NCBI RefSeq assembly: GCF_000023845.1
Contig: NC_013170.1
Span: forward strand, 1,156,501 to 1,220,500
From: Cryptobacterium curtum DSM 15641
GTDB taxonomy: Bacteria > Actinomycetota > Coriobacteriia > Coriobacteriales > Eggerthellaceae
DNA length: 64,000 bases
Reading direction: 5' to 3'
Shown here: one piece after another, positions 1-64,000 of the stretch
Layout of the letters: every line of letters starts with the position of its first letter
Position numbering within the stretch: position 1 is the stretch's first letter
The notes under the pieces: model-generated
What the model was told of the DNA's origin: nothing
What the model saw: the letters and a program-made list of their open reading frames with translations, nothing else
The model's database searches: none
Program-made: the position numbers and the translations under genes

Positions 1-2
1 GT

Positions 3-725
3 GGAATGGACCCCGCAAAAGAATCAATCGGTCATCTTATTGGCTACGCTCCGCAAGATCTGGGAATCTACCCTGACCTTACCGTCGAAGAAAACCTTAC
101 GTACTACGGACAACTCGAAGGACTTTCGCGGAAACGCTCTCTCACACGAGCATCCGAAGTGATGGAGTTGTTGGGGCTTGAAGATGAAAAGACCAAGCGG
201 GCTCGACACCTCTCTGGCGGACAGAAAAGAAGACTGCATTCAGGCATGGCCATCATGCACGAACCCAAGGTTGTCTTCATGGACGAACCAACAGTAGGTG
301 CCGACGTCGAGGCTCGTAGTCGCATTTTGCATGCCATACATTCCCTTGCTGAAAACGGCGCGGCAATCATCTACACCTCACACTACCTGGGCGAATTTGA
401 GGAACTCAACGCAGATATTGCCGTTTTGAACAACGGACGCATTGTCGTGGCGGATACGCTTGATGCGGTGATTGCCACCTATGCACAAAGTTCAGTAAGC
501 GTGCGTTTCTCAGAAGCTGTTCCTTCTATTGAAGATTGGCAGAGTAACGGAACAAAGCTGACCAAAAAAGGCAACACCAGCAACGCGGGACGTGCCATTG
601 CAAAGCTCCTTTCAAATCCCGCTCTGAGTAACAACAATCTTGAAGACGTACAGATATCCCATGCAAGCCTGCAAAACGCTTATCTATCCATTGTCGGAGA
701 GGAAACAGATAATGAAAACGCTTAG
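3..725 (+). CDS. ABC-2 exporter ATP-binding subunit (5' end outside window)
   Basis: This is the ATPase of a multidrug or lipid type ABC exporter. The reading frame is open to the left edge, so the true start and the Walker A loop lie outside the window. Visible are the Q-loop (GYAPQD), the signature LSGGQKRR, Walker B with catalytic Glu (VVFMDEP) and the switch histidine (YTSHY). A C-terminal extension of about 90 residues follows the nucleotide-binding domain, as is usual for DrrA/CcmA-type ATPases. The stop overlaps the permease start at 712, which indicates translational coupling. The TetR gene that follows is a likely local regulator. Confidence 0.93.
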   Translation, partial: GMDPAKESIGHLIGYAPQDLGIYPDLTVEENLTYYGQLEGLSRKRSLTRASEVMELLGLEDEKTKRARHLSGGQKRRLHSGMAIMHEPKVVFMDEPTVGADVEARSRILHAIHSLAENGAAIIYTSHYLGEFEELNADIAVLNNGRIVVADTLDAVIATYAQSSVSVRFSEAVPSIEDWQSNGTKLTKKGNTSNAGRAIAKLLSNPALSNNNLEDVQISHASLQNAYLSIVGEETDNENA

Positions 726-1485
726 GAAATTCTTAGCAGTCGTTCGACTGAATATTCGTCTTCAACTTATGGATCCAACTTCAACCCTGCTTCTCACCGT
801 TATCCCTCTTGTTTTGATACCGTTTATGGAACCCGCTTTTAAGTCTATGCTTCTGGCGGATGGTTATACAAACGTCACTGGAGCAGAACAAGCTATGCCT
901 GGTATGGCGGTACTTTTCTCGTTCCTCTCGGTGCAAACCATTATTCAGTCTTTCTTCCGCGAATACACCTGGGGTATGTGGCCGCGCCTCGAAGTGTCCG
1001 CGACCTCTCATGGTGTCATACTGGCAGGAAAAGCCCTTGTAGCTTTTCTTATTCAGTCGGTACAGGTATTGGCAGTTCTGGCGCTGGGAGCTCTTATTTT
1101 TGGCTATCGACCCACTGGAGATACTGGCGCGCTCATTCTCGTGATTCTCTCATTTGCTGCAGTGCTTGCCGCCTTAGGTGTCACGATTGCCCTGTGGGCA
1201 CCAACAGAAGATATAGCTCTGTCTCTTTCCAACATTGTGGGCATGCTTGCAGCAGGAATCGGCGGTTCGTTTTGCACCGTATCGAGCTTTCCCGAATGGG
1301 CTCAGGCAGTATCAAAATTCTCGCCAGCTTATTGGGCTCTTGACGCAGTTCATGCGGTCAGTTTGGATGGCGCTGGCGTGTCTGGTGTACTGCCTCAAAT
1401 CGGTATGCTTGGCGTGTTCCTTACAATACTCGTTGCCCTTGTGGTGATACAATTCGCAATCAAGAAAGGTCTGCAGTCGCGTTAA
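712..1485 (+). CDS. ABC-2 type permease
   Basis: This is a 257-residue membrane subunit that pairs with the preceding ATPase. It has a short cytoplasmic N-terminus and about six hydrophobic segments, the pattern of ABC-2 (DrrB-like) permeases. I chose the ATG at 712 because a GGAGAGG-like ribosome site lies just upstream and it overlaps the ATPase stop by 14 bases; a longer frame back to 640 has no such site. The substrate is unknown; the adjacent TetR regulator suggests drug or toxic-lipid export. Confidence 0.88.
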   Translation: MKTLRKFLAVVRLNIRLQLMDPTSTLLLTVIPLVLIPFMEPAFKSMLLADGYTNVTGAEQAMPGMAVLFSFLSVQTIIQSFFREYTWGMWPRLEVSATSHGVILAGKALVAFLIQSVQVLAVLALGALIFGYRPTGDTGALILVILSFAAVLAALGVTIALWAPTEDIALSLSNIVGMLAAGIGGSFCTVSSFPEWAQAVSKFSPAYWALDAVHAVSLDGAGVSGVLPQIGMLGVFLTILVALVVIQFAIKKGLQSR

Positions 1486-1501
1486 ACGAAAAGGGAAGAC
1501 T

Positions 1502-2320
1502 ATGCCTGACGAGATGCCGAGCGAATCGCCTAAAAGCAAAAGCCGCACGCTCTCGAAGGATAAGATCTTCTCGATGGCACTTGCTCTTGTAGACGAAGAG
1601 GGTCTGTCTTCCCTTTCCCTTCGAACTCTGGGAAAACGATTAGGTGTTTCTCAAACTGCCTTTTATCGGCACGTGCCTGATAAATCAGCACTGCTCGAAG
1701 GGGTTTCTGAAAAGGTCTGGGAACTCGCCCTCGAGCACTTTCTTTCAGATATTTCGCAGGAAACGCAGGTATCAAGCCGCGCTTCACAATATACACCAGC
1801 ATCAGGCCACGTTTCACAAGACACACCGGCGTTGATTCACTCTTCGCAGGATGCATCGGCATCGAATCACACTTCACAAGACACATCAGCAGCGCATCAA
1901 GCCGACTGGAAAAGCTACCTTCGCATCTATGCGCGAACGCTTCATGCCACACTTCTTGAGCATCCCAACGCTATCATACTGGTGCTCACGCACCCCATTT
2001 CAACCCCCGGCCAGCTCTCTCTTATTGCTCGCGTTTTAGCAGATCTTTCAAAGACTGGCTTCACCGCACCCTTAGACATGCTCGGGATTATAACTGCTAT
2101 CACAGTATACACAACAGGTTTCGCTGCTTCAGAAGCCGCGCCGCCTGCGGGTGATACCCCTGATGAAGCCACTGGTGAACTATCTCGCGCAATGGAGTCC
2201 CTCCCAGCGGATGAACTGGCCTCACTCAGCATGCTCATTGGCGATGTGATGGATGGCAAATGGGACTTCAGTGCCCAATTTGAACGCGGACTCAATGCTA
2301 TTCTCAAAGGCTGGGAATAA
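1502..2320 (+). CDS. TetR-family regulator with five 10-residue tandem repeats
   Basis: This is a 272-residue transcriptional regulator. The N-terminal helix-turn-helix spans about residues 20-65 (LRTLGKRLGVSQTAFYRHV), and the C-terminal part from about residue 135 resembles the TetR_C effector domain. Between them, residues 85-134 are five units of 10 residues, each beginning SQ (SQETQVSSRA, SQYTPASGHV, SQDTPALIHS, SQDASASNHT, SQDTSAAHQA). This insert is not part of the family fold and lies where the DNA-binding and effector domains join. The gene follows the ABC genes by 16 bases, so it probably controls that operon. Confidence 0.87.
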   Translation: MPDEMPSESPKSKSRTLSKDKIFSMALALVDEEGLSSLSLRTLGKRLGVSQTAFYRHVPDKSALLEGVSEKVWELALEHFLSDISQETQVSSRASQYTPASGHVSQDTPALIHSSQDASASNHTSQDTSAAHQADWKSYLRIYARTLHATLLEHPNAIILVLTHPISTPGQLSLIARVLADLSKTGFTAPLDMLGIITAITVYTTGFAASEAAPPAGDTPDEATGELSRAMESLPADELASLSMLIGDVMDGKWDFSAQFERGLNAILKGWE

Positions 2321-2382
2321 CAAAAGCTTACAGGCAATTTGATACTATTTGATAACTCATACTTTTGTGAAAGGGGCATTTC

Positions 2383-3786
2383 ATGAGGGATCATTCAAAG
2401 CACATTCAGCTGTCGCGCGAAGACGCAGTCGCACAGATGCTCGCAGCTCTTGATGAAGTGTCCGAAGGCTTCGGCTGGCGCGGTGCGTTGGCGCAGACAG
2501 CAAGCGCTTCAGATAACCAAGTAACCAGACACACGCGCAATGTTCAGCGAAAGCTTGTCGAGCGCGTTTCGCTTGCAGAATCTGTTGACCGCGTGCTGGC
2601 ATATGACGTTGTTGCGCAGAATGATATACCCAGCGCACTCACGTGTGCGATGGATTCTGTTGCCCTGCATTGGTCTGACTTTGCAGATTTGCCCGAAGGT
2701 CAGCTGCCTGATACCAGCAAGTGGGTGCGTGGCGTAAACTGGCAATTCGCAAATACGGGCGTAGCCATGCCTGAAGGGTTCGACACAGCCATCGTTATCG
2801 AACATGTGCAGGTTTCCACCGACGAGCAACATATTACTATTGACGCTGCCCCCTCAAAGCCAGGTGCTGGCACTCGTCCGGTTGGTAGTACCATGCACCG
2901 CGGCGACGTACTCGCTCAGGCGGGCTCTCTGATAACGCCAGATTTAGCAGCTCGCATTGGCACGGGCAACAATGCTAGCGTGGACGTGATTCGTCGCCCC
3001 CGTGTTGCCTTTATTCCCACTGGCAACGAATTGATAGCGCCTGGTGTTCCCTTTGACCCTCAGCACCCTGACAAATTTGCTGCCCACGGTCGTACATTCG
3101 AAACAAATAGCGTGATTGTTCGTGCAAAGTGCGAACAATGGGGTGGACAATTTATCCCCTTCGATATTGTGCTCGATCGTCGCGACGCCATTGAAGACGC
3201 CATTGCACATGCCGTAGAAGTTGCCGATATCGTCGTACTGAACGCAGGATCATCAAAAGGTAGCGATGACTGGTCGTGCGAGGTCATGGAGGAAATGGGA
3301 CACATGATCTATCACCAGACAAATCACGGACCAGGGCATCATTCCAGCGCGGCGGTTATCGACGGTACGCCCATCATCGGCATTTCCGGACCGTCGGGCG
3401 GTGCATCGTTTACGTTGAACTTCTACCTGCGTCCACTTATGCGCGCCTTTATGGGATTAAGCCCTGAAGCTGAGCGCATACCAGTTGTACTTGCCGAAGA
3501 ATTCCCTGCAGCCCGATCGGATCGACCAAAGAAGCATGGCAATTCCGTACGGGGTGAAGAACGACCGATGGAACACCCAGAACATGAACCCGGCAAGCCC
3601 GAATTCTTTGCTGTGAAAATGCTGCGAATTGATCATGCTGAAGATGGTACCTTGCGCGCTTGGCCAATCGCAGGTCGTCCGGGCAGCGCGGCAACCCTTG
3701 CAGCAAACGCATACTATATGCTACCAACCGGTACAGGAATTGAAGCTCCAAAACCTGGTGACATTATTTGGGTCGAGTGGCGTTAG
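2383..3786 (+). CDS. moeA: Molybdopterin molybdenumtransferase-like protein (MoeA family)
   Basis: MoeA inserts molybdate into adenylated molybdopterin in the last step of molybdenum-cofactor synthesis. This 467-residue protein has the MoeA N-terminal domain (VSLAESVDRVLAYDV, then the DIPSALTCAMDS region), the MoCF-binding domain (VAFIPTGNEL and VVLNAGSSKGSDDW) and the GISGPSGGASF motif near residue 340. A charged, Pro/His-rich stretch around residues 377-405 looks like a lineage-specific insertion before the C-terminal beta domain. Some substitutions (NAGSSKGSDD, GPSGG) resemble MoeA-like proteins outside the classical set, so it may be a paralogue. Its 3' end overlaps the convergent DUF421 gene by 23 bases. 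Confidence 0.85.
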   Translation: MRDHSKHIQLSREDAVAQMLAALDEVSEGFGWRGALAQTASASDNQVTRHTRNVQRKLVERVSLAESVDRVLAYDVVAQNDIPSALTCAMDSVALHWSDFADLPEGQLPDTSKWVRGVNWQFANTGVAMPEGFDTAIVIEHVQVSTDEQHITIDAAPSKPGAGTRPVGSTMHRGDVLAQAGSLITPDLAARIGTGNNASVDVIRRPRVAFIPTGNELIAPGVPFDPQHPDKFAAHGRTFETNSVIVRAKCEQWGGQFIPFDIVLDRRDAIEDAIAHAVEVADIVVLNAGSSKGSDDWSCEVMEEMGHMIYHQTNHGPGHHSSAAVIDGTPIIGISGPSGGASFTLNFYLRPLMRAFMGLSPEAERIPVVLAEEFPAARSDRPKKHGNSVRGEERPMEHPEHEPGKPEFFAVKMLRIDHAEDGTLRAWPIAGRPGSAATLAANAYYMLPTGTGIEAPKPGDIIWVEWR

Positions 3787-4429
3787 CAACTTTAGAAAAC
3801 GGAACTACTTCAAGATTTCCATCCACAAGCTCAGCCAGAAATACTTGCTTCACTGAAGCATATCCCTGCGCTGCAAGCTGTTCTATCACCCATGTCTTGT
3901 CTTTACCTGCGAGCTTCAATCCGTCAGGTGTCAAGTGTCCATCATTTGCGAGCGGCAAGAGTAGCCCCTCACGCTGCATATCACCTGAACGAATCGTCAG
4001 CTTGCCATCAGTTTCCATGACGGCTGCTTTTACATCTTTTATACTGGAAATACCATTTTCTCGCAGGCTCCTACAAAGCTGCTCTGCCGTCAGGCCGACC
4101 TTCGCACAACGCGAGATATCTACTTCTCCATCACGAACGAGAAGTTCAGGCTGGCAGGCAACAACACGCCTGAATGTTTTACTACTCCCGAAAAGAATTT
4201 TTGCTACTACAACAACAAGCGACCAGATAAGAAGGATTATCAAAAATTGGAGTACCGTGACCGATGGATTATAGATAACTCCACCTATAATGCCGCCCAA
4301 AACATAGTTTTGAACTTGGTTAAGGGGTGTATTGAGAGAGAAATCATGTTTTCCAAGGATGTTGATCTGAAGAATCATCACAAGCATCCCAAGTGCAAAT
4401 TTGATAGCTGTCAGTGTATAAAAATCCAT
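3764..4429 (-). CDS. DUF421 (YetF-type) membrane protein
   Basis: This 221-residue protein has a hydrophobic N-terminal part with about three membrane segments (roughly residues 5-22, 45-60, 62-80), followed by a cytoplasmic alpha/beta domain that reads as the DUF421 core (LLVRDGEVD, GLTAEQLCRSLRENG, VKAAVMETDGKLTI). The biochemical role of the family is not established. It sits one base after the DUF3290 gene, a pairing common in Firmicutes and Actinobacteria, and the two are probably co-translated. Its tail overlaps the end of the MoeA-like gene on the other strand. Confidence 0.85.
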   Translation of the reverse strand: MDFYTLTAIKFALGMLVMILQINILGKHDFSLNTPLNQVQNYVLGGIIGGVIYNPSVTVLQFLIILLIWSLVVVVAKILFGSSKTFRRVVACQPELLVRDGEVDISRCAKVGLTAEQLCRSLRENGISSIKDVKAAVMETDGKLTIRSGDMQREGLLLPLANDGHLTPDGLKLAGKDKTWVIEQLAAQGYASVKQVFLAELVDGNLEVVPFSKVANATRPK

Positions 4430-4430
4430 G

Positions 4431-4880
4431 TCAGCGCTCCCCGTTCACGTAAACATTGTGATTGATGATATGCGTCCGTTCGAGCGTATAAGAGTTATTG
4501 TCGTCTTTAAGATGAACGAGATAGTCTTCTTCGTTAAAGCGTACGATAATGCCGTCTTTTAAGTTTGTAGCATTTACTAGCACTTCATCCGCTGAAATCT
4601 GTTGATCTGTAGCAACGCCCTCGATAAATTTCACCAGTAATTGAGACCGGGACATCTGATTGCTTACCTGAAGGTACTGCTCGGCTTGAATGCCCACTAA
4701 CGCTAACGAAAGAACAAGGGCGCCTATCCCAACATCTCTCCAACGGGTTCGTATTCTATTCCGAAAATAAATCGTACTAAAGACGATACCCACTAAAAGA
4801 AGCGCCAGTATTATAGCTACGCGTAAAGCTGAATCGGTAGACTGATGCGAAATGATGTAATCAAGATTATAGAAGTCCAT
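4431..4880 (-). CDS. DUF3290 membrane protein
   Basis: This 149-residue protein has two hydrophobic segments (about residues 18-37 and 48-65) followed by a small soluble domain, matching DUF3290. It is the upstream partner of the DUF421 gene. The genes are almost contiguous, which supports a two-subunit membrane assembly of unknown function. No catalytic motif is visible. Confidence 0.78.
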   Translation of the reverse strand: MDFYNLDYIISHQSTDSALRVAIILALLLVGIVFSTIYFRNRIRTRWRDVGIGALVLSLALVGIQAEQYLQVSNQMSRSQLLVKFIEGVATDQQISADEVLVNATNLKDGIIVRFNEEDYLVHLKDDNNSYTLERTHIINHNVYVNGER

Positions 4881-4958
4881 ATGTCATTCAACCTTGGGGT
4901 GTAGTTCTGCCTTTGTAGTCCAAATGGCAACCTGATAGCTCAAACTCTAACAAGCTAC

Positions 4959-5216
4959 TTACAGGGCAGTGATTGCGGCAACTGCACCAAACAAAACACC
5001 GGGGATGTTTGCTACCACAATAGGCCAGTCCTTCTTCTTTTGAAAAAAGCCATAGCAGACCCACAAGGTGCAGTTTATTGCGGCAACCATAGGCTGTAAG
5101 AAACCGCTTTTATCTCCATTCAGATTATTTAGAATCTGAGGAAAGTAAGCTATATACATGAGCATAGCGGTACAAGTTGCTATCCATCCAATAATTTTAA
5201 ATGCTTTTTGATTCAT
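4959..5216 (-). CDS. SemiSWEET-type sugar transporter
   Basis: SemiSWEETs are half-size sugar facilitators that dimerise to form a six-helix pore. This protein is 85 residues, the usual family length, with three predicted membrane helices. The PQ-loop motif is present in the first helix (YIAYFPQIL), as is the conserved Asn/Trp region of the last helices (NCTLWVCYGF). The start is supported by the purine-rich region upstream. It is separate from the DUF3290 gene by about 78 bases and could share its promoter region. Confidence 0.85.
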   Translation of the reverse strand: MNQKAFKIIGWIATCTAMLMYIAYFPQILNNLNGDKSGFLQPMVAAINCTLWVCYGFFQKKKDWPIVVANIPGVLFGAVAAITAL

Positions 5217-5331
5217 ATTTTGTTTCCACTTTCAACATTAATGGGACTGACATTGCTAAGATTTACCACCATAAATTCCTGTCAACAAAATACCCACGAT
5301 GGATCTGGCGGCAAAAGAATTTTGCATTTAA

Positions 5332-5623
5332 TTAACTGTTCTGAAAACAAGTTCGCTCAACGCGTACAACAATAATCTCCTGTAACCTTCGATATATCGG
5401 CATAATCCAACACACCACCCACCACACTGGAACGTAGGTAAACACTAGCGGAATAGAAGACTTCCATCGTTGCACTCGATAACCCAACCGCATTCTAGAT
5501 CCAGAAAATAAGAAATACATGGATCGCGCCACAACACACAATTAAAGCTGCCCATGTATTCTCTTTAAGCTCACGATATCCAAAACACCCATCACTATCG
5601 TGGATGAAGTCATAGCTAGACAT
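5332..5623 (-). pseudogene. Possible frameshifted small membrane protein gene
   Basis: Two overlapping minus-strand reading frames look like pieces of one small membrane protein. The first (5623 to 5495) encodes 42 residues with an acidic start and a hydrophobic helix (AALIVCCGAIHVFLIFW), then stops at TAG. A second frame continues (5541 to 5332) with an amphipathic stretch and another helix (SSIPLVFTYVPVWWVVCWI). One frameshift near 5490-5500 would join them. Neither start has a good ribosome site. I cannot assign a family; decay of a two-helix protein is the simplest reading. Confidence 0.35.
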
Positions 5624-5782
5624 GTTTCGCATACGTCAAATATCGTATAAAGCAAAGATGAGCAAGCGGACTTGTAGGCCTCCATTGAAAATGGCTTATC
5701 ATCTGCTATTGCCAAAGTAAGATGAACCGGCACACAAAAAAAGGAGTGTATCGATGCTGGTGATTTCAACGAAGTCAAAGAG

Positions 5783-6082
5783 GTGACCATCCCTGGCATG
5801 AATAACGGAACAGGCGAAATGAGTGCCAGGATGTACATGGATAAACAGGGGAAGATCATCCCAACCGTCATACACGAAGGCGGCTCGATAGGCCTACATA
5901 AACATGAGACGAGCGACGACATCAACTACGTCTTGTCAGGAACCGGTAAAGCAATACGCGACGGACAAGAGGAGCTGTTGCATGCTGGCGCCTGCCATAT
6001 TTGTAAAAAGGGTTCGGAGCACAGCACCATCAACACCGGTGACAACGATTTGACAATGCTTACCGTAATCGTGAAGAGGTAA
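5783..6082 (+). CDS. Cupin-domain protein
   Basis: This small single-domain cupin of about 99 residues has the first cupin motif with metal ligands (HEGGSIGLHKHETSDD), a Gly-rich turn (YVLSGTGKAIRDG) and the second motif (GACHICKKGSEHSTINTG). Its ligand and reaction are unknown. The start is uncertain: GTG at 5783 is the first in-frame start codon, but coding similarity seems to begin about 30 bases earlier (IDAGDFNEVKEV) where there is no ATG in frame. The only good ribosome site (AAAAAAAGGAG) precedes an out-of-frame ATG at 5754, which opens a ten-codon frame ending in GTGA over the GTG start. Confidence 0.7.
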   Translation: MTIPGMNNGTGEMSARMYMDKQGKIIPTVIHEGGSIGLHKHETSDDINYVLSGTGKAIRDGQEELLHAGACHICKKGSEHSTINTGDNDLTMLTVIVKR

Positions 6083-6160
6083 TCGTACATAAATAAAGCA
6101 ACGTCCACTGTTCGTGGGACGTGAAACCGCAAAGGTTGCCCAGAGGTTGCCAAGCAAACC

Positions 6161-6186
6161 TGACCCGTTGGTCTGGTTCAGGTGCT
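6161..6186. terminator. Stem-loop between cupin and guaA
   Basis: An inverted repeat (ACCTGACC with GGTTCAGGT, one bulged base) lies between the convergent cupin and guaA genes. The tract of U residues is weak on both strands, so a terminator role is only probable. A second imperfect hairpin (CGTCC and GGGACG) is at about 6103-6122. Confidence 0.35.
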
Positions 6187-6204
6187 TGAAAACGCCGATA
6201 TCAG

Positions 6205-7797
6205 CTATTCCCACTCGATCGTGGCAGGAGGCTTACTTGTGATGTCATATGCCACACGGTTGATACCAGGAACCTCAGCCACAATTCGACTGCTGATGCG
6301 CGTGAGTACCTCGTAAGGAAGCTTCGCCCAATCGGCAGTCATCGCATCGCTTGATTCCACAGCCCGCAGAATAATCGGCCGCGCATAGGTGCGCTCGTCC
6401 CCCATCACACCCACGCTCTTAATATCAGGTAAAACAGCAAAATACTGCCATGCCGCATGTTCGCTATTACGCTCGCCAGTCTGTTCGATTAGCCATTCAT
6501 TGTACGCATCAAGCTCTTCGCGCACGATAGCGTCGGCGTCCTTCAAAAGCACCAGCTTTTCGGCATCGACAGCACCGATAATACGAATAGCTAAACCCGG
6601 ACCAGGGAATGGCTGGCGATGCACAATATGATCAGGCAGCCCAAGCGCTTCACCAAGTGCGCGTACTTCGTCTTTGAAGAAATGATCAAGTGGCTCGATC
6701 AAATCGAAACGTACTCCTTCAGGAAAAGGAATCAGATTGTGATGACTTTTGATGGTTGATGCTTTGCCACCAGTCTTGCGCGCGCCACTTTCAATAATGT
6801 CAGGATAGATCGTACCTTGCGCCAGATACTTAATGCCACCAGTCTCCTGAGCTACGGCAAAGAACTCTTTCCAGAACTGTGTGCCAATAATACGACGTTT
6901 TTGTTCAGGATCAACCACACCAGCCAACAGCTTTGCGTAGCGCTCTTCGGCGTGCACGTGCACGAAGTCTATATCGAATTGCTTGGTGAATACTTCTTCA
7001 ACCTGCTCTGGTTCGCCCTTACGCAGCAATCCATGGTTTACAAACACGCAGGTCAACTGTTTGCCGACAGCTTTTGCGCAGAGCGCGGCCACTACACTTG
7101 AATCAACGCCACCTGAAAGTGCCAAAATCATGCGATCGCTACCAACCTGCGCGCGAATTGCATCAATCATGCCCTGCGCGATGCCATCCATAGTCCAATT
7201 CGGCTCAAGTTCGCAGATATCGAAGAGGAAATTACTCAGCATATCCTGGCCATACGGGGTGTGACGCACTTCAGGATGAAATTGCGTGGAGTACAGATCT
7301 CGTTCGATGCACTCCATGGCAGCAACAGGACATACATCGGTCTGCGCCGTTACGACAAACCCCTCAGGGACGTCGGTTACGGCGTCGCGATGACTCATCC
7401 ACACGGTTTGTCGTTGTGGAGTGTCGCCCAACAGAAGGCTCATGCCATTGCGTGTAAGCGTGGCAGCGCCGTATTCACCCTTTTCGGTATGACCAACCGT
7501 TCCGCCAAGAGTGGTAGCCATGATCTGTTGCCCATAGCAAAAACCGAGTACCGGAACGCCCAGCTCGAGCACTGCTGGATCAATCGCAGGAGCATCTTCG
7601 GCATATACACTCGCTGGTCCACCGGACAGGATAATAGCTGATGGTTTCATTTCAGCTAGTTCAGCAGCAGAAATATCGCAGGGCACAATTTCTGAGTACA
7701 CGTGAAGGTCACGCACGCGGCGAGCAATCAATTGCCCGTATTGAGCCCCGAAATCCAAGACGATTACTTTTTGGTCAGGAACCGCTGCTGTGCTCAC
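6205..7797 (-). CDS. guaA: GMP synthase (glutamine-hydrolysing)
   Basis: GuaA converts XMP, ATP and glutamine to GMP in the cytosol. The 530-residue protein is full length. The class I glutamine amidotransferase domain shows the nucleophile Cys87 (GFCYGQQ) and the His174/Glu176 pair (FHPEV). The ATP-pyrophosphatase domain has the P-loop SGGVDSS at about residues 228-234, and the C-terminal dimerisation domain contains HRQPFPGPGL. Translation starts at GTG, seven bases after the ribosome site AGAAGGAG. The gene stands alone. Confidence 0.98.
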   Translation of the reverse strand: MSTAAVPDQKVIVLDFGAQYGQLIARRVRDLHVYSEIVPCDISAAELAEMKPSAIILSGGPASVYAEDAPAIDPAVLELGVPVLGFCYGQQIMATTLGGTVGHTEKGEYGAATLTRNGMSLLLGDTPQRQTVWMSHRDAVTDVPEGFVVTAQTDVCPVAAMECIERDLYSTQFHPEVRHTPYGQDMLSNFLFDICELEPNWTMDGIAQGMIDAIRAQVGSDRMILALSGGVDSSVVAALCAKAVGKQLTCVFVNHGLLRKGEPEQVEEVFTKQFDIDFVHVHAEERYAKLLAGVVDPEQKRRIIGTQFWKEFFAVAQETGGIKYLAQGTIYPDIIESGARKTGGKASTIKSHHNLIPFPEGVRFDLIEPLDHFFKDEVRALGEALGLPDHIVHRQPFPGPGLAIRIIGAVDAEKLVLLKDADAIVREELDAYNEWLIEQTGERNSEHAAWQYFAVLPDIKSVGVMGDERTYARPIILRAVESSDAMTADWAKLPYEVLTRISSRIVAEVPGINRVAYDITSKPPATIEWE

Positions 7798-8104
7798 GGG
7801 CGCACTCCTTCTATAAATGGACCCTACATTATCGTGTTTCTTGTAGCTACAATGGCCGCGTAAAGCGACACGTCTATCTTACCCAAAGCAGCGCGCCCCC
7901 GATGGCTTATGCGCGGAAATCCATGATGCTCAGCCTGTATAGCGTGCGAGAATACCGCTGGCTTGGATGTTGCGGTCCAACAACAGCTAGAATGTCGCAA
8001 CTCTTATTCAGCAGATAGAATAATACGGTTCGTAGATATCTCAACCCAACAGCCAGAATACTTCAACTTGTAGACACCGCGACTCATTAGCCCCCTAAGC
8101 AGTG
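7798..8104. promoter_or_regulatory. Intergenic region with 12-bp palindrome upstream of guaA
   Basis: About 307 bases lie between guaA and the DUF1648 gene, both on the minus strand. It holds a perfect 12-base palindrome (TTGTAGCTACAA, 7841-7852) and, between it and the guaA start, a GATAAT sequence on the minus strand that could be a -10 box. The palindrome is well placed for an operator. I see no guanine-riboswitch core and no coding sequence in the rest. Confidence 0.4.
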
Positions 8105-8572
8105 CTACCGCATACGGTAAACTTGCACGATCCAGAAGACAACTACAAGTACCAGCGCAGCTATGAATAGAGGAAATAGAAACCAGGGCTGTGGGGTTCC
8201 ATTCACTTGAACTGCGGACACTGCAGAAAGACCCACAGCAATAACAACCTTGATCGAAGCAAGCATACTGCCAAAAGCATGATAGATACCTGCTCGATTT
8301 CTATCGGTTATCTGTATGCCGCCTGTGCTCCACCATTTTGGATGGCGCTCGACGATATCTATCCCCGCGCAAAGCACAAGCATAAGCATCGGAACAACCA
8401 AAATCCGAGACTTACTGCCCCATTCGTCAATCTGCCCGTCAAATCCGTAGTGCACCGGGATGACATCTGGCATGTTCGACCACACCAGCGCAAGATGAAT
8501 AAAGGTTCCGATTACCAGTAGAATGCAAAGGACTTCTATGGCTTTCCCGAAAGTACCCTTCATCGCCTTCAC
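8105..8572 (-). CDS. DUF1648-domain membrane protein
   Basis: This 155-residue membrane protein has four hydrophobic segments. The DUF1648 signature appears at about residues 35-55 (DVIPVHYGFDGQIDEWGSK). Related proteins include SdpI-type immunity factors, but the extra SdpI region is not obvious here, so I do not assign immunity. Downstream is the guaA regulatory region, and a perfect palindrome sits about 77 bases upstream of the start. Confidence 0.75.
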   Translation of the reverse strand: MKAMKGTFGKAIEVLCILLVIGTFIHLALVWSNMPDVIPVHYGFDGQIDEWGSKSRILVVPMLMLVLCAGIDIVERHPKWWSTGGIQITDRNRAGIYHAFGSMLASIKVVIAVGLSAVSAVQVNGTPQPWFLFPLFIAALVLVVVFWIVQVYRMR

Positions 8573-8648
8573 CTTGATTGCTTCGTCTTAATCTTCGTCC
8601 ATCAAGTATCGTAGTAGGTGCATGAGTAATTAACTGTGCGCTCCCATT

Positions 8649-8668
8649 ATACCTAATCCATTAGGTAT
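8649..8668. promoter_or_regulatory. Perfect 9-bp inverted repeat upstream of the DUF1648 gene
   Basis: Arms ATACCTAAT and ATTAGGTAT are separated by CC. The element lies 77 bases upstream of the DUF1648 start on the minus strand, a usual place for a dimeric repressor operator. The cognate regulator is unknown. Confidence 0.45.
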
Positions 8669-8763
8669 TATTTGATTTCTCGTGACCAAATCTCGTGTCA
8701 TCTCAATGCAATACTATGAGTCTCATTGGCACGATCATACAAGCGTGAGGCACGAAAATTAAT

Positions 8764-8777
8764 CCCCCCCCACCCCC
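8764..8777 (+). repeat. C8-A-C5 homopolymeric tract
   Basis: Eight consecutive C residues (8764-8771), one A, then five C lie in the 400-base gap before the DUF4143 ATPase gene. Such tracts are prone to slippage. It is about 195 bases upstream of the start codon, so it could only act on promoter spacing of an upstream element. Confidence 0.4.
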
Positions 8778-8863
8778 GCAAGCCATAGTGCGATGGACCC
8801 TTTATATAAAAGATCTCTGTATCTCATAGCATTCATCTAAGTTTTCCGGCTCGAAATAACAGC

Positions 8864-8939
8864 TACGTCCTTATTTATGTCATTTCACACACTATTACGT
8901 CCTTATTTATGTAATATCGCACTATAATAAGGACGTAAT
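8864..8939 (+). promoter_or_regulatory. Operator-like direct and inverted repeats overlapping a -10 box
   Basis: The 17-base sequence TACGTCCTTATTTATGT occurs twice (8864-8880 and 8896-8912), exactly 32 bases apart, about three DNA turns. A third copy is inverted: ATTACGTCCTTAT (8894-8906) is matched perfectly by ATAAGGACGTAAT (8927-8939). A TATAAT at 8923-8928 overlaps the inverted copy. The arrangement suggests cooperative binding of a regulator at the promoter of the next gene. Confidence 0.6.
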
Positions 8940-8971
8940 TGATTCACTAGTTACCGGTGAAAGGAGTCGAT

Positions 8972-10303
8972 ATGGATAGATTCCTTATGAAAAAACTCGT
9001 TAAATGGAAAGACAGTCCTAGGCGTAAGCCGCTCATTCTCAACGGCGCTAGACAAGTTGGCAAGACCTGGCTACTGAAAGAGTTTGGGAAACTTCACTTC
9101 GATAAAGTTGCCTATGTAAGTTTGGACAACAACACAATAGCTCGATCCTTCTTTGAACGAGATTTCGACACAGGGCGCATGATTAGCGATTTGTCGCTGT
9201 ACACAAGCACTAACATCACCCCCAAAAACACTCTTATTATTATCGACGAGATACAGGCGTGCCCGAAAGCCATCACGTCCCTCAAATACTTCTGCGAGGA
9301 TGCGCCTGAGTATGCTGTCGCAGCAGCCGGTTCTTTACTTGGGCTTTCTGCTCATGAGGGATCAGGCTACCCCGTAGGCAAAGTCGATGTTTTAAATCTC
9401 TTTCCTCTGAACTTTCGAGAGTTCCTCGATGCCACCGGAAATACCATACTCAGGAAGCTGTCCGATTCAGAAAATATTGACAGCATGACATCGTTCGCAC
9501 CCAAAGCGACAGCACTTTTGCGTCAATACTACGTCATCGGTGGCATGCCTGCAGCAGTAGACGCATTCGTACAGGGCGCTGAGCTCGCAGAAGTTCGCAG
9601 AATTCAAACCGACATATTGGAGGGTTATCAGCGCGACTTTGCAAAGCATGCACCTTACAGGATACTGCCACGCATGATGGAAGCTTGGGAATCGATCCCC
9701 TCTCATTTAGCGCAGGAAAACCGCAAGTTTGTGTTCGGGCGCATCCGCAAGGGCGCACGTGCTAAAGATTACGAGGAAGCGCTTACCTGGCTCTCCCAAG
9801 CGGGGCTCATCATGAAGGTACCGCGCGTGACCAAACCAGGGCTTCCGCTCTCCTCTTACAACGACCATAAGTCCTTCAAGATCTTTCTTCTTGATGTTGG
9901 CCTTCTAGCCGCCATGTCCAAACTCGACCCTGCAACTATCGTAAATGGCAACGCAGTCTTCACGGAGTTTAAGGGTGCACTCATCGAGCAATACGTCTGC
10001 CAACAGCTAGCATCCGACTGTGGCGAACAGCCTTTCTACTGGTCGGCGGAGAATTCCATCGGCGAAGTTGATTTCCTTGTGCAGGATTCTGAGCACGTGG
10101 TAGCTATCGAGGTTAAGGCTGAGGAAAACCTGAAATCCAAGAGTCTTCATGCCTTCAAAAGCAGGAACCCAGAAACATTAGCTGTCCGCTTCAGCTTGGC
10201 ACCCTTCCGAGAGCAGGAATGGATGCGCAACGTACCTCTATATGCGATGGCAAATAAATGGCTCTGGAATGCCTCCTCCACTGGCACAGACCCATACCGC
10301 TAG
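8972..10303 (+). CDS. AAA-type ATPase with DUF4143 domain
   Basis: This 443-residue protein has an N-terminal ATPase domain with Walker A GARQVGKT (residues 25-32) and Walker B IIIDEIQ (about 89-95). The C-terminal DUF4143 region has a PD-(D/E)xK nuclease-like pattern (GEVDFLVQ followed by AIEVKA, about residues 366-385). The family is widespread and often multicopy in anaerobes, but its function is unsettled. I took the ATG at 8972 because AAAGGAG lies six bases upstream, rather than GTG at 8957. The promoter region carries unusual repeats. Confidence 0.9.
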   Translation: MDRFLMKKLVKWKDSPRRKPLILNGARQVGKTWLLKEFGKLHFDKVAYVSLDNNTIARSFFERDFDTGRMISDLSLYTSTNITPKNTLIIIDEIQACPKAITSLKYFCEDAPEYAVAAAGSLLGLSAHEGSGYPVGKVDVLNLFPLNFREFLDATGNTILRKLSDSENIDSMTSFAPKATALLRQYYVIGGMPAAVDAFVQGAELAEVRRIQTDILEGYQRDFAKHAPYRILPRMMEAWESIPSHLAQENRKFVFGRIRKGARAKDYEEALTWLSQAGLIMKVPRVTKPGLPLSSYNDHKSFKIFLLDVGLLAAMSKLDPATIVNGNAVFTEFKGALIEQYVCQQLASDCGEQPFYWSAENSIGEVDFLVQDSEHVVAIEVKAEENLKSKSLHAFKSRNPETLAVRFSLAPFREQEWMRNVPLYAMANKWLWNASSTGTDPYR

Positions 10304-10319
10304 ACAATGTATATTCACG

Positions 10320-10366
10320 TTGACATTACTATCGTATCAGCTTAATATAACAATCGTTATATTAAG
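10320..10366 (+). promoter_or_regulatory. Promoter with overlapping TetR-type operator
   Basis: A -35 box TTGACA (10320-10325) and a -10 box TAATAT (10343-10348) are 17 bases apart. A perfect inverted repeat with 11-base arms, CTTAATATAAC and GTTATATTAAG with a 4-base spacer (10341-10366), covers the -10 region. It sits 19 bases before the TetR start, so autorepression of the TetR/NapH-like operon is likely. Confidence 0.75.
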
Positions 10367-10385
10367 AATGGTAAGGAAGTCAACT

Positions 10386-10988
10386 ATGCCACGCGAGACT
10401 CATTATGCGGACGATGTTGTGCTCGATGCAGCACTTGCTGTCGTGCGCCAAAAAGGTTACGAAGCATTATCTGCACGTGCTATTGCCGAACAAGCAGGCT
10501 GTTCTGTTCAGCCCATATACCATCGCTTCGGCGGCATGGATGGCTTAACGAAAGCACTGTACGAACACGCACGTACATGGATTCAGAACTACAACCGCAT
10601 GCGCGCTCACACCTGTTCGAATAAATTTGCCTCCAATGGGGCAGCTCACATCACACTGGCAAAAGAAGAACCCGAGCTCTTCCGCTTTTTATACGTGTCA
10701 CCCCATCTTGCCGCGACATCAATGACAGAGTTGTTTAAAAGCGTGTCACAACCTGGTGTAATAGAAGAAATCGAACAATTGAAAAACCTAGACCAGGAAG
10801 AAGCTTCCAGACTTTACGAGCGGATGATCGTATTTACGCATGGGCTTGCCTGCATGGCGCTTGCGGGCTCTTTGTTTGCGGATGAAGAAATTAACTGCCT
10901 TGTTAATGATGCTTTTCGCGCTTTCTATCGAGATATCACTCATGCCAAATGTGAGTCTGCTGATGCCGCCAACAAAGAAAGCCACTAG
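10386..10988 (+). CDS. TetR-family transcriptional regulator
   Basis: This is a 200-residue regulator with an N-terminal helix-turn-helix (ALSARAIAEQAGCSVQPIYH, about residues 24-43) and a helical ligand-binding domain with a TetR_C pattern. The ATG at 10386 is preceded by AAGGA at good spacing; longer frames back to 10242 would run through the operator and promoter. The following 4Fe-4S membrane protein gene begins one base after the stop, so the two are an operon. It probably binds the palindrome at 10341-10366. Confidence 0.88.
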   Translation: MPRETHYADDVVLDAALAVVRQKGYEALSARAIAEQAGCSVQPIYHRFGGMDGLTKALYEHARTWIQNYNRMRAHTCSNKFASNGAAHITLAKEEPELFRFLYVSPHLAATSMTELFKSVSQPGVIEEIEQLKNLDQEEASRLYERMIVFTHGLACMALAGSLFADEEINCLVNDAFRAFYRDITHAKCESADAANKESH

Positions 10989-10989
10989 T

Positions 10990-12000
10990 ATGTCTTCGCT
11001 ATCGATACGACAGAGCGCAACAAGTTGGAAGACTGCCACCCGAAAGCATGCCGATGTATCCATATTAAAGCGTCAGTCCACTGCAAAATGTCAGACCACA
11101 TCACCGTGTCAGCCTGAACTAAAGCGCGAGCCTATACCACCGTGCCAGCCAACACCAGAACACAGGCCTATGTCAAAGTGTCAACCCGTACCAACAGACA
11201 GACATGTATCAAAGCACCAATCTGCATTAAAACGCTCGGTCACATCAAGGCGTCAGAGCATACGGCTTGGTCTAGTTTTCACTTCGTTTTTGCTCTTCCC
11301 CGCTACGATCTTTTATTTTTCTCCCTACCTGTCCGTTCTTGGACCTTTCCAAGGAATTCTCCCTGGAAGCCTCGTCGCATTTGGCACGCTGTTTCTGCTT
11401 TCATTCTTTTTGCGTCGCGGCTTTTGCGGATGGCTTTGCCCAACAGGAGGTCTCCAAGAAATGGTGGCCACGATACAGCCAAAACTTAGCAAACTGGGGT
11501 GGCGCTGCGCGATTAAATTCGTAATATGGGTGCCATGGATATGCGCTATAGCCGCTGGTGCTGTGGTTGCAGGAGGAATCCATACTGTCGACTTAGCATT
11601 TAAAACCGAGCACGGCCTTTCAGTAGCAAGCATTCACGATCTGCTTATTTACCTGGGAATTGTTGCTCTGTTCTTCGTAATAGACCTCATCGTGGGACGC
11701 CGCGGTGCATGTCACTACATCTGCTGGATTGCGCCATTCATGATTATTGGTGAAACAATCGGACGCCTGTTGCACCTTCCGCAACTTCACGTACACGGTG
11801 TTTCTAACACCTGCGTACATTGTGGAGCGTGCGAGCGGGCATGCCCCATGAGCCTACCGGTCTCTACGTTAGCTGCTGGTGAAGCAGCTATTGACAGCAC
11901 GGAATGCATCCAGTGTGCCGCATGCTGTGACGCCTGTCGACACAATGCACTTGCGATAGGGTTTGGGCCTATTCGCAAAAAAGACTTCATTATGCGATAA
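10990..12000 (+). CDS. NapH-like polyferredoxin membrane protein with 12-residue repeats
   Basis: This 336-residue membrane iron-sulfur protein resembles NapH/CcoG-like quinol-side electron carriers. Four to five membrane helices follow residue 90, with Cys pairs between them (FCGWLCP and CHYIC). Two 4Fe-4S clusters are at the C-terminus (CVHCGACERACP and CIQCAACCDAC). The N-terminus is unusual: residues 27-86 are five 12-residue units (KRQSTAKCQTTS, PCQPELKREPIP, PCQPTPEHRPMS, KCQPVPTDRHVS, KHQSALKRSVTS), rich in Cys, Pro and basic residues. I chose the ATG at 10990, just after the TetR stop; ribosome binding is weak, so coupling is likely. The redox partner is not evident. Confidence 0.8.
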   Translation: MSSLSIRQSATSWKTATRKHADVSILKRQSTAKCQTTSPCQPELKREPIPPCQPTPEHRPMSKCQPVPTDRHVSKHQSALKRSVTSRRQSIRLGLVFTSFLLFPATIFYFSPYLSVLGPFQGILPGSLVAFGTLFLLSFFLRRGFCGWLCPTGGLQEMVATIQPKLSKLGWRCAIKFVIWVPWICAIAAGAVVAGGIHTVDLAFKTEHGLSVASIHDLLIYLGIVALFFVIDLIVGRRGACHYICWIAPFMIIGETIGRLLHLPQLHVHGVSNTCVHCGACERACPMSLPVSTLAAGEAAIDSTECIQCAACCDACRHNALAIGFGPIRKKDFIMR

Positions 12001-12038
12001 TTCGCACGCAATACACCTTCATTACAAGTACACCCTTA

Positions 12039-12158
12039 TTACAGCACGTGCGCTCGATAAAGCCTGATGACCGCATCCGTTCGTTGAATTGATTGCATCA
12101 GATCGTTAAAATCACTCTCATCATCACGATAGAAACGGTCTACTGCCGAAATATTCAC
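12039..12158 (-). CDS. Possible 39-residue protein translationally coupled to Rrf2
   Basis: A short frame starts with GTG overlapping the Rrf2 stop (GTGA) and encodes 39 residues beginning MNISAVDRFYRDDESDFNDL and ending RAHVL. The composition is protein-like and acidic in its middle. The exact overlap is the main support. It could instead be the remnant of a larger gene. No family is recognised. Confidence 0.4.
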   Translation of the reverse strand: MNISAVDRFYRDDESDFNDLMQSIQRTDAVIRLYRAHVL

Positions 12159-12658
12159 CAACTATGACGAGCAAACCATTCAACCGTCAGCTGACGTTGT
12201 TTATCCGTAAATGCATGTTCAAACACTTCATCGTGAAGCCAGCGAAGTGTTTTCTTGGAAAGATATCGTTTCATTTCGGCTTCTCCTTGATGCATAACCC
12301 CGCTAATTAAACAAGGACTCTTGTCGTTCGCATCCAAGGCGCCCAGCTCTTTCAGAACAGGACTACCAAACCTCACCTCTTGACAGCGAAAAAATGGATC
12401 CTTGCCTTCAATAGCCTCGACGATGTCCCAAAACGAAATGGCTTCAGGAGTGCGCGCAAGACGATAGCCTCCTTTAACACCGGGCGAAGAAAGAACAATA
12501 TGTGCCTTCGCAAGCCGAGTAAAAGTCTTGGACAAATAGCTTGCAGAAATCCCCTGGAATTCAGCCAAATCACGAATACCTATACTTTTGTTTTCTTCTA
12601 CATCAACCATATACATAAGGCAATGAAGCGCATGTTCAATGCTTATAGAAAATTTCAT
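12155..12658 (-). CDS. Rrf2-family transcriptional regulator
   Basis: This 167-residue regulator has the Rrf2 winged helix at the N-terminus (SIEHALHCLMYM, then ISASYLSKTFTRLAKAHIV, then GVKGGYRLAR). Rrf2 proteins such as IscR and NsrR hold a cluster through three cysteines in the central loop. Here only Cys92 and Cys116 lie in that region, plus Cys13, so it may sense redox by cysteines or not bind a canonical cluster. It is divergent from a flavin-binding gene; inverted repeats in the gap are candidate operators. Confidence 0.88.
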   Translation of the reverse strand: MKFSISIEHALHCLMYMVDVEENKSIGIRDLAEFQGISASYLSKTFTRLAKAHIVLSSPGVKGGYRLARTPEAISFWDIVEAIEGKDPFFRCQEVRFGSPVLKELGALDANDKSPCLISGVMHQGEAEMKRYLSKKTLRWLHDEVFEHAFTDKQRQLTVEWFARHSW

Positions 12659-12682
12659 GCTTCTACCAATCTAGTAATTATA

Positions 12683-12770
12683 GATAAAATTTATCGACGA
12701 TATATTTTTGGCATTGAACAAAGACAGGCGTCTATCTACACTCATTCCAAGTTTGACAGATCGTCGATAA
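12683..12770. promoter_or_regulatory. Paired inverted repeats between Rrf2 and flavin-protein genes
   Basis: GATAAA-A-TTTATC (12683-12695) is a perfect dyad. TTATCGACGA (12691-12700) is repeated in inverse as TCGTCGATAA (12761-12770). Both lie in the 139-base divergent gap, next to a TTGACA box at 12753-12758. They are good candidates for Rrf2 binding, but this rests on position only. Confidence 0.5.
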
Positions 12771-12797
12771 CTTTTGTCCATTATAGGAGGTTCGAAC

Positions 12798-13172
12798 ATG
12801 CTTCCAGAAACGCTTTATAAATGTCTAGAAAATGACTGTATTGTGGCTATCGCCACTGCTGATGTAGACGGACACCCGCACCTTGTAAACACTTGGAATA
12901 AATACGTCATGGTCACAAAAGATGATGAATTGCTCATCCCCTGCGCTGGCTACCGCAAAACCGAAAGCAACATAAAGAGCAATCCCTATGTTGAAATCAC
13001 TATCGGCAGTCCTGAAGTTAAAGGCAAAAAGTACTTAGGAACAGGCTTTCTTCTTACTGGCACAGCGGAATTTCAGTCGGAGGGCCCTCTTTTTGAGCGC
13101 ATGCATAGTGTTCGTAAGTTCTGTAATCGCGTTATGGTATTTACCCCTGAAACCTGTAAGCAAATGGTGTAA
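12798..13172 (+). CDS. Pyridoxamine 5'-phosphate oxidase-family flavin-binding protein
   Basis: This 124-residue protein has a split-barrel FMN-binding fold: an N-terminal strand pattern (CIVAIATADVDGHPHLVNTW) followed by KTESNIKSNPYVEITIG. It is likely a small flavin reductase or FMN-binding protein; the substrate is unknown. The ATG at 12798 has the strong ribosome site TAGGAGG. It is divergent from the Rrf2 gene, which probably controls it in response to redox or nitrosative stress. Confidence 0.82.
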   Translation: MLPETLYKCLENDCIVAIATADVDGHPHLVNTWNKYVMVTKDDELLIPCAGYRKTESNIKSNPYVEITIGSPEVKGKKYLGTGFLLTGTAEFQSEGPLFERMHSVRKFCNRVMVFTPETCKQMV

Positions 13173-13246
13173 GCAACATACAATCGATATCCGGTTTATC
13201 TTTCGATTTTTACTTACGGTACCACTGCTAACATTGCAGTATTTGA

Positions 13247-15841
13247 CTACCTGCGCGAGAGATTTTCGCGAGCTATCTCATCATTTGGCCCTACATTACC
13301 TTGCTGTTTCATACGCCGCTCCACATAGGAGTAGAGTGCACTGATGGCAAAACAGATAGCGCCACCGATAATAAACGAGGCCACCCGAGCAAACGGCTCA
13401 AGCACCGCTGCATCTACCAGCACAAGCTTCAGAACACAGATGATGGCGAGGGTAAGACCATATAAACGCAATGGTTTGAGCCGTGCTTTGAAACCAACAG
13501 CGATACAGATAAGCGCTGTTGCCATCACAACAATGCTTTCAACAAAGGCAACATCAAGCAAAATAGTAAAGCACCGCACAAGTGCCCAGCCAAGCAGCGA
13601 AAGTGTTATCCCCTCTGACACTTGCAAAACCGCTGCAGGCCGAGGAGTATCGGGATAGAAATCCCAAAGGCGCAATCCAACTAACACCAGCAAAACAAGT
13701 AGTGCTGGTGTATAGGCCATCAGTGGATTTTCACCGTAAAGAAGGCTACTTCCGTTCTCCCTAAGAACCCAGAAGGCTATGAGCATAGAAACAACGAGTT
13801 CATTAACCGCTGCCCCTATCCAGAACGTATCGGATACCATCTTGCGATCATGCGCCTGAAGAATGTACATACCCACCAGTAGCACCGCAAGAACACTCGC
13901 AACAACAACTTGCGTATATCTAAAGGCAGTTGCAGCTACAATAACCTGCGTTGAAATCTCAGCTACAACCAAGCAGATAAGGATACGTGGACGAATTCCT
14001 GACACCTGTAATACGCTCGGTACAGCAGCTTTCTTACAGCGACCGCACCATGAAAGAAACGCTATTGCCACAAGCAGCATGACATAGACAAATGCAGCAA
14101 TCAAACCCGCGTGTTCCACCAGTTCGTCATAGCCAAAAGCAATCATTAGTAAAGCGTCGAGACTCCAAAGGATATCGCCAGTCAGTGCGAATGCGGTATC
14201 GCGTTTCGCATATGCGAGGATGTAAAAGAACGTAGCAACAAGAACAATATAGGAAAGATTAGGAATCGCCAGAAGCGACAGATGTGGAAAGGCATACCGC
14301 AGTACTAGCAGAAACGCCGCCATAGAACCCAACAGGCAAAGGGACAATCGGCTGGTTGCTCTATCTACGACACCTTTGGAGGTCAGCCATAGGACTAGGG
14401 CAATTCCAACCGCAAGACAAATAAGACCCGCAACCGTTGCCTGTACTTCGGCAGTCATCACCAATCGATCTGCTACCGCACCATAAAAGCCCGCATTACC
14501 TACAAAACCACTTGCTTGAAGAGACAGCTGTCGCACAACAGCCCACACATCAACAAGAAGTACCCCAAGCCAAACCAGCTTACCAATAATGTATGACACC
14601 GTCGCAATGGCATGCCGCGCTTCCCCCTTTTGAGGGAGCGCCTGCACAAACAAAAGCAACAGGACACTCGCACCAATACATTGCAGGAAAAAGACCAGCA
14701 CGACTGGAGTGGTAAGCGGAGGACCACCAAAACCGATAAATCCCATCCTGAAGTAGTCATACATAAAAAGACTGGCGATCAAAATAAGCACGAGTGAGGT
14801 TAGCAGCCCAGACCGATACGTCTTCCTCATGCAGAAGATGTCTCCAACCACTACCAGAATACATGCCAGCATCTGATAGGTAACAACAAGCGGTAAACGT
14901 GTCTCGTTAAAACCGATAGCGTAAGCAAAGCAGACAGAAACGACCATACCCACATGGACTATCACCGACAATACAATGGAGTCGAGACGCCGTATCAATG
15001 CCATACAAGCTGCCATCCAGGCAAGCAATAGTCCAAAGGCGGGTATTTCACCCAGGTAATGGAAATATACGTGAGTTATGAGCGCAGAAATGAACACAGC
15101 GCCCATGCCGCCACCCAAAAGGGATATTGAGAAGGTGTTTTGGCGCCGACGCGTTGTCAAGAGTCCTGCGAGAACTAAAACAAGACTGATCAGCCACATA
15201 GCTGCACAACGAACGATGTTTTCAAGGATGGGAATCACCAGAATACCTAGGAAGATAAGCCCAAGGAAAACAAGGATAACCGCAGCAAGCCCAATAACAT
15301 TACGACCGAATGTACCCTCAAGCGAGTTGTCTGTCTGTGCAGAGATTCTTTCTGTAGATGTGGCTACACCAGCAGACGCCGAAAGAGCTGCGGGAGAATT
15401 AGCAGATGAAGATACGGGTGTAGCAAAAGTTTCAGATGTAGAAGCCACAGCGGGCGCCGACAGAGGCGCACCGACAGGTGGTACGGGCGCACCAGCAGGC
15501 ACCAATACGGAAGTAACAGGCGTGCGTATATCAGTGGGCATTGTGGTAGAGCTGGCTGATGTCGCTGCAGAGGCAACCGATGCCGACGCACTCACGCCAA
15601 CAGAAACAGGCGGTCGTCCGTAGTCAGCTTCGCCACCTAACGGCACGTTTGATGCAGGAGGTGAAGTATGTCCGACAGATAAACTAGCAGATTCAAGATT
15701 GCACAAACGCTCCTTGAGATTAGTAATTTCGCGTTTGCATTTCCGCATTTCAGCAACAACATAGACAACAAGTACACAAGCAGCAAGTCCAATAAAGCAC
15801 GTTATCAGAAATTGTAGGATGCTTGTTATGTTGTAAATCAC
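13247..15841 (-). CDS. DUF2339 large multi-pass membrane protein
   Basis: This 864-residue protein begins with a membrane helix and a short coiled coil (CKREITNLKERLCNLES, about residues 36-52). A low-complexity Ala/Ser/Pro/Val linker follows (about residues 55-170), and then some twenty or more hydrophobic segments make up the DUF2339 domain. The family function is not known; membership is based on topology and the FGRNVIGLAAVILVFLG segment that opens the domain. It is convergent with the flavin-protein gene. The long linker fits the linker-expansion pattern seen in other proteins here. Confidence 0.8.
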   Translation of the reverse strand: MIYNITSILQFLITCFIGLAACVLVVYVVAEMRKCKREITNLKERLCNLESASLSVGHTSPPASNVPLGGEADYGRPPVSVGVSASASVASAATSASSTTMPTDIRTPVTSVLVPAGAPVPPVGAPLSAPAVASTSETFATPVSSSANSPAALSASAGVATSTERISAQTDNSLEGTFGRNVIGLAAVILVFLGLIFLGILVIPILENIVRCAAMWLISLVLVLAGLLTTRRRQNTFSISLLGGGMGAVFISALITHVYFHYLGEIPAFGLLLAWMAACMALIRRLDSIVLSVIVHVGMVVSVCFAYAIGFNETRLPLVVTYQMLACILVVVGDIFCMRKTYRSGLLTSLVLILIASLFMYDYFRMGFIGFGGPPLTTPVVLVFFLQCIGASVLLLLFVQALPQKGEARHAIATVSYIIGKLVWLGVLLVDVWAVVRQLSLQASGFVGNAGFYGAVADRLVMTAEVQATVAGLICLAVGIALVLWLTSKGVVDRATSRLSLCLLGSMAAFLLVLRYAFPHLSLLAIPNLSYIVLVATFFYILAYAKRDTAFALTGDILWSLDALLMIAFGYDELVEHAGLIAAFVYVMLLVAIAFLSWCGRCKKAAVPSVLQVSGIRPRILICLVVAEISTQVIVAATAFRYTQVVVASVLAVLLVGMYILQAHDRKMVSDTFWIGAAVNELVVSMLIAFWVLRENGSSLLYGENPLMAYTPALLVLLVLVGLRLWDFYPDTPRPAAVLQVSEGITLSLLGWALVRCFTILLDVAFVESIVVMATALICIAVGFKARLKPLRLYGLTLAIICVLKLVLVDAAVLEPFARVASFIIGGAICFAISALYSYVERRMKQQGNVGPNDEIARENLSRR

Positions 15842-16221
15842 ACAGTGCCCCTTTTACTGCTTCTCTTCTACTGTATGCATGCGCGCTTGCTATTCCATCG
15901 AAGTGGAACAACATGCCAAGATGTACTTTTTTCTCCTATATGTACTCCTACTAATGAGCCACTAGCGAACCTCTTATTACTGTCTTTATCTTCTCAAGCA
16001 AAAATAATAGCTGAAGAGTTTTCTTTACCCAATAGGATATTAGAGAACTGGTGCTTACAAATATACCCAACCCCCACCTAGATTCTGCTCGTAGGTCTAT
16101 TGTGACCTTCTGTGTATAATCGTGTTCAATACTATTTGCTCATCAAGTCCGCTTTATTTACCTTGCGAAGGACTGTATAAGCAAAAGCCCTCCAAATCAC
16201 TTGATACCTAAGGAAGGTTTC
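15842..16221 (+). other. Intergenic region upstream of the CydDC-like gene
   Basis: About 380 bases separate the divergent DUF2339 and CydDC-like genes. A perfect TATAAT is at 16115-16120, about 100 bases before the downstream start, without a convincing -35 box. A 78-codon frame at 15845 shows no coding character. I see no hairpin or repeat of note. Confidence 0.35.
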
Positions 16222-19200
16222 ATGTTCGATAAAAGACTGTTTGAACTCGCGCCCGAAGCACGCATACCGGTATTTATCTCCGTTGTGCTTAAAGTAGTCG
16301 CGCTCTTTGCAAATATCATCATGATGATTGCTTTAGGTCGAGCCATCGAAGGAATCTTTCAGGGAACATCAACCTTACTCGATAGCGGAACTCTGGCGCT
16401 CGTGGCTGTCGCCCTCATCGTTCGGGCGGTCGCTGGATATGGCACACAGCGCGCCGGTGATATAGCAGCAGTTGCCGCCAAGAAATCCATTCGAACAAAG
16501 ATTTACAACAAGCTCGTTTCTCTTGGTCCTGCCTACCAAGAGACCGTGTCAACTTCTGAAGCAGTACAATTAGCTGTTGAAGGGTCCGAACAGCTCGAAG
16601 TGTATTTTGGTGGCTATGTGCCTCAACTTTTCTTTTCCCTCATTGCACCTGTTATTTTATTTATCTGTCTGTTGCCCATTGCAGCAGGTCCAGCGTGTAT
16701 GTTGCTTGCCTGCGTAGTGTTTATTCCTGCGCTCATTATTATCGTGCGCCGCAAAGCTACCGCGGTGGCTGAAGATTATTGGGATACTTACGCCGATCTT
16801 GGAAGCATGTTTTTAGAAGACCTCCAAGGCATGACGACCCTTAAGATCTTTCAAGCTGACAAGATGCGCCATCAGCAGATGAACAACACCGCAGAAGGAT
16901 TCCGCAAGGCAACCATGCGTATGTTGGGTGTACAGCTCACCTCAATTGGCGCTATGGACGTAGTGGCATATGGCGGTGCAGCAGCCGGTATTGTGGTGGC
17001 CCTCGTACTCCTTTTTCAGGGTTCGCTTTCGTTTGCTGCTGCTTTTGCTGTTGTATTTCTTTCTCAAGAGTTCTTCTTACCCATGCGGGCACTCGGATCG
17101 CTCTTCCACGCAGCTATGAGCGGCATGGCCAGTTCGGTACGTATATTCGAACTTCTCGATACGAAGGAAACACCGCGCAAAGACGCAAAACTTACAGCGC
17201 AGCAATGCGAACTTTCATGCCGTACGGTGGGCTATACCTATCCCGGCAGCTCGGCGACACCAACGCTTCACTCGATTAACCTCGACTTCCCTGCTAACAG
17301 CTTTACCGGTATCGTCGGGAAAAGTGGTGCCGGTAAGTCCACACTCGCCGCTGTGCTTTCCGGTCACGCTGACGCATACACGGGCACGGTAGCTATAAAC
17401 GGCGTGGAATTGCGCGACCTCTCTGCAAGCACACTCGCTACTCTAGTAACCGTTGTGCCGTCCGATAGCATGTTATTCGCTGGTAGCATACGGGAAAACT
17501 TGCAGATGGCTGCACCGTGCGCAACGGATGCGGCTATGGAAGGTGCCCTTGGACGCTGCGGAATACTTAACTTCGTGCGCACGGCGGGTGGCCTCGACCT
17601 AGTACTTTCTGAAGGCGGCTCGAACCTTTCAGGTGGTCAGCGCCAACGCATCGCGCTTGCGCGCGCCCTTCTCCATGACACGCCGATCTACGTGTTTGAT
17701 GAAGCAACTTCAAGTATCGACGCTGAAAGTGAAAAGGCAATCTCTGAAGTCATCCGCAGCATGAAAGGCGATCGGACCGTCATCGTTATTGCGCATCGCC
17801 TATCGCTTGTTAAAGAAGCCGATAACATTGTGGTCCTTGATGGCGGCACTGTCGCCGAAGAGGGTTCACATGCAGAACTTGTACAAACCAGTGGTCTGTT
17901 TGCGCAATTATGGGAAAGCCAACGCCATCTGGAAGAACGTGCAGCCGCAGCTGAAATGGCGGCAAATAGTAATGTGATAGCTGCAAGCAGAACCGTTGCA
18001 GCATCTACAGACAGGGTCTCCTCGACGGCCGTACACAAGACACCAGCGCAACCCGAATCACCTGAAAGCAGCACAAGCACATCAGCTCGTTCGGCAGCTA
18101 GCTCGACACATCAACCAACCCAAGCAGCACATCAACCCGATCGGGCTACCTCAATAAACCAAGCAGCAACCCCGAAGCGTTCGAACTTCGCAATTATGCG
18201 GCGCCTTATCAAGCTGGTACGTCCACTTGCTCCCCGCATGGCCCTTGCCATCACGTTGGGTACTATAGGATTCCTTGCCGCCATATTCCTAATGGCGTTC
18301 GCGTCGTACGGTATCGTCGAAGGAACACTCGGTACTGGGGCTTCCCTTTCGCTGTTGTGCGTCGCAGCCGTTGCCTGCGGCATCCTCCGCGGACCACTGC
18401 GCTACGGTGAACAACTATGTAACCACGACATCGCTTTTCGCATACTCGCGTATATTCGCGATGTGCTTTACGGCGCGCTGCGGCGTCTCGCACCAGCGAA
18501 GCTTGAAGGTCGCGCTAAGGGCGATCTTGTGTCAGTAGCCACTGGCGACATCGAATTGCTTGAAGTGTTTTATGCACACACCATCTCGCCGATAGCGATC
18601 GCCTGTATTGTCAGCGTTATTATGCTTGTCTTTTTTGGCGCCACCGTTCCTGAAGTGGTGCCGCTTGCGCTCGCGAGCTATCTCCTTGTTGGTGTGGTAC
18701 TGCCCATTTTCGCTTCTCATATCTCTGGAAAAGCAGGTGAACACCTGCGCGAAGGACAAGGCCGTCTTGAATCGTTTACGCTCGAAAGCTTGCGTGGTAT
18801 GCGAGAGCTTTTGCAGTTTGGACATACCCAAGAGCGTGGAAATACTCTTACTCAGATTACCAATGAACTCTGTAAAGTAGAACTTTCTCTCAAAGCACGC
18901 TCGGCTGCCATGGAAGCGGCGACACAAGCAATTGTTGGATCACTTGCTATTGGCATGGTGCAGTTTGCCTTCGCGCTGGCAGCATCCGGGACAACAGAAC
19001 TGGGAGCTGCTTTTGTGGTTGGCTTCACGTTTATGTCCTCGTTTGGACCGGTGCTTGCCCTGATGCGTCTTGGCACCACACTGCAGCAAACTTTTGCTTC
19101 AGGTGGACGTGTTCTCGATATACTCGATGAAACACCCGAAACGCTCGAAATAGAAGACGGCTCCAATATAGAATTCTCTGGCGCTGAATTCGATGATGTC

Positions 19201-19839
19201 TCATTCTCATATGCTGGCGCACACAAACAGGTTCTTGAACAGGTAAGATTCGCTATACCACAGGGAGAAGCAGTAGCTCTTGTGGGAGAAAATGGCTGCG
19301 GCAAGTCAACAACACTGAAATTGCTCATGCGTTTCTGGGATACGTGCAGTGGTGCTGTGCGTATTTCTGGACATGATGTGCGCGAAGTACATACTGCAAG
19401 TTTGCGTTCAAACGAAGGGTACCTCACCCAAGATACCCACCTGTTTGCTGGCACCATCGGCGAGAACATTCGTCTGGCAAAGCCTGATGCAACTGACGAT
19501 CAGCTGCGGGCAGCTTGCGCCAAGGCAAGCGTGCTCACGCTTATAGATAGCTTGCCATCTGGGTTCGACACACCAGCTGGTGAACTAGGTGGACGACTTT
19601 CTGGTGGTGAACGTCAGCGCATAGGTCTTGCCCGTATCTTCCTTCAAGATGCACCATTTTTGTTACTTGACGAGCCAACATCAAATATCGATGCGCTCAA
19701 TGAAGCAGCGATTGTCGAAGCACTCGAAGGCGAAAAAGCACGGAAGACCATTGTGCTTGTCAGCCATCGCGCGTCCACCCGTGCTCTTGCCGACACTGAA
19801 ATCTCACTCGATCGACCTACAAACACAAGCGGCGCCTAG
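16222..19839 (+). CDS. Fused CydDC-like ABC exporter (two half-transporters in one chain)
   Basis: This 1205-residue protein contains two complete ABC half-transporters in tandem. Each has about six membrane helices and a nucleotide-binding domain: Walker A GKSGAGKST near residue 365 and GENGCGKST near 1020; signatures LSGGQRQR near 468 and LSGGERQR near 1125; Walker B YVFDEATS and LLLDEPTS. The order and length match CydD-CydC fusions, which export thiols such as cysteine or glutathione and support cytochrome bd assembly. A Ser/Ala/Gln-rich linker of about 80 residues (about 571-653) joins the halves. The ATG at 16222 follows AAGGAAGG. No cydAB genes are in the window, so the role is inferred. 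Confidence 0.82.
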   Translation: MFDKRLFELAPEARIPVFISVVLKVVALFANIIMMIALGRAIEGIFQGTSTLLDSGTLALVAVALIVRAVAGYGTQRAGDIAAVAAKKSIRTKIYNKLVSLGPAYQETVSTSEAVQLAVEGSEQLEVYFGGYVPQLFFSLIAPVILFICLLPIAAGPACMLLACVVFIPALIIIVRRKATAVAEDYWDTYADLGSMFLEDLQGMTTLKIFQADKMRHQQMNNTAEGFRKATMRMLGVQLTSIGAMDVVAYGGAAAGIVVALVLLFQGSLSFAAAFAVVFLSQEFFLPMRALGSLFHAAMSGMASSVRIFELLDTKETPRKDAKLTAQQCELSCRTVGYTYPGSSATPTLHSINLDFPANSFTGIVGKSGAGKSTLAAVLSGHADAYTGTVAINGVELRDLSASTLATLVTVVPSDSMLFAGSIRENLQMAAPCATDAAMEGALGRCGILNFVRTAGGLDLVLSEGGSNLSGGQRQRIALARALLHDTPIYVFDEATSSIDAESEKAISEVIRSMKGDRTVIVIAHRLSLVKEADNIVVLDGGTVAEEGSHAELVQTSGLFAQLWESQRHLEERAAAAEMAANSNVIAASRTVAASTDRVSSTAVHKTPAQPESPESSTSTSARSAASSTHQPTQAAHQPDRATSINQAATPKRSNFAIMRRLIKLVRPLAPRMALAITLGTIGFLAAIFLMAFASYGIVEGTLGTGASLSLLCVAAVACGILRGPLRYGEQLCNHDIAFRILAYIRDVLYGALRRLAPAKLEGRAKGDLVSVATGDIELLEVFYAHTISPIAIACIVSVIMLVFFGATVPEVVPLALASYLLVGVVLPIFASHISGKAGEHLREGQGRLESFTLESLRGMRELLQFGHTQERGNTLTQITNELCKVELSLKARSAAMEAATQAIVGSLAIGMVQFAFALAASGTTELGAAFVVGFTFMSSFGPVLALMRLGTTLQQTFASGGRVLDILDETPETLEIEDGSNIEFSGAEFDDVSFSYAGAHKQVLEQVRFAIPQGEAVALVGENGCGKSTTLKLLMRFWDTCSGAVRISGHDVREVHTASLRSNEGYLTQDTHLFAGTIGENIRLAKPDATDDQLRAACAKASVLTLIDSLPSGFDTPAGELGGRLSGGERQRIGLARIFLQDAPFLLLDEPTSNIDALNEAAIVEALEGEKARKTIVLVSHRASTRALADTEISLDRPTNTSGA

Positions 19840-19860
19840 CTCACATACTTTTCGAGGGTG

Positions 19861-21280
19861 TTAATTGCATATCTTCCCGGGATTAAGAATTCCCGCTGGG
19901 TCAAAGACACGTTTGATGCCTGCCATTAATTCTATTGCGGTATCACCCATTGCTTCGAGCAAGTATTCTTTTTTTGCCGTAACCAATACCGTGCTCACCA
20001 GATATCTGACCATTGAATTCGGCACACTTGGCATAGCAGGCACGCATCACGCGTCCGGAACGCTCAATGAATTCCTTATGCTTCATGTCGTTGGTGCAAC
20101 AGTAAATATGCAGGTTGCCGTCGCCAGCATGTCCAAACGAACGCATACGCACGCCATTTTCAGCTCCAACGTCATGGGCGTACCGCAAAAATGCCGGTAT
20201 CCTATCGACCGGGACAACGACATCCATTTCATCGACAAGTTCAGATTTCGATTCAATCACTGTAAGGAATGAATCGCGCGCATCCCAAACTGCTTGCTTT
20301 TCAGCAGGTTGGCTCAAAACAAGTGTGTCGTAGGCTCCTAATTCGTCGCCGATCTCAGCCAAAATTTCAGCCCGCTGAAATATTTCGTCTTCATCTCCCT
20401 CGTCGAGAGTCACCAGAATGTAAGCCCCTACTTCACGCCCGTTGACTTCGGTTGGAAAGATGTTGTTGCCCGTTGACGCAGCAGATGAATCCACAATGTC
20501 CCGTTCCATAAACTCGATGGACTGTGGCCCAAGTCCGACTAACTTGATACGAGGCACAGCATCGATAGCAGCTTCGATGCTCTCAAACGGCAGGATGAAA
20601 CTCGTATTTTCCCGCGGATTAGGAACAAGGCGCAAGGTAAGCTCCGTAATAATAGCTAAGGTGCCTTCCGACCCAATAATCAGATGCATCAGGCTATAAC
20701 CCGACGAAGCTTTAGTAACGGGACGGCCGAGCTTCATCACCTCGCCAGTCGGCAGCACCACTGTCATGTCGAGTACATAGTCCCTTGTGGTTCCATATTT
20801 AACCGCCCGCATGCCACCAGCATTCGTGCTTACATTGCCACCGATTGAACCAGTCTTTTCACCCGGATCAGGAGGATAAAGCAGACCTTTGTCCAGGGCA
20901 TCGGCTGCCAGGTCGCAAAGGCGCACGCCGGGCTGTACGCGAACAAGCAGATTATTCATGTCGTAGCCAAGAATATGATCCATGCGCATAGTGCATAAGA
21001 CGATGCCGCCAAACAGAGGGGTACTACCCCCTACTAAACCGGTACCCGCTCCGCGCACCGTCACGGGAATAGTATGTTTGTTGCACACCTGCATAATGGC
21101 GGCAACCTCTTCGGTATTTGCTGGCAAGCAAACCGCTTCCGGCATATGGCTTCCGTAGATGGGCATTTCATCATGCGCATAATCATCAGCTATATCTTCG
21201 CCCGTTAGGCAGTTTTCTTCCCCAACAATAGCCGCAATCTGCTCGATCAGTTCTGCTGTGAGTTTACTGTATCCGTCCAT
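19861..21280 (-). pseudogene. FAD-binding oxidase, GlcD/lactate-dehydrogenase type, frameshifted near C-terminus
   Basis: This gene encodes a FAD-linked alpha-hydroxyacid oxidase. The N-terminal FAD_binding_4 domain is clear (VTVRGAGTGLVGGSTPL, PGEKTGSIGGNVSTNAGG, GSEGTLAIITELTLRL) and the C-terminal domain ends with GQISGEHGIGYGKK. The frame then stops after a few unrelated residues, while the expected tail (YLLEAMGDTAIELMAGIKRV, then FDPAGILNPGKICN) continues in the next frame to 19861. The break lies in a run of seven A residues on the coding strand (T7 at 19969-19975); six would restore a 472-residue protein. It may be a slippage mutation, a phase-variable tract or a sequencing error. The unbroken part spans 19943-21280. 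Confidence 0.85.
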
Positions 21281-21756
21281 GATCGCCTTTCGGTCGATAT
21301 GCCCTCAGCTGATAAGGTGCGAAGCCCCTCGTTTCACTGACGCTTTTGCATCTTTATCCCCTAGCTTATGCGCCTTATGCCTATGCTAAGCCTACGCCGA
21401 TGTCTATGCCAAACCTAAGCCTAAACACCTACACCTATGTCTCTGCTGGCTCCCTTATGTTTGCCCCGATACTTTCACTCTCACACTTTTCTACTTATCC
21501 CTATGATAGCGAAAGCGCACGTGAATAATCTGGATAACTACTTGTTTTATCAGCAGTGCGTTGTCCTAATGTGCGCCGTTTCATCAATGCCTTTATCCGC
21601 TGTATTTAGTATCAGTTCATTGCCAGAAATAAGTCGAGCTGATATCGCATCGGAATAAGCGTTACCTTTCAATGCGTACAGAAATTCGTATGGCGTCCCG
21701 TAAAACGCTCGTATTGAACAACAACACGTAAAGCGCACCCGAGAAAGGGAGAAACT
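21281..21756 (+). other. Intergenic region with a degenerate hexamer tract
   Basis: This 476-base gap lies between the divergent FAD oxidase and aldo/keto reductase genes. From about 21360 to 21445 it is made of degenerate six-base units (CCTATG, CCTAAG, CCTACG and variants). A 60-codon frame through it (21346-21528) is a product of the repeat and is not called as a gene. The rest shows no hairpin or clear promoter. Confidence 0.45.
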
Positions 21757-22623
21757 ATGATGCTGGAAGAAACCTTCACGATGAATAACGGGGTCGCTAT
21801 CCCCAAGCTGGCCTTGGGCACCTGGCTGATTGACGACGATGTCGTTACTGATGCGGTAAAGGCTGCAGTCGAGATAGGATATCGCCACATCGATACGGCA
21901 CAGGCGTACGACAACGAACGCGGTGTCGGCGAGGCTGTTCGTTCTTGCGGTGTAGCGCGCGATGAGCTGTTCGTAACTTCTAAAGTTGCTGCTGAACACA
22001 AGACCTACGATTCAGCTGCAGCTTCTATTGACAGCACGCTTACCACAATGGGGCTCGATTATCTGGACATGATGATTATCCATTCCCCGCAGCCGTGGAC
22101 TGAAGTCAACCAGTCGGATAATCGCTATGAAAAGGGCAACGTCGAAGCATACCGGGCGTTGGAAGATGCGCTTTCTGCCGGTAAGCTGCGCGCTATTGGT
22201 ATTTCCAACTTCCTTGAAGACGACCTACGTAACATCTTGGATAACTGCCGTGTAGTGCCCGCGGTTGATCAGGTGCTTGCTCATATCGGCAATACACCCC
22301 TTGAACTGGCGGACTTTTGCAAGCGCAACAATATCCTGGTAGAAGCCTACTCCCCCATCGCTCACGGCGAAGCAGGCAAGATCACCGCAATAGTCGATAT
22401 GGCTAAAAAGTACAGCGTGTCGGTTGCGCAGTTGTGCATTCGCTATGTGCTGCAATTAGGCATGGTTGCGCTTCCTAAAACAGCAAATCCAGATCACATG
22501 AAATCAAATGCTGCAGTCGATTTTGAGATTGCGGCCGATGACATGGAAGCCCTCAAGAACGTTGAGCGTATTTCAGACTATGGCGATAGTTCATTCTTCC
22601 CCGTGTACGGTGGCAAACTCTAG
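21757..22623 (+). CDS. Aldo/keto reductase
   Basis: This 288-residue NADPH-dependent reductase has the full catalytic tetrad: Asp46 and Tyr51 (RHIDTAQAYDNE), Lys76 (VTSKV) and His109 (MMIIHSPQPW). It belongs to the 2,5-diketo-gluconate reductase-like group (family signature around residues 133-150 and LPKTANPDHM near 245). The substrate is unknown. GGGAG lies before ATG 21757. Two hairpins follow it before the two-component genes. Confidence 0.93.
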   Translation: MMLEETFTMNNGVAIPKLALGTWLIDDDVVTDAVKAAVEIGYRHIDTAQAYDNERGVGEAVRSCGVARDELFVTSKVAAEHKTYDSAAASIDSTLTTMGLDYLDMMIIHSPQPWTEVNQSDNRYEKGNVEAYRALEDALSAGKLRAIGISNFLEDDLRNILDNCRVVPAVDQVLAHIGNTPLELADFCKRNNILVEAYSPIAHGEAGKITAIVDMAKKYSVSVAQLCIRYVLQLGMVALPKTANPDHMKSNAAVDFEIAADDMEALKNVERISDYGDSSFFPVYGGKL

Positions 22624-22660
22624 GAATATCGAGAAACTCGTAAGAACAAATCCTGAAGCC

Positions 22661-22749
22661 CTGTTCACTACGTTCGTGAACAGGTGCCATCACTTATAGG
22701 TTTGTAATGCACCGATACGTGCCTTGTTCCATCCCCGTGAACAAGGCAC
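22661..22749 (+). terminator. Two tandem hairpins after the aldo/keto reductase
   Basis: CTGTTCAC (22661-22668) pairs with GTGAACAG (22676-22683). GTGCCTTGTTC (22719-22729) pairs perfectly with GAACAAGGCAC (22739-22749) around a 9-base loop. Neither has a strong U tract. They may end the reductase transcript or act as operators or attenuators for the operon that starts at 22827. Confidence 0.5.
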
Positions 22750-22760
22750 GGCCCTAACAT

Positions 22761-22826
22761 TCCTGAAGAAACCTGAAGAATATTTAGTGCGCGCTTGAGT
22801 GCTCTTTCACATGGGATAATAGCTCC
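22761..22826 (+). promoter_or_regulatory. Possible leaderless promoter with tandem direct repeat
   Basis: CCTGAAGAA occurs twice in tandem (22762-22770 and 22772-22780), ten bases apart, the spacing expected for OmpR-type regulators. An extended -10 box, TG-N-GATAAT, is at 22812-22820. The predicted start of transcription, about seven bases later, coincides with the ATG at 22827, and no ribosome site precedes that ATG. A leaderless mRNA is therefore plausible. The -35 match (TTGAGT, 22795-22800) is weak and short-spaced. Confidence 0.5.
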
Positions 22827-23558
22827 ATGACATCTACCACGCAGTCTGGACATATACACATCCTCTTTGCAGATGACGATGCTGACATTCGAGAAGTTGT
22901 CAGCATTATGCTACGCGCCGAGGGCTATTACGTCGATCTGGCGGGCGACGGCTTAGAAGCTATGCGCTATCTCGATAACCCAGACAGTAATTACGATCTG
23001 GTTATTCTCGATATCGTGATGCCACAAGCCACCGGATATGATGTATGTAAGCATCTGCGCCAAACCTCGGCCGTTCCTGTTCTCTTCTTAACAGCCCGCG
23101 GGCAGGATGAAGACAAAGTGCGTGGCTTTGCGTTTGGCGGCAACGATTATCTCGTTAAACCCTTTTCAATCGCAGAATTCATAGCCCGGGTGAAAGCAAT
23201 GCTTCGTCGCTGGCATCAATACGGTGCTTCCGGGCCGACCGCCACAAGCCAGCAGGAACAAGCCATTTGCATCGGGAATATCACGATAGATCCCCTAACG
23301 CGAACGGCAACAAAAGCCAAGGTGGCTATACCGCTGACCGACCTTGAATACGAACTGCTGTATCTGTTGGCATCCCATCGCGGACAGACGCTAACTGCTC
23401 GAAAGATATATGAATCTATCTGGGACGATGCATATCTTCCTCAATCGAGCAACACCATCATGGTGCATATCCGCAACCTTCGTAAGAAGCTCGAAAACGA
23501 TCCTCGTAACCCCGTTGTTATTCAAACCGTCTGGGGAAAGGGTTATCGCATTGGGTAG
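22827..23558 (+). CDS. OmpR-family response regulator
   Basis: This 243-residue regulator has a receiver domain with the acidic pocket (ADDDAD), phosphorylatable Asp62 (VILDIVMP), Thr (FLTARG) and Lys (YLVKPF), followed by a winged-helix DNA-binding domain from about residue 145. It heads a long operon: its end overlaps the kinase start and the kinase is followed two bases later by rfbF. This suggests that it controls surface-sugar synthesis. The tandem repeat at 22762-22780 is a candidate binding site for autoregulation. Confidence 0.93.
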   Translation: MTSTTQSGHIHILFADDDADIREVVSIMLRAEGYYVDLAGDGLEAMRYLDNPDSNYDLVILDIVMPQATGYDVCKHLRQTSAVPVLFLTARGQDEDKVRGFAFGGNDYLVKPFSIAEFIARVKAMLRRWHQYGASGPTATSQQEQAICIGNITIDPLTRTATKAKVAIPLTDLEYELLYLLASHRGQTLTARKIYESIWDDAYLPQSSNTIMVHIRNLRKKLENDPRNPVVIQTVWGKGYRIG

Positions 23559-24993
23559 GCGGCTGCAGAAATTGACGTACGAGCTCCTGGCGCTCACCCT
23601 TGTTGCGCTCGCAGCAGCTGTCTGTGCCTTCTTCTTGTTTCAAATGGCATCTAACTGGATTATCGCTTCATTTTTCAGTGGTGAAGCCGTTCAAAACCAG
23701 CGACTCGAACAAGCTATCGAATCGCTGCAGAGCTATGTGGATCAAAACGATGTCGCTCGTTCCGATAAGGAAAAGCTCGATACCTGGGTTCATGATCAGC
23801 GCTACATCATGCTCCAGATCTACGGCGATGACATGATTCTGTACGACTCAACCATGGACATGGATCTTTCGACGCTCAGAATACCCGGCGGCGATTCTAT
23901 GCAGTGGCAAAAAACGTATACGGTACAGTTTGCCGATGGTCCGGGTTCCGCTATGTTCTACGAATATTTTTCCCTGCGTGATGAAACGATAGGCACGGGC
24001 GTCTCCATTGCTTTGGCAGCAGTGGTGTTTGGCATTGTGTTGATAATTCCCGTCAGGCGCAAGGCCCGCTATGTATCCCGTCTCAGCGATGACCTACATA
24101 TCCTTGAGGGAGGCGACCTCGACTACTCTATTAACGTGCGCGGTGGCGACGAAATAGGAGACCTAGCGCAAGGCATTGAAGACATGCGTCGCGCCATGGT
24201 GAGTCGCTTGGATGAAGAGCGACGCATGCAACAGAGAAGCTACGAACTTGTTACTGCCATGTCGCACGATCTGCGCTCGCCGTTAACGTCCCTCATCGGC
24301 TACCTGGATATTCTTGAAATGAACGACCAGGTCAGCCAAGAAGATCGTACGCGATACTTATCGAATAGTCGACGAAAAGCGTATCGCATCAAAGAAGTCT
24401 CAGACCAGTTATTCGACTACTTTCTCTCGTTTGATTCCGGCACAAGCAATATCGAACTGGCAGACTATCACGCTGCCGCGTTCATTGGTGAAATAATCGA
24501 AGATGGTATCTTGGATCTCGAAACAGCTGGCTTTACCGTGCATAGCACTATCAATAACCCCGCAGATAGTGAAGATAGCAAGGAAGACAAAGGCAGTAAA
24601 GGTAGCAACAATGACGGTGGCATTGATCCTTCCCTCATAGTGCGTGCAAACCGCGGGCTCGTACAACGCTCTTGCGACAATCTCTTCTCAAACATCCGTC
24701 AATACGCCGATAAAAGCAAACCAATCGATATCTCTTGTAGTCAAGCAGACACCCAGGTAACCATTCGTATCTCCAACACCGTTGGAGATCAACGCGAAAC
24801 CAAATCGGGTACTGGCATTGGACTAAAGACGACTCAGCGCATGTTGGAGGCATGTGGATGGCATTTTAGCTACAAGGAGGAGCACGGCATGTTTACGGTA
24901 TATCTGCGCTTTACGGAAAAGCGTTTTACAGACGAGCGTTCTGTAGAAGATACAGAAGAACGCCCTTCGGACTCTTCGAAAGAAGAACTGTAA
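23551..24993 (+). CDS. Sensor histidine kinase with low-complexity insert in the ATPase domain
   Basis: This membrane kinase of about 480 residues has two membrane helices (about residues 10-32 and 150-170) flanking an extracytoplasmic domain, then HAMP, HisKA with the phospho-His motif MSHDLRSPLTS near residue 238, and HATPase_c ending in GTGIGLKTT. A Ser/Asp/Lys/Gly-rich insert (DSEDSKEDKGSKGSNNDGG, about residues 338-356) interrupts the ATPase domain before the N box. The start is uncertain: TTG at 23551 overlaps the regulator stop and follows AAAGGG; no in-frame ATG lies nearby. It is the partner of the preceding regulator. Confidence 0.88.
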   Translation: MGRRLQKLTYELLALTLVALAAAVCAFFLFQMASNWIIASFFSGEAVQNQRLEQAIESLQSYVDQNDVARSDKEKLDTWVHDQRYIMLQIYGDDMILYDSTMDMDLSTLRIPGGDSMQWQKTYTVQFADGPGSAMFYEYFSLRDETIGTGVSIALAAVVFGIVLIIPVRRKARYVSRLSDDLHILEGGDLDYSINVRGGDEIGDLAQGIEDMRRAMVSRLDEERRMQQRSYELVTAMSHDLRSPLTSLIGYLDILEMNDQVSQEDRTRYLSNSRRKAYRIKEVSDQLFDYFLSFDSGTSNIELADYHAAAFIGEIIEDGILDLETAGFTVHSTINNPADSEDSKEDKGSKGSNNDGGIDPSLIVRANRGLVQRSCDNLFSNIRQYADKSKPIDISCSQADTQVTIRISNTVGDQRETKSGTGIGLKTTQRMLEACGWHFSYKEEHGMFTVYLRFTEKRFTDERSVEDTEERPSDSSKEEL

Positions 24994-24995
24994 GT

Positions 24996-25769
24996 ATGAA
25001 AGCGGTTATTCTTGCGGGAGGCCTTGGTACCCGTATATCCGAAGAAAGCCACCTAAGGCCCAAACCGATGATAGAAATCGGTGGTATGCCCATTCTCTGG
25101 CACATCATGAAAATCCTTTCGACACAGGGCATTACTGAATTTGTAATTTGTGCTGGCTATAAGCAAGAAGTCATCAAAGACTGGTTTGCCGATTACTATT
25201 TGCACACCTCAGATGTGACCTTCGATCTAACAAATGGGGGGCGGACAACAGTCCATCGCAACACCTCTGAAGCGTGGAAGGTGACTGTAGCCGATACGGG
25301 CTATGCCACTATGACCGGCGGGCGGCTCAAGAAAATAAAGCATTATGTCGGCGACGAAACGTTCCTTATGACCTATGGTGACGGTGTTGCCAACGTCAAT
25401 ATTTCCGATTTGGTTGCATACCACCAGCTATCAGGAACAAAAGCCACACTTACGGCTGTTCATGCTACGCAGCGATTTGGTGTACTTGATATGAACGATA
25501 GTGGCTTGATCAGGGAATTTAGAGAAAAGCACGATCGCGATGGCAGTTACATCAATGGCGGATTCATGATATTGGAACCTGAAGTGCTCGACTACATTGA
25601 AAGCGACAGCACGATATTTGAAAGCGACACGCTGTTTACGCTTGCTCAGAAAGGCGAACTTGGCGCATACCGCCACGAAGGCTTCTGGCAATGCATGGAT
25701 ATGCAGCGCGAAAAGCAGCTTCTTGAAGACATGTGGGCTAAAGGAAACGCACCATGGAAGATCTGGTAA
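24996..25769 (+). CDS. rfbF: Glucose-1-phosphate cytidylyltransferase
   Basis: RfbF (DdhA) makes CDP-glucose from CTP and glucose 1-phosphate, the first step to CDP-3,6-dideoxyhexoses. This 257-residue protein is full length and has the nucleotidyltransferase signature (LAGGLGTR with RPKPMIEIGG), the metal-site motif YGDGV and the product-site region GFWQCMDMQREK. It begins two bases after the kinase stop and overlaps rfbG by 16 bases. Confidence 0.96.
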   Translation: MKAVILAGGLGTRISEESHLRPKPMIEIGGMPILWHIMKILSTQGITEFVICAGYKQEVIKDWFADYYLHTSDVTFDLTNGGRTTVHRNTSEAWKVTVADTGYATMTGGRLKKIKHYVGDETFLMTYGDGVANVNISDLVAYHQLSGTKATLTAVHATQRFGVLDMNDSGLIREFREKHDRDGSYINGGFMILEPEVLDYIESDSTIFESDTLFTLAQKGELGAYRHEGFWQCMDMQREKQLLEDMWAKGNAPWKIW

Positions 25770-26941
25770 AAGACACTGGTGCGCTGCGACCTTCTGTTCA
25801 GACACCTCATGAGCGCACCATAGAAGGTTCGACAGATACCACCGATGCGCCACTTCAGCCGCGCCTTGGTGAGCTTCAGTTTTATCGCGGAAAGCGTGTG
25901 TTCATTACAGGACATACCGGCTTTAAAGGGTCGTGGCTCTGCCGCATGCTCGTGCACGCTGGCGCAACAGTACACGGTTATGCTCTTACTCCCGATGATA
26001 CTTTCAGTCTTTTTACCATTGCCAATATCGGCCAAGACATTGAATCAACGTTCGGCGATATACGCGACGTTTCAGCACTTGAGCGGGCGTTTAACCGTGC
26101 GCAACCTGACATCGTGATTCACTTGGCTGCACAGCCGCTCGTACGTGAAAGTTATCAGCACCCGCGCGAAACCTACGAAATCAATGTCATGGGTACCGTC
26201 AACGTTATGGAATGCGCACGGAAGACGGGAAATGTTCAGTCGATTCTTAATGTCACCACCGACAAGGTGTATCGCGACAATGGGAACATACAGGTTTTTT
26301 CGGAAGAGGACTTCCTTGATGGAGCTGATCCGTATTCCAATTCAAAGTCGTGTTCAGAACTAGTTACTCACTGCTACCAGCGCAGCTTTCTTTCGTCAGC
26401 AGGCGCAGCACTGAGCACCGCACGGGCTGGTAACGTTATCGGCGGGGGCGACTTCGCACGCGATCGCTTGGTACCTGACTGCGTACGTGCCGTCTTGGCT
26501 GATAGACCTATTGTTATTCGCAATCCTCGATCGGTGCGACCCTTTCAGCATGTGCTGGAATCACTAGGTGCCTATCTGATGATTGCACGCGCCCAGTACG
26601 ATGATGCCGCATTGGCTGGCTGGTATAACGTGGGACCGCGCTACGAAGACTGCCTCAGTGCCGGTGCTCTTGCTGATGAATTTTGTACCTGCTGGGGCGA
26701 ATCGGCGCGCTGGGAACATCACGGCGATAATGGTCCGTATGAAGCAGCACGTCTTCAGTTAGACAGCACCCTTATTCGCAAAACATTTGGCTGGCATCCG
26801 GTGTGGGATGTGCACGAGGCGATATATCGCACCGTGGAATGGACACGCGCTTGGATTGACGAAAAACGGGCAAGCGACTGCTTAGACGAGCAGATAGAAC
26901 GCTGGTGCGCAACAGCTCGAAGAGGAGAACTGGATGTTTGA
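25754..26941 (+). CDS. rfbG: CDP-glucose 4,6-dehydratase
   Basis: RfbG (DdhB) converts CDP-glucose to CDP-4-keto-6-deoxyglucose with bound NAD. This 395-residue short-chain dehydrogenase-fold enzyme has the Rossmann motif GHTGFKGSW near residue 53, the catalytic Thr/Asp region (VTTDKVY), and the YxxxK pair (DPYSNSKS). It carries about 40 extra residues at the N-terminus compared with the family. AAAGGA precedes the ATG. It overlaps rfbF and rfbH. Confidence 0.95.
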   Translation: MEDLVKDTGALRPSVQTPHERTIEGSTDTTDAPLQPRLGELQFYRGKRVFITGHTGFKGSWLCRMLVHAGATVHGYALTPDDTFSLFTIANIGQDIESTFGDIRDVSALERAFNRAQPDIVIHLAAQPLVRESYQHPRETYEINVMGTVNVMECARKTGNVQSILNVTTDKVYRDNGNIQVFSEEDFLDGADPYSNSKSCSELVTHCYQRSFLSSAGAALSTARAGNVIGGGDFARDRLVPDCVRAVLADRPIVIRNPRSVRPFQHVLESLGAYLMIARAQYDDAALAGWYNVGPRYEDCLSAGALADEFCTCWGESARWEHHGDNGPYEAARLQLDSTLIRKTFGWHPVWDVHEAIYRTVEWTRAWIDEKRASDCLDEQIERWCATARRGELDV

Positions 26942-28376
26942 AGACGTAGATGAACAGCAGGCACGGGCAGAAATACTGCGCGCGGTGCAGGCATACTACC
27001 ACCGGTTCAAAGCTTCGGAGAACGCATTAGCTTCAACAGACTGTGCTGATCACACGTCCCCCACGACAGACTGCATCGATTGCGCATCCCAAACAGCAGG
27101 ACAAACCAATCGTATATCCTCTTCAACAGAGCGTATCGACTATGCGGGGCGGGTATTCGATGAAACCGAAATGGCATATCTCGTCGATGCGTCACTGGAT
27201 TTTTGGCTGACCGCAGGTCGCTATGCCAACCGCTTTGAAAAAGAACTCGGCGCATATCTCGACGTTCCCTATGTTTCTGCCGTAAATTCGGGTTCAAGTG
27301 CAAATCTGCTCGCATTCATGACGCTGACCTGTCCTGAGCTTGGTGACCGAGCCATTAAGCGCGGCGATGAGGTTATTACCGTCGCCTGTGGTTTTCCAAC
27401 AACCGTATCCCCCATCCTCCAATTCGGCGCAGTTCCCGTATTTGTGGATGTGACAGTCGGCCAGTACAACATAGATGCCAACGCACTTGAAGAGGCACTT
27501 TCGCATAAAACTAAGGCGGTCATGCTTGCCCATACCTTGGGCAATCCCTTTGATATCGGGCAGGTGCAATCGTTTTGCCGAGCTCACAATCTGTGGCTTA
27601 TCGAGGATAACTGCGATGCACTCGGGTCAACATGCTGTGTCGATGGTGAAATGCGTTTTACGGGTACCATTGGCGATATCGGAACCTCAAGTTTCTACCC
27701 GCCCCATCACATAACAATGGGTGAAGGCGGTGCAGTCTACACGGCAAACCCACTGCTGCATAAATTGATACGCTCGCTGCGCGATTGGGGGCGCGATTGT
27801 TCATGCCCCAGCGGCGAAGACGGAACCTGCGACCATCGTTTCGACGGACAACGAGGACTACTGCCGGCAGGATACGACCATAAGTACACGTATTCGCATT
27901 TTGGATACAATCTCAAAGTTACCGACTTACAAGCGGCTATTGGCTGCGCCCAACTGAAAAAACTACCAGCATTCAAAGCAGCCCGACAAGCAAACCATGC
28001 TTACTTACGGCACGCGCTCGCTGATTTGCAGGACGCTTTCGTTTTGCCTGATCCGCTAACACATTCTGACCCAAGTTGGTTTGGGTTTGCCCTTACGTGC
28101 AAAGATACCCTTGATCGTCGGATTGTTATCTCGCATCTAGAACAGGCCGGCATACAAACACGCATGCTCTTCGCTGGCAATCTTCTGAGACATCCATGTT
28201 TCGACACACTGCGAAACAACCAGACCTCTTATCGCTGTGTCGGTAACCTACCCGCAACTGATACCATCATGGAAAACACGTTCTGGGTAGGGGTATATCC
28301 GGGTATAACAGAAGAGAAGCTCGAGCGCATAGCAACTGAAATACGCCGCAGTGTGGGAAAGGCACGAAGGGTATGA
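26934..28376 (+). CDS. rfbH: CDP-4-keto-6-deoxyglucose 3-dehydrase (E1) with N-terminal repeats
   Basis: RfbH (DdhC) removes the 3-hydroxyl using pyridoxamine phosphate and a 2Fe-2S cluster. The family hallmark is a His in place of the usual PLP-binding Lys, seen here as YPPHHITMGEGG near residue 257. The cluster cysteines follow as DCSCPSGEDGTC (about 289-300). The chain is 480 residues, longer than the usual 437, because residues 34-73 hold four 10-residue units (STDCADHTSP, TTDCIDCASQ, TAGQTNRISS, STERIDYAGR). The enzyme needs a flavin/iron-sulfur reductase (DdhD/AscD type), which is not in this window. Confidence 0.94.
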   Translation: MFEDVDEQQARAEILRAVQAYYHRFKASENALASTDCADHTSPTTDCIDCASQTAGQTNRISSSTERIDYAGRVFDETEMAYLVDASLDFWLTAGRYANRFEKELGAYLDVPYVSAVNSGSSANLLAFMTLTCPELGDRAIKRGDEVITVACGFPTTVSPILQFGAVPVFVDVTVGQYNIDANALEEALSHKTKAVMLAHTLGNPFDIGQVQSFCRAHNLWLIEDNCDALGSTCCVDGEMRFTGTIGDIGTSSFYPPHHITMGEGGAVYTANPLLHKLIRSLRDWGRDCSCPSGEDGTCDHRFDGQRGLLPAGYDHKYTYSHFGYNLKVTDLQAAIGCAQLKKLPAFKAARQANHAYLRHALADLQDAFVLPDPLTHSDPSWFGFALTCKDTLDRRIVISHLEQAGIQTRMLFAGNLLRHPCFDTLRNNQTSYRCVGNLPATDTIMENTFWVGVYPGITEEKLERIATEIRRSVGKARRV

Positions 28377-29353
28377 CGATTCAGGCTATCGTTACTGGTG
28401 CTACTGGCATGATAGGACGTGCGCTTTGTCGCCAGCTGCTTCAAGAAGGATGGCACGTCACGTGCGTTGTCCGGCCTGCTTCGCCCCACCTGAACTCTTT
28501 CAAGCAAGAAATAACCCCCTTTGCGCAACCTAAGCAGCTCACAATCGTAGAAGCCGCATTGGGCACCTATGCCCACATGCTCCCCACCGCACTGGTTCGG
28601 GGCGATGTCTTTTTTCATCTTGCCTGGGAGTCAACCGAACCTGACCAACGCCGCGACCCTACCCTGCAAGCAAAAAATATTCCTTTTGCAATCGATGCGG
28701 TACAAGCAGCAAGCACCTGCGGCTGCACACGGTTTATCGGAATAGGATCGCAAGCTGAAACGAAATACCTCAATCAGACCAACCCTTCCTCACCCAAAAC
28801 TTCACCCGATCAACTAGAACAGCCAGCAACTGCCTACGGAGCAGCAAAGCAGGCCTGTCGTACCCTTTCGTATCTCCAAGCGCACGCGATGGGGATTACT
28901 CATGTCTGGTTACGTATCTTTAGCGTATATGGGCCCCATGACCACGCACAGGCCATGATTCCCCAAGCTATTGAGCAACTACTCGACGGGGAAAAGCCGT
29001 CATTCACCCCTGCTCTGCAACAATGGGACTATCTGTATGTTGATGATGCAGCACGGGCAATTGCCCTAGCAGGACTCAAGGGTAAAGATGGCGCTCAATA
29101 TTGCTTGGCGAGCGGTGTAAGTACGCTATTAGTGAACTATCTCGAAAAGCTGCGCGATGCGGTTGATCCTCAACTCCCTCTCGGTATTGGGGACCTTCCT
29201 TACGACCCTTTGCAGCCTTCGGTACTGCATGCAGATATCACTCCCCTGCAAGCTGATACTGGCTTTGTCCCCCGCGTATCTTTTAACGAAGGTATCGCCC
29301 GCACCGTTGCATGGCATAGATTGCAAAGAGAGCAGGCCAATGAAGACTATTAG
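28373..29353 (+). CDS. NAD-dependent sugar epimerase/reductase
   Basis: This 326-residue extended short-chain dehydrogenase has the NAD motif GATGMIG near the N-terminus and the YxxxK pair (YGAAKQ, about residue 158). It overlaps rfbH by four bases (ATGA). In CDP-dideoxyhexose clusters, a protein of this type reduces the C4 keto group (abequose or paratose synthase) or the branched keto side chain (YerF). The presence of the YerE-like gene downstream favours the second, but this is inference. Confidence 0.85.
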   Translation: MTIQAIVTGATGMIGRALCRQLLQEGWHVTCVVRPASPHLNSFKQEITPFAQPKQLTIVEAALGTYAHMLPTALVRGDVFFHLAWESTEPDQRRDPTLQAKNIPFAIDAVQAASTCGCTRFIGIGSQAETKYLNQTNPSSPKTSPDQLEQPATAYGAAKQACRTLSYLQAHAMGITHVWLRIFSVYGPHDHAQAMIPQAIEQLLDGEKPSFTPALQQWDYLYVDDAARAIALAGLKGKDGAQYCLASGVSTLLVNYLEKLRDAVDPQLPLGIGDLPYDPLQPSVLHADITPLQADTGFVPRVSFNEGIARTVAWHRLQREQANEDY

Positions 29354-30410
29354 CATTGTGATTCCTTGTCGCAACGAACGCGATAATGCCCCGGCACTAG
29401 CAGCTGCAATCAAACAGGAAATGGCTGATCACCTACCACACTACAACTATGAAATTATTTTTGCTGACAACTGCTCAACCGATGGAACACGCGATGTCTT
29501 GCGCCTCATGTGCGCTTCCGATGCGCACATAAAAGCCATCTTCAACACCCGCGACTTCGGCCAATTCAATTCCCCTTACCATGCCATGCTGCAAGCCCAA
29601 GGTGACGCGGTTGTTCTTATGTGCTGCGATTTCCAAGACCCGGTGCCTCTTATCACGCGCTTTATTGCGGCATGGGAAGAAGGGGCAGCTATTGTTTGCG
29701 GCATAAAAACAGCCAGTACAGAGGGGAAAATACTCCGTTGGCTACGCACCCGATACTATCGTCTTGTGAAACGGATGAGCAGCCAAGACCAAATTGAACA
29801 CTTCACCGGCTTTGGACTCTACGATCGAACATTCATCGAAGTGCTCCGCGAACTCAACGATCCAACCCCATTTCTACGTGGCATGGTAGCTGAATTGGGT
29901 TGGAAGCGCGTAGACATTCCCTATACACAGGAAAGCCGACGCCACGGCACATCGAAAAATAACTTTTTCACCCTCTATGATGCAGCGATGCTGTCAATAA
30001 CTAGTTACACTAAATCGGGGCTTAGGGTGGCTGGCATCGTCGGCTTTTGCTTAAGCATCGCGAGTCTCGTAGTCGCACTTGTCTACCTGATTGCGAAACT
30101 GATCTGGTGGGATTCATTTCCCGCAGGAAGTGCCCCTACCCTTCTTGCAACGCTCGTGTTTGGATCGGTCACCATATTCCTTGTGGGACTGCTTGGCGAA
30201 TATGTCATGAGTATCAATACGCGCCTGATGAATCGCCCCTTGGTTATTGAAGAAGAACGAATTGGTTTTGCTAGCACCTGCGAAAATGAAATGGAAAAAC
30301 AAAACCAGGAAAATGAAGAGCGAATTGGTCGCGGATGCGCCCGCAAAAACGAAGATGAACACATCGATCCCACCCACAAAAAGAAACCAGCAAAAGTAGC
30401 AGGAGAATAA
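29340..30410 (+). CDS. GtrB-like polyprenyl-phosphate glycosyltransferase with duplicated tail
   Basis: This 356-residue family 2 glycosyltransferase has the nucleotide-binding strand (IVIPCRNE), a metal-binding CCDFQDP where most relatives have DxD, and two C-terminal membrane helices (about residues 222-245 and 258-285). This matches GtrB/DPM1-like enzymes that load a sugar on undecaprenyl phosphate. The ATG at 29340 overlaps the previous stop. The cytoplasmic tail has a duplication with a period of about 21 residues, each unit starting EERIG. Confidence 0.87.
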   Translation: MKTISIVIPCRNERDNAPALAAAIKQEMADHLPHYNYEIIFADNCSTDGTRDVLRLMCASDAHIKAIFNTRDFGQFNSPYHAMLQAQGDAVVLMCCDFQDPVPLITRFIAAWEEGAAIVCGIKTASTEGKILRWLRTRYYRLVKRMSSQDQIEHFTGFGLYDRTFIEVLRELNDPTPFLRGMVAELGWKRVDIPYTQESRRHGTSKNNFFTLYDAAMLSITSYTKSGLRVAGIVGFCLSIASLVVALVYLIAKLIWWDSFPAGSAPTLLATLVFGSVTIFLVGLLGEYVMSINTRLMNRPLVIEEERIGFASTCENEMEKQNQENEERIGRGCARKNEDEHIDPTHKKKPAKVAGE

Positions 30411-30413
30411 CCT

Positions 30414-32405
30414 ATGCGAATGAGAGTGGCAGACTATATTGCACAATTTCTCGTAGACCATGGCATTGATTATTGCTTTATGGTTGTCGGCGGTGGAGCC
30501 ATGCAGCTCGACGATGCATTCGGTCACCAAGAGGGTCTCACCTGCGTGTTTAACCACCATGAACAGGCTTGCGCTATGGCAGCCGAAGGATACGCTCGGG
30601 TTTGCAATAAACCAGCTGCAGTATGTGTTACCTCAGGCCCAGGGGGCACAAATGCTATCACGGGTGTCATGAGTGCCTATCTCGACTCTATTCCCATGCT
30701 GGTGTTTTCTGGACAGGTTCGCTTTGAATTGATGGCACGCTCAACTGGTTTGACGGGACTACGCAATCTAGGCGACCAAGAGTTCGATATCTGCAAGGCT
30801 GTTTCATCTTTAACGAAATACTGCGAGGTTGTAAAAGAAGCTTCAATGATTCGTAGTTGTTTGGAGCGCGCCTACCACCTTGCTACGACAGGACGCCCAG
30901 GCCCCTGCTGGCTTGATGTACCCCTTGACGTGCAGGGTGCCATAATCGAGGTAGATGACCTGCCAGGTTACTGCCCCGATAAGGACGATAGCGTGCTTCC
31001 CGCCCCTGTTTCACGTACAGTAGCTGAAACAGTTCTCGACAAAATTTGGTCGGCACACCGACCAGTACTATATGCCGGTTACGGAATTCGCTTATCAGGC
31101 GGCTACGAAGTGTTTCGCCGCGTTGTCGACAAGTTGGGTATCCCTGTAGTTTTCAGCTGGGATAGCGTTGATATGCTATCCGACGATCACCCACTCAATG
31201 TTGGGCGTCCTGGCATCGTTGGCGATCGCGCTGGTAACTTTGCAGTACAGAACGCAGACACCATTCTTTCTATCGGGGCACGATTAGGCATTCGCCAAGT
31301 CGGTTTTGATTCTGCTCAGTGGGCTTCAGGTGCCTATGTCATTATGAATGACATCTGCGCAGATGAAACACGTAAACCAACCATTCATGTAGATATGCCT
31401 CTTGTTGCCGATGCATGCGACCTACTTGAACAGCTCGAAGCCGTATTGGATGCAGAACCACACCGCAACGCCAACCTGAGTACCTGGATTGAAACTTGTC
31501 AGCAGTGGCGTGCAACCTATCCTGTCGTACGACCAGAATTCTTTGATGTCGATACGCCCGCTAACCCTTATGTCTTCATCAAACGGCTGTCAGAGCACCT
31601 TGGCGAGAACCGCATCACCGTTACCGGAAGTGGCTTTACATCGGTAGCAGGCGGACAAGCTGCTACCATGCGCGAGGGCACTCGTTACCTTATTAACTGC
31701 GCAACCTGTTCTTTGGGATGGGATCTTCCCGCCGCCATTGGCGCGTGCATAGCCGAGCATGGCAGTAGCGCCCTCTACGGACAGGCTATTCAAAATGGCA
31801 AACAGACCTCCGACACCATTCTGTTCACCGGAGATGGTGGTATTCAATTCAATCTCCAGGAACTACAGGTCGTTGTTCACCATAAAATGCCGTTGAAGAT
31901 TTTTATTATTAACAACGATGGCTATCATTCCATTCGCATGACGCAGACTAACCTTTTTAACAAAAAGTTTGTTGGCATTGGGCCACAGTCGGGCGATCTG
32001 AGTTTTCCCGATATGGAACGCATTGCTTGGGCGTATGAAATACCGTTTTGCCGCTGTTCAGCTAATTCTGAAATCGACGAAGCAATTGAAACAACCTTAG
32101 CACTATCAGGACCAGCCATCTGCGAGATCATGGTAGGACACAGTCAAGTCTTTGAACCAAAAGCAGCCACCAAACGTTTGCCCGATGGAACGCTTATATC
32201 CCCGCCGCTCGAGGATATGGCGCCGTTTCTACCGCCAGAAGAACTCGCGCGCATTATGAGCGTGTCAGCTGAAACTGTCGAAGACGCTCAGTCAGTGGAA
32301 TGTCCAGGCGCAGTAGATATCCAACCCACTCTATCGAGCCAGCCTGTTACACCGAGCCAGCCCACCACACCTGATGCCATACCCAACCAAGTAAACACCA
32401 GGTAG
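30414..32405 (+). CDS. YerE-like thiamine-diphosphate enzyme of acetolactate-synthase fold
   Basis: This 663-residue protein has the three domains of acetolactate synthase-like enzymes. The activating Glu lies in FNHHEQACAMAAEGYAR near residue 45, the conserved TSGPGGTNA follows, and the thiamine-diphosphate motif GDGG with NNDGYHS spans about residues 471-503. In yersiniose synthesis, YerE adds a two-carbon unit from pyruvate to CDP-3,6-dideoxy-4-ketohexose; the operon around it provides exactly that substrate. True acetolactate synthase cannot be excluded. The last 40 residues are a Thr/Gln/Pro tail with SQPVTPSQPTTP. Confidence 0.85.
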   Translation: MRMRVADYIAQFLVDHGIDYCFMVVGGGAMQLDDAFGHQEGLTCVFNHHEQACAMAAEGYARVCNKPAAVCVTSGPGGTNAITGVMSAYLDSIPMLVFSGQVRFELMARSTGLTGLRNLGDQEFDICKAVSSLTKYCEVVKEASMIRSCLERAYHLATTGRPGPCWLDVPLDVQGAIIEVDDLPGYCPDKDDSVLPAPVSRTVAETVLDKIWSAHRPVLYAGYGIRLSGGYEVFRRVVDKLGIPVVFSWDSVDMLSDDHPLNVGRPGIVGDRAGNFAVQNADTILSIGARLGIRQVGFDSAQWASGAYVIMNDICADETRKPTIHVDMPLVADACDLLEQLEAVLDAEPHRNANLSTWIETCQQWRATYPVVRPEFFDVDTPANPYVFIKRLSEHLGENRITVTGSGFTSVAGGQAATMREGTRYLINCATCSLGWDLPAAIGACIAEHGSSALYGQAIQNGKQTSDTILFTGDGGIQFNLQELQVVVHHKMPLKIFIINNDGYHSIRMTQTNLFNKKFVGIGPQSGDLSFPDMERIAWAYEIPFCRCSANSEIDEAIETTLALSGPAICEIMVGHSQVFEPKAATKRLPDGTLISPPLEDMAPFLPPEELARIMSVSAETVEDAQSVECPGAVDIQPTLSSQPVTPSQPTTPDAIPNQVNTR

Positions 32406-32421
32406 ACGGCACGATTGACCC

Positions 32422-34155
32422 ATGAAAAGCCTGATAAAAAGAAGCCAACCGCGCCATGCGCACCATACACCAACCCACCCATCCGCCAGCTTTCATGAGT
32501 GTCTTACCACACTGTTGAAAAGTCCGACGTACCTTGTAGTACTTGTTGCTGTGACTGCAGCTGCCTATGCATTTGCCGACATACACTTTGCCGTGGGAAT
32601 AGACGACTTAGCAGGCGAGCGCTACTTTAATGGCGAACTAATTGTGCAAGGACGTTTTACCTGGCCTTTAATTGCCTATCTCTTCAACCTTCATGGTTAT
32701 GTCCCGCTTGTTGAAGATGTTATTGGATCGATTCTTATCGCACTTGGTGCACTGCTGTTTTCGGCACTGTTTATGATGGTGTCTCACAGGCGCTTTGACG
32801 TTGTAGCTAGCACTATCTTTTCTGCTATCTTTGTTTCTTGCCCGTTGCCTGCCGATGTATTGCTCTACCAGTCGATGGGCATCGCCATTGGCGGGTGTTT
32901 CATTCTAGTTGCTCTTTCCCTTGCTCTTACCTGGCATGCTCTTACAACCACGCCGGTGCGCAGTGCTGTCTGCCTTATAGGCGCAATAGCGGCAGCGATT
33001 TTTGCGATCTCCTGGTACGAATCGAGCGCTGTTGTGTATGTCTGTGCAGCACTTTTCTGTCTGCTGCTTGCAGACGAAGCACCTGCCGACAATAAGGCGA
33101 AAAACACCCGATTACATAGGGTTTTACGTATCCTCGGCCGCGGAGCATTATTTGCTGGCGTGCTCGGTGTTGCCATTCTCGCTGAGAGCATACTCGATCA
33201 AGCAGTTATGGCGCAGCTTGCCATTGAGCCATCCCACCGTGCTGCCAATCATCCCCTTGAGCGTCCAGTTGGCAATCGACACCTTCTTATTTCTTGGATC
33301 TTCTATTACTGCCTCGAAGGGCTCGTATATGCACCCGTTGCTCTTTTGGATATCGCCTTTGGCATCATCATTATTGTGGCGATAGCGGAAATTCCTGTAC
33401 ACCGATCACTCGTGCGGGTGATGCTGTATCTTGGGCTTATTGCAGGTCTTGCTTCTATCACGTTTCTTCTGCGCAACACTGCTGAATTCCGCACCGCTCA
33501 GGCTGCTTGCCTTATCAGTGGTATCGCAATGGCGCTGATTTATATGAAAGCAGCAAATCAAAAGCGCACGCACCCCAAGCTCACATCAAAGCGTGTCCTT
33601 GTGCCCCTATCCATTGCCTGCGCAAGTGCATTCTGTATTGCCCAAGTAATCGCGCTCAATCAGTTCTTTATGACCGACTGGGATCGTTATCTTGACGAAG
33701 CGTCCATCGCCCAGGGGATAGCGCACGATATTGAAACGGCTGGCTTATCTGAAAAGCCCGTCGTATTCACGGGTGACTATCGCCTTATGGGACCCTGGCG
33801 CGATGCAACGTGGGCACGCGCCGATGACCCCCGTATTCACTTTCTTGAAGGACTGCACGATTTTGATCGCATCGATACAACCGATCCTCAATATGTTCTC
33901 CCACTTAATGGAACCGGCGAATACCTTTCGTGGGGAATGAAAGCATTTGAATCGCAAGACGAGGAATTCAAATTCTTCGCACACGTTGGCTGTCCGCTTG
34001 TACAAGCATCTGCTGAACAGGTTGCAGACGGACGGGCACGCTCTGATGGATTGCCCATCTGGCCACAGGATGGCTCAATCGTCGACGAAGGTGATTACGT
34101 CATCGTACACCTTGGCGATACGTACCCTCATCGGAGTGGACGCGAAGCATCTTAA
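32422..34155 (+). CDS. GtrII-like membrane glucosyltransferase
   Basis: This 577-residue protein has about ten to twelve membrane helices and a C-terminal extracytoplasmic region. The first loop carries the acidic pair typical of lipid-sugar-using GT-C enzymes (FAVGIDDLAGERYFNG). It fits the glucosyltransferase GtrII domain family, which transfers a sugar from undecaprenyl phosphate to a surface polymer. It is the last gene of the operon and pairs with the GtrB-like gene. A GtrA flippase is not present nearby. No clear ribosome site precedes ATG 32422. Confidence 0.78.
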   Translation: MKSLIKRSQPRHAHHTPTHPSASFHECLTTLLKSPTYLVVLVAVTAAAYAFADIHFAVGIDDLAGERYFNGELIVQGRFTWPLIAYLFNLHGYVPLVEDVIGSILIALGALLFSALFMMVSHRRFDVVASTIFSAIFVSCPLPADVLLYQSMGIAIGGCFILVALSLALTWHALTTTPVRSAVCLIGAIAAAIFAISWYESSAVVYVCAALFCLLLADEAPADNKAKNTRLHRVLRILGRGALFAGVLGVAILAESILDQAVMAQLAIEPSHRAANHPLERPVGNRHLLISWIFYYCLEGLVYAPVALLDIAFGIIIIVAIAEIPVHRSLVRVMLYLGLIAGLASITFLLRNTAEFRTAQAACLISGIAMALIYMKAANQKRTHPKLTSKRVLVPLSIACASAFCIAQVIALNQFFMTDWDRYLDEASIAQGIAHDIETAGLSEKPVVFTGDYRLMGPWRDATWARADDPRIHFLEGLHDFDRIDTTDPQYVLPLNGTGEYLSWGMKAFESQDEEFKFFAHVGCPLVQASAEQVADGRARSDGLPIWPQDGSIVDEGDYVIVHLGDTYPHRSGREAS

Positions 34156-34214
34156 ACAAAACAGCTTAGATGGAGCCATAAACAAGACTACCTAAACGGA
34201 GCCGCTTAACAATT

Positions 34215-34233
34215 AGGCACACCCTGCCTTTAT
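34215..34233. terminator. Short hairpin between convergent genes
   Basis: AGGCA (34215-34219) and TGCCT (34225-34229) flank CACCC and are followed by TTTATAT on the plus strand. The stem is short, so this is a weak candidate terminator for the sugar operon. Confidence 0.4.
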
Positions 34234-34261
34234 ATCGTTATGCCTCGTTATACTGAGATAT

Positions 34262-34965
34262 CTATGCGCTTTGCGTGCTGGCATTTGAACGCCTACGTGC
34301 TTTGCGCGCCGCCTTCTTCTGGACATCAGTTAAGGGAGCATAATCACGGTTGTATCCTGGAATAGTCATGCTGGAAATAGCCCAGAGATATAGGCTCGCC
34401 ACACTACCGTAGGGACTATAGCGGCGCCGGTATTTTTCGAACAACGGCCGCGTAATCTTGCGATGGTGATACACCATGCGTAAACCACGTTGAATCGCCA
34501 GATCGTCGAAGCTCAACACATCAGGACGACCCAAGCAAAACAACAGCAGCATTTCCGCTGTCCATGTACCAATACCCCGAAGCGAACTCAGCGCAGCTAT
34601 GGCCTCGGCATCGCTTGCCTGCTCAATGGCATCAAGGTCAAAGGAGCCATCCATGACCTTTTCGGCAAAATCCTGAATGTAATCAACCTTCCGAAAGGAA
34701 ATACCGCAGGATTGCAACTGCTCAGGCGAAGTAGCAGTAATGCTTTGCGCCGACACTTCACCGAGCAGGTCGCACATACGCAACCAGACAGTCTGCTGTG
34801 CAGCCGTGGATATTTGCTGCCCAATAATATGGTGGACAACCGCAGAAAATAGATCAGCATCCATTTCACGATACACATGCCCTATCGCATCGATAGCACA
34901 TGCAAGCTGCGGGTCGCGCGACTTGAGATACTCCGTCGCTTCGTCGGTGTATTCGAAATAGCCCA

Positions 34966-34966
<1 letters not shown>
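34262..34966 (-). CDS. DNA-3-methyladenine glycosylase II-like protein (AlkA type)
   Basis: This 234-residue base-excision repair glycosylase has the HhH-GPD fold: an N-terminal helical part (VHHIIGQQISTAAQQTVW), the hairpin LRGIGTWTAEMLLLF near residue 135 and the catalytic Asp in VLSFDDLAIQ. The start is GTG, whose first base is the last base of the enolase stop (TAGTG), so the gene is coupled to enolase. Confidence 0.9.
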
Positions 34967-36297
<1,331 letters not shown>

Positions 36298-36516
36298 TTA
36301 TCACGACCTACCCAACAGGCCATACTCCGCACGGTGGATAGCACGTTGCTTACGGGCGTCGGCAGATTTGTACATCGGTATCTACCTATAATCTATCTAT
36401 AACTATCGGTGCTTCGATAAATCTGCGCCGGCGGTGTGTCATCTGCGCCTACAATTGTCCACCCACATAACGCACCGGTGATACATTTCACGCAGCAGCG
36501 CCAAAAGATACCGACA

Positions 36517-36915
36517 TCACGAGACGTATACTTCGCGCTCGACAACCAAGTCGTTTTTTATTGTGCCAACAAGCTTTTGCAACGCATCGATGCAATGCGG
36601 TCGAATATCAGCACCCACCAGCACATACATGATGGAATCACCCACATCCAGCAGACCTTCGTTAAGCCAGACGCGCACGTAGTACACACCGTCCCAAGAA
36701 AGTGCTTCAGCAATAGCCGCATGAACTCCTTCTTCGTCATAGGAAAAATCGACCTGCGCAACTTCGCCAAGACCCTGTTTACCTTCGCGAACCTCAAGCT
36801 TCGGCGTCTTTCGAACCACACCATTGTGCGCAAGAAACATGCCGCACTGGTCGGCTTGTGCACTCGCTTTGGCTTCTTTCAGCCACGTGTCCATTGACGG
36901 CTCTGGTTTACCCAT
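36517..36915 (-). CDS. MoaE-like molybdopterin synthase subunit
   Basis: This 132-residue protein resembles the large subunit of molybdopterin synthase in its second half (VRVWLNEGLLDVGDS, then YVLVGADIRPHCIDALQKL and a C-terminal Lys/Glu region). The usual MoaE N-terminal half is weak, so assignment is moderate. The ATG at 36915 follows GAAAGGA by five bases. No other moa gene is adjacent; a MoeA-like gene is elsewhere in the window. Confidence 0.55.
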   Translation of the reverse strand: MGKPEPSMDTWLKEAKASAQADQCGMFLAHNGVVRKTPKLEVREGKQGLGEVAQVDFSYDEEGVHAAIAEALSWDGVYYVRVWLNEGLLDVGDSIMYVLVGADIRPHCIDALQKLVGTIKNDLVVEREVYVS

Positions 36916-37055
36916 GTGTATCCTTTCTCCCAATAGCAACTTTTATCACAACATAATGAGTACGCGAAAGACCCTCACCGTGCTTCAACATGCTACGATG
37001 ACTGCGATGACGCTCTTAGTAGTGTTCCTGCAGCTTTTCGTTAAAGGTGGTCGCC

Positions 37056-38507
37056 ATGACAATAGCTCTCATCATCGTTATCTTGATCGCACTTTTTATT
37101 CTCGTACTCATACTAAACGCCACACGCGTCAAACCAACGCCGATTAGCAATCCCCTTCCACCCACCACGGTGCGAGGTGACGATGCGGCAGTTGAACGCT
37201 TCTGCGCTATGCTGCGCATTCCCACCGTGTGGGATCGCGAAAACCCCCATGCCGACCATACTCCCTTCGACCGCTTTGTGCCGCAGATGCGCGAGCTGTA
37301 CCCGCACCTTTTTGCCGAAGCCGAACTAGAGATGGTCAACACCTATGGCATCCTGCTGAAATGGCACGGCACCAACAGCAATCTGGCTCCGGTGGTGTTT
37401 ATGGCCCATCACGATGTAGTATCTGCAGATAAACAGGGATGGACACACGATCCATTTTCCGCCGACATCGAAGACGGTCGCATCTGGGCACGTGGATCGG
37501 TCGATACAAAATGTTTGCTTGCAGCCTTGTATGAAGCAGCTGACAGGCTTATTCGCGAAGGATATACCCCTACACGCACTATCTATCTGTGGTCATCGAA
37601 CTGTGAAGAGGACAGCGGTGAAACAACACCCATTCTTGTCGACTTATTGAAGGAACGCGGCATTGAGCCTGCATTAGTACTCGACGAAGGTGGTGCTGTT
37701 ATCGATAATGCGCCGTTGAATGTTAAAAATGAATTTGCCGTTATCGGACTGGCAGAAAAGGGACTGTTCAACGCCGCTATCACCGTCGATTCAGCAGGTG
37801 GACATGCCTCGACGCCCTCGCTGAACGACTCAACCGCCAAACTGGTTACTGGTCTTGACAACTTGCAAAACAATCCACCGACCCCCCGGATGTCAGCACC
37901 GCTTGAAGCGATGTTGCGTGAACTGGCAGCTTACAGCAGCTTTGGGTACCGCATTGTCTTCGGTAACCTGTGGTTATTCAAACCACTCGTTATACGTATG
38001 CTCAAACAAAACCCTGAAACGGCTGCCATGTTACGTACGACGTATGCCATCACAGAACTCGCAGGGGCGCCCGCTGCCAATATTATCCCCAAGCAAGCAA
38101 CCGCAAACGTGAATGTCCGTATTGATACTAATGAAGGCGTACAAGAGGCACTCCATCGCATTGATAACGCCTTCGGGGGCAAAGCTGATATTCAGCTGCG
38201 TGATGCTATAGAACCTTCGCGCATCGCACCATGGCAGGGAGATGTGGTCTACGAATATCTGCGGGCTGTGATACACAGCGCCTACCCCGATGCTGGCATC
38301 GCACCATACATTCAAGTGAGCTGCAGCGATGCACGCCATTTCCAGCGTGCCTTCCCTCGCGTGTACCGCTTTGCAGGCATCTTATTCCGAGGGGATCAGC
38401 GTTCACGCATCCATGGGCAAGACGAAAACCTCGATGTAGAAAGCTTTAAACGCGGCATCGGTTTCTACTATGAGCTCATGCGCAACCTCGACCGACTGGA
38501 GGGATAG
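37056..38507 (+). CDS. M20-family metallopeptidase
   Basis: This 483-residue protein has an N-terminal membrane anchor (about residues 3-22) followed by the M20 catalytic domain. Zinc-site motifs are visible: MAHHDVVS, GRIWARGSVDTK with the bridging Asp, and NCEEDSGE with the catalytic Glu. A dimerisation domain is inserted in the middle. It resembles carboxypeptidase S-like dipeptidases. The ATG at 37056 follows AAAGGTGG. The stop touches the next gene, an MFS carrier, so peptide hydrolysis and solute transport may be coupled. Confidence 0.9.
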   Translation: MTIALIIVILIALFILVLILNATRVKPTPISNPLPPTTVRGDDAAVERFCAMLRIPTVWDRENPHADHTPFDRFVPQMRELYPHLFAEAELEMVNTYGILLKWHGTNSNLAPVVFMAHHDVVSADKQGWTHDPFSADIEDGRIWARGSVDTKCLLAALYEAADRLIREGYTPTRTIYLWSSNCEEDSGETTPILVDLLKERGIEPALVLDEGGAVIDNAPLNVKNEFAVIGLAEKGLFNAAITVDSAGGHASTPSLNDSTAKLVTGLDNLQNNPPTPRMSAPLEAMLRELAAYSSFGYRIVFGNLWLFKPLVIRMLKQNPETAAMLRTTYAITELAGAPAANIIPKQATANVNVRIDTNEGVQEALHRIDNAFGGKADIQLRDAIEPSRIAPWQGDVVYEYLRAVIHSAYPDAGIAPYIQVSCSDARHFQRAFPRVYRFAGILFRGDQRSRIHGQDENLDVESFKRGIGFYYELMRNLDRLEG

Positions 38508-38508
38508 C

Positions 38509-40011
38509 ATGACTACCGACGGAGAGAAACCACCCGTTGACAGGGAGCATGCCGCTCACACCTCTAAAACACCTGAAAACAACGCTGTCTTCACTACAGA
38601 AAAAGACGCTGTCTTCGTTGCAACAGACAACAGCACCTTCGCCACAACAGATAACAACACGGTTGCTACAACGACAAATGGCAACCGGAAGCCGTTTTAC
38701 GGATGGGGAATTGTTGCGGCTGGCTTCTTGTTAATGGCAACCTGCTACACGGTATTTGTCAACTGCATTCCTCTCTTCCAAACTCACATCGTTCGCGATC
38801 TTGGTATAACGGTCGGCCAGTTCAACACCGGCGTTTCGCTCTGCACGGTCGTTGCTGTGTTTGCATCACTTGCCATCGGTAAGCTTATCGATATCTGGGA
38901 TGTCCGTATTTTAGGCACCTTCACCGTTCTCTGTGCCTTCGTGGTGCTCATTGGGTTTTCGCTCGCAACGCAGCTTTGGCATCTCTATGTGCTCTGCATT
39001 TTAGCCGGCATGATTGTAGTAGCTGGTACGCGTCTTCTTTCAAGTGTCATTATTGCCAATTGGTTTACGTTAAAACGCGGGCTGGCCGTCTCGATTGCAC
39101 TTTCTGGATCGGGTGTCGGTGGCGTGGTGCTTTCACCTATTACCAGCATGCTTATTACTGGTTTTGGCTGGCGCAGCGCCTTTGGAACGCTGGCTTTTGT
39201 CTGCCTTGTGCTGGGGTTACCTCTTGTGCTGGTGTTTTTCCGTAACCATCCAAGCGATAAGGGTCTTTTGCCCTATGGAGCTGGCCAGGTAGAGCAAACC
39301 CACGTTGATCGGTCGCCCGATAAGCCCGTTTCTGTCGCGCTTGGTTGGAAGGTGCTCAAGAAAAGTCGTGCCTTCTGGCTGATGACAGCTGGCTTCGTCA
39401 TGATGGGCATCGACAATGGGGCCATTATTACTAATGCGGTTTCAAACATGACCTTCGTCGAATTGCATGGCACAACGGTGGTTACCGGCGGACATGACAC
39501 ATTATGGGCAGGCAACGTATGGGCATTCTACCTTGCCTGCGTAATTGTGTTTAAGGTGCTACTAGGTGCCATCTATGACCGCTGGGGTATGCGCACCGGC
39601 ACACTCATTGGAACAGCCACATCGCTTGCTGCGGCGGTAGCGTTGTGCTTTCCCGTCACTGACGCTGGTCCCATTCTTGCCTCGCTCCTCTTCGGTTTTG
39701 GCACCTGCATGGGCACCGTCGCTCCACCGATGATGACCGTCAAAGAATTCGGTAAGAAAGATTTGGGAACTATTACCGGTATTGTAACGGCCTTCGAAAT
39801 GTTTGGTGCCGCGCTTGGTGCCGTAGCTTCAGGTTTGCTGTTTGATGCGTACCTTTCGTTTGTGCCTGCCTGGATTATGGTTATGGTGGCAACCGTTGCT
39901 ATGGGTACGTTTCTGCTTGTTTCTATTCCTGCTGCAAAAAGCTTGGCGGAGAAACGTATCGCCGCCGGTGCTCCCCTGCTTGACGCAGAAGGAAATGAAA
40001 TCGCCCATTAG
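38509..40011 (+). CDS. OFA-type MFS transporter with low-complexity N-terminus
   Basis: This 500-residue carrier of the oxalate:formate antiporter group has 12 membrane segments, the first starting YGWGIVAAGFLLMATCY near residue 64. A large central loop separates the two halves. The substrate is unknown. The first 60 residues are cytoplasmic and built of degenerate units of eight to nine residues (AVFTTEKD, AVFVATDNS, TFATTDN, TVATTTN), absent from typical relatives. The ATG at 38509 follows the peptidase stop by one base. Confidence 0.87.
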   Translation: MTTDGEKPPVDREHAAHTSKTPENNAVFTTEKDAVFVATDNSTFATTDNNTVATTTNGNRKPFYGWGIVAAGFLLMATCYTVFVNCIPLFQTHIVRDLGITVGQFNTGVSLCTVVAVFASLAIGKLIDIWDVRILGTFTVLCAFVVLIGFSLATQLWHLYVLCILAGMIVVAGTRLLSSVIIANWFTLKRGLAVSIALSGSGVGGVVLSPITSMLITGFGWRSAFGTLAFVCLVLGLPLVLVFFRNHPSDKGLLPYGAGQVEQTHVDRSPDKPVSVALGWKVLKKSRAFWLMTAGFVMMGIDNGAIITNAVSNMTFVELHGTTVVTGGHDTLWAGNVWAFYLACVIVFKVLLGAIYDRWGMRTGTLIGTATSLAAAVALCFPVTDAGPILASLLFGFGTCMGTVAPPMMTVKEFGKKDLGTITGIVTAFEMFGAALGAVASGLLFDAYLSFVPAWIMVMVATVAMGTFLLVSIPAAKSLAEKRIAAGAPLLDAEGNEIAH

Positions 40012-40019
40012 CATTAATT

Positions 40020-40660
40020 CTACGTTAGTGTTTCACCTATCAGAGGAACGCAAACGCGCTGGATTCCTTTAGGTACCTGCACATCCATGACCTGCACATC
40101 TGCATGATAAATACGCTCAAGGCAGGCCGTATCGACCACATCGCGGGGTGTCCCTTCGGCGGTGACCGTTCCTGCTTCCATAATGACAACATGATGAGCA
40201 CACGCAAGAGCATGGCTGGGGTCATGCGTCACCATAAGTACACCCATACCATCTTCAGTGAGCTGGCGAACCTGACGAAGTACCAACTGCTGATTGCCAA
40301 AGTCGAGACTCGCCGTTGGTTCGTCCATAATCAACAGCTGTGGCTGCTGCGCTAAGGCACGAGCAATAAGCGCCAACTGTTGCTGACCCCCTGAAAGTTC
40401 TGTATACGGTCGGTCAGACCAGATATCCACGCCCATACGTTCCATGCATTCGTTGACAATCGCTTCATCAGTAGCACCCATACGGTTAAACTGCCCCAAA
40501 TAGGGCGTGCGACCAAGTGCCACCACATCGCGCACAGTAAACGGAAACGGTGGCGTATGCGTCTGCGGAATATAGGCAAACAGGCAAGTGCGATAACGAC
40601 GAGTCGTCTTCCCACTGCGCTTGCGCCCACTAATCCTTGCGAGGACGTGGATGAGGACAT
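40020..40660 (-). pseudogene. Permease-ATPase deletion remnant of a metal/siderophore ABC transporter
   Basis: The minus strand opens at ATG 40660, behind GAGGGGAG, with a frame that looks like the start of a FecCD-type permease (MSSSTSSQGLVGASAVGRRL, then VVIALACL). After about 28 codons the sequence changes, in another frame, to the second half of a FecE-type ATPase from its Q-loop (AYIPQTH) through the signature ELSGGQQQLALIARAL, Walker B LLIMDEPTAS and THDPSHA. The rest of the permease and the ATPase Walker A are absent. One deletion with its junction near 40575-40590 explains this. The ATPase part cannot be active alone. Confidence 0.75.
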
Positions 40661-40723
40661 GAAAGCTCCCCTCAAAAAACGAGTGGACGCGAACAATAGC
40701 AACGCCCACTCATCATAAGGTTA

Positions 40724-41854
40724 TTAGAACGAAGTACCAGCTAAAACAGCATTCGCCTGATCTTCGGTCAAGCTGTAGTTGTAATAGGTGCTAAAGAAGT
40801 CCTGCACCATCTTGACCATGTCAACATCGGCAAAACGATCGGCGTTAATCTTGATGCCGACCCACGGTGCCATAAGAGCACCTTCACCCGAACGAACACT
40901 CCAGAGATACAAACCCTTAGGGCTGGTATACACATGACCGTTCTTGACAGCAGGCACCTCGGCAAGCGCTGGATTGCTTAAAACCTGCTCGGTCGACTCA
41001 GGTGAAAACGTGATGATGTAATCAGGATTCCAAGCAACGATCTGCTCTTCACTTACCGTTGCACCACCTTTGCCGCCACCGTTACCGCTTGCCGCAGCGG
41101 AGTAGTCTTCAGAAAGGCTCTTACCACCAGCAGCCTTAATGTATTCGCTGATCAGAGCTGCTCCAGATTCCGTGGTGAACGCACCGTTGTTGTACGAAAG
41201 ATTTAAAACCGTCGGCTTTTGATCGTCGGTAAGACCTGCGGTACGCGATCGGGCATCAAAAATATTGTCTTTCCAATATGCAGTAAACTGCTTTGCACGA
41301 GCATATTCTTCATCGCCTAAAATCTGACCGATCGCTTCGGTAATATTGCAGATACCATCAATCGTAGCGATGTTGTCCATCGGAATAAACACAATACCAG
41401 CGTCGGTAAGTTGCTGGCGCTGTTCATCGGAGTAGACTGAGCTGGGGCCATACGTTACCTGAACACCTGCAGCAATCACTGATTCGATATCGCTCGTATC
41501 GGCATTGGTGGGATTGCCTTGAGAATATTTATTGAACACTGTCTTGAATTGATCACTAATCGCACGCGTTGCAGTTGCAGCAATATTGTCGCCATCAACA
41601 GACACGATTTCAGTTACCTGAGCAAGTGCACCAATAGTAGGTGCTACCTTGTCGACTTGAGCAGGAACCTGATAATCCACCCCTTCAAGCGTAACCGTCC
41701 GGGTGGCACTTTGGTCACCTGATTGAACGGCAGATCCCTTATCTGTATTCGATGGCGCTGAGCATGCAACAAGCGCACCCGCTGTGCCAAACGCCAGTAC
41801 TGCCGAAAGACCTATGGCAATAAAATTCCTGTTCAATATCATTTTTTGCTGCAT
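40724..41854 (-). CDS. Substrate-binding lipoprotein of a metal/siderophore ABC transporter
   Basis: This 376-residue extracytoplasmic binding protein has an N-terminal lipoprotein signal with the lipobox LVAC (Cys31), followed by a two-lobed periplasmic-binding domain of the FepB/BtuF cluster (IVSVDGDNIAATATR, YNNGAFTTESGAALISEYIK, IVAWNPDYIITFSPES). It should deliver an iron, haem or cobalamin-type ligand. Its permease and ATPase downstream are broken by a deletion, so it must use another system or be non-functional. AAGGAAG precedes the ATG. Confidence 0.87.
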   Translation of the reverse strand: MQQKMILNRNFIAIGLSAVLAFGTAGALVACSAPSNTDKGSAVQSGDQSATRTVTLEGVDYQVPAQVDKVAPTIGALAQVTEIVSVDGDNIAATATRAISDQFKTVFNKYSQGNPTNADTSDIESVIAAGVQVTYGPSSVYSDEQRQQLTDAGIVFIPMDNIATIDGICNITEAIGQILGDEEYARAKQFTAYWKDNIFDARSRTAGLTDDQKPTVLNLSYNNGAFTTESGAALISEYIKAAGGKSLSEDYSAAASGNGGGKGGATVSEEQIVAWNPDYIITFSPESTEQVLSNPALAEVPAVKNGHVYTSPKGLYLWSVRSGEGALMAPWVGIKINADRFADVDMVKMVQDFFSTYYNYSLTEDQANAVLAGTSF

Positions 41855-42239
41855 ACTTCAACTTCCTTTCAATGCATTACAGTTAGGGTGTAGGCAAAAA
41901 CTTGCATAAAGCAACTACAATTTGTACATTATACTTAAGTGAGGATATATACCGATAAAATTTATATAAAACCAGGATTCATATATCGTTTTTTGCTAAG
42001 TTCCAGCATCAACCATGTATCTTCGGATATAACCGTGTACGGAGAACGCATTGAAGTGATTTCGCTGAATCGGGGCATTAATCATGCATCAGTTTCGCTA
42101 GGCTTAACTGAGGCTAGATATGAACGAATCCATTCGGTTTGTGCGTCGTTTCCTCTGATCCTCGGTGGAGCGATCAGACATTCAAACAGCTCTTCCGCAA
42201 AACGATCGTTTCACCTGAAATAAGACATGAACGGGTCTA
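41855..42239. other. Intergenic region without a clear gene
   Basis: These 385 bases separate the binding-protein start from the end of the kinase gene. A TATAAT-like box for the binding-protein gene is seen on the minus strand near 41926-41931. A 94-codon plus-strand frame (41939-42223) has no family resemblance and no ribosome site. A small dyad (CGAAT-CC-ATTCG) lies near 42124. Confidence 0.3.
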
Positions 42240-43775
42240 TTATTTCCTTACAGCGCCCGGAAACATAATAGTAACGGCGGTACCCGTACCAGCAGGATTC
42301 GGCGCGATAGAAATATATCCGCCGTGTGCCTCGGTAATACCCTTCGCAATAGCAAGGCCTAACCCACGCCCACCATTTGCGGCACGGGCATGATCAGCGC
42401 GATAAAAACGGTCGAACGCGTTTTGGGCATCTTTCGTCGTAATGCCAATACCACTATCAGCCACAACAATGCGCACGTGCTTACCCTCAGATGAAGTACG
42501 CACGTCTATAGTGTCCCCTTCGTCAGTGTATTTGACTGCGTTATCCAATACGATGGCAAGCAACTGACGAATTTTTGCGCGGTCTGCCTGAATAATCTGA
42601 TGGCTACATGCCTCGACTGAGATTACTTTATCCTGCAGCTCAACGTATTCACGGTAGATGGACACCATAGAGGACACCGTCTCGTCAATGTCAACTTCTT
42701 CTCGTTCAAGATCTGCCTCACCAGCATCAAGCGCCGTAAGAGCAAGCAGGTCTTCTGCCAAACGAGCAAGGCGATCGGACTCATCAATAGTCGCCGTAAT
42801 TTCTTCAAACCGATCGACAATGCGATCATTGGGATGCTCAAGCATAAGTTCCTGGGTGGTTTTGATAACCGAAAGCGGCGTGCGCAACTCATGCGACGCG
42901 TTCTGCACAAATTCAGACTGTTTCTGCCACGCGCGGGCAATCGGACGAACCATGCGCCGCGAAAGCAGATAGCTTGCCACAGCGGAAAGCACAAGGGCTA
43001 ACGAAAAGCCAGCCACCATAGTCTTTGTAAACGTGTCAAGAATCGCTATTTCGGAATCGACATTTGCCACCACCTGCACGTATCCGGTGATTGGCGAATT
43101 TTCTTGAGTATCACTGTGAATAGCAGCTGTCACCATGCGCAGATGGTGTCCATCAAGCGACCGCAGCTGAGCCGTATCCAAAGCATTTGGTTCGAAGGGA
43201 ATGTCGCCCAAATAATCAGGCGCTACTGCATACAGGCTGATAGCACTTGTGACAGCCCCTTGTTCATCTCGTATAACGAATACCAGCTGCGGATTTTCTC
43301 CAACATTGCGCTCAATGGCCTCAATGAATTCGCCGGAAAGCCCACTTTCAATAGCCACCTGATAGTCTTCATCGCTATCTTGCTCACTCGTGGCCGCTTG
43401 ATCACTTGCAATTCCCTGATCGCTCGCTACTGCTTGATCGTTTTGCTCACTAGCAGTCGATTGGTTATCCCCCTGGCTACTCTGTCCCCCAACAGCGGTT
43501 TGACTACCCTGCCCATCAACAGCACTCGCACCACCTTGCGCACTGTCGACCGTCCCAGACACATCGGGCGCAACTGTATCCCATTGCAGCCCGCTTGACA
43601 GCGAAGCACGGGCTGTCTGTAGCTGATTGTCGATGCTTTCAAAGAGGTTTTCGCTTACCTGGTGATAGATGAAAAATCCCAAGACCAGCAGTAAACCAGC
43701 CAATACTACAAAGAACACTGCAGTACTGGCTATCAGTTCTCGCTGGATAAATCGCTGTTCAGCACGGGTAGTCAT
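42240..43775 (-). CDS. Sensor histidine kinase with Gln/Ser/Asp-rich repeats in its sensor domain
   Basis: This 511-residue kinase has one membrane helix near residues 14-34, an extracytoplasmic domain to about 250, a second helix, then HisKA with QNASHELRTPLSV near residue 294 and HATPase_c (DNAVKYTDEGD, GIGI, GGRGLGLAIAKG). Residues 70-132 in the sensor domain are low complexity, with short units such as SDQGIA and SDQAAT, likely a flexible outside linker. Its first base overlaps the regulator stop (TAATG). Confidence 0.92.
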   Translation of the reverse strand: MTTRAEQRFIQRELIASTAVFFVVLAGLLLVLGFFIYHQVSENLFESIDNQLQTARASLSSGLQWDTVAPDVSGTVDSAQGGASAVDGQGSQTAVGGQSSQGDNQSTASEQNDQAVASDQGIASDQAATSEQDSDEDYQVAIESGLSGEFIEAIERNVGENPQLVFVIRDEQGAVTSAISLYAVAPDYLGDIPFEPNALDTAQLRSLDGHHLRMVTAAIHSDTQENSPITGYVQVVANVDSEIAILDTFTKTMVAGFSLALVLSAVASYLLSRRMVRPIARAWQKQSEFVQNASHELRTPLSVIKTTQELMLEHPNDRIVDRFEEITATIDESDRLARLAEDLLALTALDAGEADLEREEVDIDETVSSMVSIYREYVELQDKVISVEACSHQIIQADRAKIRQLLAIVLDNAVKYTDEGDTIDVRTSSEGKHVRIVVADSGIGITTKDAQNAFDRFYRADHARAANGGRGLGLAIAKGITEAHGGYISIAPNPAGTGTAVTIMFPGAVRK

Positions 43776-44452
43776 TATTCGCCATCATCCCCGAACAGAT
43801 AACCGGCTCCTCTAATGGTTCGCACATAAATGTCATAACCATATGGTTTCAGCTGCTTGCGAATAGCACTCATATACACCTCAACAACATTAGTAGAGGT
43901 ATCGGACATGAATCCCCATACCTTGTCAAAGATTTGGCTTTTCGAGATAAGTTGCCCCTGCCGACTCACTAGAAATTCCAGCACATCATACTGACGACCC
44001 TTGAGTTCAATTTCTTCACCCTGTATACAGGCAGTATGCGAATCGGGATACAGCACTAAGTCTTTGAATGAAAACTCACGCTTCTCAACAAGATTCATAC
44101 TGCGCCTGAGAATAGCCTCGATACGCAAAAGCAATTCATCTTTTGCAAATGGCTTGGTCAAGAAATCATCGGCGCCAGCCCGAAATCCTCGCAGCCGCTC
44201 GTCAATGCCACGCAATGCCGTCAAAATAAGCACCGGCGTCATTACACGATCGGCTCGTAACCACTCGAGTACCTCATATCCATTCATGCCAGGCAGCATC
44301 AGATCTAACACGATAAGGTCATAGATACCCTCTTTCGCATAAAAATATCCCTCTTCCCCATCAAATGCCTGATGAACGACGTAATTCGGTTCAAGGCATT
44401 GGCGTATCACCTGAGAAAGCGGACGATTATCTTCCACAATCAGAATATCCAC
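43775..44452 (-). CDS. OmpR-family response regulator
   Basis: This 225-residue regulator has a receiver domain with the Asp pair EDN, phospho-Asp in LIVLDLMLPG near residue 51, and FLTKPF. The winged-helix domain spans about residues 125-222 (VLEFLVSRQGQLISKSQI). It is transcribed away from the exporter operon at 44657, and a TTAAGG direct repeat at period 11 lies between the two. Confidence 0.94.
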   Translation of the reverse strand: MDILIVEDNRPLSQVIRQCLEPNYVVHQAFDGEEGYFYAKEGIYDLIVLDLMLPGMNGYEVLEWLRADRVMTPVLILTALRGIDERLRGFRAGADDFLTKPFAKDELLLRIEAILRRSMNLVEKREFSFKDLVLYPDSHTACIQGEEIELKGRQYDVLEFLVSRQGQLISKSQIFDKVWGFMSDTSTNVVEVYMSAIRKQLKPYGYDIYVRTIRGAGYLFGDDGE

Positions 44453-44585
44453 GTACCCTCACTTCGAGAAACAGTTCAACCTGGTGTATCACTAAAGATA
44501 TGTTCAGTCCGATAGGTTCGAGAAGCATTTCTTAACGCGACACTATAACATCGATATCAGTGCCCCTAGATGTTCCTACTTCCAT

Positions 44586-44602
44586 TTAAGGAATCGTTAA
44601 GG
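44586..44602 (+). promoter_or_regulatory. TTAAGG-N5-TTAAGG tandem repeat
   Basis: Two TTAAGG copies (44586-44591 and 44597-44602) have an 11-base period, the pattern bound by OmpR/PhoP-family dimers. A related sequence on the other strand (TTAAGA) is near 44530. They lie in the gap between the response regulator gene and the MacAB-like operon, so this is the probable site by which the regulator controls the exporter. Confidence 0.55.
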
Positions 44603-44656
44603 TGCTCTGTGTCACAATCAGCGAATCTTGCAAACCCATCGGCAAAAGGAGCTGAA

Positions 44657-44905
44657 ATGGAAAAGAAGAACGCCTCATTTAAATGGATTATTATTGGGCT
44701 CGTTGCAGCCATTGTAGTAGTCGGCGCTCTGTTTATTGTAAAGAATGCTGGTATCCAGCAAGCAGTCAACCCCAACGCTGACCAAACACAGCAAGCAGAA
44801 TCGTTTGAGATCGATCCCAATAATCCACCTGAGGGCATGAGCATCATGCGCAGCGACTCTTCGTCGAGCGCAGCAACCGATGGATCGTCAAGCACTTCAA
44901 AATAA
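44657..44905 (+). CDS. Small single-helix membrane protein
   Basis: This 82-residue protein has one membrane helix (about residues 10-30, WIIIGLVAAIVVVGALFIV), then an outside acidic segment and a Ser-rich tail. AAAGGAG precedes the ATG by five bases. It is the first gene after the putative regulator site and comes before the exporter genes, so it may be an accessory or sensor of that system. No family is recognised. Confidence 0.7.
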   Translation: MEKKNASFKWIIIGLVAAIVVVGALFIVKNAGIQQAVNPNADQTQQAESFEIDPNNPPEGMSIMRSDSSSSAATDGSSSTSK

Positions 44906-45094
44906 CCTCTTTTGACTCACGAACGACCGGATGTAGTCCAGCCAGTGAGCTACCAATAGCGTCCTAGCAAAGACTCACATACCACTCTTACTTAAATAGA
45001 GTCACGCAAAGGAAATTCACACAACCCTCCCAGATGGGGTCCAACCAAGAACCCCACACAACCTGCCCGAATAAATCCTGCAAAGGAATACCCT

Positions 45095-46012
45095 ATGAGC
45101 AAGGCAATTGGAAAAACACTGATAGTCGTTTTGCTGGTCGGCATACTCGCAGCGCTCGTTTGGGGTCTCACCACAGAGCAAAACCCCTTCACCACAAACG
45201 CTAGGGCCGACAACTCGGCAGCACCATCCGAACTACCCAGTGCAACCGTACAAAAGAGTACGATTGAATCATATGTCAGTGGCCCCGGTGAAATTAAAGG
45301 CGCTTCAAGCGAAAAACTTGAAATGAAAAAAAATCGTTATTACAAGGAACTGCTTGTCGGTCTTAACACACGCATCACTAAAGGAACTCCGCTCGTTAAA
45401 TACACGAACGGCGAAACACTCAAGGCCCCGTACGACTTGGTAGTTACCGAAACAAATCTGCCCAAAAAGGCTAAACAGGAGCTGACCGAAGAGCACTATC
45501 TGCAGGTGACGCGCGTAGACTCCATGAACGTTGATATCGCAGTAGGCGAAAGTGATATCGCCAACGTGCACATTGGACAAGAAGCTGAAGTGACCGTTGG
45601 ATCTGATGAAAAGACTACTATCACTGGTACGGTTTCTGCTATCAACGAAGTGGGTACGTACAGTTCATCGGGATCAAAATATACGGTAACTGTATCGATC
45701 CCGAATGAAGACGGTTCCATTCTTGTTGGCATGTCTGCAAATCTGCGCATTAAAACAAATGAGGCGTCCGATGTTCTTACCGTTCCCGTTAGCGCTATCA
45801 AGACAGGTGATGCGGGCACCTTTATTACCATTCAGCACAAAGATGGCACAACCGAAGACGAGCCGGTGACCACAGGGGTGTCCGACGGCACCAAGGTGGA
45901 AGTTTCGGGTGACATTCACGAAGGCGAGCGCGTGCTCCTCAACGAGCTTCCTGCCGCTTCTTCCTCTTCCTCTACCGGTGCGCAGAGTTCCAGCACCACA
46001 TCGGCAAATTAG
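45095..46012 (+). CDS. MacA-like membrane-fusion (periplasmic adaptor) protein
   Basis: This 305-residue adaptor has one N-terminal membrane helix (about residues 7-24) and HlyD/RND-adaptor beta-barrel and lipoyl-like regions: VQKSTIESYVSGPGEIKG, then VDIAVGESDIANVHIGQEA and MSANLRIKTNEASDVLTVPVSAI shortened by their family pattern. The alpha-hairpin is short, as in Gram-positive homologues. A Ser-rich tail ends the chain. It is followed by the ATPase and permease of a MacB-like exporter. Confidence 0.88.
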   Translation: MSKAIGKTLIVVLLVGILAALVWGLTTEQNPFTTNARADNSAAPSELPSATVQKSTIESYVSGPGEIKGASSEKLEMKKNRYYKELLVGLNTRITKGTPLVKYTNGETLKAPYDLVVTETNLPKKAKQELTEEHYLQVTRVDSMNVDIAVGESDIANVHIGQEAEVTVGSDEKTTITGTVSAINEVGTYSSSGSKYTVTVSIPNEDGSILVGMSANLRIKTNEASDVLTVPVSAIKTGDAGTFITIQHKDGTTEDEPVTTGVSDGTKVEVSGDIHEGERVLLNELPAASSSSSTGAQSSSTTSAN

Positions 46013-46021
46013 GAATCCACT

Positions 46022-46798
46022 ATGGAAGCATCAGTTAGCGGCCAGCATGTAAGAATCCAGGGCGAGTCCACGCTTACCCCAGTAAACGACCAACAGGTAA
46101 AAACTCAAGATGAGCTCACCCTTATGATCGATATGCGCGGGATCCACAAGACCTACCTGATGGGTGATGAACCAGTGCACGCGCTCGATGGCATCGACTT
46201 TGCTGTTGCAAAGGGTGAATTCGTTTCGGTTATTGGGGCGTCAGGGTCGGGCAAATCGACGTTAATGAACATTATCGGCTTGCTCGACGTGCCCGACGAA
46301 GGAGCATATTATCTTGCCGGGCGCGATGCCGCATCGCTATCCGATTCGGATGCCGCTCGCATTCGTAACCGGACTATCGGCTTTGTATTTCAGGATTTCA
46401 ACCTGCTCCCCACGATGAACGCCTTCGAAAACGTGCGACTACCCCTGCTCTATCGTGGTATTAAACCAAAAGAAGCAGGAGAGCGGGCGCGCGAGGCACT
46501 TACACGCGTGGGGTTGGGTAACCGGTCGGGTCATCTTCCCGCACAGCTTTCCGGCGGACAACAACAACGCGTTGCTATTGCGCGCGCATTAGCTGGCAAG
46601 CCAGAAGTGCTGCTTGCCGACGAGCCCACGGGCGCACTCGATTCGAAAACAAGCGAAGAAATCATGCAGTTGCTTGAAGCTTCCAATAGCGCCGGGCAAA
46701 CAATCGTGTTCATTACGCATAACCCCGAACTAGCACTGCGCGCCTCGCGTAGCGTGTCCATTTCTGATGGGCATATACAGGAAAGGACCGCCTCATGA
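46022..46798 (+). CDS. MacB-like ABC exporter ATPase with duplicated N-terminus
   Basis: This 258-residue ATPase of the LolD/MacB group has Walker A GASGSGKST near residue 75, the Q-loop FVFQDFN, signature LSGGQQQRVAIARAL and Walker B LLADEPTGALD. Its first 37 residues contain a 16-residue duplication (GQHVRIQGESTLTPVN, then QQVKTQDELTLMID as a diverged copy) before the normal start of the domain. The normal domain could begin at ATG 46123, but that codon has a weaker ribosome site. The stop overlaps the permease ATG. Confidence 0.92.
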   Translation: MEASVSGQHVRIQGESTLTPVNDQQVKTQDELTLMIDMRGIHKTYLMGDEPVHALDGIDFAVAKGEFVSVIGASGSGKSTLMNIIGLLDVPDEGAYYLAGRDAASLSDSDAARIRNRTIGFVFQDFNLLPTMNAFENVRLPLLYRGIKPKEAGERAREALTRVGLGNRSGHLPAQLSGGQQQRVAIARALAGKPEVLLADEPTGALDSKTSEEIMQLLEASNSAGQTIVFITHNPELALRASRSVSISDGHIQERTAS

Positions 46799-47952
46799 AG
46801 CTTGCTCAAACGCTGCGTGAATCATTTTTCAATGTACTGCGTAACAAGCTGCGCACGGCGCTGACTATGCTGGGGCTGATCATTGGCATTGCATCGGTTA
46901 TTGTTCTTGTTGGTATTGGCGATGGGTCAAACCGCGAAGTAGCTGCCCGCATTCAGTCGCTCGGTGGCAACATTATTTCAGCCTATGCCTACAATGGCAG
47001 CGGTTTTAACTACCAGGACATTGAGGGCATTCGATCGCGCTCGAGCATCGGCGCCATCGCTCCTTCAAAAAGTGTCTCCGCTGAAGTTTCTTCGAATCAC
47101 AAGAAAATTGGCCAAGCAAACGTAACTGCTACCGACGAGGAATATCTTGAAGCTCGTAACCTTTCCCTTGCGGAAGGTCGCAACCTTTCTGTCGTTGACC
47201 GCCAAAACAAAAGCAAGGTCTGTGTCGTCGGGGAAAAAGTTGCCAAGGCGATCGGGGGAAATACTCACGCGGTTGGGAAAACACTCAAGATTAATGGTGA
47301 TATCTATACCATCGTGGGCGTTATTAAATCACAGGGTGAATCGATGGGGCTCAACACCGAAAATCTGGTTACTATTCCTCTGTCCACCGCAGCCGACATG
47401 GGAACTGGCTCGTCGTTTAACGAAGCATACGTAAAGGCAGCCAGTGAAGATGATGTCAGCCTAGCAAAATCCGATGTTGAAGCATATCTTTCAACGGAAA
47501 AGAAGCTCAACGCAAATTCCTATGCCATCACAACCCAGGACGAGTTGCTCAATGCCGGGTCGTCAGTTAATCAAACTATGACGGCATTACTTGGCGGTAT
47601 CGCAAGTATTTCGCTCGTGGTAGCTGGTCTCGGTGTTATGAATGTAATGCTTGTGTCAGTAGCCGAACGTGTGCGAGAAATCGGTATCAAAAAGGCTTTG
47701 GGCGCACGACGGATAGACATCATGGGTCAGTTTCTTATGGAAGCTCTTATTATCAGCATCATGGGTGGTATCTGTGGCATTGCAGGCGGACTGGCTTTTG
47801 GATACGCAGCAGGACAAACTGGGCTAGCCTTTGAACCCTCTGCGGGCGTTATTATCATAGCGGCAGCAACAAGCATTGCTATTGGATTGGTATTTGGCCT
47901 TGTACCCTCTTATCGGGCGGCACGACTCAATCCTATCGAGGCTCTACGATAA
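46795..47952 (+). CDS. MacB/FtsX-type ABC permease
   Basis: This 385-residue permease has one N-terminal helix (AMTMLGLIIGIASVIVLVGIG-like region, about residues 20-40), a large outside MacB-core domain and three C-terminal helices, ending in the family tail ARLNPIEALR. It forms an exporter with the preceding ATPase and adaptor, likely for antimicrobial peptides or toxic compounds. It overlaps the ATPase gene by four bases. Confidence 0.92.
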   Translation: MKLAQTLRESFFNVLRNKLRTALTMLGLIIGIASVIVLVGIGDGSNREVAARIQSLGGNIISAYAYNGSGFNYQDIEGIRSRSSIGAIAPSKSVSAEVSSNHKKIGQANVTATDEEYLEARNLSLAEGRNLSVVDRQNKSKVCVVGEKVAKAIGGNTHAVGKTLKINGDIYTIVGVIKSQGESMGLNTENLVTIPLSTAADMGTGSSFNEAYVKAASEDDVSLAKSDVEAYLSTEKKLNANSYAITTQDELLNAGSSVNQTMTALLGGIASISLVVAGLGVMNVMLVSVAERVREIGIKKALGARRIDIMGQFLMEALIISIMGGICGIAGGLAFGYAAGQTGLAFEPSAGVIIIAAATSIAIGLVFGLVPSYRAARLNPIEALR

Positions 47953-47957
47953 TATTC

Positions 47958-47996
47958 ATGTTGCTACTCAACCCTATCGAAGAAGCCCTGCGGTAG
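47958..47996 (+). pseudogene. Remnant duplicate of the permease C-terminus
   Basis: Five bases after the permease stop, a 12-codon frame reads MLLLNPIEEALR and stops. It nearly copies the C-terminal motif LNPIEALR of the permease. It is best explained as the last trace of a second MacB-type permease gene or of a terminal duplication. Confidence 0.45.
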
Positions 47997-48200
47997 TACT
48001 CAATACCGTGCTATCTCGCTATCCTCCATCCTTAAGAAGCGCGACGCACTCAGCAAACCAGCCGTTATCAAGCCTTATAATTATGCTAGGGCTAGGAGCA
48101 TTGCTTCAAAGTAAATGACCGATGCCGATGCTCAAAACCGATACGGTAAAAGAGCCCCATTTCTTTTACAATACCTTCGGTTAAACCAAGGAGTAGCGGC

Positions 48201-49478
48201 ATGCGCGTATGCATTTTTACATTGGGTTCACGGGGAGATGTACAGCCATACCTTGCCCTAGCTCAAGAACTCATTCGCTGTGGACATAAAGCCGTACTTT
48301 GTACGGGCGGCTCTTTTCGCACACTCATTGAATCGCACGGCGTTTCTTTCATAGGAACCAGCTCGGACTTAATGGCCCTTGCAAAAACAGCAGAAGGCAA
48401 AACGGTCATGGAGCATCCTGTCCGCAACTTCCACAAAGCGCTTGCGCTCACTAAAAAGGTGATTAATCCCGCTTATAGAAAAACGTTGCACGAGTTTTTG
48501 GTAACCGCTCAAGACGCTGACTGCATTGTGTATCACCCAAAGGCTCTTGGTGCAGTTGATATCGCGCTTTATTACGACATTCCCTGCATCAGTATGCCGC
48601 CAATACCAACGATATACCCTATCAAGGAATTCGCAAATCTCGCATGCACCACCAGGAACCTTGGACCTTGGTTAAACCGAATGAGTTATCGGATTAATGA
48701 CATGGCAGAGCGCCCGTTAATCAAACTAATAAATGATTTTCGAGTTCATGAGCTTTCTTGGAAACCGCGCAAGCCAGGAATATATACCCTGCACGATGAG
48801 AAGCGGGACATTCCTATCATGTACCCAATAAGCAGTCTGTTGTTTCCAGAAGTAACAAGCTGGAACGATCGGGTATCTTTACCTGGGTTCTTCTACACCG
48901 CTGAAAAAAATAGCAACCTTCCCGATAAGCTGCAGAAATTTCTGAGCAGCGGGCCGCAGCCAATTGCAATAACATTTAGTAGTATGCCGCTGAAGTTGCC
49001 TGATCGGTTTCTTTCTAACCTCGAAGTTGCATTGCAGCAGTCAAATAATCGTGCTGTCTTGTTAACCGGTAATAGCGGAATAGACTGTGACGATACCGAC
49101 AGGATCTGCGTGCTGCCAGAGATGTCACATCAAACACTATTTTCCCATGTGAAGGCTGTGGTTCATCATGGAGGGGTGGGCACTACAGCAGCTGCATTGC
49201 GGGCAGGCATCCCCCAATTGATTATGCCTTTTTCTGTTGATCAACCTTTCTGGGCTAAAAGAATGCAGCTTCTTGGTGTTGGCGTGAACCCACTGAAAGA
49301 AAAGAACGCCACACCAGATCTACTAGTACGCCTGATGCTTGAATTGGAAAGCCCAGCCATAGTTGAAAAGGCTGCTTCAACAGGTAAGATAATTCGTGAA
49401 GAAGATGGGGTCAAAAATGCCACTCATATTATTGAGAACATGGTAGAAAAGTGGCCTTTATCACAAACGAGGAGTTGA
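48201..49478 (+). CDS. GT1-family glycosyltransferase
   Basis: This 425-residue enzyme has the two-Rossmann GT-B fold of the UGT/sterol-glucosyltransferase group. The N-terminal motif is FTLGSRGDVQPYLALAQEL. The donor-site motif is VHHGGVGTTAAALRAGIPQL near residue 318, followed by PFSVDQPFWAKR. It probably glycosylates a lipid or small hydrophobic acceptor; the donor and acceptor are unknown. AAGGAG precedes the ATG. It stands alone. Confidence 0.92.
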   Translation: MRVCIFTLGSRGDVQPYLALAQELIRCGHKAVLCTGGSFRTLIESHGVSFIGTSSDLMALAKTAEGKTVMEHPVRNFHKALALTKKVINPAYRKTLHEFLVTAQDADCIVYHPKALGAVDIALYYDIPCISMPPIPTIYPIKEFANLACTTRNLGPWLNRMSYRINDMAERPLIKLINDFRVHELSWKPRKPGIYTLHDEKRDIPIMYPISSLLFPEVTSWNDRVSLPGFFYTAEKNSNLPDKLQKFLSSGPQPIAITFSSMPLKLPDRFLSNLEVALQQSNNRAVLLTGNSGIDCDDTDRICVLPEMSHQTLFSHVKAVVHHGGVGTTAAALRAGIPQLIMPFSVDQPFWAKRMQLLGVGVNPLKEKNATPDLLVRLMLELESPAIVEKAASTGKIIREEDGVKNATHIIENMVEKWPLSQTRS

Positions 49479-49554
49479 AACCCCCTGCAAGGTCAGCGGG
49501 TGAACTTCTCGGTTGAATTGTATCATTTCTAAACAGTAGGGTAAGGAGTACGCA

Positions 49555-49737
49555 ATGGCTTATAGCAAAGCACAAGGACGGGCAAGCGCAAAATACAATA
49601 AAGAAAAGACCATCACGAAGACGATTCGCTTTAGTCATCATGAACTTGACGTGGTTAAATACCTTGAAGCCCAACCAAATATGTCCGGCTATATCAAAAG
49701 CCTTATTCGTACAGACATGAATCGGACAGCGCACTAA
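49555..49737 (+). CDS. Small basic protein, ribbon-helix-helix-like
   Basis: This 60-residue protein has a basic N-terminus (SKAQGRASAKYNKEKTI) followed by a strand and two helices (IRFSHHELDVVKYLEAQPN, SGYIKSLIRTDM), the layout of a ribbon-helix-helix regulator. TAAGGAG precedes the ATG. It lies at the left edge of the phage-like island. The function is unknown. Confidence 0.72.
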   Translation: MAYSKAQGRASAKYNKEKTITKTIRFSHHELDVVKYLEAQPNMSGYIKSLIRTDMNRTAH

Positions 49738-49782
49738 ACAAAACCTGTATGAGCCCACATTGTCGTGCGAACTAGAAATATG

Positions 49783-49807
49783 AAAAAGCCCCGACAGTGC
49801 GGCTTTA
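49783..49807 (-). terminator. Rho-independent terminator after the YjcQ gene
   Basis: On the minus strand a hairpin (AAAGCCG with CGGGGCTTT) is followed by a U-rich tract (TTTTTCATATTT). It overlaps the last codons of the YjcQ-family gene and ends that operon. Confidence 0.65.
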
Positions 49808-50164
49808 CAAGAGCCCCTTTGTGGCCTCCATCAGTATGGGGAGGCTCTCCGTAAAGGCTGAGCCGAGAAGATGAGCAGCCTCTCGCATCTTTGCGTTGTC
49901 GCGTAGATACTGCGCGCCCCTCTGTGTGATGCCGAAGTCTGTACCGGCAGTAACCTCACTAGTACCGTCGTAGTATGTCTCGACGCTAACGCCGACTATC
50001 AACCCGTCGGCTACCATTGAACGGGCTACCATCGCCCAGTACACACTGCCAGCCTTTGAAATCTCGCGGGCTTTGGCGATACTCGGAGCTACATCAGCCT
50101 TAGCGCACGCCATGATATAGGCGAGCACCTTGTAGACAATCACGTCGAAATCGTCGGATGACAT
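49805..50164 (-). CDS. YjcQ-family phage-like protein
   Basis: This 119-residue protein resembles the YjcQ family of small proteins common in prophages and mobile islands (DDFDVIVYKVLAYIMACAK at the start, winged-helix-like middle, GITQRGAQYLRDN). The function is unknown. It begins seven bases after the 66-residue acidic protein gene. A truncated relative is present about 1.1 kb away. Confidence 0.75.
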   Translation of the reverse strand: MSSDDFDVIVYKVLAYIMACAKADVAPSIAKAREISKAGSVYWAMVARSMVADGLIVGVSVETYYDGTSEVTAGTDFGITQRGAQYLRDNAKMREAAHLLGSAFTESLPILMEATKGLL

Positions 50165-50171
50165 GGCTTAA

Positions 50172-50372
50172 CTACCACATTTCGTCGGGAGACTGGCGAT
50201 GAAGCTCTTCTATCTCTTCTGTCTCCCGCTCATACCACTCAAGATATTCAGGTGACGCGTGGCGACGTATATAATCATCTGCGGATATATCTTCATCGCA
50301 GTTAATCCACCCTTTACCCAACTTCATATTCTCTTCTTGGTATCGTTCATCTATGTAGTAACTTATCGCCAT
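50172..50372 (-). CDS. Small acidic protein of the phage-like island
   Basis: This 66-residue protein is rich in Glu, Tyr and Asp (EYLEWYERETEEIEELH). The ATG at 50372 is preceded by GAGG; a longer frame begins at TTG 50453 overlapping the antitoxin stop. It could be the partner of the ribbon-helix-helix protein, but it does not resemble a RelE or other toxin I recognise. Confidence 0.55.
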   Translation of the reverse strand: MAISYYIDERYQEENMKLGKGWINCDEDISADDYIRRHASPEYLEWYERETEEIEELHRQSPDEMW

Positions 50373-50449
50373 TGTTCCGCGAACCTCCTCGCGACTGCCT
50401 TGGTAAACGGTCGAGCTTGCACAGCGTGTTATCTGCAACCTTTGAGAAC

Positions 50450-50686
50450 TCAATTCTCCAAGCCACAGTGTGCCCTCATCTCGTCAAGGCTGTAAGTCTC
50501 AAGCCTTCCCGCACGACAGGCCTTAATCTGCCTGAGAACCCCGTATTCATACTCCAGACGGTCGATCGACTCAGCAAGAACTTCGTTAATATAAAAGCTC
50601 CTCAACCTGCCTGTTTCCTTTACAAGTTGCATATATCGATCATTTAGATCACTCGGGATTCTTATGGATACCATTACCGTGCCCAT
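50450..50686 (-). CDS. Ribbon-helix-helix antitoxin-like protein
   Basis: This 78-residue protein begins with a ribbon-helix-helix pattern (VSIRIPSDLNDRYMQLVKET) and ends with a region that could wrap a toxin (RLETYSLDEMRAHCGLEN). It resembles RelB/CopG-type antitoxins. GAAGGAGA precedes the ATG at 50686. No recognisable toxin follows; the next frames are short. It may be an orphan regulator. Confidence 0.65.
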   Translation of the reverse strand: MGTVMVSIRIPSDLNDRYMQLVKETGRLRSFYINEVLAESIDRLEYEYGVLRQIKACRAGRLETYSLDEMRAHCGLEN

Positions 50687-50816
50687 AAGACTCTCCTTCA
50701 TAACTGTATTGCGTGCATCTAATGTAGCATAGGTAGTTGGGCTACTAGTCCGAATAGCGTTGCTCCAAAATCTAAACGGCAAATGGTTGACGATATTTTG
50801 TACGAATGAAAGAAGC

Positions 50817-50883
50817 GCAAGCAGTAGCACAGAATGGAGCACCCTTGATTGAGGAGACTCCGGTTCGAATCCGGGCGCTTGTG
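50817..50883 (+). pseudogene. Degenerate tRNA-like sequence
   Basis: This 67-base stretch contains a good D-arm box (TAGCACAGAATGG) and a perfect T-arm (TCCGG-TTCGAAT-CCGGG). The putative acceptor strands GCAAGCA and CGCTTGT pair in six of seven positions, including one G-U pair. The D stem has an A-A mismatch and the anticodon arm is shortened to about three pairs, making the molecule about seven bases too short. No CCA is encoded. It is probably a tRNA pseudogene or an attachment-site remnant. Confidence 0.45.
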
Positions 50884-50928
50884 CATATCTGAATCGTCAA
50901 TCTAGAGCAGCTTCTATAGTCGACCAAC

Positions 50929-51192
50929 TCAGGAATTAATCCATACACTCCCTTCGGAGATAACCTCTCCCACATCTTCGGCATCAGCGTCGAGATTGAA
51001 AAATATGGGAGCATAGTTTAGTGCTTGAGCGTCAGACTTCCTAATCACAATTGGGCTGTAATCGCCGCCCATTCGTTTAATTCCATCATTGTGAACGAAT
51101 ACAAAATACTTCTTATACTCCTCGTAATGATTAATGCGGTGCGGGTATTTTTCCTGAGCGATTTTTAACGCCTTATCAAAAGACACTACCAT
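50929..51192 (-). CDS. Small protein of the phage-like island
   Basis: This 87-residue protein (FDKALKIAQEKYPHRINHYEEYKKYFVF start) is similar in pattern to immunity-like or YrhB-type small proteins. It starts with ATG in an overlap with the truncated YjcQ fragment. The function is unknown. Confidence 0.55.
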   Translation of the reverse strand: MVVSFDKALKIAQEKYPHRINHYEEYKKYFVFVHNDGIKRMGGDYSPIVIRKSDAQALNYAPIFFNLDADAEDVGEVISEGSVWINS

Positions 51193-51274
51193 TGTTTATA
51201 CCTTCTGTCTTAGCACACGCCATGATATAGATAAGTACCTTGTATACAATTACGGCGAAATCATCAGCGAACAT
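51176..51274 (-). pseudogene. Truncated second YjcQ copy
   Basis: A 32-codon frame starts MFADDFAVIVYKVLIYIMAC and ends after an unrelated tail. Its first 22 residues match the start of the intact YjcQ-family protein at 50164, and the DNA is similar around its start (50099-50165 against 51208-51277). The rest has been replaced by the 87-residue gene. This shows an island duplication with later loss. Confidence 0.6.
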
Positions 51275-51276
51275 GG

Positions 51277-51411
51277 CTACTTTTCACTTTCCGAGTATTC
51301 GGGCAGACGAACAGGATCCTCAAAGTTTCCACCGTTTCGAGCGATAACCTCTCGGGCTTCCTCTTCGATGATCTCTCCATACGACTTTATTATGTCCGAG
51401 GTAAAGGACAT
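51277..51411 (-). CDS. Possible 44-residue acidic protein
   Basis: A short frame from ATG 51411 encodes MSFTSDIIKSYGEIIEEEAR and a tail ending LPEYSESEK. It stops two bases before the truncated YjcQ fragment, the same gene order as in the intact YjcQ unit. No ribosome site is clear. It may be real or a remnant. Confidence 0.35.
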   Translation of the reverse strand: MSFTSDIIKSYGEIIEEEAREVIARNGGNFEDPVRLPEYSESEK

Positions 51412-51872
51412 AAGTCAGGAAATCGTCCGTACCCTCATCCCGAATAATCGATGCAACTTGCAAGATAAAACTAGGGCAGAACCACTTTCGCAATCCCGCC
51501 CTGCAAAGTGTGACACCCCGCTACACGGTCACATTGACCGATGGCAGGAAGGTGAAAATCACTATCACCATCCCTGCTAAATAGCGGAAACCTCGGGCGA
51601 GGGGTCAACTAACACAATACCCCCGCACGAGGTGGTCACACAAATTGTACCCCGGCGAAAGGACAATGTCATGAACAGCAAAGCTGGATCACCAATCAGA
51701 ACGACACTGCTCCAAAACCGTGAATTGAATGGGGTTACAAAACAACCAAGAGACCAAACAAACTCGCAAAACAGAGAATGAATGAACTCGTAAAGTTACA
51801 AGAACGTAAACCTTAAACGGAAAGTAATTGAGCGACGTATAATCGACTCGGAGATCATACCAAGGAGTGGTT
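51412..51872 (+). other. Gene-poor region with decayed coding remnants
   Basis: These 461 bases hold no confident gene. A plus-strand frame ending at 51584 (TPRYTVTLTDGRKVKITITI, then PAK) looks like the C-terminus of a lost protein. A 36-codon frame at 51671-51781 has the ribosome site AAAGGA but no recognisable product. CCTCG-GG-CGAGG near 51590 is a small perfect dyad. Confidence 0.35.
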
Positions 51873-52766
51873 ATGCAACAATACGATGTCCTAGTTATTG
51901 GCGCAGGTCCAGCAGGTATTAGCGCTGCTGTCTATGCTGCTAGTCGCGGCAAGCAAGTTGGTTTATTTGAAGCGCAGGCTGTGGGCGGCATGATTGGACG
52001 CGTTTCTACCGTAACCCATTACGCAAGTGTCGCGAGCGGTGAAACAGGCGCACAGTTTGCTCGCAGGCTCGAAGAGCAAGCGATCGATGCAGGTGTTGAC
52101 ATTATCAGAGAGCGCGTTGTACTCGCTAAACTCACAGATGAAGAAAAGTCTGTTACCACCACTGCTGGGAAAACCTTTGGTGCACCACGCATCATCCTTG
52201 CCAACGGCCTAAAGAAGCGAGAGCTCGGCATTCCTGGCGAAAAGCTTGCTTGCAAAAGCGCTCAATTTGAAGCTGGAAAGTTCCAGAGCAAAAACGTGTA
52301 TGTAATCGGCGGCGCTGACGGCGCTGTTAAAGAAGCCCTGTATCTGGCGCGCTTCGCAAAGAAAGTCTCGATCATCTGCGTCGAAGATGAACTTGCGTGC
52401 ATTTCTCAATTTAGAGAACCAGCACTGTCTGCAAACAATATTGAAATTATCCCTTCTTCCCGCGTAACGGCGCTTGATGGCAAAGGAATCGTCGAGCGGC
52501 TTCATATCGAATCACTCCACAGCGGACAGACAACTGAAATTGACGATCCAGGCTGCGGTGTCTTCGTGTTTGCCGGCGGCACCCCCGACACGGCACTCTA
52601 TACTGGTCAGATAGAACTGGATAACGGATTTATCCAAGTAAACGAAGAAATGGCGACAAGTTTGCCAGGTGTTTGGGCTGCTGGGGATATCCGTGTTAAG
52701 CAGGTGCGTCAGGTTGCAACTGCGGTGGCTGATGGTGCCATCGCCGGTATTAACGCGGCGCGCTAA
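51873..52766 (+). CDS. Thioredoxin-reductase-like flavoprotein lacking the CxxC motif
   Basis: This 297-residue protein has both Rossmann motifs of thioredoxin reductases: FAD-binding GAGPAGISAAVYAA near the N-terminus and NADPH-type VIGGADGAVKEALYL near residue 145. The C-terminal FAD motif is GVWAAGDIR. Where true enzymes have CATC just before the second motif, it has SAQFEAGKF, so dithiol chemistry of the usual kind is not possible. It may be a ferredoxin or flavin-linked reductase. The ATG at 51873 has AAGGAG at five bases. Confidence 0.85.
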   Translation: MQQYDVLVIGAGPAGISAAVYAASRGKQVGLFEAQAVGGMIGRVSTVTHYASVASGETGAQFARRLEEQAIDAGVDIIRERVVLAKLTDEEKSVTTTAGKTFGAPRIILANGLKKRELGIPGEKLACKSAQFEAGKFQSKNVYVIGGADGAVKEALYLARFAKKVSIICVEDELACISQFREPALSANNIEIIPSSRVTALDGKGIVERLHIESLHSGQTTEIDDPGCGVFVFAGGTPDTALYTGQIELDNGFIQVNEEMATSLPGVWAAGDIRVKQVRQVATAVADGAIAGINAAR

Positions 52767-52875
52767 ACGCAAGCGGAAACCCCGTAATACGATAAGCTCA
52801 ATTAACTGCTAAACAAATTAACTCGTCAGATAAGGGTATAGTGGATGGTCTGAAACACCATCAGATAGGAGTGCT

Positions 52876-54198
52876 GTGAAAAACGACCGCAAGACTGCAT
52901 ATCAAGGTAAGCACGCAGTGTCGCCTGGACCCTCTCAAGTCTCCTCGACAACGCCAGTTGTCCCTTTACGTCCTTCCATTGAAAAAGGCAAGAAATCCAG
53001 TTCACTTACTCGTCGTGGGTTTGTAGCACTCGGCAGTGTGGCCGTAGTAGGTATCGCGGGTGGCTTTATCTACACGCACCGATCGGTCGCCCTTACCCTT
53101 AATGGATCACCCATCAGCGTTCCTGTCGGCATAACTGCTCAAGAGCTCATAGATTCTCAGGGTCTTTCCCCTCAACCGGGCAATCTTATCTCTGTTTCTG
53201 GCAATACGCTCACGCAAGGGGCTGGCGATGCGTTTTCGCTGACGGTTGACAATAAACTCTTTTCCAAAGAAGAAGCAGCAAACTGGCATGCCGCAGGAGG
53301 CGAAACGGTCGAAATTGGCAACGGTGCTGACATCATGGAAGATTACGATGTCACAATCGAAGAAACACAGCCCAAGCTCGAAACGACCGGCATTAAAGGC
53401 GGTGCTGTTCGCTACGTGTCTCAGTGGGGCAAAGTTGGGAAAAAGGAAATCCGCACGGGCAAAAAATCAGGCGAGGTTGCCGATGGGGACGTGCTGCAAG
53501 AAGCGCAAAATTGCATTATTACCAATTGCAATATCACCCCTGATAACAATCAGAAAGTCGTGGGTATCTCCTTTGATGACGGCCCCAGTAGTTTTACGCA
53601 AGACTATCTTGATATCCTCGCTGACCGCAATGTAAGTGCCACCTTTTTCAATATTGGCAAGAATGTTGATAGCTTGTCGGATATCCCACCAAAGGTCATC
53701 GCAGCTGGTCACCATATTGCAAGCCACACATATTCACACCCGTTCCTTACTAAAGATACTCCCGAAGAAGTAAGGAATGAACTCTCGCAGGCAGCTGAAT
53801 CCATCAAGCAGGCAACCGGCGTAGAAACCACCATGCTACGCCCACCCTACGGTGACTTCGATATGAATTCGTGGCTTGCAAGCGGCGGGCTTATCTCATC
53901 AGAGATTCTCTGGAACCAGGACACCTTGGATTGGAAACAACCTGGCGTCGACAAAATTGTTTCGAATGCTCTTTCTGGCATTAAACCAGGCGCTATTATT
54001 CTTATGCACGATGGTGGCGGTAAGCGCGACCAAGACCTTGAAGCCCTGCCCAAGATTATCGATTCACTGATGGCAGATGGCTACCGCGTACTCAGCGTCA
54101 ACGACCTTATGAAGACCGACAGCTCTATTCCTGCTGATATCGCCGATGGCACCGCGAGGATGCCTGACGACGCTGTGTGGCCCACTGAACTTGCATAG
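52876..54198 (+). CDS. Secreted polysaccharide deacetylase with Tat-type signal
   Basis: This 440-residue protein has a twin-arginine-like signal (TRRGFVALGSVAVVGIAGG) near residue 48, preceded by a long basic N-terminus. A domain of about 130 residues similar to G5/ubiquitin-like wall domains (VALTLNGSPISVPVG) precedes the NodB catalytic domain from about residue 230. Catalytic motifs are SFDDGPS, the metal ligand pair ASHTYSH, RPPYGDF and LMHDGGG. It probably deacetylates peptidoglycan or another wall glycan. Start is GTG with TAGGAG upstream. Confidence 0.9.
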   Translation: MKNDRKTAYQGKHAVSPGPSQVSSTTPVVPLRPSIEKGKKSSSLTRRGFVALGSVAVVGIAGGFIYTHRSVALTLNGSPISVPVGITAQELIDSQGLSPQPGNLISVSGNTLTQGAGDAFSLTVDNKLFSKEEAANWHAAGGETVEIGNGADIMEDYDVTIEETQPKLETTGIKGGAVRYVSQWGKVGKKEIRTGKKSGEVADGDVLQEAQNCIITNCNITPDNNQKVVGISFDDGPSSFTQDYLDILADRNVSATFFNIGKNVDSLSDIPPKVIAAGHHIASHTYSHPFLTKDTPEEVRNELSQAAESIKQATGVETTMLRPPYGDFDMNSWLASGGLISSEILWNQDTLDWKQPGVDKIVSNALSGIKPGAIILMHDGGGKRDQDLEALPKIIDSLMADGYRVLSVNDLMKTDSSIPADIADGTARMPDDAVWPTELA

Positions 54199-54348
54199 GC
54201 TAAATCTTGCTAAGCCGAAGATGGAGCTTTACTTGCGCTGAGATCGCATAATTCTTATCGGTTGGCCATGCGCAACAGTAATTGTTACGCCCTTAGTATC
54301 CCACTAAGCGATTGCAACTGCGCGCCGTATGCGCTGCTCATAACCCAT

Positions 54349-55569
54349 CTATGTATCGTCGGAAACAGGAGCGTTTTCTTTTGTTGAACTACCGAAATGA
54401 AAGAAGGGCGAAAAACTACTTGGCCTGGCCTTCTGCAGCGCTTCATCACGTAGAACTGCACCAAAGTCGGATATAACGCGAAACACAAATTCCCGTTCCT
54501 GCGGGCTCAGACGCACTCCCTTTTCGATAACCGTTCTGATATTAGATGGCAGATCTTGTTGGAAATCTGCAAAGGTCGGCACGCCAGCAGCGGCAAGCAC
54601 TGCATATACCGTATCGACTAACCGTTCGCGGTCTTCTTTGTCATGTTGACGCAACCATTGATCCAGCGCGGTATCAAACCAGATAGCCGAAGCATTTAGC
54701 CCATCTTTGCAAGCGAATTTTGATCCTTCCACCTGCCAGGTAAATGGCTCGTGCTGAAAGACGGCATGAGCCGATGAGTAAACAACGTGATAGTGGTCGT
54801 TACGTTCAAGAATCATTCCGAACATCGACGATTCGGGCACTGTTTTGTGATAGATCGTTTCAAACGCCGCTGTGGCACCACGCGGTGACGGGTCTTCAAG
54901 AAACGACGGCCCATCGTGGTTATAGACGCCCTGAATACGACTAAACACCACATCGGCGCAGGTGAGTGCTGCATATTCAGCAAGGTTGCCGCCTTTTGAA
55001 TGTCCACCAACAATGAGGAACCCTGGTAGTGCATCGGCAATACCCGAAAGATAGGCAGCGGCCGAACGATGTGAGGGAATGACCTCGATAAAGCTGAGGT
55101 TGAAGTCTTCTTTCCACCCCGCAAACGTTCCGTCGGTTCCCCGAAAAGCAACATACGAAAGACAACCGGCGCCCGGCTTACTTCCCGCTACGCCCGTATT
55201 CGTGAGGATAAAAGTCGTAGCACTGAATTGTTTTTCTATTGCCTCCGATATTTCATCGGCATAAAAAGCCACCACTACATCGCGCAGGCGGCGGCTCGCG
55301 CGACACGCCTGTAAAAACGGCTGCGTCTCTTTAGAATCCTCAAGCCAATTACCTTGCATGATCGCGCTGATATCACACAGAGACAGTACATCGTGTAGTC
55401 GCACGCCCTGCGGCGAAGAGGCGTCAAGTACAACAGATGGAACACGTGAACATGCCCTCTCCCACCTGAGATAACACAGCGAAGAAAAAACAAGTGAATC
55501 GACTTCGTTGAAAGGAAGTTCGTCGAAGGTACGCTGCTCACGTTCAAGGTATGACACGATATTTTCCAT
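54349..55569 (-). CDS. DUF2974 (Mbeg1-like) hydrolase-fold protein
   Basis: This 406-residue protein has an alpha/beta-hydrolase core with the nucleophile elbow GGHSKGGNLAEYAA near residue 195 and the family region SYVAFRGTDGTFAGWKEDFN. DUF2974 members are lipase-like, cytoplasmic and of unknown substrate. It lies 14 bases downstream of the NarL-type response regulator on the same strand and may be transcribed with it. Confidence 0.85.
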   Translation of the reverse strand: MENIVSYLEREQRTFDELPFNEVDSLVFSSLCYLRWERACSRVPSVVLDASSPQGVRLHDVLSLCDISAIMQGNWLEDSKETQPFLQACRASRRLRDVVVAFYADEISEAIEKQFSATTFILTNTGVAGSKPGAGCLSYVAFRGTDGTFAGWKEDFNLSFIEVIPSHRSAAAYLSGIADALPGFLIVGGHSKGGNLAEYAALTCADVVFSRIQGVYNHDGPSFLEDPSPRGATAAFETIYHKTVPESSMFGMILERNDHYHVVYSSAHAVFQHEPFTWQVEGSKFACKDGLNASAIWFDTALDQWLRQHDKEDRERLVDTVYAVLAAAGVPTFADFQQDLPSNIRTVIEKGVRLSPQEREFVFRVISDFGAVLRDEALQKARPSSFSPFFHFGSSTKENAPVSDDT

Positions 55570-55583
55570 GGCACTACCAGCTA

Positions 55584-56231
55584 TCAGTCAGCAAGGGATG
55601 CACGATAATAACGCACCGCTATCTGTGTGCGGTTCTTAAGGCCCAGTTTGGCAAGGATCGTACTGATGTGATTGCGCACTGTTCCTTCGCTCATATAAAG
55701 CGTCTGTGCCACTTCAGCATTATCGAGGCCCTCTGCAACTGCTTCAACCACTTCGTATTCACGATCGGTTAATACAGAAAATGTTTCGGCACGCAGGCGG
55801 TCGGCCGAAAAGTCCTCAACAGATCGACTAAAGGCGCCGGTTCGCTCAAGAATGTCACCTTCTAAAACGCTCATTCCTGCCATAGCGCTACGCAAAGCTG
55901 GGGCAATCTGGGCGATATCTTGCTTAATTAGATAGCCACGCGCACCCATTTTGAGCGCTCGCACAAGATATTCATCGTCCGAAAACGTCGTCAAATAAAC
56001 GATGCGAGCATTCGGATGGGTCTTAAGTATCACTTCTCCCGCAGAAAGCCCATCGCCAGCAGGCATCTGGATATCCATGAGAAGAATATCGGGGTTCAGC
56101 TGGCTGTAAAGGGTAACTGCCGCAGGACCGCAATCCGCCTGTCCAACCACCTCGATATCCCCTTCGGCTGAAAGAATAGCAGCCAGAGACCGCACAACAA
56201 TGGGATCGTCATCGACGATGATTACCCTCAT
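55584..56231 (-). CDS. NarL/FixJ-family response regulator
   Basis: This 215-residue regulator has a receiver domain with phospho-Asp in LLMDIQMPAGDG near residue 55 and a LuxR-type helix-turn-helix at the C-terminus (LTDREYEVVEAVAEGLDN, then VRNHISTILAKLGLKNR). Its ATG overlaps the kinase stop. The divergent ABC exporter and the palindromes at 57608-57655 are its likely target. Confidence 0.93.
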   Translation of the reverse strand: MRVIIVDDDPIVVRSLAAILSAEGDIEVVGQADCGPAAVTLYSQLNPDILLMDIQMPAGDGLSAGEVILKTHPNARIVYLTTFSDDEYLVRALKMGARGYLIKQDIAQIAPALRSAMAGMSVLEGDILERTGAFSRSVEDFSADRLRAETFSVLTDREYEVVEAVAEGLDNAEVAQTLYMSEGTVRNHISTILAKLGLKNRTQIAVRYYRASLAD

Positions 56232-57595
56232 GAGACCTCCTTGGGAAAGGTAGCAAACACAGTGAATCGCGGAGTTTTAAGAAAGTCTATCATGCCCCCA
56301 AGCGATTCAACCCGATCCTGCATCGACCGTAAACCTAAGCCTCTTTCTTGATCGAGAAGATGGGTAAGCGAACTTTCACCTGTTTCACCGCTCGTTTCAT
56401 CGCCCGATGGTAGCGTGCCATCGTTTTCTACCGTAAGACGCCAGAAGGAAGGATACTCGACAACTGTCACCCATGCACGCTGCGCCTGCCCATGCTTTGC
56501 TGCATTCGTAAGCGCTTCCTTTGCCACCGCTACAATGCATCGAGAAACAGCAGGTGGCACTGCGTCATCAAGCGTGCAGTTCACACGAACATCGCTAACG
56601 CCGCAATGCAACGCAACCGCATTGAGCGCCGTTGGCATGTCCTCCCCTTCATCAGAAAGGGCATGTACGCTTTTGCGCATCGAATCGAGCGCGGTATTCA
56701 AAGTGGCCTCTATTTCAGCGAGCTCCTTATCGAGTGCCACACCGAGAGGCGCATTTAGTGGCACTACCTCAGAAGAACCATTCGGCACTCCGTGAGGGGA
56801 ATTATCCAGTGCTGTGTTGGAAGAACCATTCAGTACCCTATTAGAGGACGTATCCGACACCGCGTTAGAAAAGCCATCCACCGCTACCTGAGAAGAGCTA
56901 TCAGGCACCTCGCTGGAAGGGCCGTCAAATGAATAACCAGAAGTACAGGATATACGCAGGGCTTTCACTTGAAAGATGAGCCGTGTCAGTAGATGTCCAA
57001 CGTTATCGTGAATATCTCGCGCAATGCGGGCACGTTCCGAAAGAGTTGCCGCGCGAATTTGAGCATCCTGAGCCTCATGAAAACGCGCATTGGCCCTTTT
57101 CAGCTTGAGCATTTCCTGCTGCAATCCATCTCGCAACGCATGGGATTGTTTAACTGCCTGGTGAACCTGAGCACTGCGAACTCCCAGCAATAAAGCAGAA
57201 AGGCAGATAACGGCACTCACTAAAACAAGCACCCTACCTGCCTCGTGCGCCGACAGCACAATAAACGCTCCGAAAAACGGAAGGCTGCAGACAACTGGCA
57301 ACAACACCCAGCTGCGAGAACGAAGAACACCCTGGCGTGCCAAATCGTACACAACAAGCGGCAACCCAACAAACGACCACGGCATGCCAAAAAAGCTTGC
57401 GCAGACATACGCGATGGGCGCAACCCATGCAAACGAATTCGTCCGAAAAATGATGCAGGATGCGCTTATCAGAATGGCGGCAAGCAGCCATGCCACTAAA
57501 ACAGCATCGACTGTGACAGCATCAACCATGCTCCCAATAAGGGCAGACGCAACACAGAGGCAAATCAATAGCCCTTTATCCACAAGCTCATTCAT
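56228..57595 (-). CDS. NarL-type sensor histidine kinase with eight 8-residue repeats
   Basis: This 455-residue kinase has about five membrane helices in the first 140 residues with a short coiled coil after them. The HisKA_3 phospho-His lies in RIARDIHDNVGHLL near residue 197, and the ATPase domain follows (VAKEALTNAAKHG; GLGLRSMQDR). The region between dimerisation helices holds eight exact 8-residue units (56926 to 56735), from DGPSSEVP through DSSSQVAV and DGFSNAVS to LNAPLGVA. Related kinases have no such insert. Confidence 0.92.
   Translation of the reverse strand: MNELVDKGLLICLCVASALIGSMVDAVTVDAVLVAWLLAAILISASCIIFRTNSFAWVAPIAYVCASFFGMPWSFVGLPLVVYDLARQGVLRSRSWVLLPVVCSLPFFGAFIVLSAHEAGRVLVLVSAVICLSALLLGVRSAQVHQAVKQSHALRDGLQQEMLKLKRANARFHEAQDAQIRAATLSERARIARDIHDNVGHLLTRLIFQVKALRISCTSGYSFDGPSSEVPDSSSQVAVDGFSNAVSDTSSNRVLNGSSNTALDNSPHGVPNGSSEVVPLNAPLGVALDKELAEIEATLNTALDSMRKSVHALSDEGEDMPTALNAVALHCGVSDVRVNCTLDDAVPPAVSRCIVAVAKEALTNAAKHGQAQRAWVTVVEYPSFWRLTVENDGTLPSGDETSGETGESSLTHLLDQERGLGLRSMQDRVESLGGMIDFLKTPRFTVFATFPKEVS
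56735..56926 (-). repeat. Eight 24-base tandem units inside the kinase gene
   Basis: The units are 24 bases (8 codons) and all in frame: DGPSSEVP, DSSSQVAV, DGFSNAVS, DTSSNRVL, NGSSNTAL, DNSPHGVP, NGSSEVVP, LNAPLGVA. The first residue is Asp or Asn in seven of eight units and the Ser-rich core is kept, although the DNA copies have diverged. Confidence 0.85.
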
Positions 57596-57607
57596 GGGGG
57601 TGATTAT

Positions 57608-57655
57608 ATGACAAATGTCATGCCTTTCTTGACCTTGAAGTGACAGCGCTCACTT
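57608..57655 (+). promoter_or_regulatory. Two palindromes 32 bp apart between kinase and exporter operons
   Basis: ATGACA-AA-TGTCAT (57608-57621) and AAGTGA-N6-TCACTT (57638-57655) have centres 32 bases apart, about three DNA turns. They lie in the 126-base gap between the divergent kinase and exporter genes and are candidates for NarL-type regulator binding. Confidence 0.5.
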
Positions 57656-57721
57656 CCCCACTTCCACTGATGCACAGACAATACAAACAAGAAAATTCAA
57701 CCTATTGGAAAGGAGAGCACC

Positions 57722-58672
57722 ATGACCGACGAAGCAGTTGCCGTATCGGGACTGGTGAAGCGCTACAAGGAAACGGTAGCGGTCGATGGACTGTCATTCA
57801 AAATAGCCCAAGGAGAAATATTTGGCCTACTTGGACCAAACGGCTCAGGTAAAACGACCACTATCAATTGTATCCTCCAGCTGCTTTCCTACGATAAAGG
57901 TACTATCAACGTTTTTGGCAAGCCGATGAGCGCCACTGCGTACGACTTGAAACGACGTATCGGCATCGTGCCACAGGAAGTAGCCGTTTTTAACGAACTT
58001 TCCGTACGTGAAAACATCGATGCATTCTGCGCTCTATACGTTGCCGATAAAAACCAGCGACGTGAACTTGTGGATGAGGCAATTGCATTCGTAGGGCTTG
58101 AAAAGTTTTCGAAGTTCCGCCCAAAAAAACTGTCTGGCGGACTCGTACGCCGCCTGAATATTGCCTGCGGTATCGCTCATAAACCTGACTTGATTATCAT
58201 GGACGAGCCAACCGTAGCAGTTGATCCACAGAGCCGTAACGCCATACTCGACGGCATCGAACACCTCAACGCACAGGGCGCTACCATCATCTATACCAGC
58301 CACTACATGGAAGAGGTCGAGCAACTCTGCCATCGCATTATGATTATGGATCGCGGACGCGAGATTGCCAGTGGAACTGCCGAAGAATTAAAGGCCCTCG
58401 TTGGTCTGGGAGAACGCATCAGTGTCGAAGTACGCGATGGGGTAGATGAAGCACTGCTTGAAGCGCTCCGTCGCCTCCCTCATGTACGAACAGTTTCCTA
58501 CACGGCAGGCCGTCTGCTGGTGGACTGCACCGCTGGCGCTCACAATCTTACTGATGTAATCAGCTGTCTCGCCGAGCGAAAGATAGCCTACGGTGGTCTT
58601 TCCTCTGAGCCACCAACGTTAAACGACGTATTTCTGGAAATCACTGGACGCGCCTTACGTGATGAGGTGTAG
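57722..58672 (+). CDS. ABC-2 exporter ATPase
   Basis: This 316-residue ATPase has Walker A GPNGSGKTT near residue 38, the Q-loop IVPQEV, signature LSGGLVRRLN, Walker B IIMDEPTVAVD and switch His TSHYMEE. The C-terminal extension is of the CcmA/DrrA type. GGAGAG precedes the ATG. It forms an operon with two permease genes and is divergent from a NarL-type two-component system, a common arrangement for envelope-stress exporters. Confidence 0.95.
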   Translation: MTDEAVAVSGLVKRYKETVAVDGLSFKIAQGEIFGLLGPNGSGKTTTINCILQLLSYDKGTINVFGKPMSATAYDLKRRIGIVPQEVAVFNELSVRENIDAFCALYVADKNQRRELVDEAIAFVGLEKFSKFRPKKLSGGLVRRLNIACGIAHKPDLIIMDEPTVAVDPQSRNAILDGIEHLNAQGATIIYTSHYMEEVEQLCHRIMIMDRGREIASGTAEELKALVGLGERISVEVRDGVDEALLEALRRLPHVRTVSYTAGRLLVDCTAGAHNLTDVISCLAERKIAYGGLSSEPPTLNDVFLEITGRALRDEV

Positions 58673-58675
58673 GCG

Positions 58676-59830
58676 ATGTATACACTCTTCAAATATCAGG
58701 TGATACGACTCTTCCGCGATAAGATGGTCCTCATCTGGGCATTTATATTTCCTGTTATTCTTTCACTGCTGTTTATGGCCATGTTTTCGGGTCTTGCGAA
58801 CTCTTATGCTGCTCACGCTATCGACTTCGGTGTTGTAGCAGATTCCGCTTATGACAAAGCACCTGGCCTCAGTACGCTCGTCGAAAAAATTTCAGATGCT
58901 CATGGCGAAAACCATCTTATTAACGCCACTTCGTTTACTTCTGCACAAGAAGCTGAAGAAGCGGTTCAAGAAGGTTCCATTTCGGGATATCTCGATGTGG
59001 AAGAGGGCAATCCCACCATTCATGTCACTCCTTCACTTTCAGAAACAGAGCAGACAGCTATTCCTATTATCAAGGCTGTTATAACGTCGTATATCCAAAC
59101 GCGCGACCAGGCTGAATCCCTTGCTAAAAATGGTAAACTCGATGCTCAAGCACTAGCACAACTGCAAACTCCCCATATCTCAACAGAGCGAGAGCAAATT
59201 ACACAAGCACCAAGCGACCCACAAGTGCGTTATTACTTTTCGCTTCTGGCATTTGCCTGCGGCATGGGCGTTATGGTTTCGCTAGCTGCCACACAAGATG
59301 CCATGCCCGACGCTTCAGAACTCGGGGCGCGTCGAGCAATGGCCGGTGTTCCCCGTTGGCGTGTACTGGCAAGTATATTTATGGGTTCGTGGCTCTGCAC
59401 CTTAGTCTGCTTACTTGTCGCCTTCTACTTTATACGAATCGTCGTAGGAATTAATTTCGGAGAACACGTAGAACTCTGTCATATCGCCATTGCCGCAGCA
59501 AGCTTTATGTCCTGTGCAGCTGGCATGGCTCTTGGAACTTTCAAACGTATAACAGGCGGTATTGTCAGCGGCATTATCACTCTGCTGTCGCTATTCACCG
59601 GCCTGTATGGCAGTGCAGCCATGAGTTTTGCAAGTACCTTTGAACAAAATTTCCCCTTGCTTGCTTCCTTAAATCCCCTGTGGCAAACAGCGCACGGCTT
59701 TTACAGTCTGCTGTATTACGACACACTCGATCCGTTCTTTCAAAATTGTACAGCGATCCTGATAATGGCTGCCGTATTCTTCACCGTCGCCTTAATTCGT
59801 ATGAGGAGAATGAGCTATGCACGTCTTTAG
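58676..59830 (+). CDS. ABC-2 type permease
   Basis: This 384-residue membrane subunit has an N-terminal helix, a large outside domain (about residues 45-190) and five C-terminal helices. It starts three bases after the ATPase gene and overlaps the next permease gene by 14 bases. It is likely to form a heterodimeric channel with that permease. Confidence 0.9.
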   Translation: MYTLFKYQVIRLFRDKMVLIWAFIFPVILSLLFMAMFSGLANSYAAHAIDFGVVADSAYDKAPGLSTLVEKISDAHGENHLINATSFTSAQEAEEAVQEGSISGYLDVEEGNPTIHVTPSLSETEQTAIPIIKAVITSYIQTRDQAESLAKNGKLDAQALAQLQTPHISTEREQITQAPSDPQVRYYFSLLAFACGMGVMVSLAATQDAMPDASELGARRAMAGVPRWRVLASIFMGSWLCTLVCLLVAFYFIRIVVGINFGEHVELCHIAIAAASFMSCAAGMALGTFKRITGGIVSGIITLLSLFTGLYGSAAMSFASTFEQNFPLLASLNPLWQTAHGFYSLLYYDTLDPFFQNCTAILIMAAVFFTVALIRMRRMSYARL

Positions 59831-60998
59831 AACCGCGCTTAAGATTGTTGCAGCGCATCGACTTTACATCTTAATCTATCTGGTGCTTATGAGTATGTTT
59901 GGCCTGTTTACCGGACAGCCATCAACAGGCGCCACTGATCAAAACACCAATAGTGCACCCACGGTAGCCGTAATTGATCGCGATGGGAGCACAATTTCAC
60001 ACGGTGTAACTACCTACCTTGAATCAGTCGGCACGATTCAGACAGTGGCTGATACAAAACGAGCACTGCAGGATGCTACCGCGCAAGGTACCATCCAATA
60101 CATCCTGATTATTCCGCAAGGATATGGCAGCGCCTTGGAACAGGCGGCCACGAGCGGCGAGAATGCTCCAGCGCTTGAGACTATCGTGAGCTATAAATCA
60201 GCTGAAGGTTCGCTTATGGATGCACGTACCGAAGCGTATCTCAATCAGATTTATAACCAGATAGCTATCGCCCAGTCTTCCCCCGCTGAAGCAGTCGCTT
60301 CTGCACAAGAGACCATGGCACAGGCTGCTGAGGTGAAATCTATCGAACAGGACACTACCCCGCTGCCGAATAATCTTATTATTTTCTTGCGCTTCTCAAT
60401 CTATCCGATATTCGCTTTCAGTGTTATTGCGATATCTGTGTTTATGACCGCCCTCAATCGGCGAGAAGTGGCAGGGCGACTGCGGGCAACATCACTTACT
60501 GGATTTTCACGCGGCACCCAAGTGTTTTTTGCCTGCCTTGCCGTTGGGATAATCGGTTGGGCCTGGATAACTGCTGTAGGTTTCGGCTACTTCCAAAACG
60601 ACATAGCAGCACAGGCATTGCCACTATTCGCTGTTGCTGCCGCAGCCTTACTTGCCTATGCGATTACCTCGGCATCGATTGGTTTTCTTTTGGGACAGCT
60701 CGGACTTGATGAACGTATAGCTAATGCCATCGCAAACATCTTCGGCATGGTGCTTTCTTTCTTAGCTGGCGCTTGGGTACCGGTAGAATATCTGCCCGAT
60801 GCAGTAGTGGCCGTATCTCACTTCACACCAGGATACTGGGTAAGCCAAGCTATTGGCGGCACGCAGTACGTAACGTCTATATCCTTTGAAGCGCTCTCGC
60901 CACTATTCGCCGATTGCGGTATATGCCTTCTGTTTGCTGCAGCTCTTTTCGCTGTTGGATTGGCAGTAGGGCGCACAAAGGCAAGCTCAGCGGTTTAA
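59817..60998 (+). CDS. ABC-2 type permease, second subunit
   Basis: This 393-residue membrane subunit has the same layout as its neighbour: one helix at the N-terminus, an outside domain of about 150 residues, and a C-terminal group of about five helices. The ATG overlaps the previous gene. Two different permeases with one ATPase indicate a heteromeric exporter. Confidence 0.9.
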   Translation: MHVFRTALKIVAAHRLYILIYLVLMSMFGLFTGQPSTGATDQNTNSAPTVAVIDRDGSTISHGVTTYLESVGTIQTVADTKRALQDATAQGTIQYILIIPQGYGSALEQAATSGENAPALETIVSYKSAEGSLMDARTEAYLNQIYNQIAIAQSSPAEAVASAQETMAQAAEVKSIEQDTTPLPNNLIIFLRFSIYPIFAFSVIAISVFMTALNRREVAGRLRATSLTGFSRGTQVFFACLAVGIIGWAWITAVGFGYFQNDIAAQALPLFAVAAAALLAYAITSASIGFLLGQLGLDERIANAIANIFGMVLSFLAGAWVPVEYLPDAVVAVSHFTPGYWVSQAIGGTQYVTSISFEALSPLFADCGICLLFAAALFAVGLAVGRTKASSAV

Positions 60999-61060
60999 CC
61001 TATAAACCACCCTGCTTAATCATTGTCATTGGCACGTTTTGACACTCCATATAAGATACT

Positions 61061-61095
61061 AAGTACACCTCACCGTACAATGGTGAGGTGTACTT
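61061..61095. terminator. Strong 14-bp hairpin after the exporter operon
   Basis: AAGTACACCTCACC (61061-61074) and GGTGAGGTGTACTT (61082-61095) pair perfectly around a 7-base loop. No long U tract follows, so it may be a terminator or an operator for the following dehydrogenase gene; a TTGACA box sits at 61039-61044. Confidence 0.55.
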
Positions 61096-61146
61096 ATGTA
61101 CGATGTGCTTGTCTGGGATATACCATTTCCCTGAACGGAGCTATCC

Positions 61147-62109
61147 ATGGCGCAAGACAGCCTAAGCGGGCAACGTGGCCAAGCAGACCAGGTGACAACC
61201 AATTTGAATAACTTGAATGCTCAAAGCAGTCAGAATAGCAAAAACGCTCATGAAGACTTGAGTGACAAAACCATGCAGAACAACCAGGACAATCAAAGCA
61301 AGGTTGTCCTTATAACAGGTGCCAGCAGCGGTATTGGATTCGCCGCGGCACAACAACTCGCACAAGCGAGTTATGTCGTATATGGTGCCGCACGGCGAGT
61401 TGAAAAAATCACCGAACTTGAAAAATATGGCGTGCATGCGATCAAACTTGATGTAACCGATGAACAATCCTGTAAACAGGCTGTTCAGACGATTATTGAT
61501 GAACAAGGACGCATTGATGTGCTGATCAATAATGCTGGATACGGAAGCTATGGCGCCATCGAAGATGTGCCGCTTGATGAAGCGCACCGCCAATTCGACG
61601 TGAATCTTTTTGGCGTGGCTGCCTTAGTAAAGGAAACAATGCCGTATATGCGCCAACAACAGGCAGGAACCATCATCAACATATCGAGTGTTGCAGGACG
61701 TATGGTTACCTTTATGGGTGGTTGGTATCACGCCACCAAATATGCTCTCGAAGCATTCTCAGATGCCCTCCGCATGGAAGCAGATGCTTTTGGTATCAAT
61801 GTTGTCATCATAGAACCAGGTGGCATTAAGACCCCTTGGGCAGATATTGCCGCTGATCACTTGGAAGAATCCTCACAAAATGGCGCTTACAAGGAAGTTG
61901 CCCAGCAAACCGCACAGACCATACGTAACCTGTATGCCAGCAACGCAGTCAGCAGCCCCGATGTTGTCGTAAACGCCATTGTTAAGGCAGTGGGCTCCCC
62001 TCACTCAAAACCACGTTACCTTATTGGATCTGGCGCAAAGCCACTGGCTTTCTTACATGCGGTGTTGCCCACCCGTGTGTTTGATCGGTTTATCAAGCGC
62101 ATAATGTAA
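61147..62109 (+). CDS. Short-chain dehydrogenase/reductase with Asn/Gln-rich N-terminus
   Basis: This 320-residue protein has a classical SDR core from about residue 53: cofactor motif TGASSGIG, NNAG, and the catalytic YHATK. The substrate is unknown. The first 50 residues, with short units rich in Asn, Gln and Ser (QSSQNSKN, TMQNNQDNQSK), are not part of the fold. An internal ATG at 61275 is in frame but the upstream one is better placed. Confidence 0.87.
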   Translation: MAQDSLSGQRGQADQVTTNLNNLNAQSSQNSKNAHEDLSDKTMQNNQDNQSKVVLITGASSGIGFAAAQQLAQASYVVYGAARRVEKITELEKYGVHAIKLDVTDEQSCKQAVQTIIDEQGRIDVLINNAGYGSYGAIEDVPLDEAHRQFDVNLFGVAALVKETMPYMRQQQAGTIINISSVAGRMVTFMGGWYHATKYALEAFSDALRMEADAFGINVVIIEPGGIKTPWADIAADHLEESSQNGAYKEVAQQTAQTIRNLYASNAVSSPDVVVNAIVKAVGSPHSKPRYLIGSGAKPLAFLHAVLPTRVFDRFIKRIM

Positions 62110-62123
62110 CTGTCTGACCCTCA

Positions 62124-62160
62124 AGCTACTTGGTTGTTCCTTTAGAGCAACTAAGTAGCT
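62124..62160. terminator. Bidirectional hairpin between convergent genes
   Basis: AGCTACTTGGTTG and the downstream CAACTAAGTAGCT pair with one mismatch around a loop of about 11 bases. It lies between the convergent dehydrogenase and antiporter genes and probably ends both. Confidence 0.6.
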
Positions 62161-62204
62161 AATTGACACTATAAATCGTACAAAAATCGAATAAATACCT
62201 ACTA

Positions 62205-64000
62205 TTATTCTGTGTCGAGGCTCATCTGCAGTAGATGCACATTTTTACGCAGTTCACGCGCAACGTTATCAGTGATCTTGCCCTCGTTGCGCAGGTGTCT
62301 GATCTCGTCAAGTTCAATATCGAGCACATAGGCATCAACCTGGTCGGCATACTTACGCGCTTGGCCAAACTGCTCAGCGAATGACGTACCCCCTACCTCA
62401 GCAGGTTGGTCACCTGTAGAATCATTCAGCATGTCGGAAACGAGCGTTTGCCGTTGGCTGATGCGACTTTCAAGCGACTCAATCGCCGCACGATGTTCGT
62501 TGATAAGCACCCGAGCCGCCGCAGCACGCGTATTGTTCTGTGCTCCTGCTGCCGTATCTGCTGGTGATTCTATTTCTGTTATCGTATCTGTCTGCACTTC
62601 CGCTTTTTCTTGCGCATCTAGCTGCAATGTTGAGCCGCCTCTCGAATCGGACCCCACTTCTACAGCCGTTTTCGCATCCGCCCTCACTTCTGCTTTTAAA
62701 TTGCCCGATGCCAATGAAGAAGAAGCGATAACCTCTTCCAGATAATCAATCGCAGCTTGTTCAAGTTCAATCGCATACAAACAGGCAATGTAGTACAGCT
62801 GCTCATCGGAGCTATTCATCTCTTCGCCATAATGTTGACGACGACGCGCCGCGATTCCCAAGAGACCAATGATGACATGGACACGCGATCCCACCCGTGC
62901 ACTCTGGGTATAGCCAATCGAGCGCCGAATACCATTGAACATGGCTTGATACGTAGTGCGCTCTTTAAAGCTCAGCGACGAATCCTCCTTGATGGAAGAC
63001 TCCAGTTCATTCATCATGGCGCGCTGCTTTTCGTGCACTTCGTCGTTGAGTTCTCGCAGCGCCGCTCCGCACTGATCGAGTTCCATGCGTTCGCGCACTA
63101 ACCGCGTACGATAGCGCATGATGGTCAAGCGCAAGGCGGGCGTGTATTCAGAATCCGCGTGCTCAACCTGCCAACTGCGCAACTTTTGAATCGTTCGTTC
63201 CAAAACCTCTATTGTTGCGCGCCGCAGGGCACGGTCATCGTCTGCCGCAGCGTCGTCATCCTTTGGAATCAGACGCGGTAAAGTGGTATCAGCAAGCAGC
63301 AGCGTCAGCAAAATAACGCCGGCAGCCAAAAAGATCAGAAAGTCGCGCGCAGGAAACAGCACTCCATTATCAAGCGTGTAGGGAATAGTAAAAATAATGG
63401 AGAGCGTAACGGCACCCTTAGGTCCCGCTATGGTCATCACCAGCGCGTTTTTTAAGGCGTTGCGAATATGTGTTATACCGCGTTCGCCGGTTTCTTCGTC
63501 GCGATGAATAAGCTCCATTGCTGCAATCCACAGAAAACGGCAGAGCACAACAAGGAAAGTGATACCAACAACAAGTCCTACCAGTTCAAAGAAGGAAAAA
63601 TCGCCGTTAAGTGTAGGGGATACCGCCTGCGGCAGCTGCATACCCAGCATCACGAAAATCACGCCGTTGATTAGAAAGACAATGACTTCCCAAAAGCTAT
63701 TCGACACCATGCTTTGTCGCGCCAAATCAGTTGAGACAAGGCGCGGTGAACGATCGCTCATAACAAGCCCTGCAGCCACCACTGCCAAGATGCCGCTGAC
63801 ATCAAGCGCTTCAGCCAGCAAAAACACAATAAACGGTGTGAATACTTCGTAAAGCACATGAACCGTTGTGTTCTCAACACCACTCCGTCGCAGAATTCGC
63901 GACGTAGCGGTTGCTATAAACCCGAAGAGAAGTCCCGCCACAATACCGCCAACGAACAACACTAAAAAGGTTCCACCGGCTTCGCTTGCTGAAAAAGCAC
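62205..64000 (-). CDS. Na+/H+ antiporter, NhaP/CPA1 type (N-terminus outside window)
   Basis: This cation/proton antiporter runs off the right edge. At least 598 residues are visible, with six or more membrane helices, including TPFIVFLLAEALDVSGILAV-type and AGPKGAVTLSIIFTIPY segments of the CPA1 family. The cytoplasmic C-terminal half is long and helical, with a low-complexity Ala/Glu/Thr section (about 62520-62720, AEVRADAKTAVEVG and AEVQTDTITEIES as diverged copies). The frame is open through position 64000, so the start is not in the window. Confidence 0.9.
   Translation of the reverse strand, partial: AFSASEAGGTFLVLFVGGIVAGLLFGFIATATSRILRRSGVENTTVHVLYEVFTPFIVFLLAEALDVSGILAVVAAGLVMSDRSPRLVSTDLARQSMVSNSFWEVIVFLINGVIFVMLGMQLPQAVSPTLNGDFSFFELVGLVVGITFLVVLCRFLWIAAMELIHRDEETGERGITHIRNALKNALVMTIAGPKGAVTLSIIFTIPYTLDNGVLFPARDFLIFLAAGVILLTLLLADTTLPRLIPKDDDAAADDDRALRRATIEVLERTIQKLRSWQVEHADSEYTPALRLTIMRYRTRLVRERMELDQCGAALRELNDEVHEKQRAMMNELESSIKEDSSLSFKERTTYQAMFNGIRRSIGYTQSARVGSRVHVIIGLLGIAARRRQHYGEEMNSSDEQLYYIACLYAIELEQAAIDYLEEVIASSSLASGNLKAEVRADAKTAVEVGSDSRGGSTLQLDAQEKAEVQTDTITEIESPADTAAGAQNNTRAAAARVLINEHRAAIESLESRISQRQTLVSDMLNDSTGDQPAEVGGTSFAEQFGQARKYADQVDAYVLDIELDEIRHLRNEGKITDNVARELRKNVHLLQMSLDTE

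Follow-up and report, generated by a model that had tools for sequence, protein, structure and literature searches.

The window analyzed here is a 64,000-nucleotide stretch of the genome of Cryptobacterium curtum DSM 15641, a single contig of 1,617,804 bases. This strain is the type strain of a member of the Eggerthellaceae from the mouth (PMC3035227). The features considered are listed in Table 1. They center on a sensor histidine kinase whose stop codon overlaps the start codon of the response regulator gene by four bases, and whose dimerization and phosphotransfer (DHp) domain is interrupted by an array of short tandem units.

Table 1. Kinase locus of C. curtum: positions in the window and basis of each assignment
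Feature	Position	Strand	Basis
Sensor histidine kinase, 455 aa (N-terminal membrane helices, long helix, HisKA_3 DHp, HATPase_c)	56228..57595	-	Pfam and helix pattern of the model
Array of eight degenerate 24-bp units (8 aa each), residues 224-287	56735..56926	-	Autocorrelation against codon shuffles; excess DNA similarity
DHp helix 1 with phosphoacceptor His196 and the D197-x-x-x-H201 motif	56954..57037	-	Invariant columns and Pfam
DHp helix 2, residues 284-316 in the model (homologues align from about 290)	56648..56746	-	Alignments and model
HATPase_c catalytic domain with conserved N-/G-box residues E360, N364, G419, G421	56240..56533	-	Pfam and invariant columns
Cognate response regulator, receiver and GerE/LuxR-type HTH	55584..56231	-	Pfam PF00072 and PF00196; ORF list
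ABC transporter ATPase, divergent from the kinase	57722..58672	+	Pfam ABC_tran
Two ABC-2 type permease genes	58676-59830 and 59817-60998	+	First: Pfam ABC2_membrane_3; both lie beside homologues

A preliminary description of this DNA assigned the gene to the NarL-type sensor kinases, and the domain content agrees with it: the protein matches HisKA_3 (PF07730, E 7e-11, 42.9 bits against a cut-off of 24, residues 187-214) and HATPase_c (PF02518, residues 355-452) and adjoins a receiver/GerE regulator. The HisKA_3 match covers only positions 1-28 of the 68 in the profile and ends just ahead of the insert; it is partial because the insert interrupts the domain. In the homologue alignment the helix 1 columns E187, R188, R190, I191, A192, R193, I195, H196, D197, V199, G200, and H201 are invariant, so that the phosphoacceptor is followed by the D-x-x-x-Q/H pattern of this family, and the four N-box and G-box residues are invariant as well. 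In its helix 1 His-Asp-x-x-x-His/Gln motif, HATPase_c domain, adjoining regulator, and ABC exporter genes the locus resembles those of other HisKA_3 (NarL/DesK-type) kinases. The array-bearing kinase very likely still autophosphorylates and would signal to the overlapping regulator and the divergent ABC exporter.

Homologues were collected by searches of 60 relatives, 138 family genomes, and genome contigs, and 122 of them could be aligned. On the contigs a single-protein query returned no relatives, and an alignment-based query returned 80 loci. The kinase-regulator-ABC neighborhood is common to most of these 80 named loci, and therefore the comparison is between loci of the same kind. The alignments place the array in the hairpin joining DHp helices 1 and 2, which in the homologues is almost always about nine residues long. 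The stretch between the helices (query residues 216-289) measures 6-11 residues in 121 of the 122 homologues and 22 in the remaining one, whereas it reaches 74 in C. curtum, which sets this protein apart from the other HisKA_3 kinases; the excess of 65 residues equals 8 x 8 + 1. In none of the 122 is the place of the array taken by a non-repetitive conserved domain, the outcome that the preliminary description had named as contrary to its reading. Its placing of the repeat in the dimerization/phosphotransfer region is thereby made more precise: the segment is a lineage-specific insert in the hairpin loop of that region and is absent from all 122 homologues. By these alignments, in which the genus is represented by one genome, the array is a gain private to C. 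curtum within the DHp hairpin, rather than a conserved domain. Two of the homologous kinases, L018 (G039) and L021 (G008), have private inserts of their own, tens of residues long, which lie in the catalytic half and outside the DHp hairpin.

The array consists of eight units of eight residues without any indel: DGPSSEVP, DSSSQVAV, DGFSNAVS, DTSSNRVL, NGSSNTAL, DNSPHGVP, NGSSEVVP, and LNAPLGVA. The first position is Asp or Asn in seven of them, the eighth unit being weak with Leu there, and conservation is highest at the Asp/Asn and Ser positions. The proposed number and length of the units and their coordinates were right, and the period stands far above shuffled controls. The word "exact" applied to these repeats is correct for the unit length only, since the sequences are degenerate, with a mean pairwise nucleotide identity of 0.51. 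At the protein level the periodicity differs from codon shuffles with P about 1e-4. In the DNA, the self-match values for shifts of 24, 48, and 96 are 0.53, 0.61, and 0.51, whereas codon shuffles average 0.27 for a shift of 24. Not one shuffle out of 20,000 equaled the observed self-match at any period of 9-45 nt.

The similarity between units (0.58) also exceeds that obtained by random synonymous recoding of the same peptide (0.43; z 6.0). Therefore the units share DNA ancestry beyond the protein pattern and arose by duplication. Tandem Repeats Finder and an exact-seed repeat search over the array reported nothing, because the units are too diverged. The last unit shares 13 of 24 bases with the 24 bases that follow it in the adjacent helix 2 DNA. 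This hints that the array was seeded from that DNA, but it is one among many such comparisons and we make no claim of it. The GC and GC3 contents of the insert match those of the remainder of the kinase gene, which counts against a foreign origin. Assembly can collapse or expand repeats; yet units of about 51% identity would not mislead an assembler, the reading frame is intact across the array, and the genome was finished with Sanger and 454 reads (PMC3035227), so we give an assembly or sequencing artefact a negligible probability.

An AlphaFold2 model of the kinase, built with 49 sequences, contains helices at residues 118-218 and 284-316 and a confident catalytic domain, with pLDDT below 50 and no secondary structure for nearly all of residues 226-277. 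The model supports the array being a long Ser/Asp/Asn-rich disordered loop between intact helices, in line with the earlier guess that the repeat forms a loop, which is borne out at the level of prediction. That all units are equally long and that the signal at 48 bases exceeds the one at 24 could also suit a folded repeat domain, such as a solenoid or beta-roll with turns of 8 or 16 residues. Such a fold is most improbable: the units number just eight and are short, polar, and weakly conserved, they match no Pfam repeat, and pLDDT is about 39-47 over most of the same residues, although AlphaFold2 is weak for orphan inserts.

The 1.6 Mb of the C. curtum genome (1279 ORFs) was scanned for in-frame periodicity at a threshold of z 7. 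Depending on the background value, 41-52 ORFs exceeded it, compared with 2-3 after codon shuffling, and 39 were left once choline-binding repeats and arrays without DNA-level support had been removed. These 39 arrays have periods of 12-48 bases and unit identities of 0.46-0.62, and they sit at termini, between domains, or within domains. Many of their hosts are intracellular proteins, among them a thymidylate kinase, a UvrD-type helicase, a Mur ligase, RelA/SpoT, and a TetR regulator. The apparent strongest repeat of the genome, at 1.0275-1.0325 Mb, was discarded as a masked run of N.

In the control relative G008 arrays were found in 4 of 642 genes, against 39 of 1279 in C. curtum (Fisher P 4e-4). 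A mixed control of related named loci gave 13 of 603, a share almost as high as in C. curtum, computed with one fixed background value despite differing genome composition. The excess in C. curtum is real against G008, and uncertain in general. Among 365 orthologue pairs of the two genomes, internal inserts of at least 20 aa number 68 in C. curtum and 55 in G008, and none of those in C. curtum is longer than the one in the kinase. Terminal extensions number 108 and 39, respectively, an excess partly inflated by longest-ORF start calls. The kinase array is one of about 39 old, private, in-frame arrays in C. curtum genes; we make no claim of uniqueness for C. curtum in this respect.

Several other arrays were observed. 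A TetR-family regulator has a degenerate Ser/Gln-rich array with a 30-base period between its HTH and C-terminal domains (window 1751-1918, + strand), and a 4Fe-4S membrane protein has a Cys/Pro/Gln-rich one with an 18-base period and a CQPxxx pattern ahead of its Fer4 domains (window 11059-11226, + strand). A 30-base-period array occupies residues 609-664 of an ORF judged by eye to resemble sodium/proton antiporters (window about 62526-62693, - strand); it has DNA-level support of z 7.9, and the alignment with the G008 relative ends at residue 473. In the CobA-HemD fusion (L205 3567-5420, - strand) a Gln/Asp-rich insert with an 18-base period lies inside the methylase domain at residues about 124-172, a region skipped in the matches of eight relatives; its DNA-level support is borderline (z 1.9).

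Near-identical, that is, young, unit copies were not seen among the C. curtum in-frame arrays, and it looks as if array formation in this genome stopped long ago. The kinase loop could then be the most striking product of a genome-wide episode in which dozens of short segments, each with its own period, would have been tandemly duplicated in frame at permissive points of housekeeping and signaling proteins inside the cell before the process ceased and left degenerate arrays alone, and the loop may alter signaling; we regard this broader scenario as doubtful.

Rickettsia palindromic elements are in-frame inserts in protein genes. The C. curtum arrays resemble them in that they too are private, keep the frame, and occupy permissive sites in housekeeping proteins. 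They differ in that the kinase insert has no dispersed copies or inverted repeats and in that period and sequence are specific to each locus. A mobile or dispersed element of this kind could be thought to have entered the kinase gene, since many genes of both C. curtum and G008 hold private in-frame inserts and G008 has dispersed 15-mers with up to 21 occurrences. This origin is nevertheless very unlikely. The sole match of the kinase insert in a protein-level search of the C. curtum genome is the insert itself, inverted repeats were not found at the array site, each C. curtum array has a period and sequence of its own, and the top 15-mers of the genome are simple repeats only. The lack of another genomic copy and of inverted repeats at the site led us to reject a dispersed element for the kinase array. 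As a separate observation, G008 (L215-L254) contains the dispersed repeats AAGTCTGACATGTTT, with 21 occurrences on both strands in 800 kb, and GGTGCCAGCCATAAA, with 19. Translated (FQNMSDL/FKNHVRL-like), the G008 repeat is found within private inserts of several proteins and recalls in-frame palindromic elements.

Alternatively, the loop may have a function and be under selection as a Ser-rich disordered arm, tuning the kinase for example through the choice of cis or trans protomer, restricted access of the regulator, or serine modification. It lies exactly in the DHp hairpin, and Ashenberg, Keating and Laub 2013, as described in PMC8199190, report that this loop sets helix handedness and cis or trans autophosphorylation. 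The same hairpin is altered in the C. curtum kinase, and by analogy it is possible that the loop tunes cis or trans phosphorylation; the cases described there, however, are connecting-loop differences, whereas the C. curtum loop is an inserted 64-residue tandem array. The array has also stayed open and in frame while its units diverged to about 51% identity, with Asp/Asn and Ser best preserved.

On the other side, pooled unit pairs give pS 0.60, pN 0.45, and pN/pS 0.74, and the ratio expected from neutral star-tree simulations at equal divergence is 0.92 +/- 0.17. The observed ratio is matched or undercut in 14% of these runs (P about 0.14), in a test of limited power given units of only 24 bp. 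The divergence of the units is compatible with neutral decay and not distinguishable from it. Weak selection for the polar pattern may exist, as the point estimate is below 1 and Asp or Asn comes first in seven of eight units. Of the two possibilities raised previously, that the repeat is old or that it is kept at the protein level, the first stands and the second is not supported by this ratio. Moreover, the insert is present in none of the 122 homologues, and similar arrays occur in unrelated C. curtum proteins, which suggests general tolerance rather than a kinase-specific device. We therefore consider a selected functional arm unlikely.

We think it likely that the array is an old in-frame minisatellite expansion that diverged nearly neutrally and was tolerated at a permissive surface hairpin of a still functional kinase, any effect on signaling being secondary. 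In the C. curtum lineage, in-frame tandem duplication, presumably by replication slippage or unequal recombination, would have multiplied a 24-bp segment in the short hairpin between helices 1 and 2 until eight copies were present, and the copies would then have diverged by point mutation at a near-neutral rate. The array would stay in frame because the kinase is needed, and not the repeat sequence itself. The loop would be tolerated because the hairpin is probably solvent-exposed; judging from the orientation in known DHp structures, it would emerge from the four-helix bundle at the end distal to the upstream membrane helices.

The array shares with bacterial coding minisatellites and VNTRs a tandem, in-frame arrangement whose period is divisible by three. 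It differs from them in the low identity of its units and in lying within a conserved signaling domain, not in a surface protein. In view of this high degeneracy, its length is probably no longer variable. A search of open-licence papers on Cryptobacterium tandem repeats and on repeat inserts in HisKA_3 kinases, which provides weak evidence, found no description of this array.

The kinase array is a genuine species-private oddity, though it probably amounts to tolerated padding and not to a new device. With its catalytic motifs intact and a predicted disordered insert of 64 residues in its DHp hairpin, this natural kinase offers a ready test of how much the hairpin tolerates. More generally, about 39 C. 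curtum genes, many of which are conserved, carry an old in-frame array, and this bears on the origin of new disordered segments in bacterial proteins.
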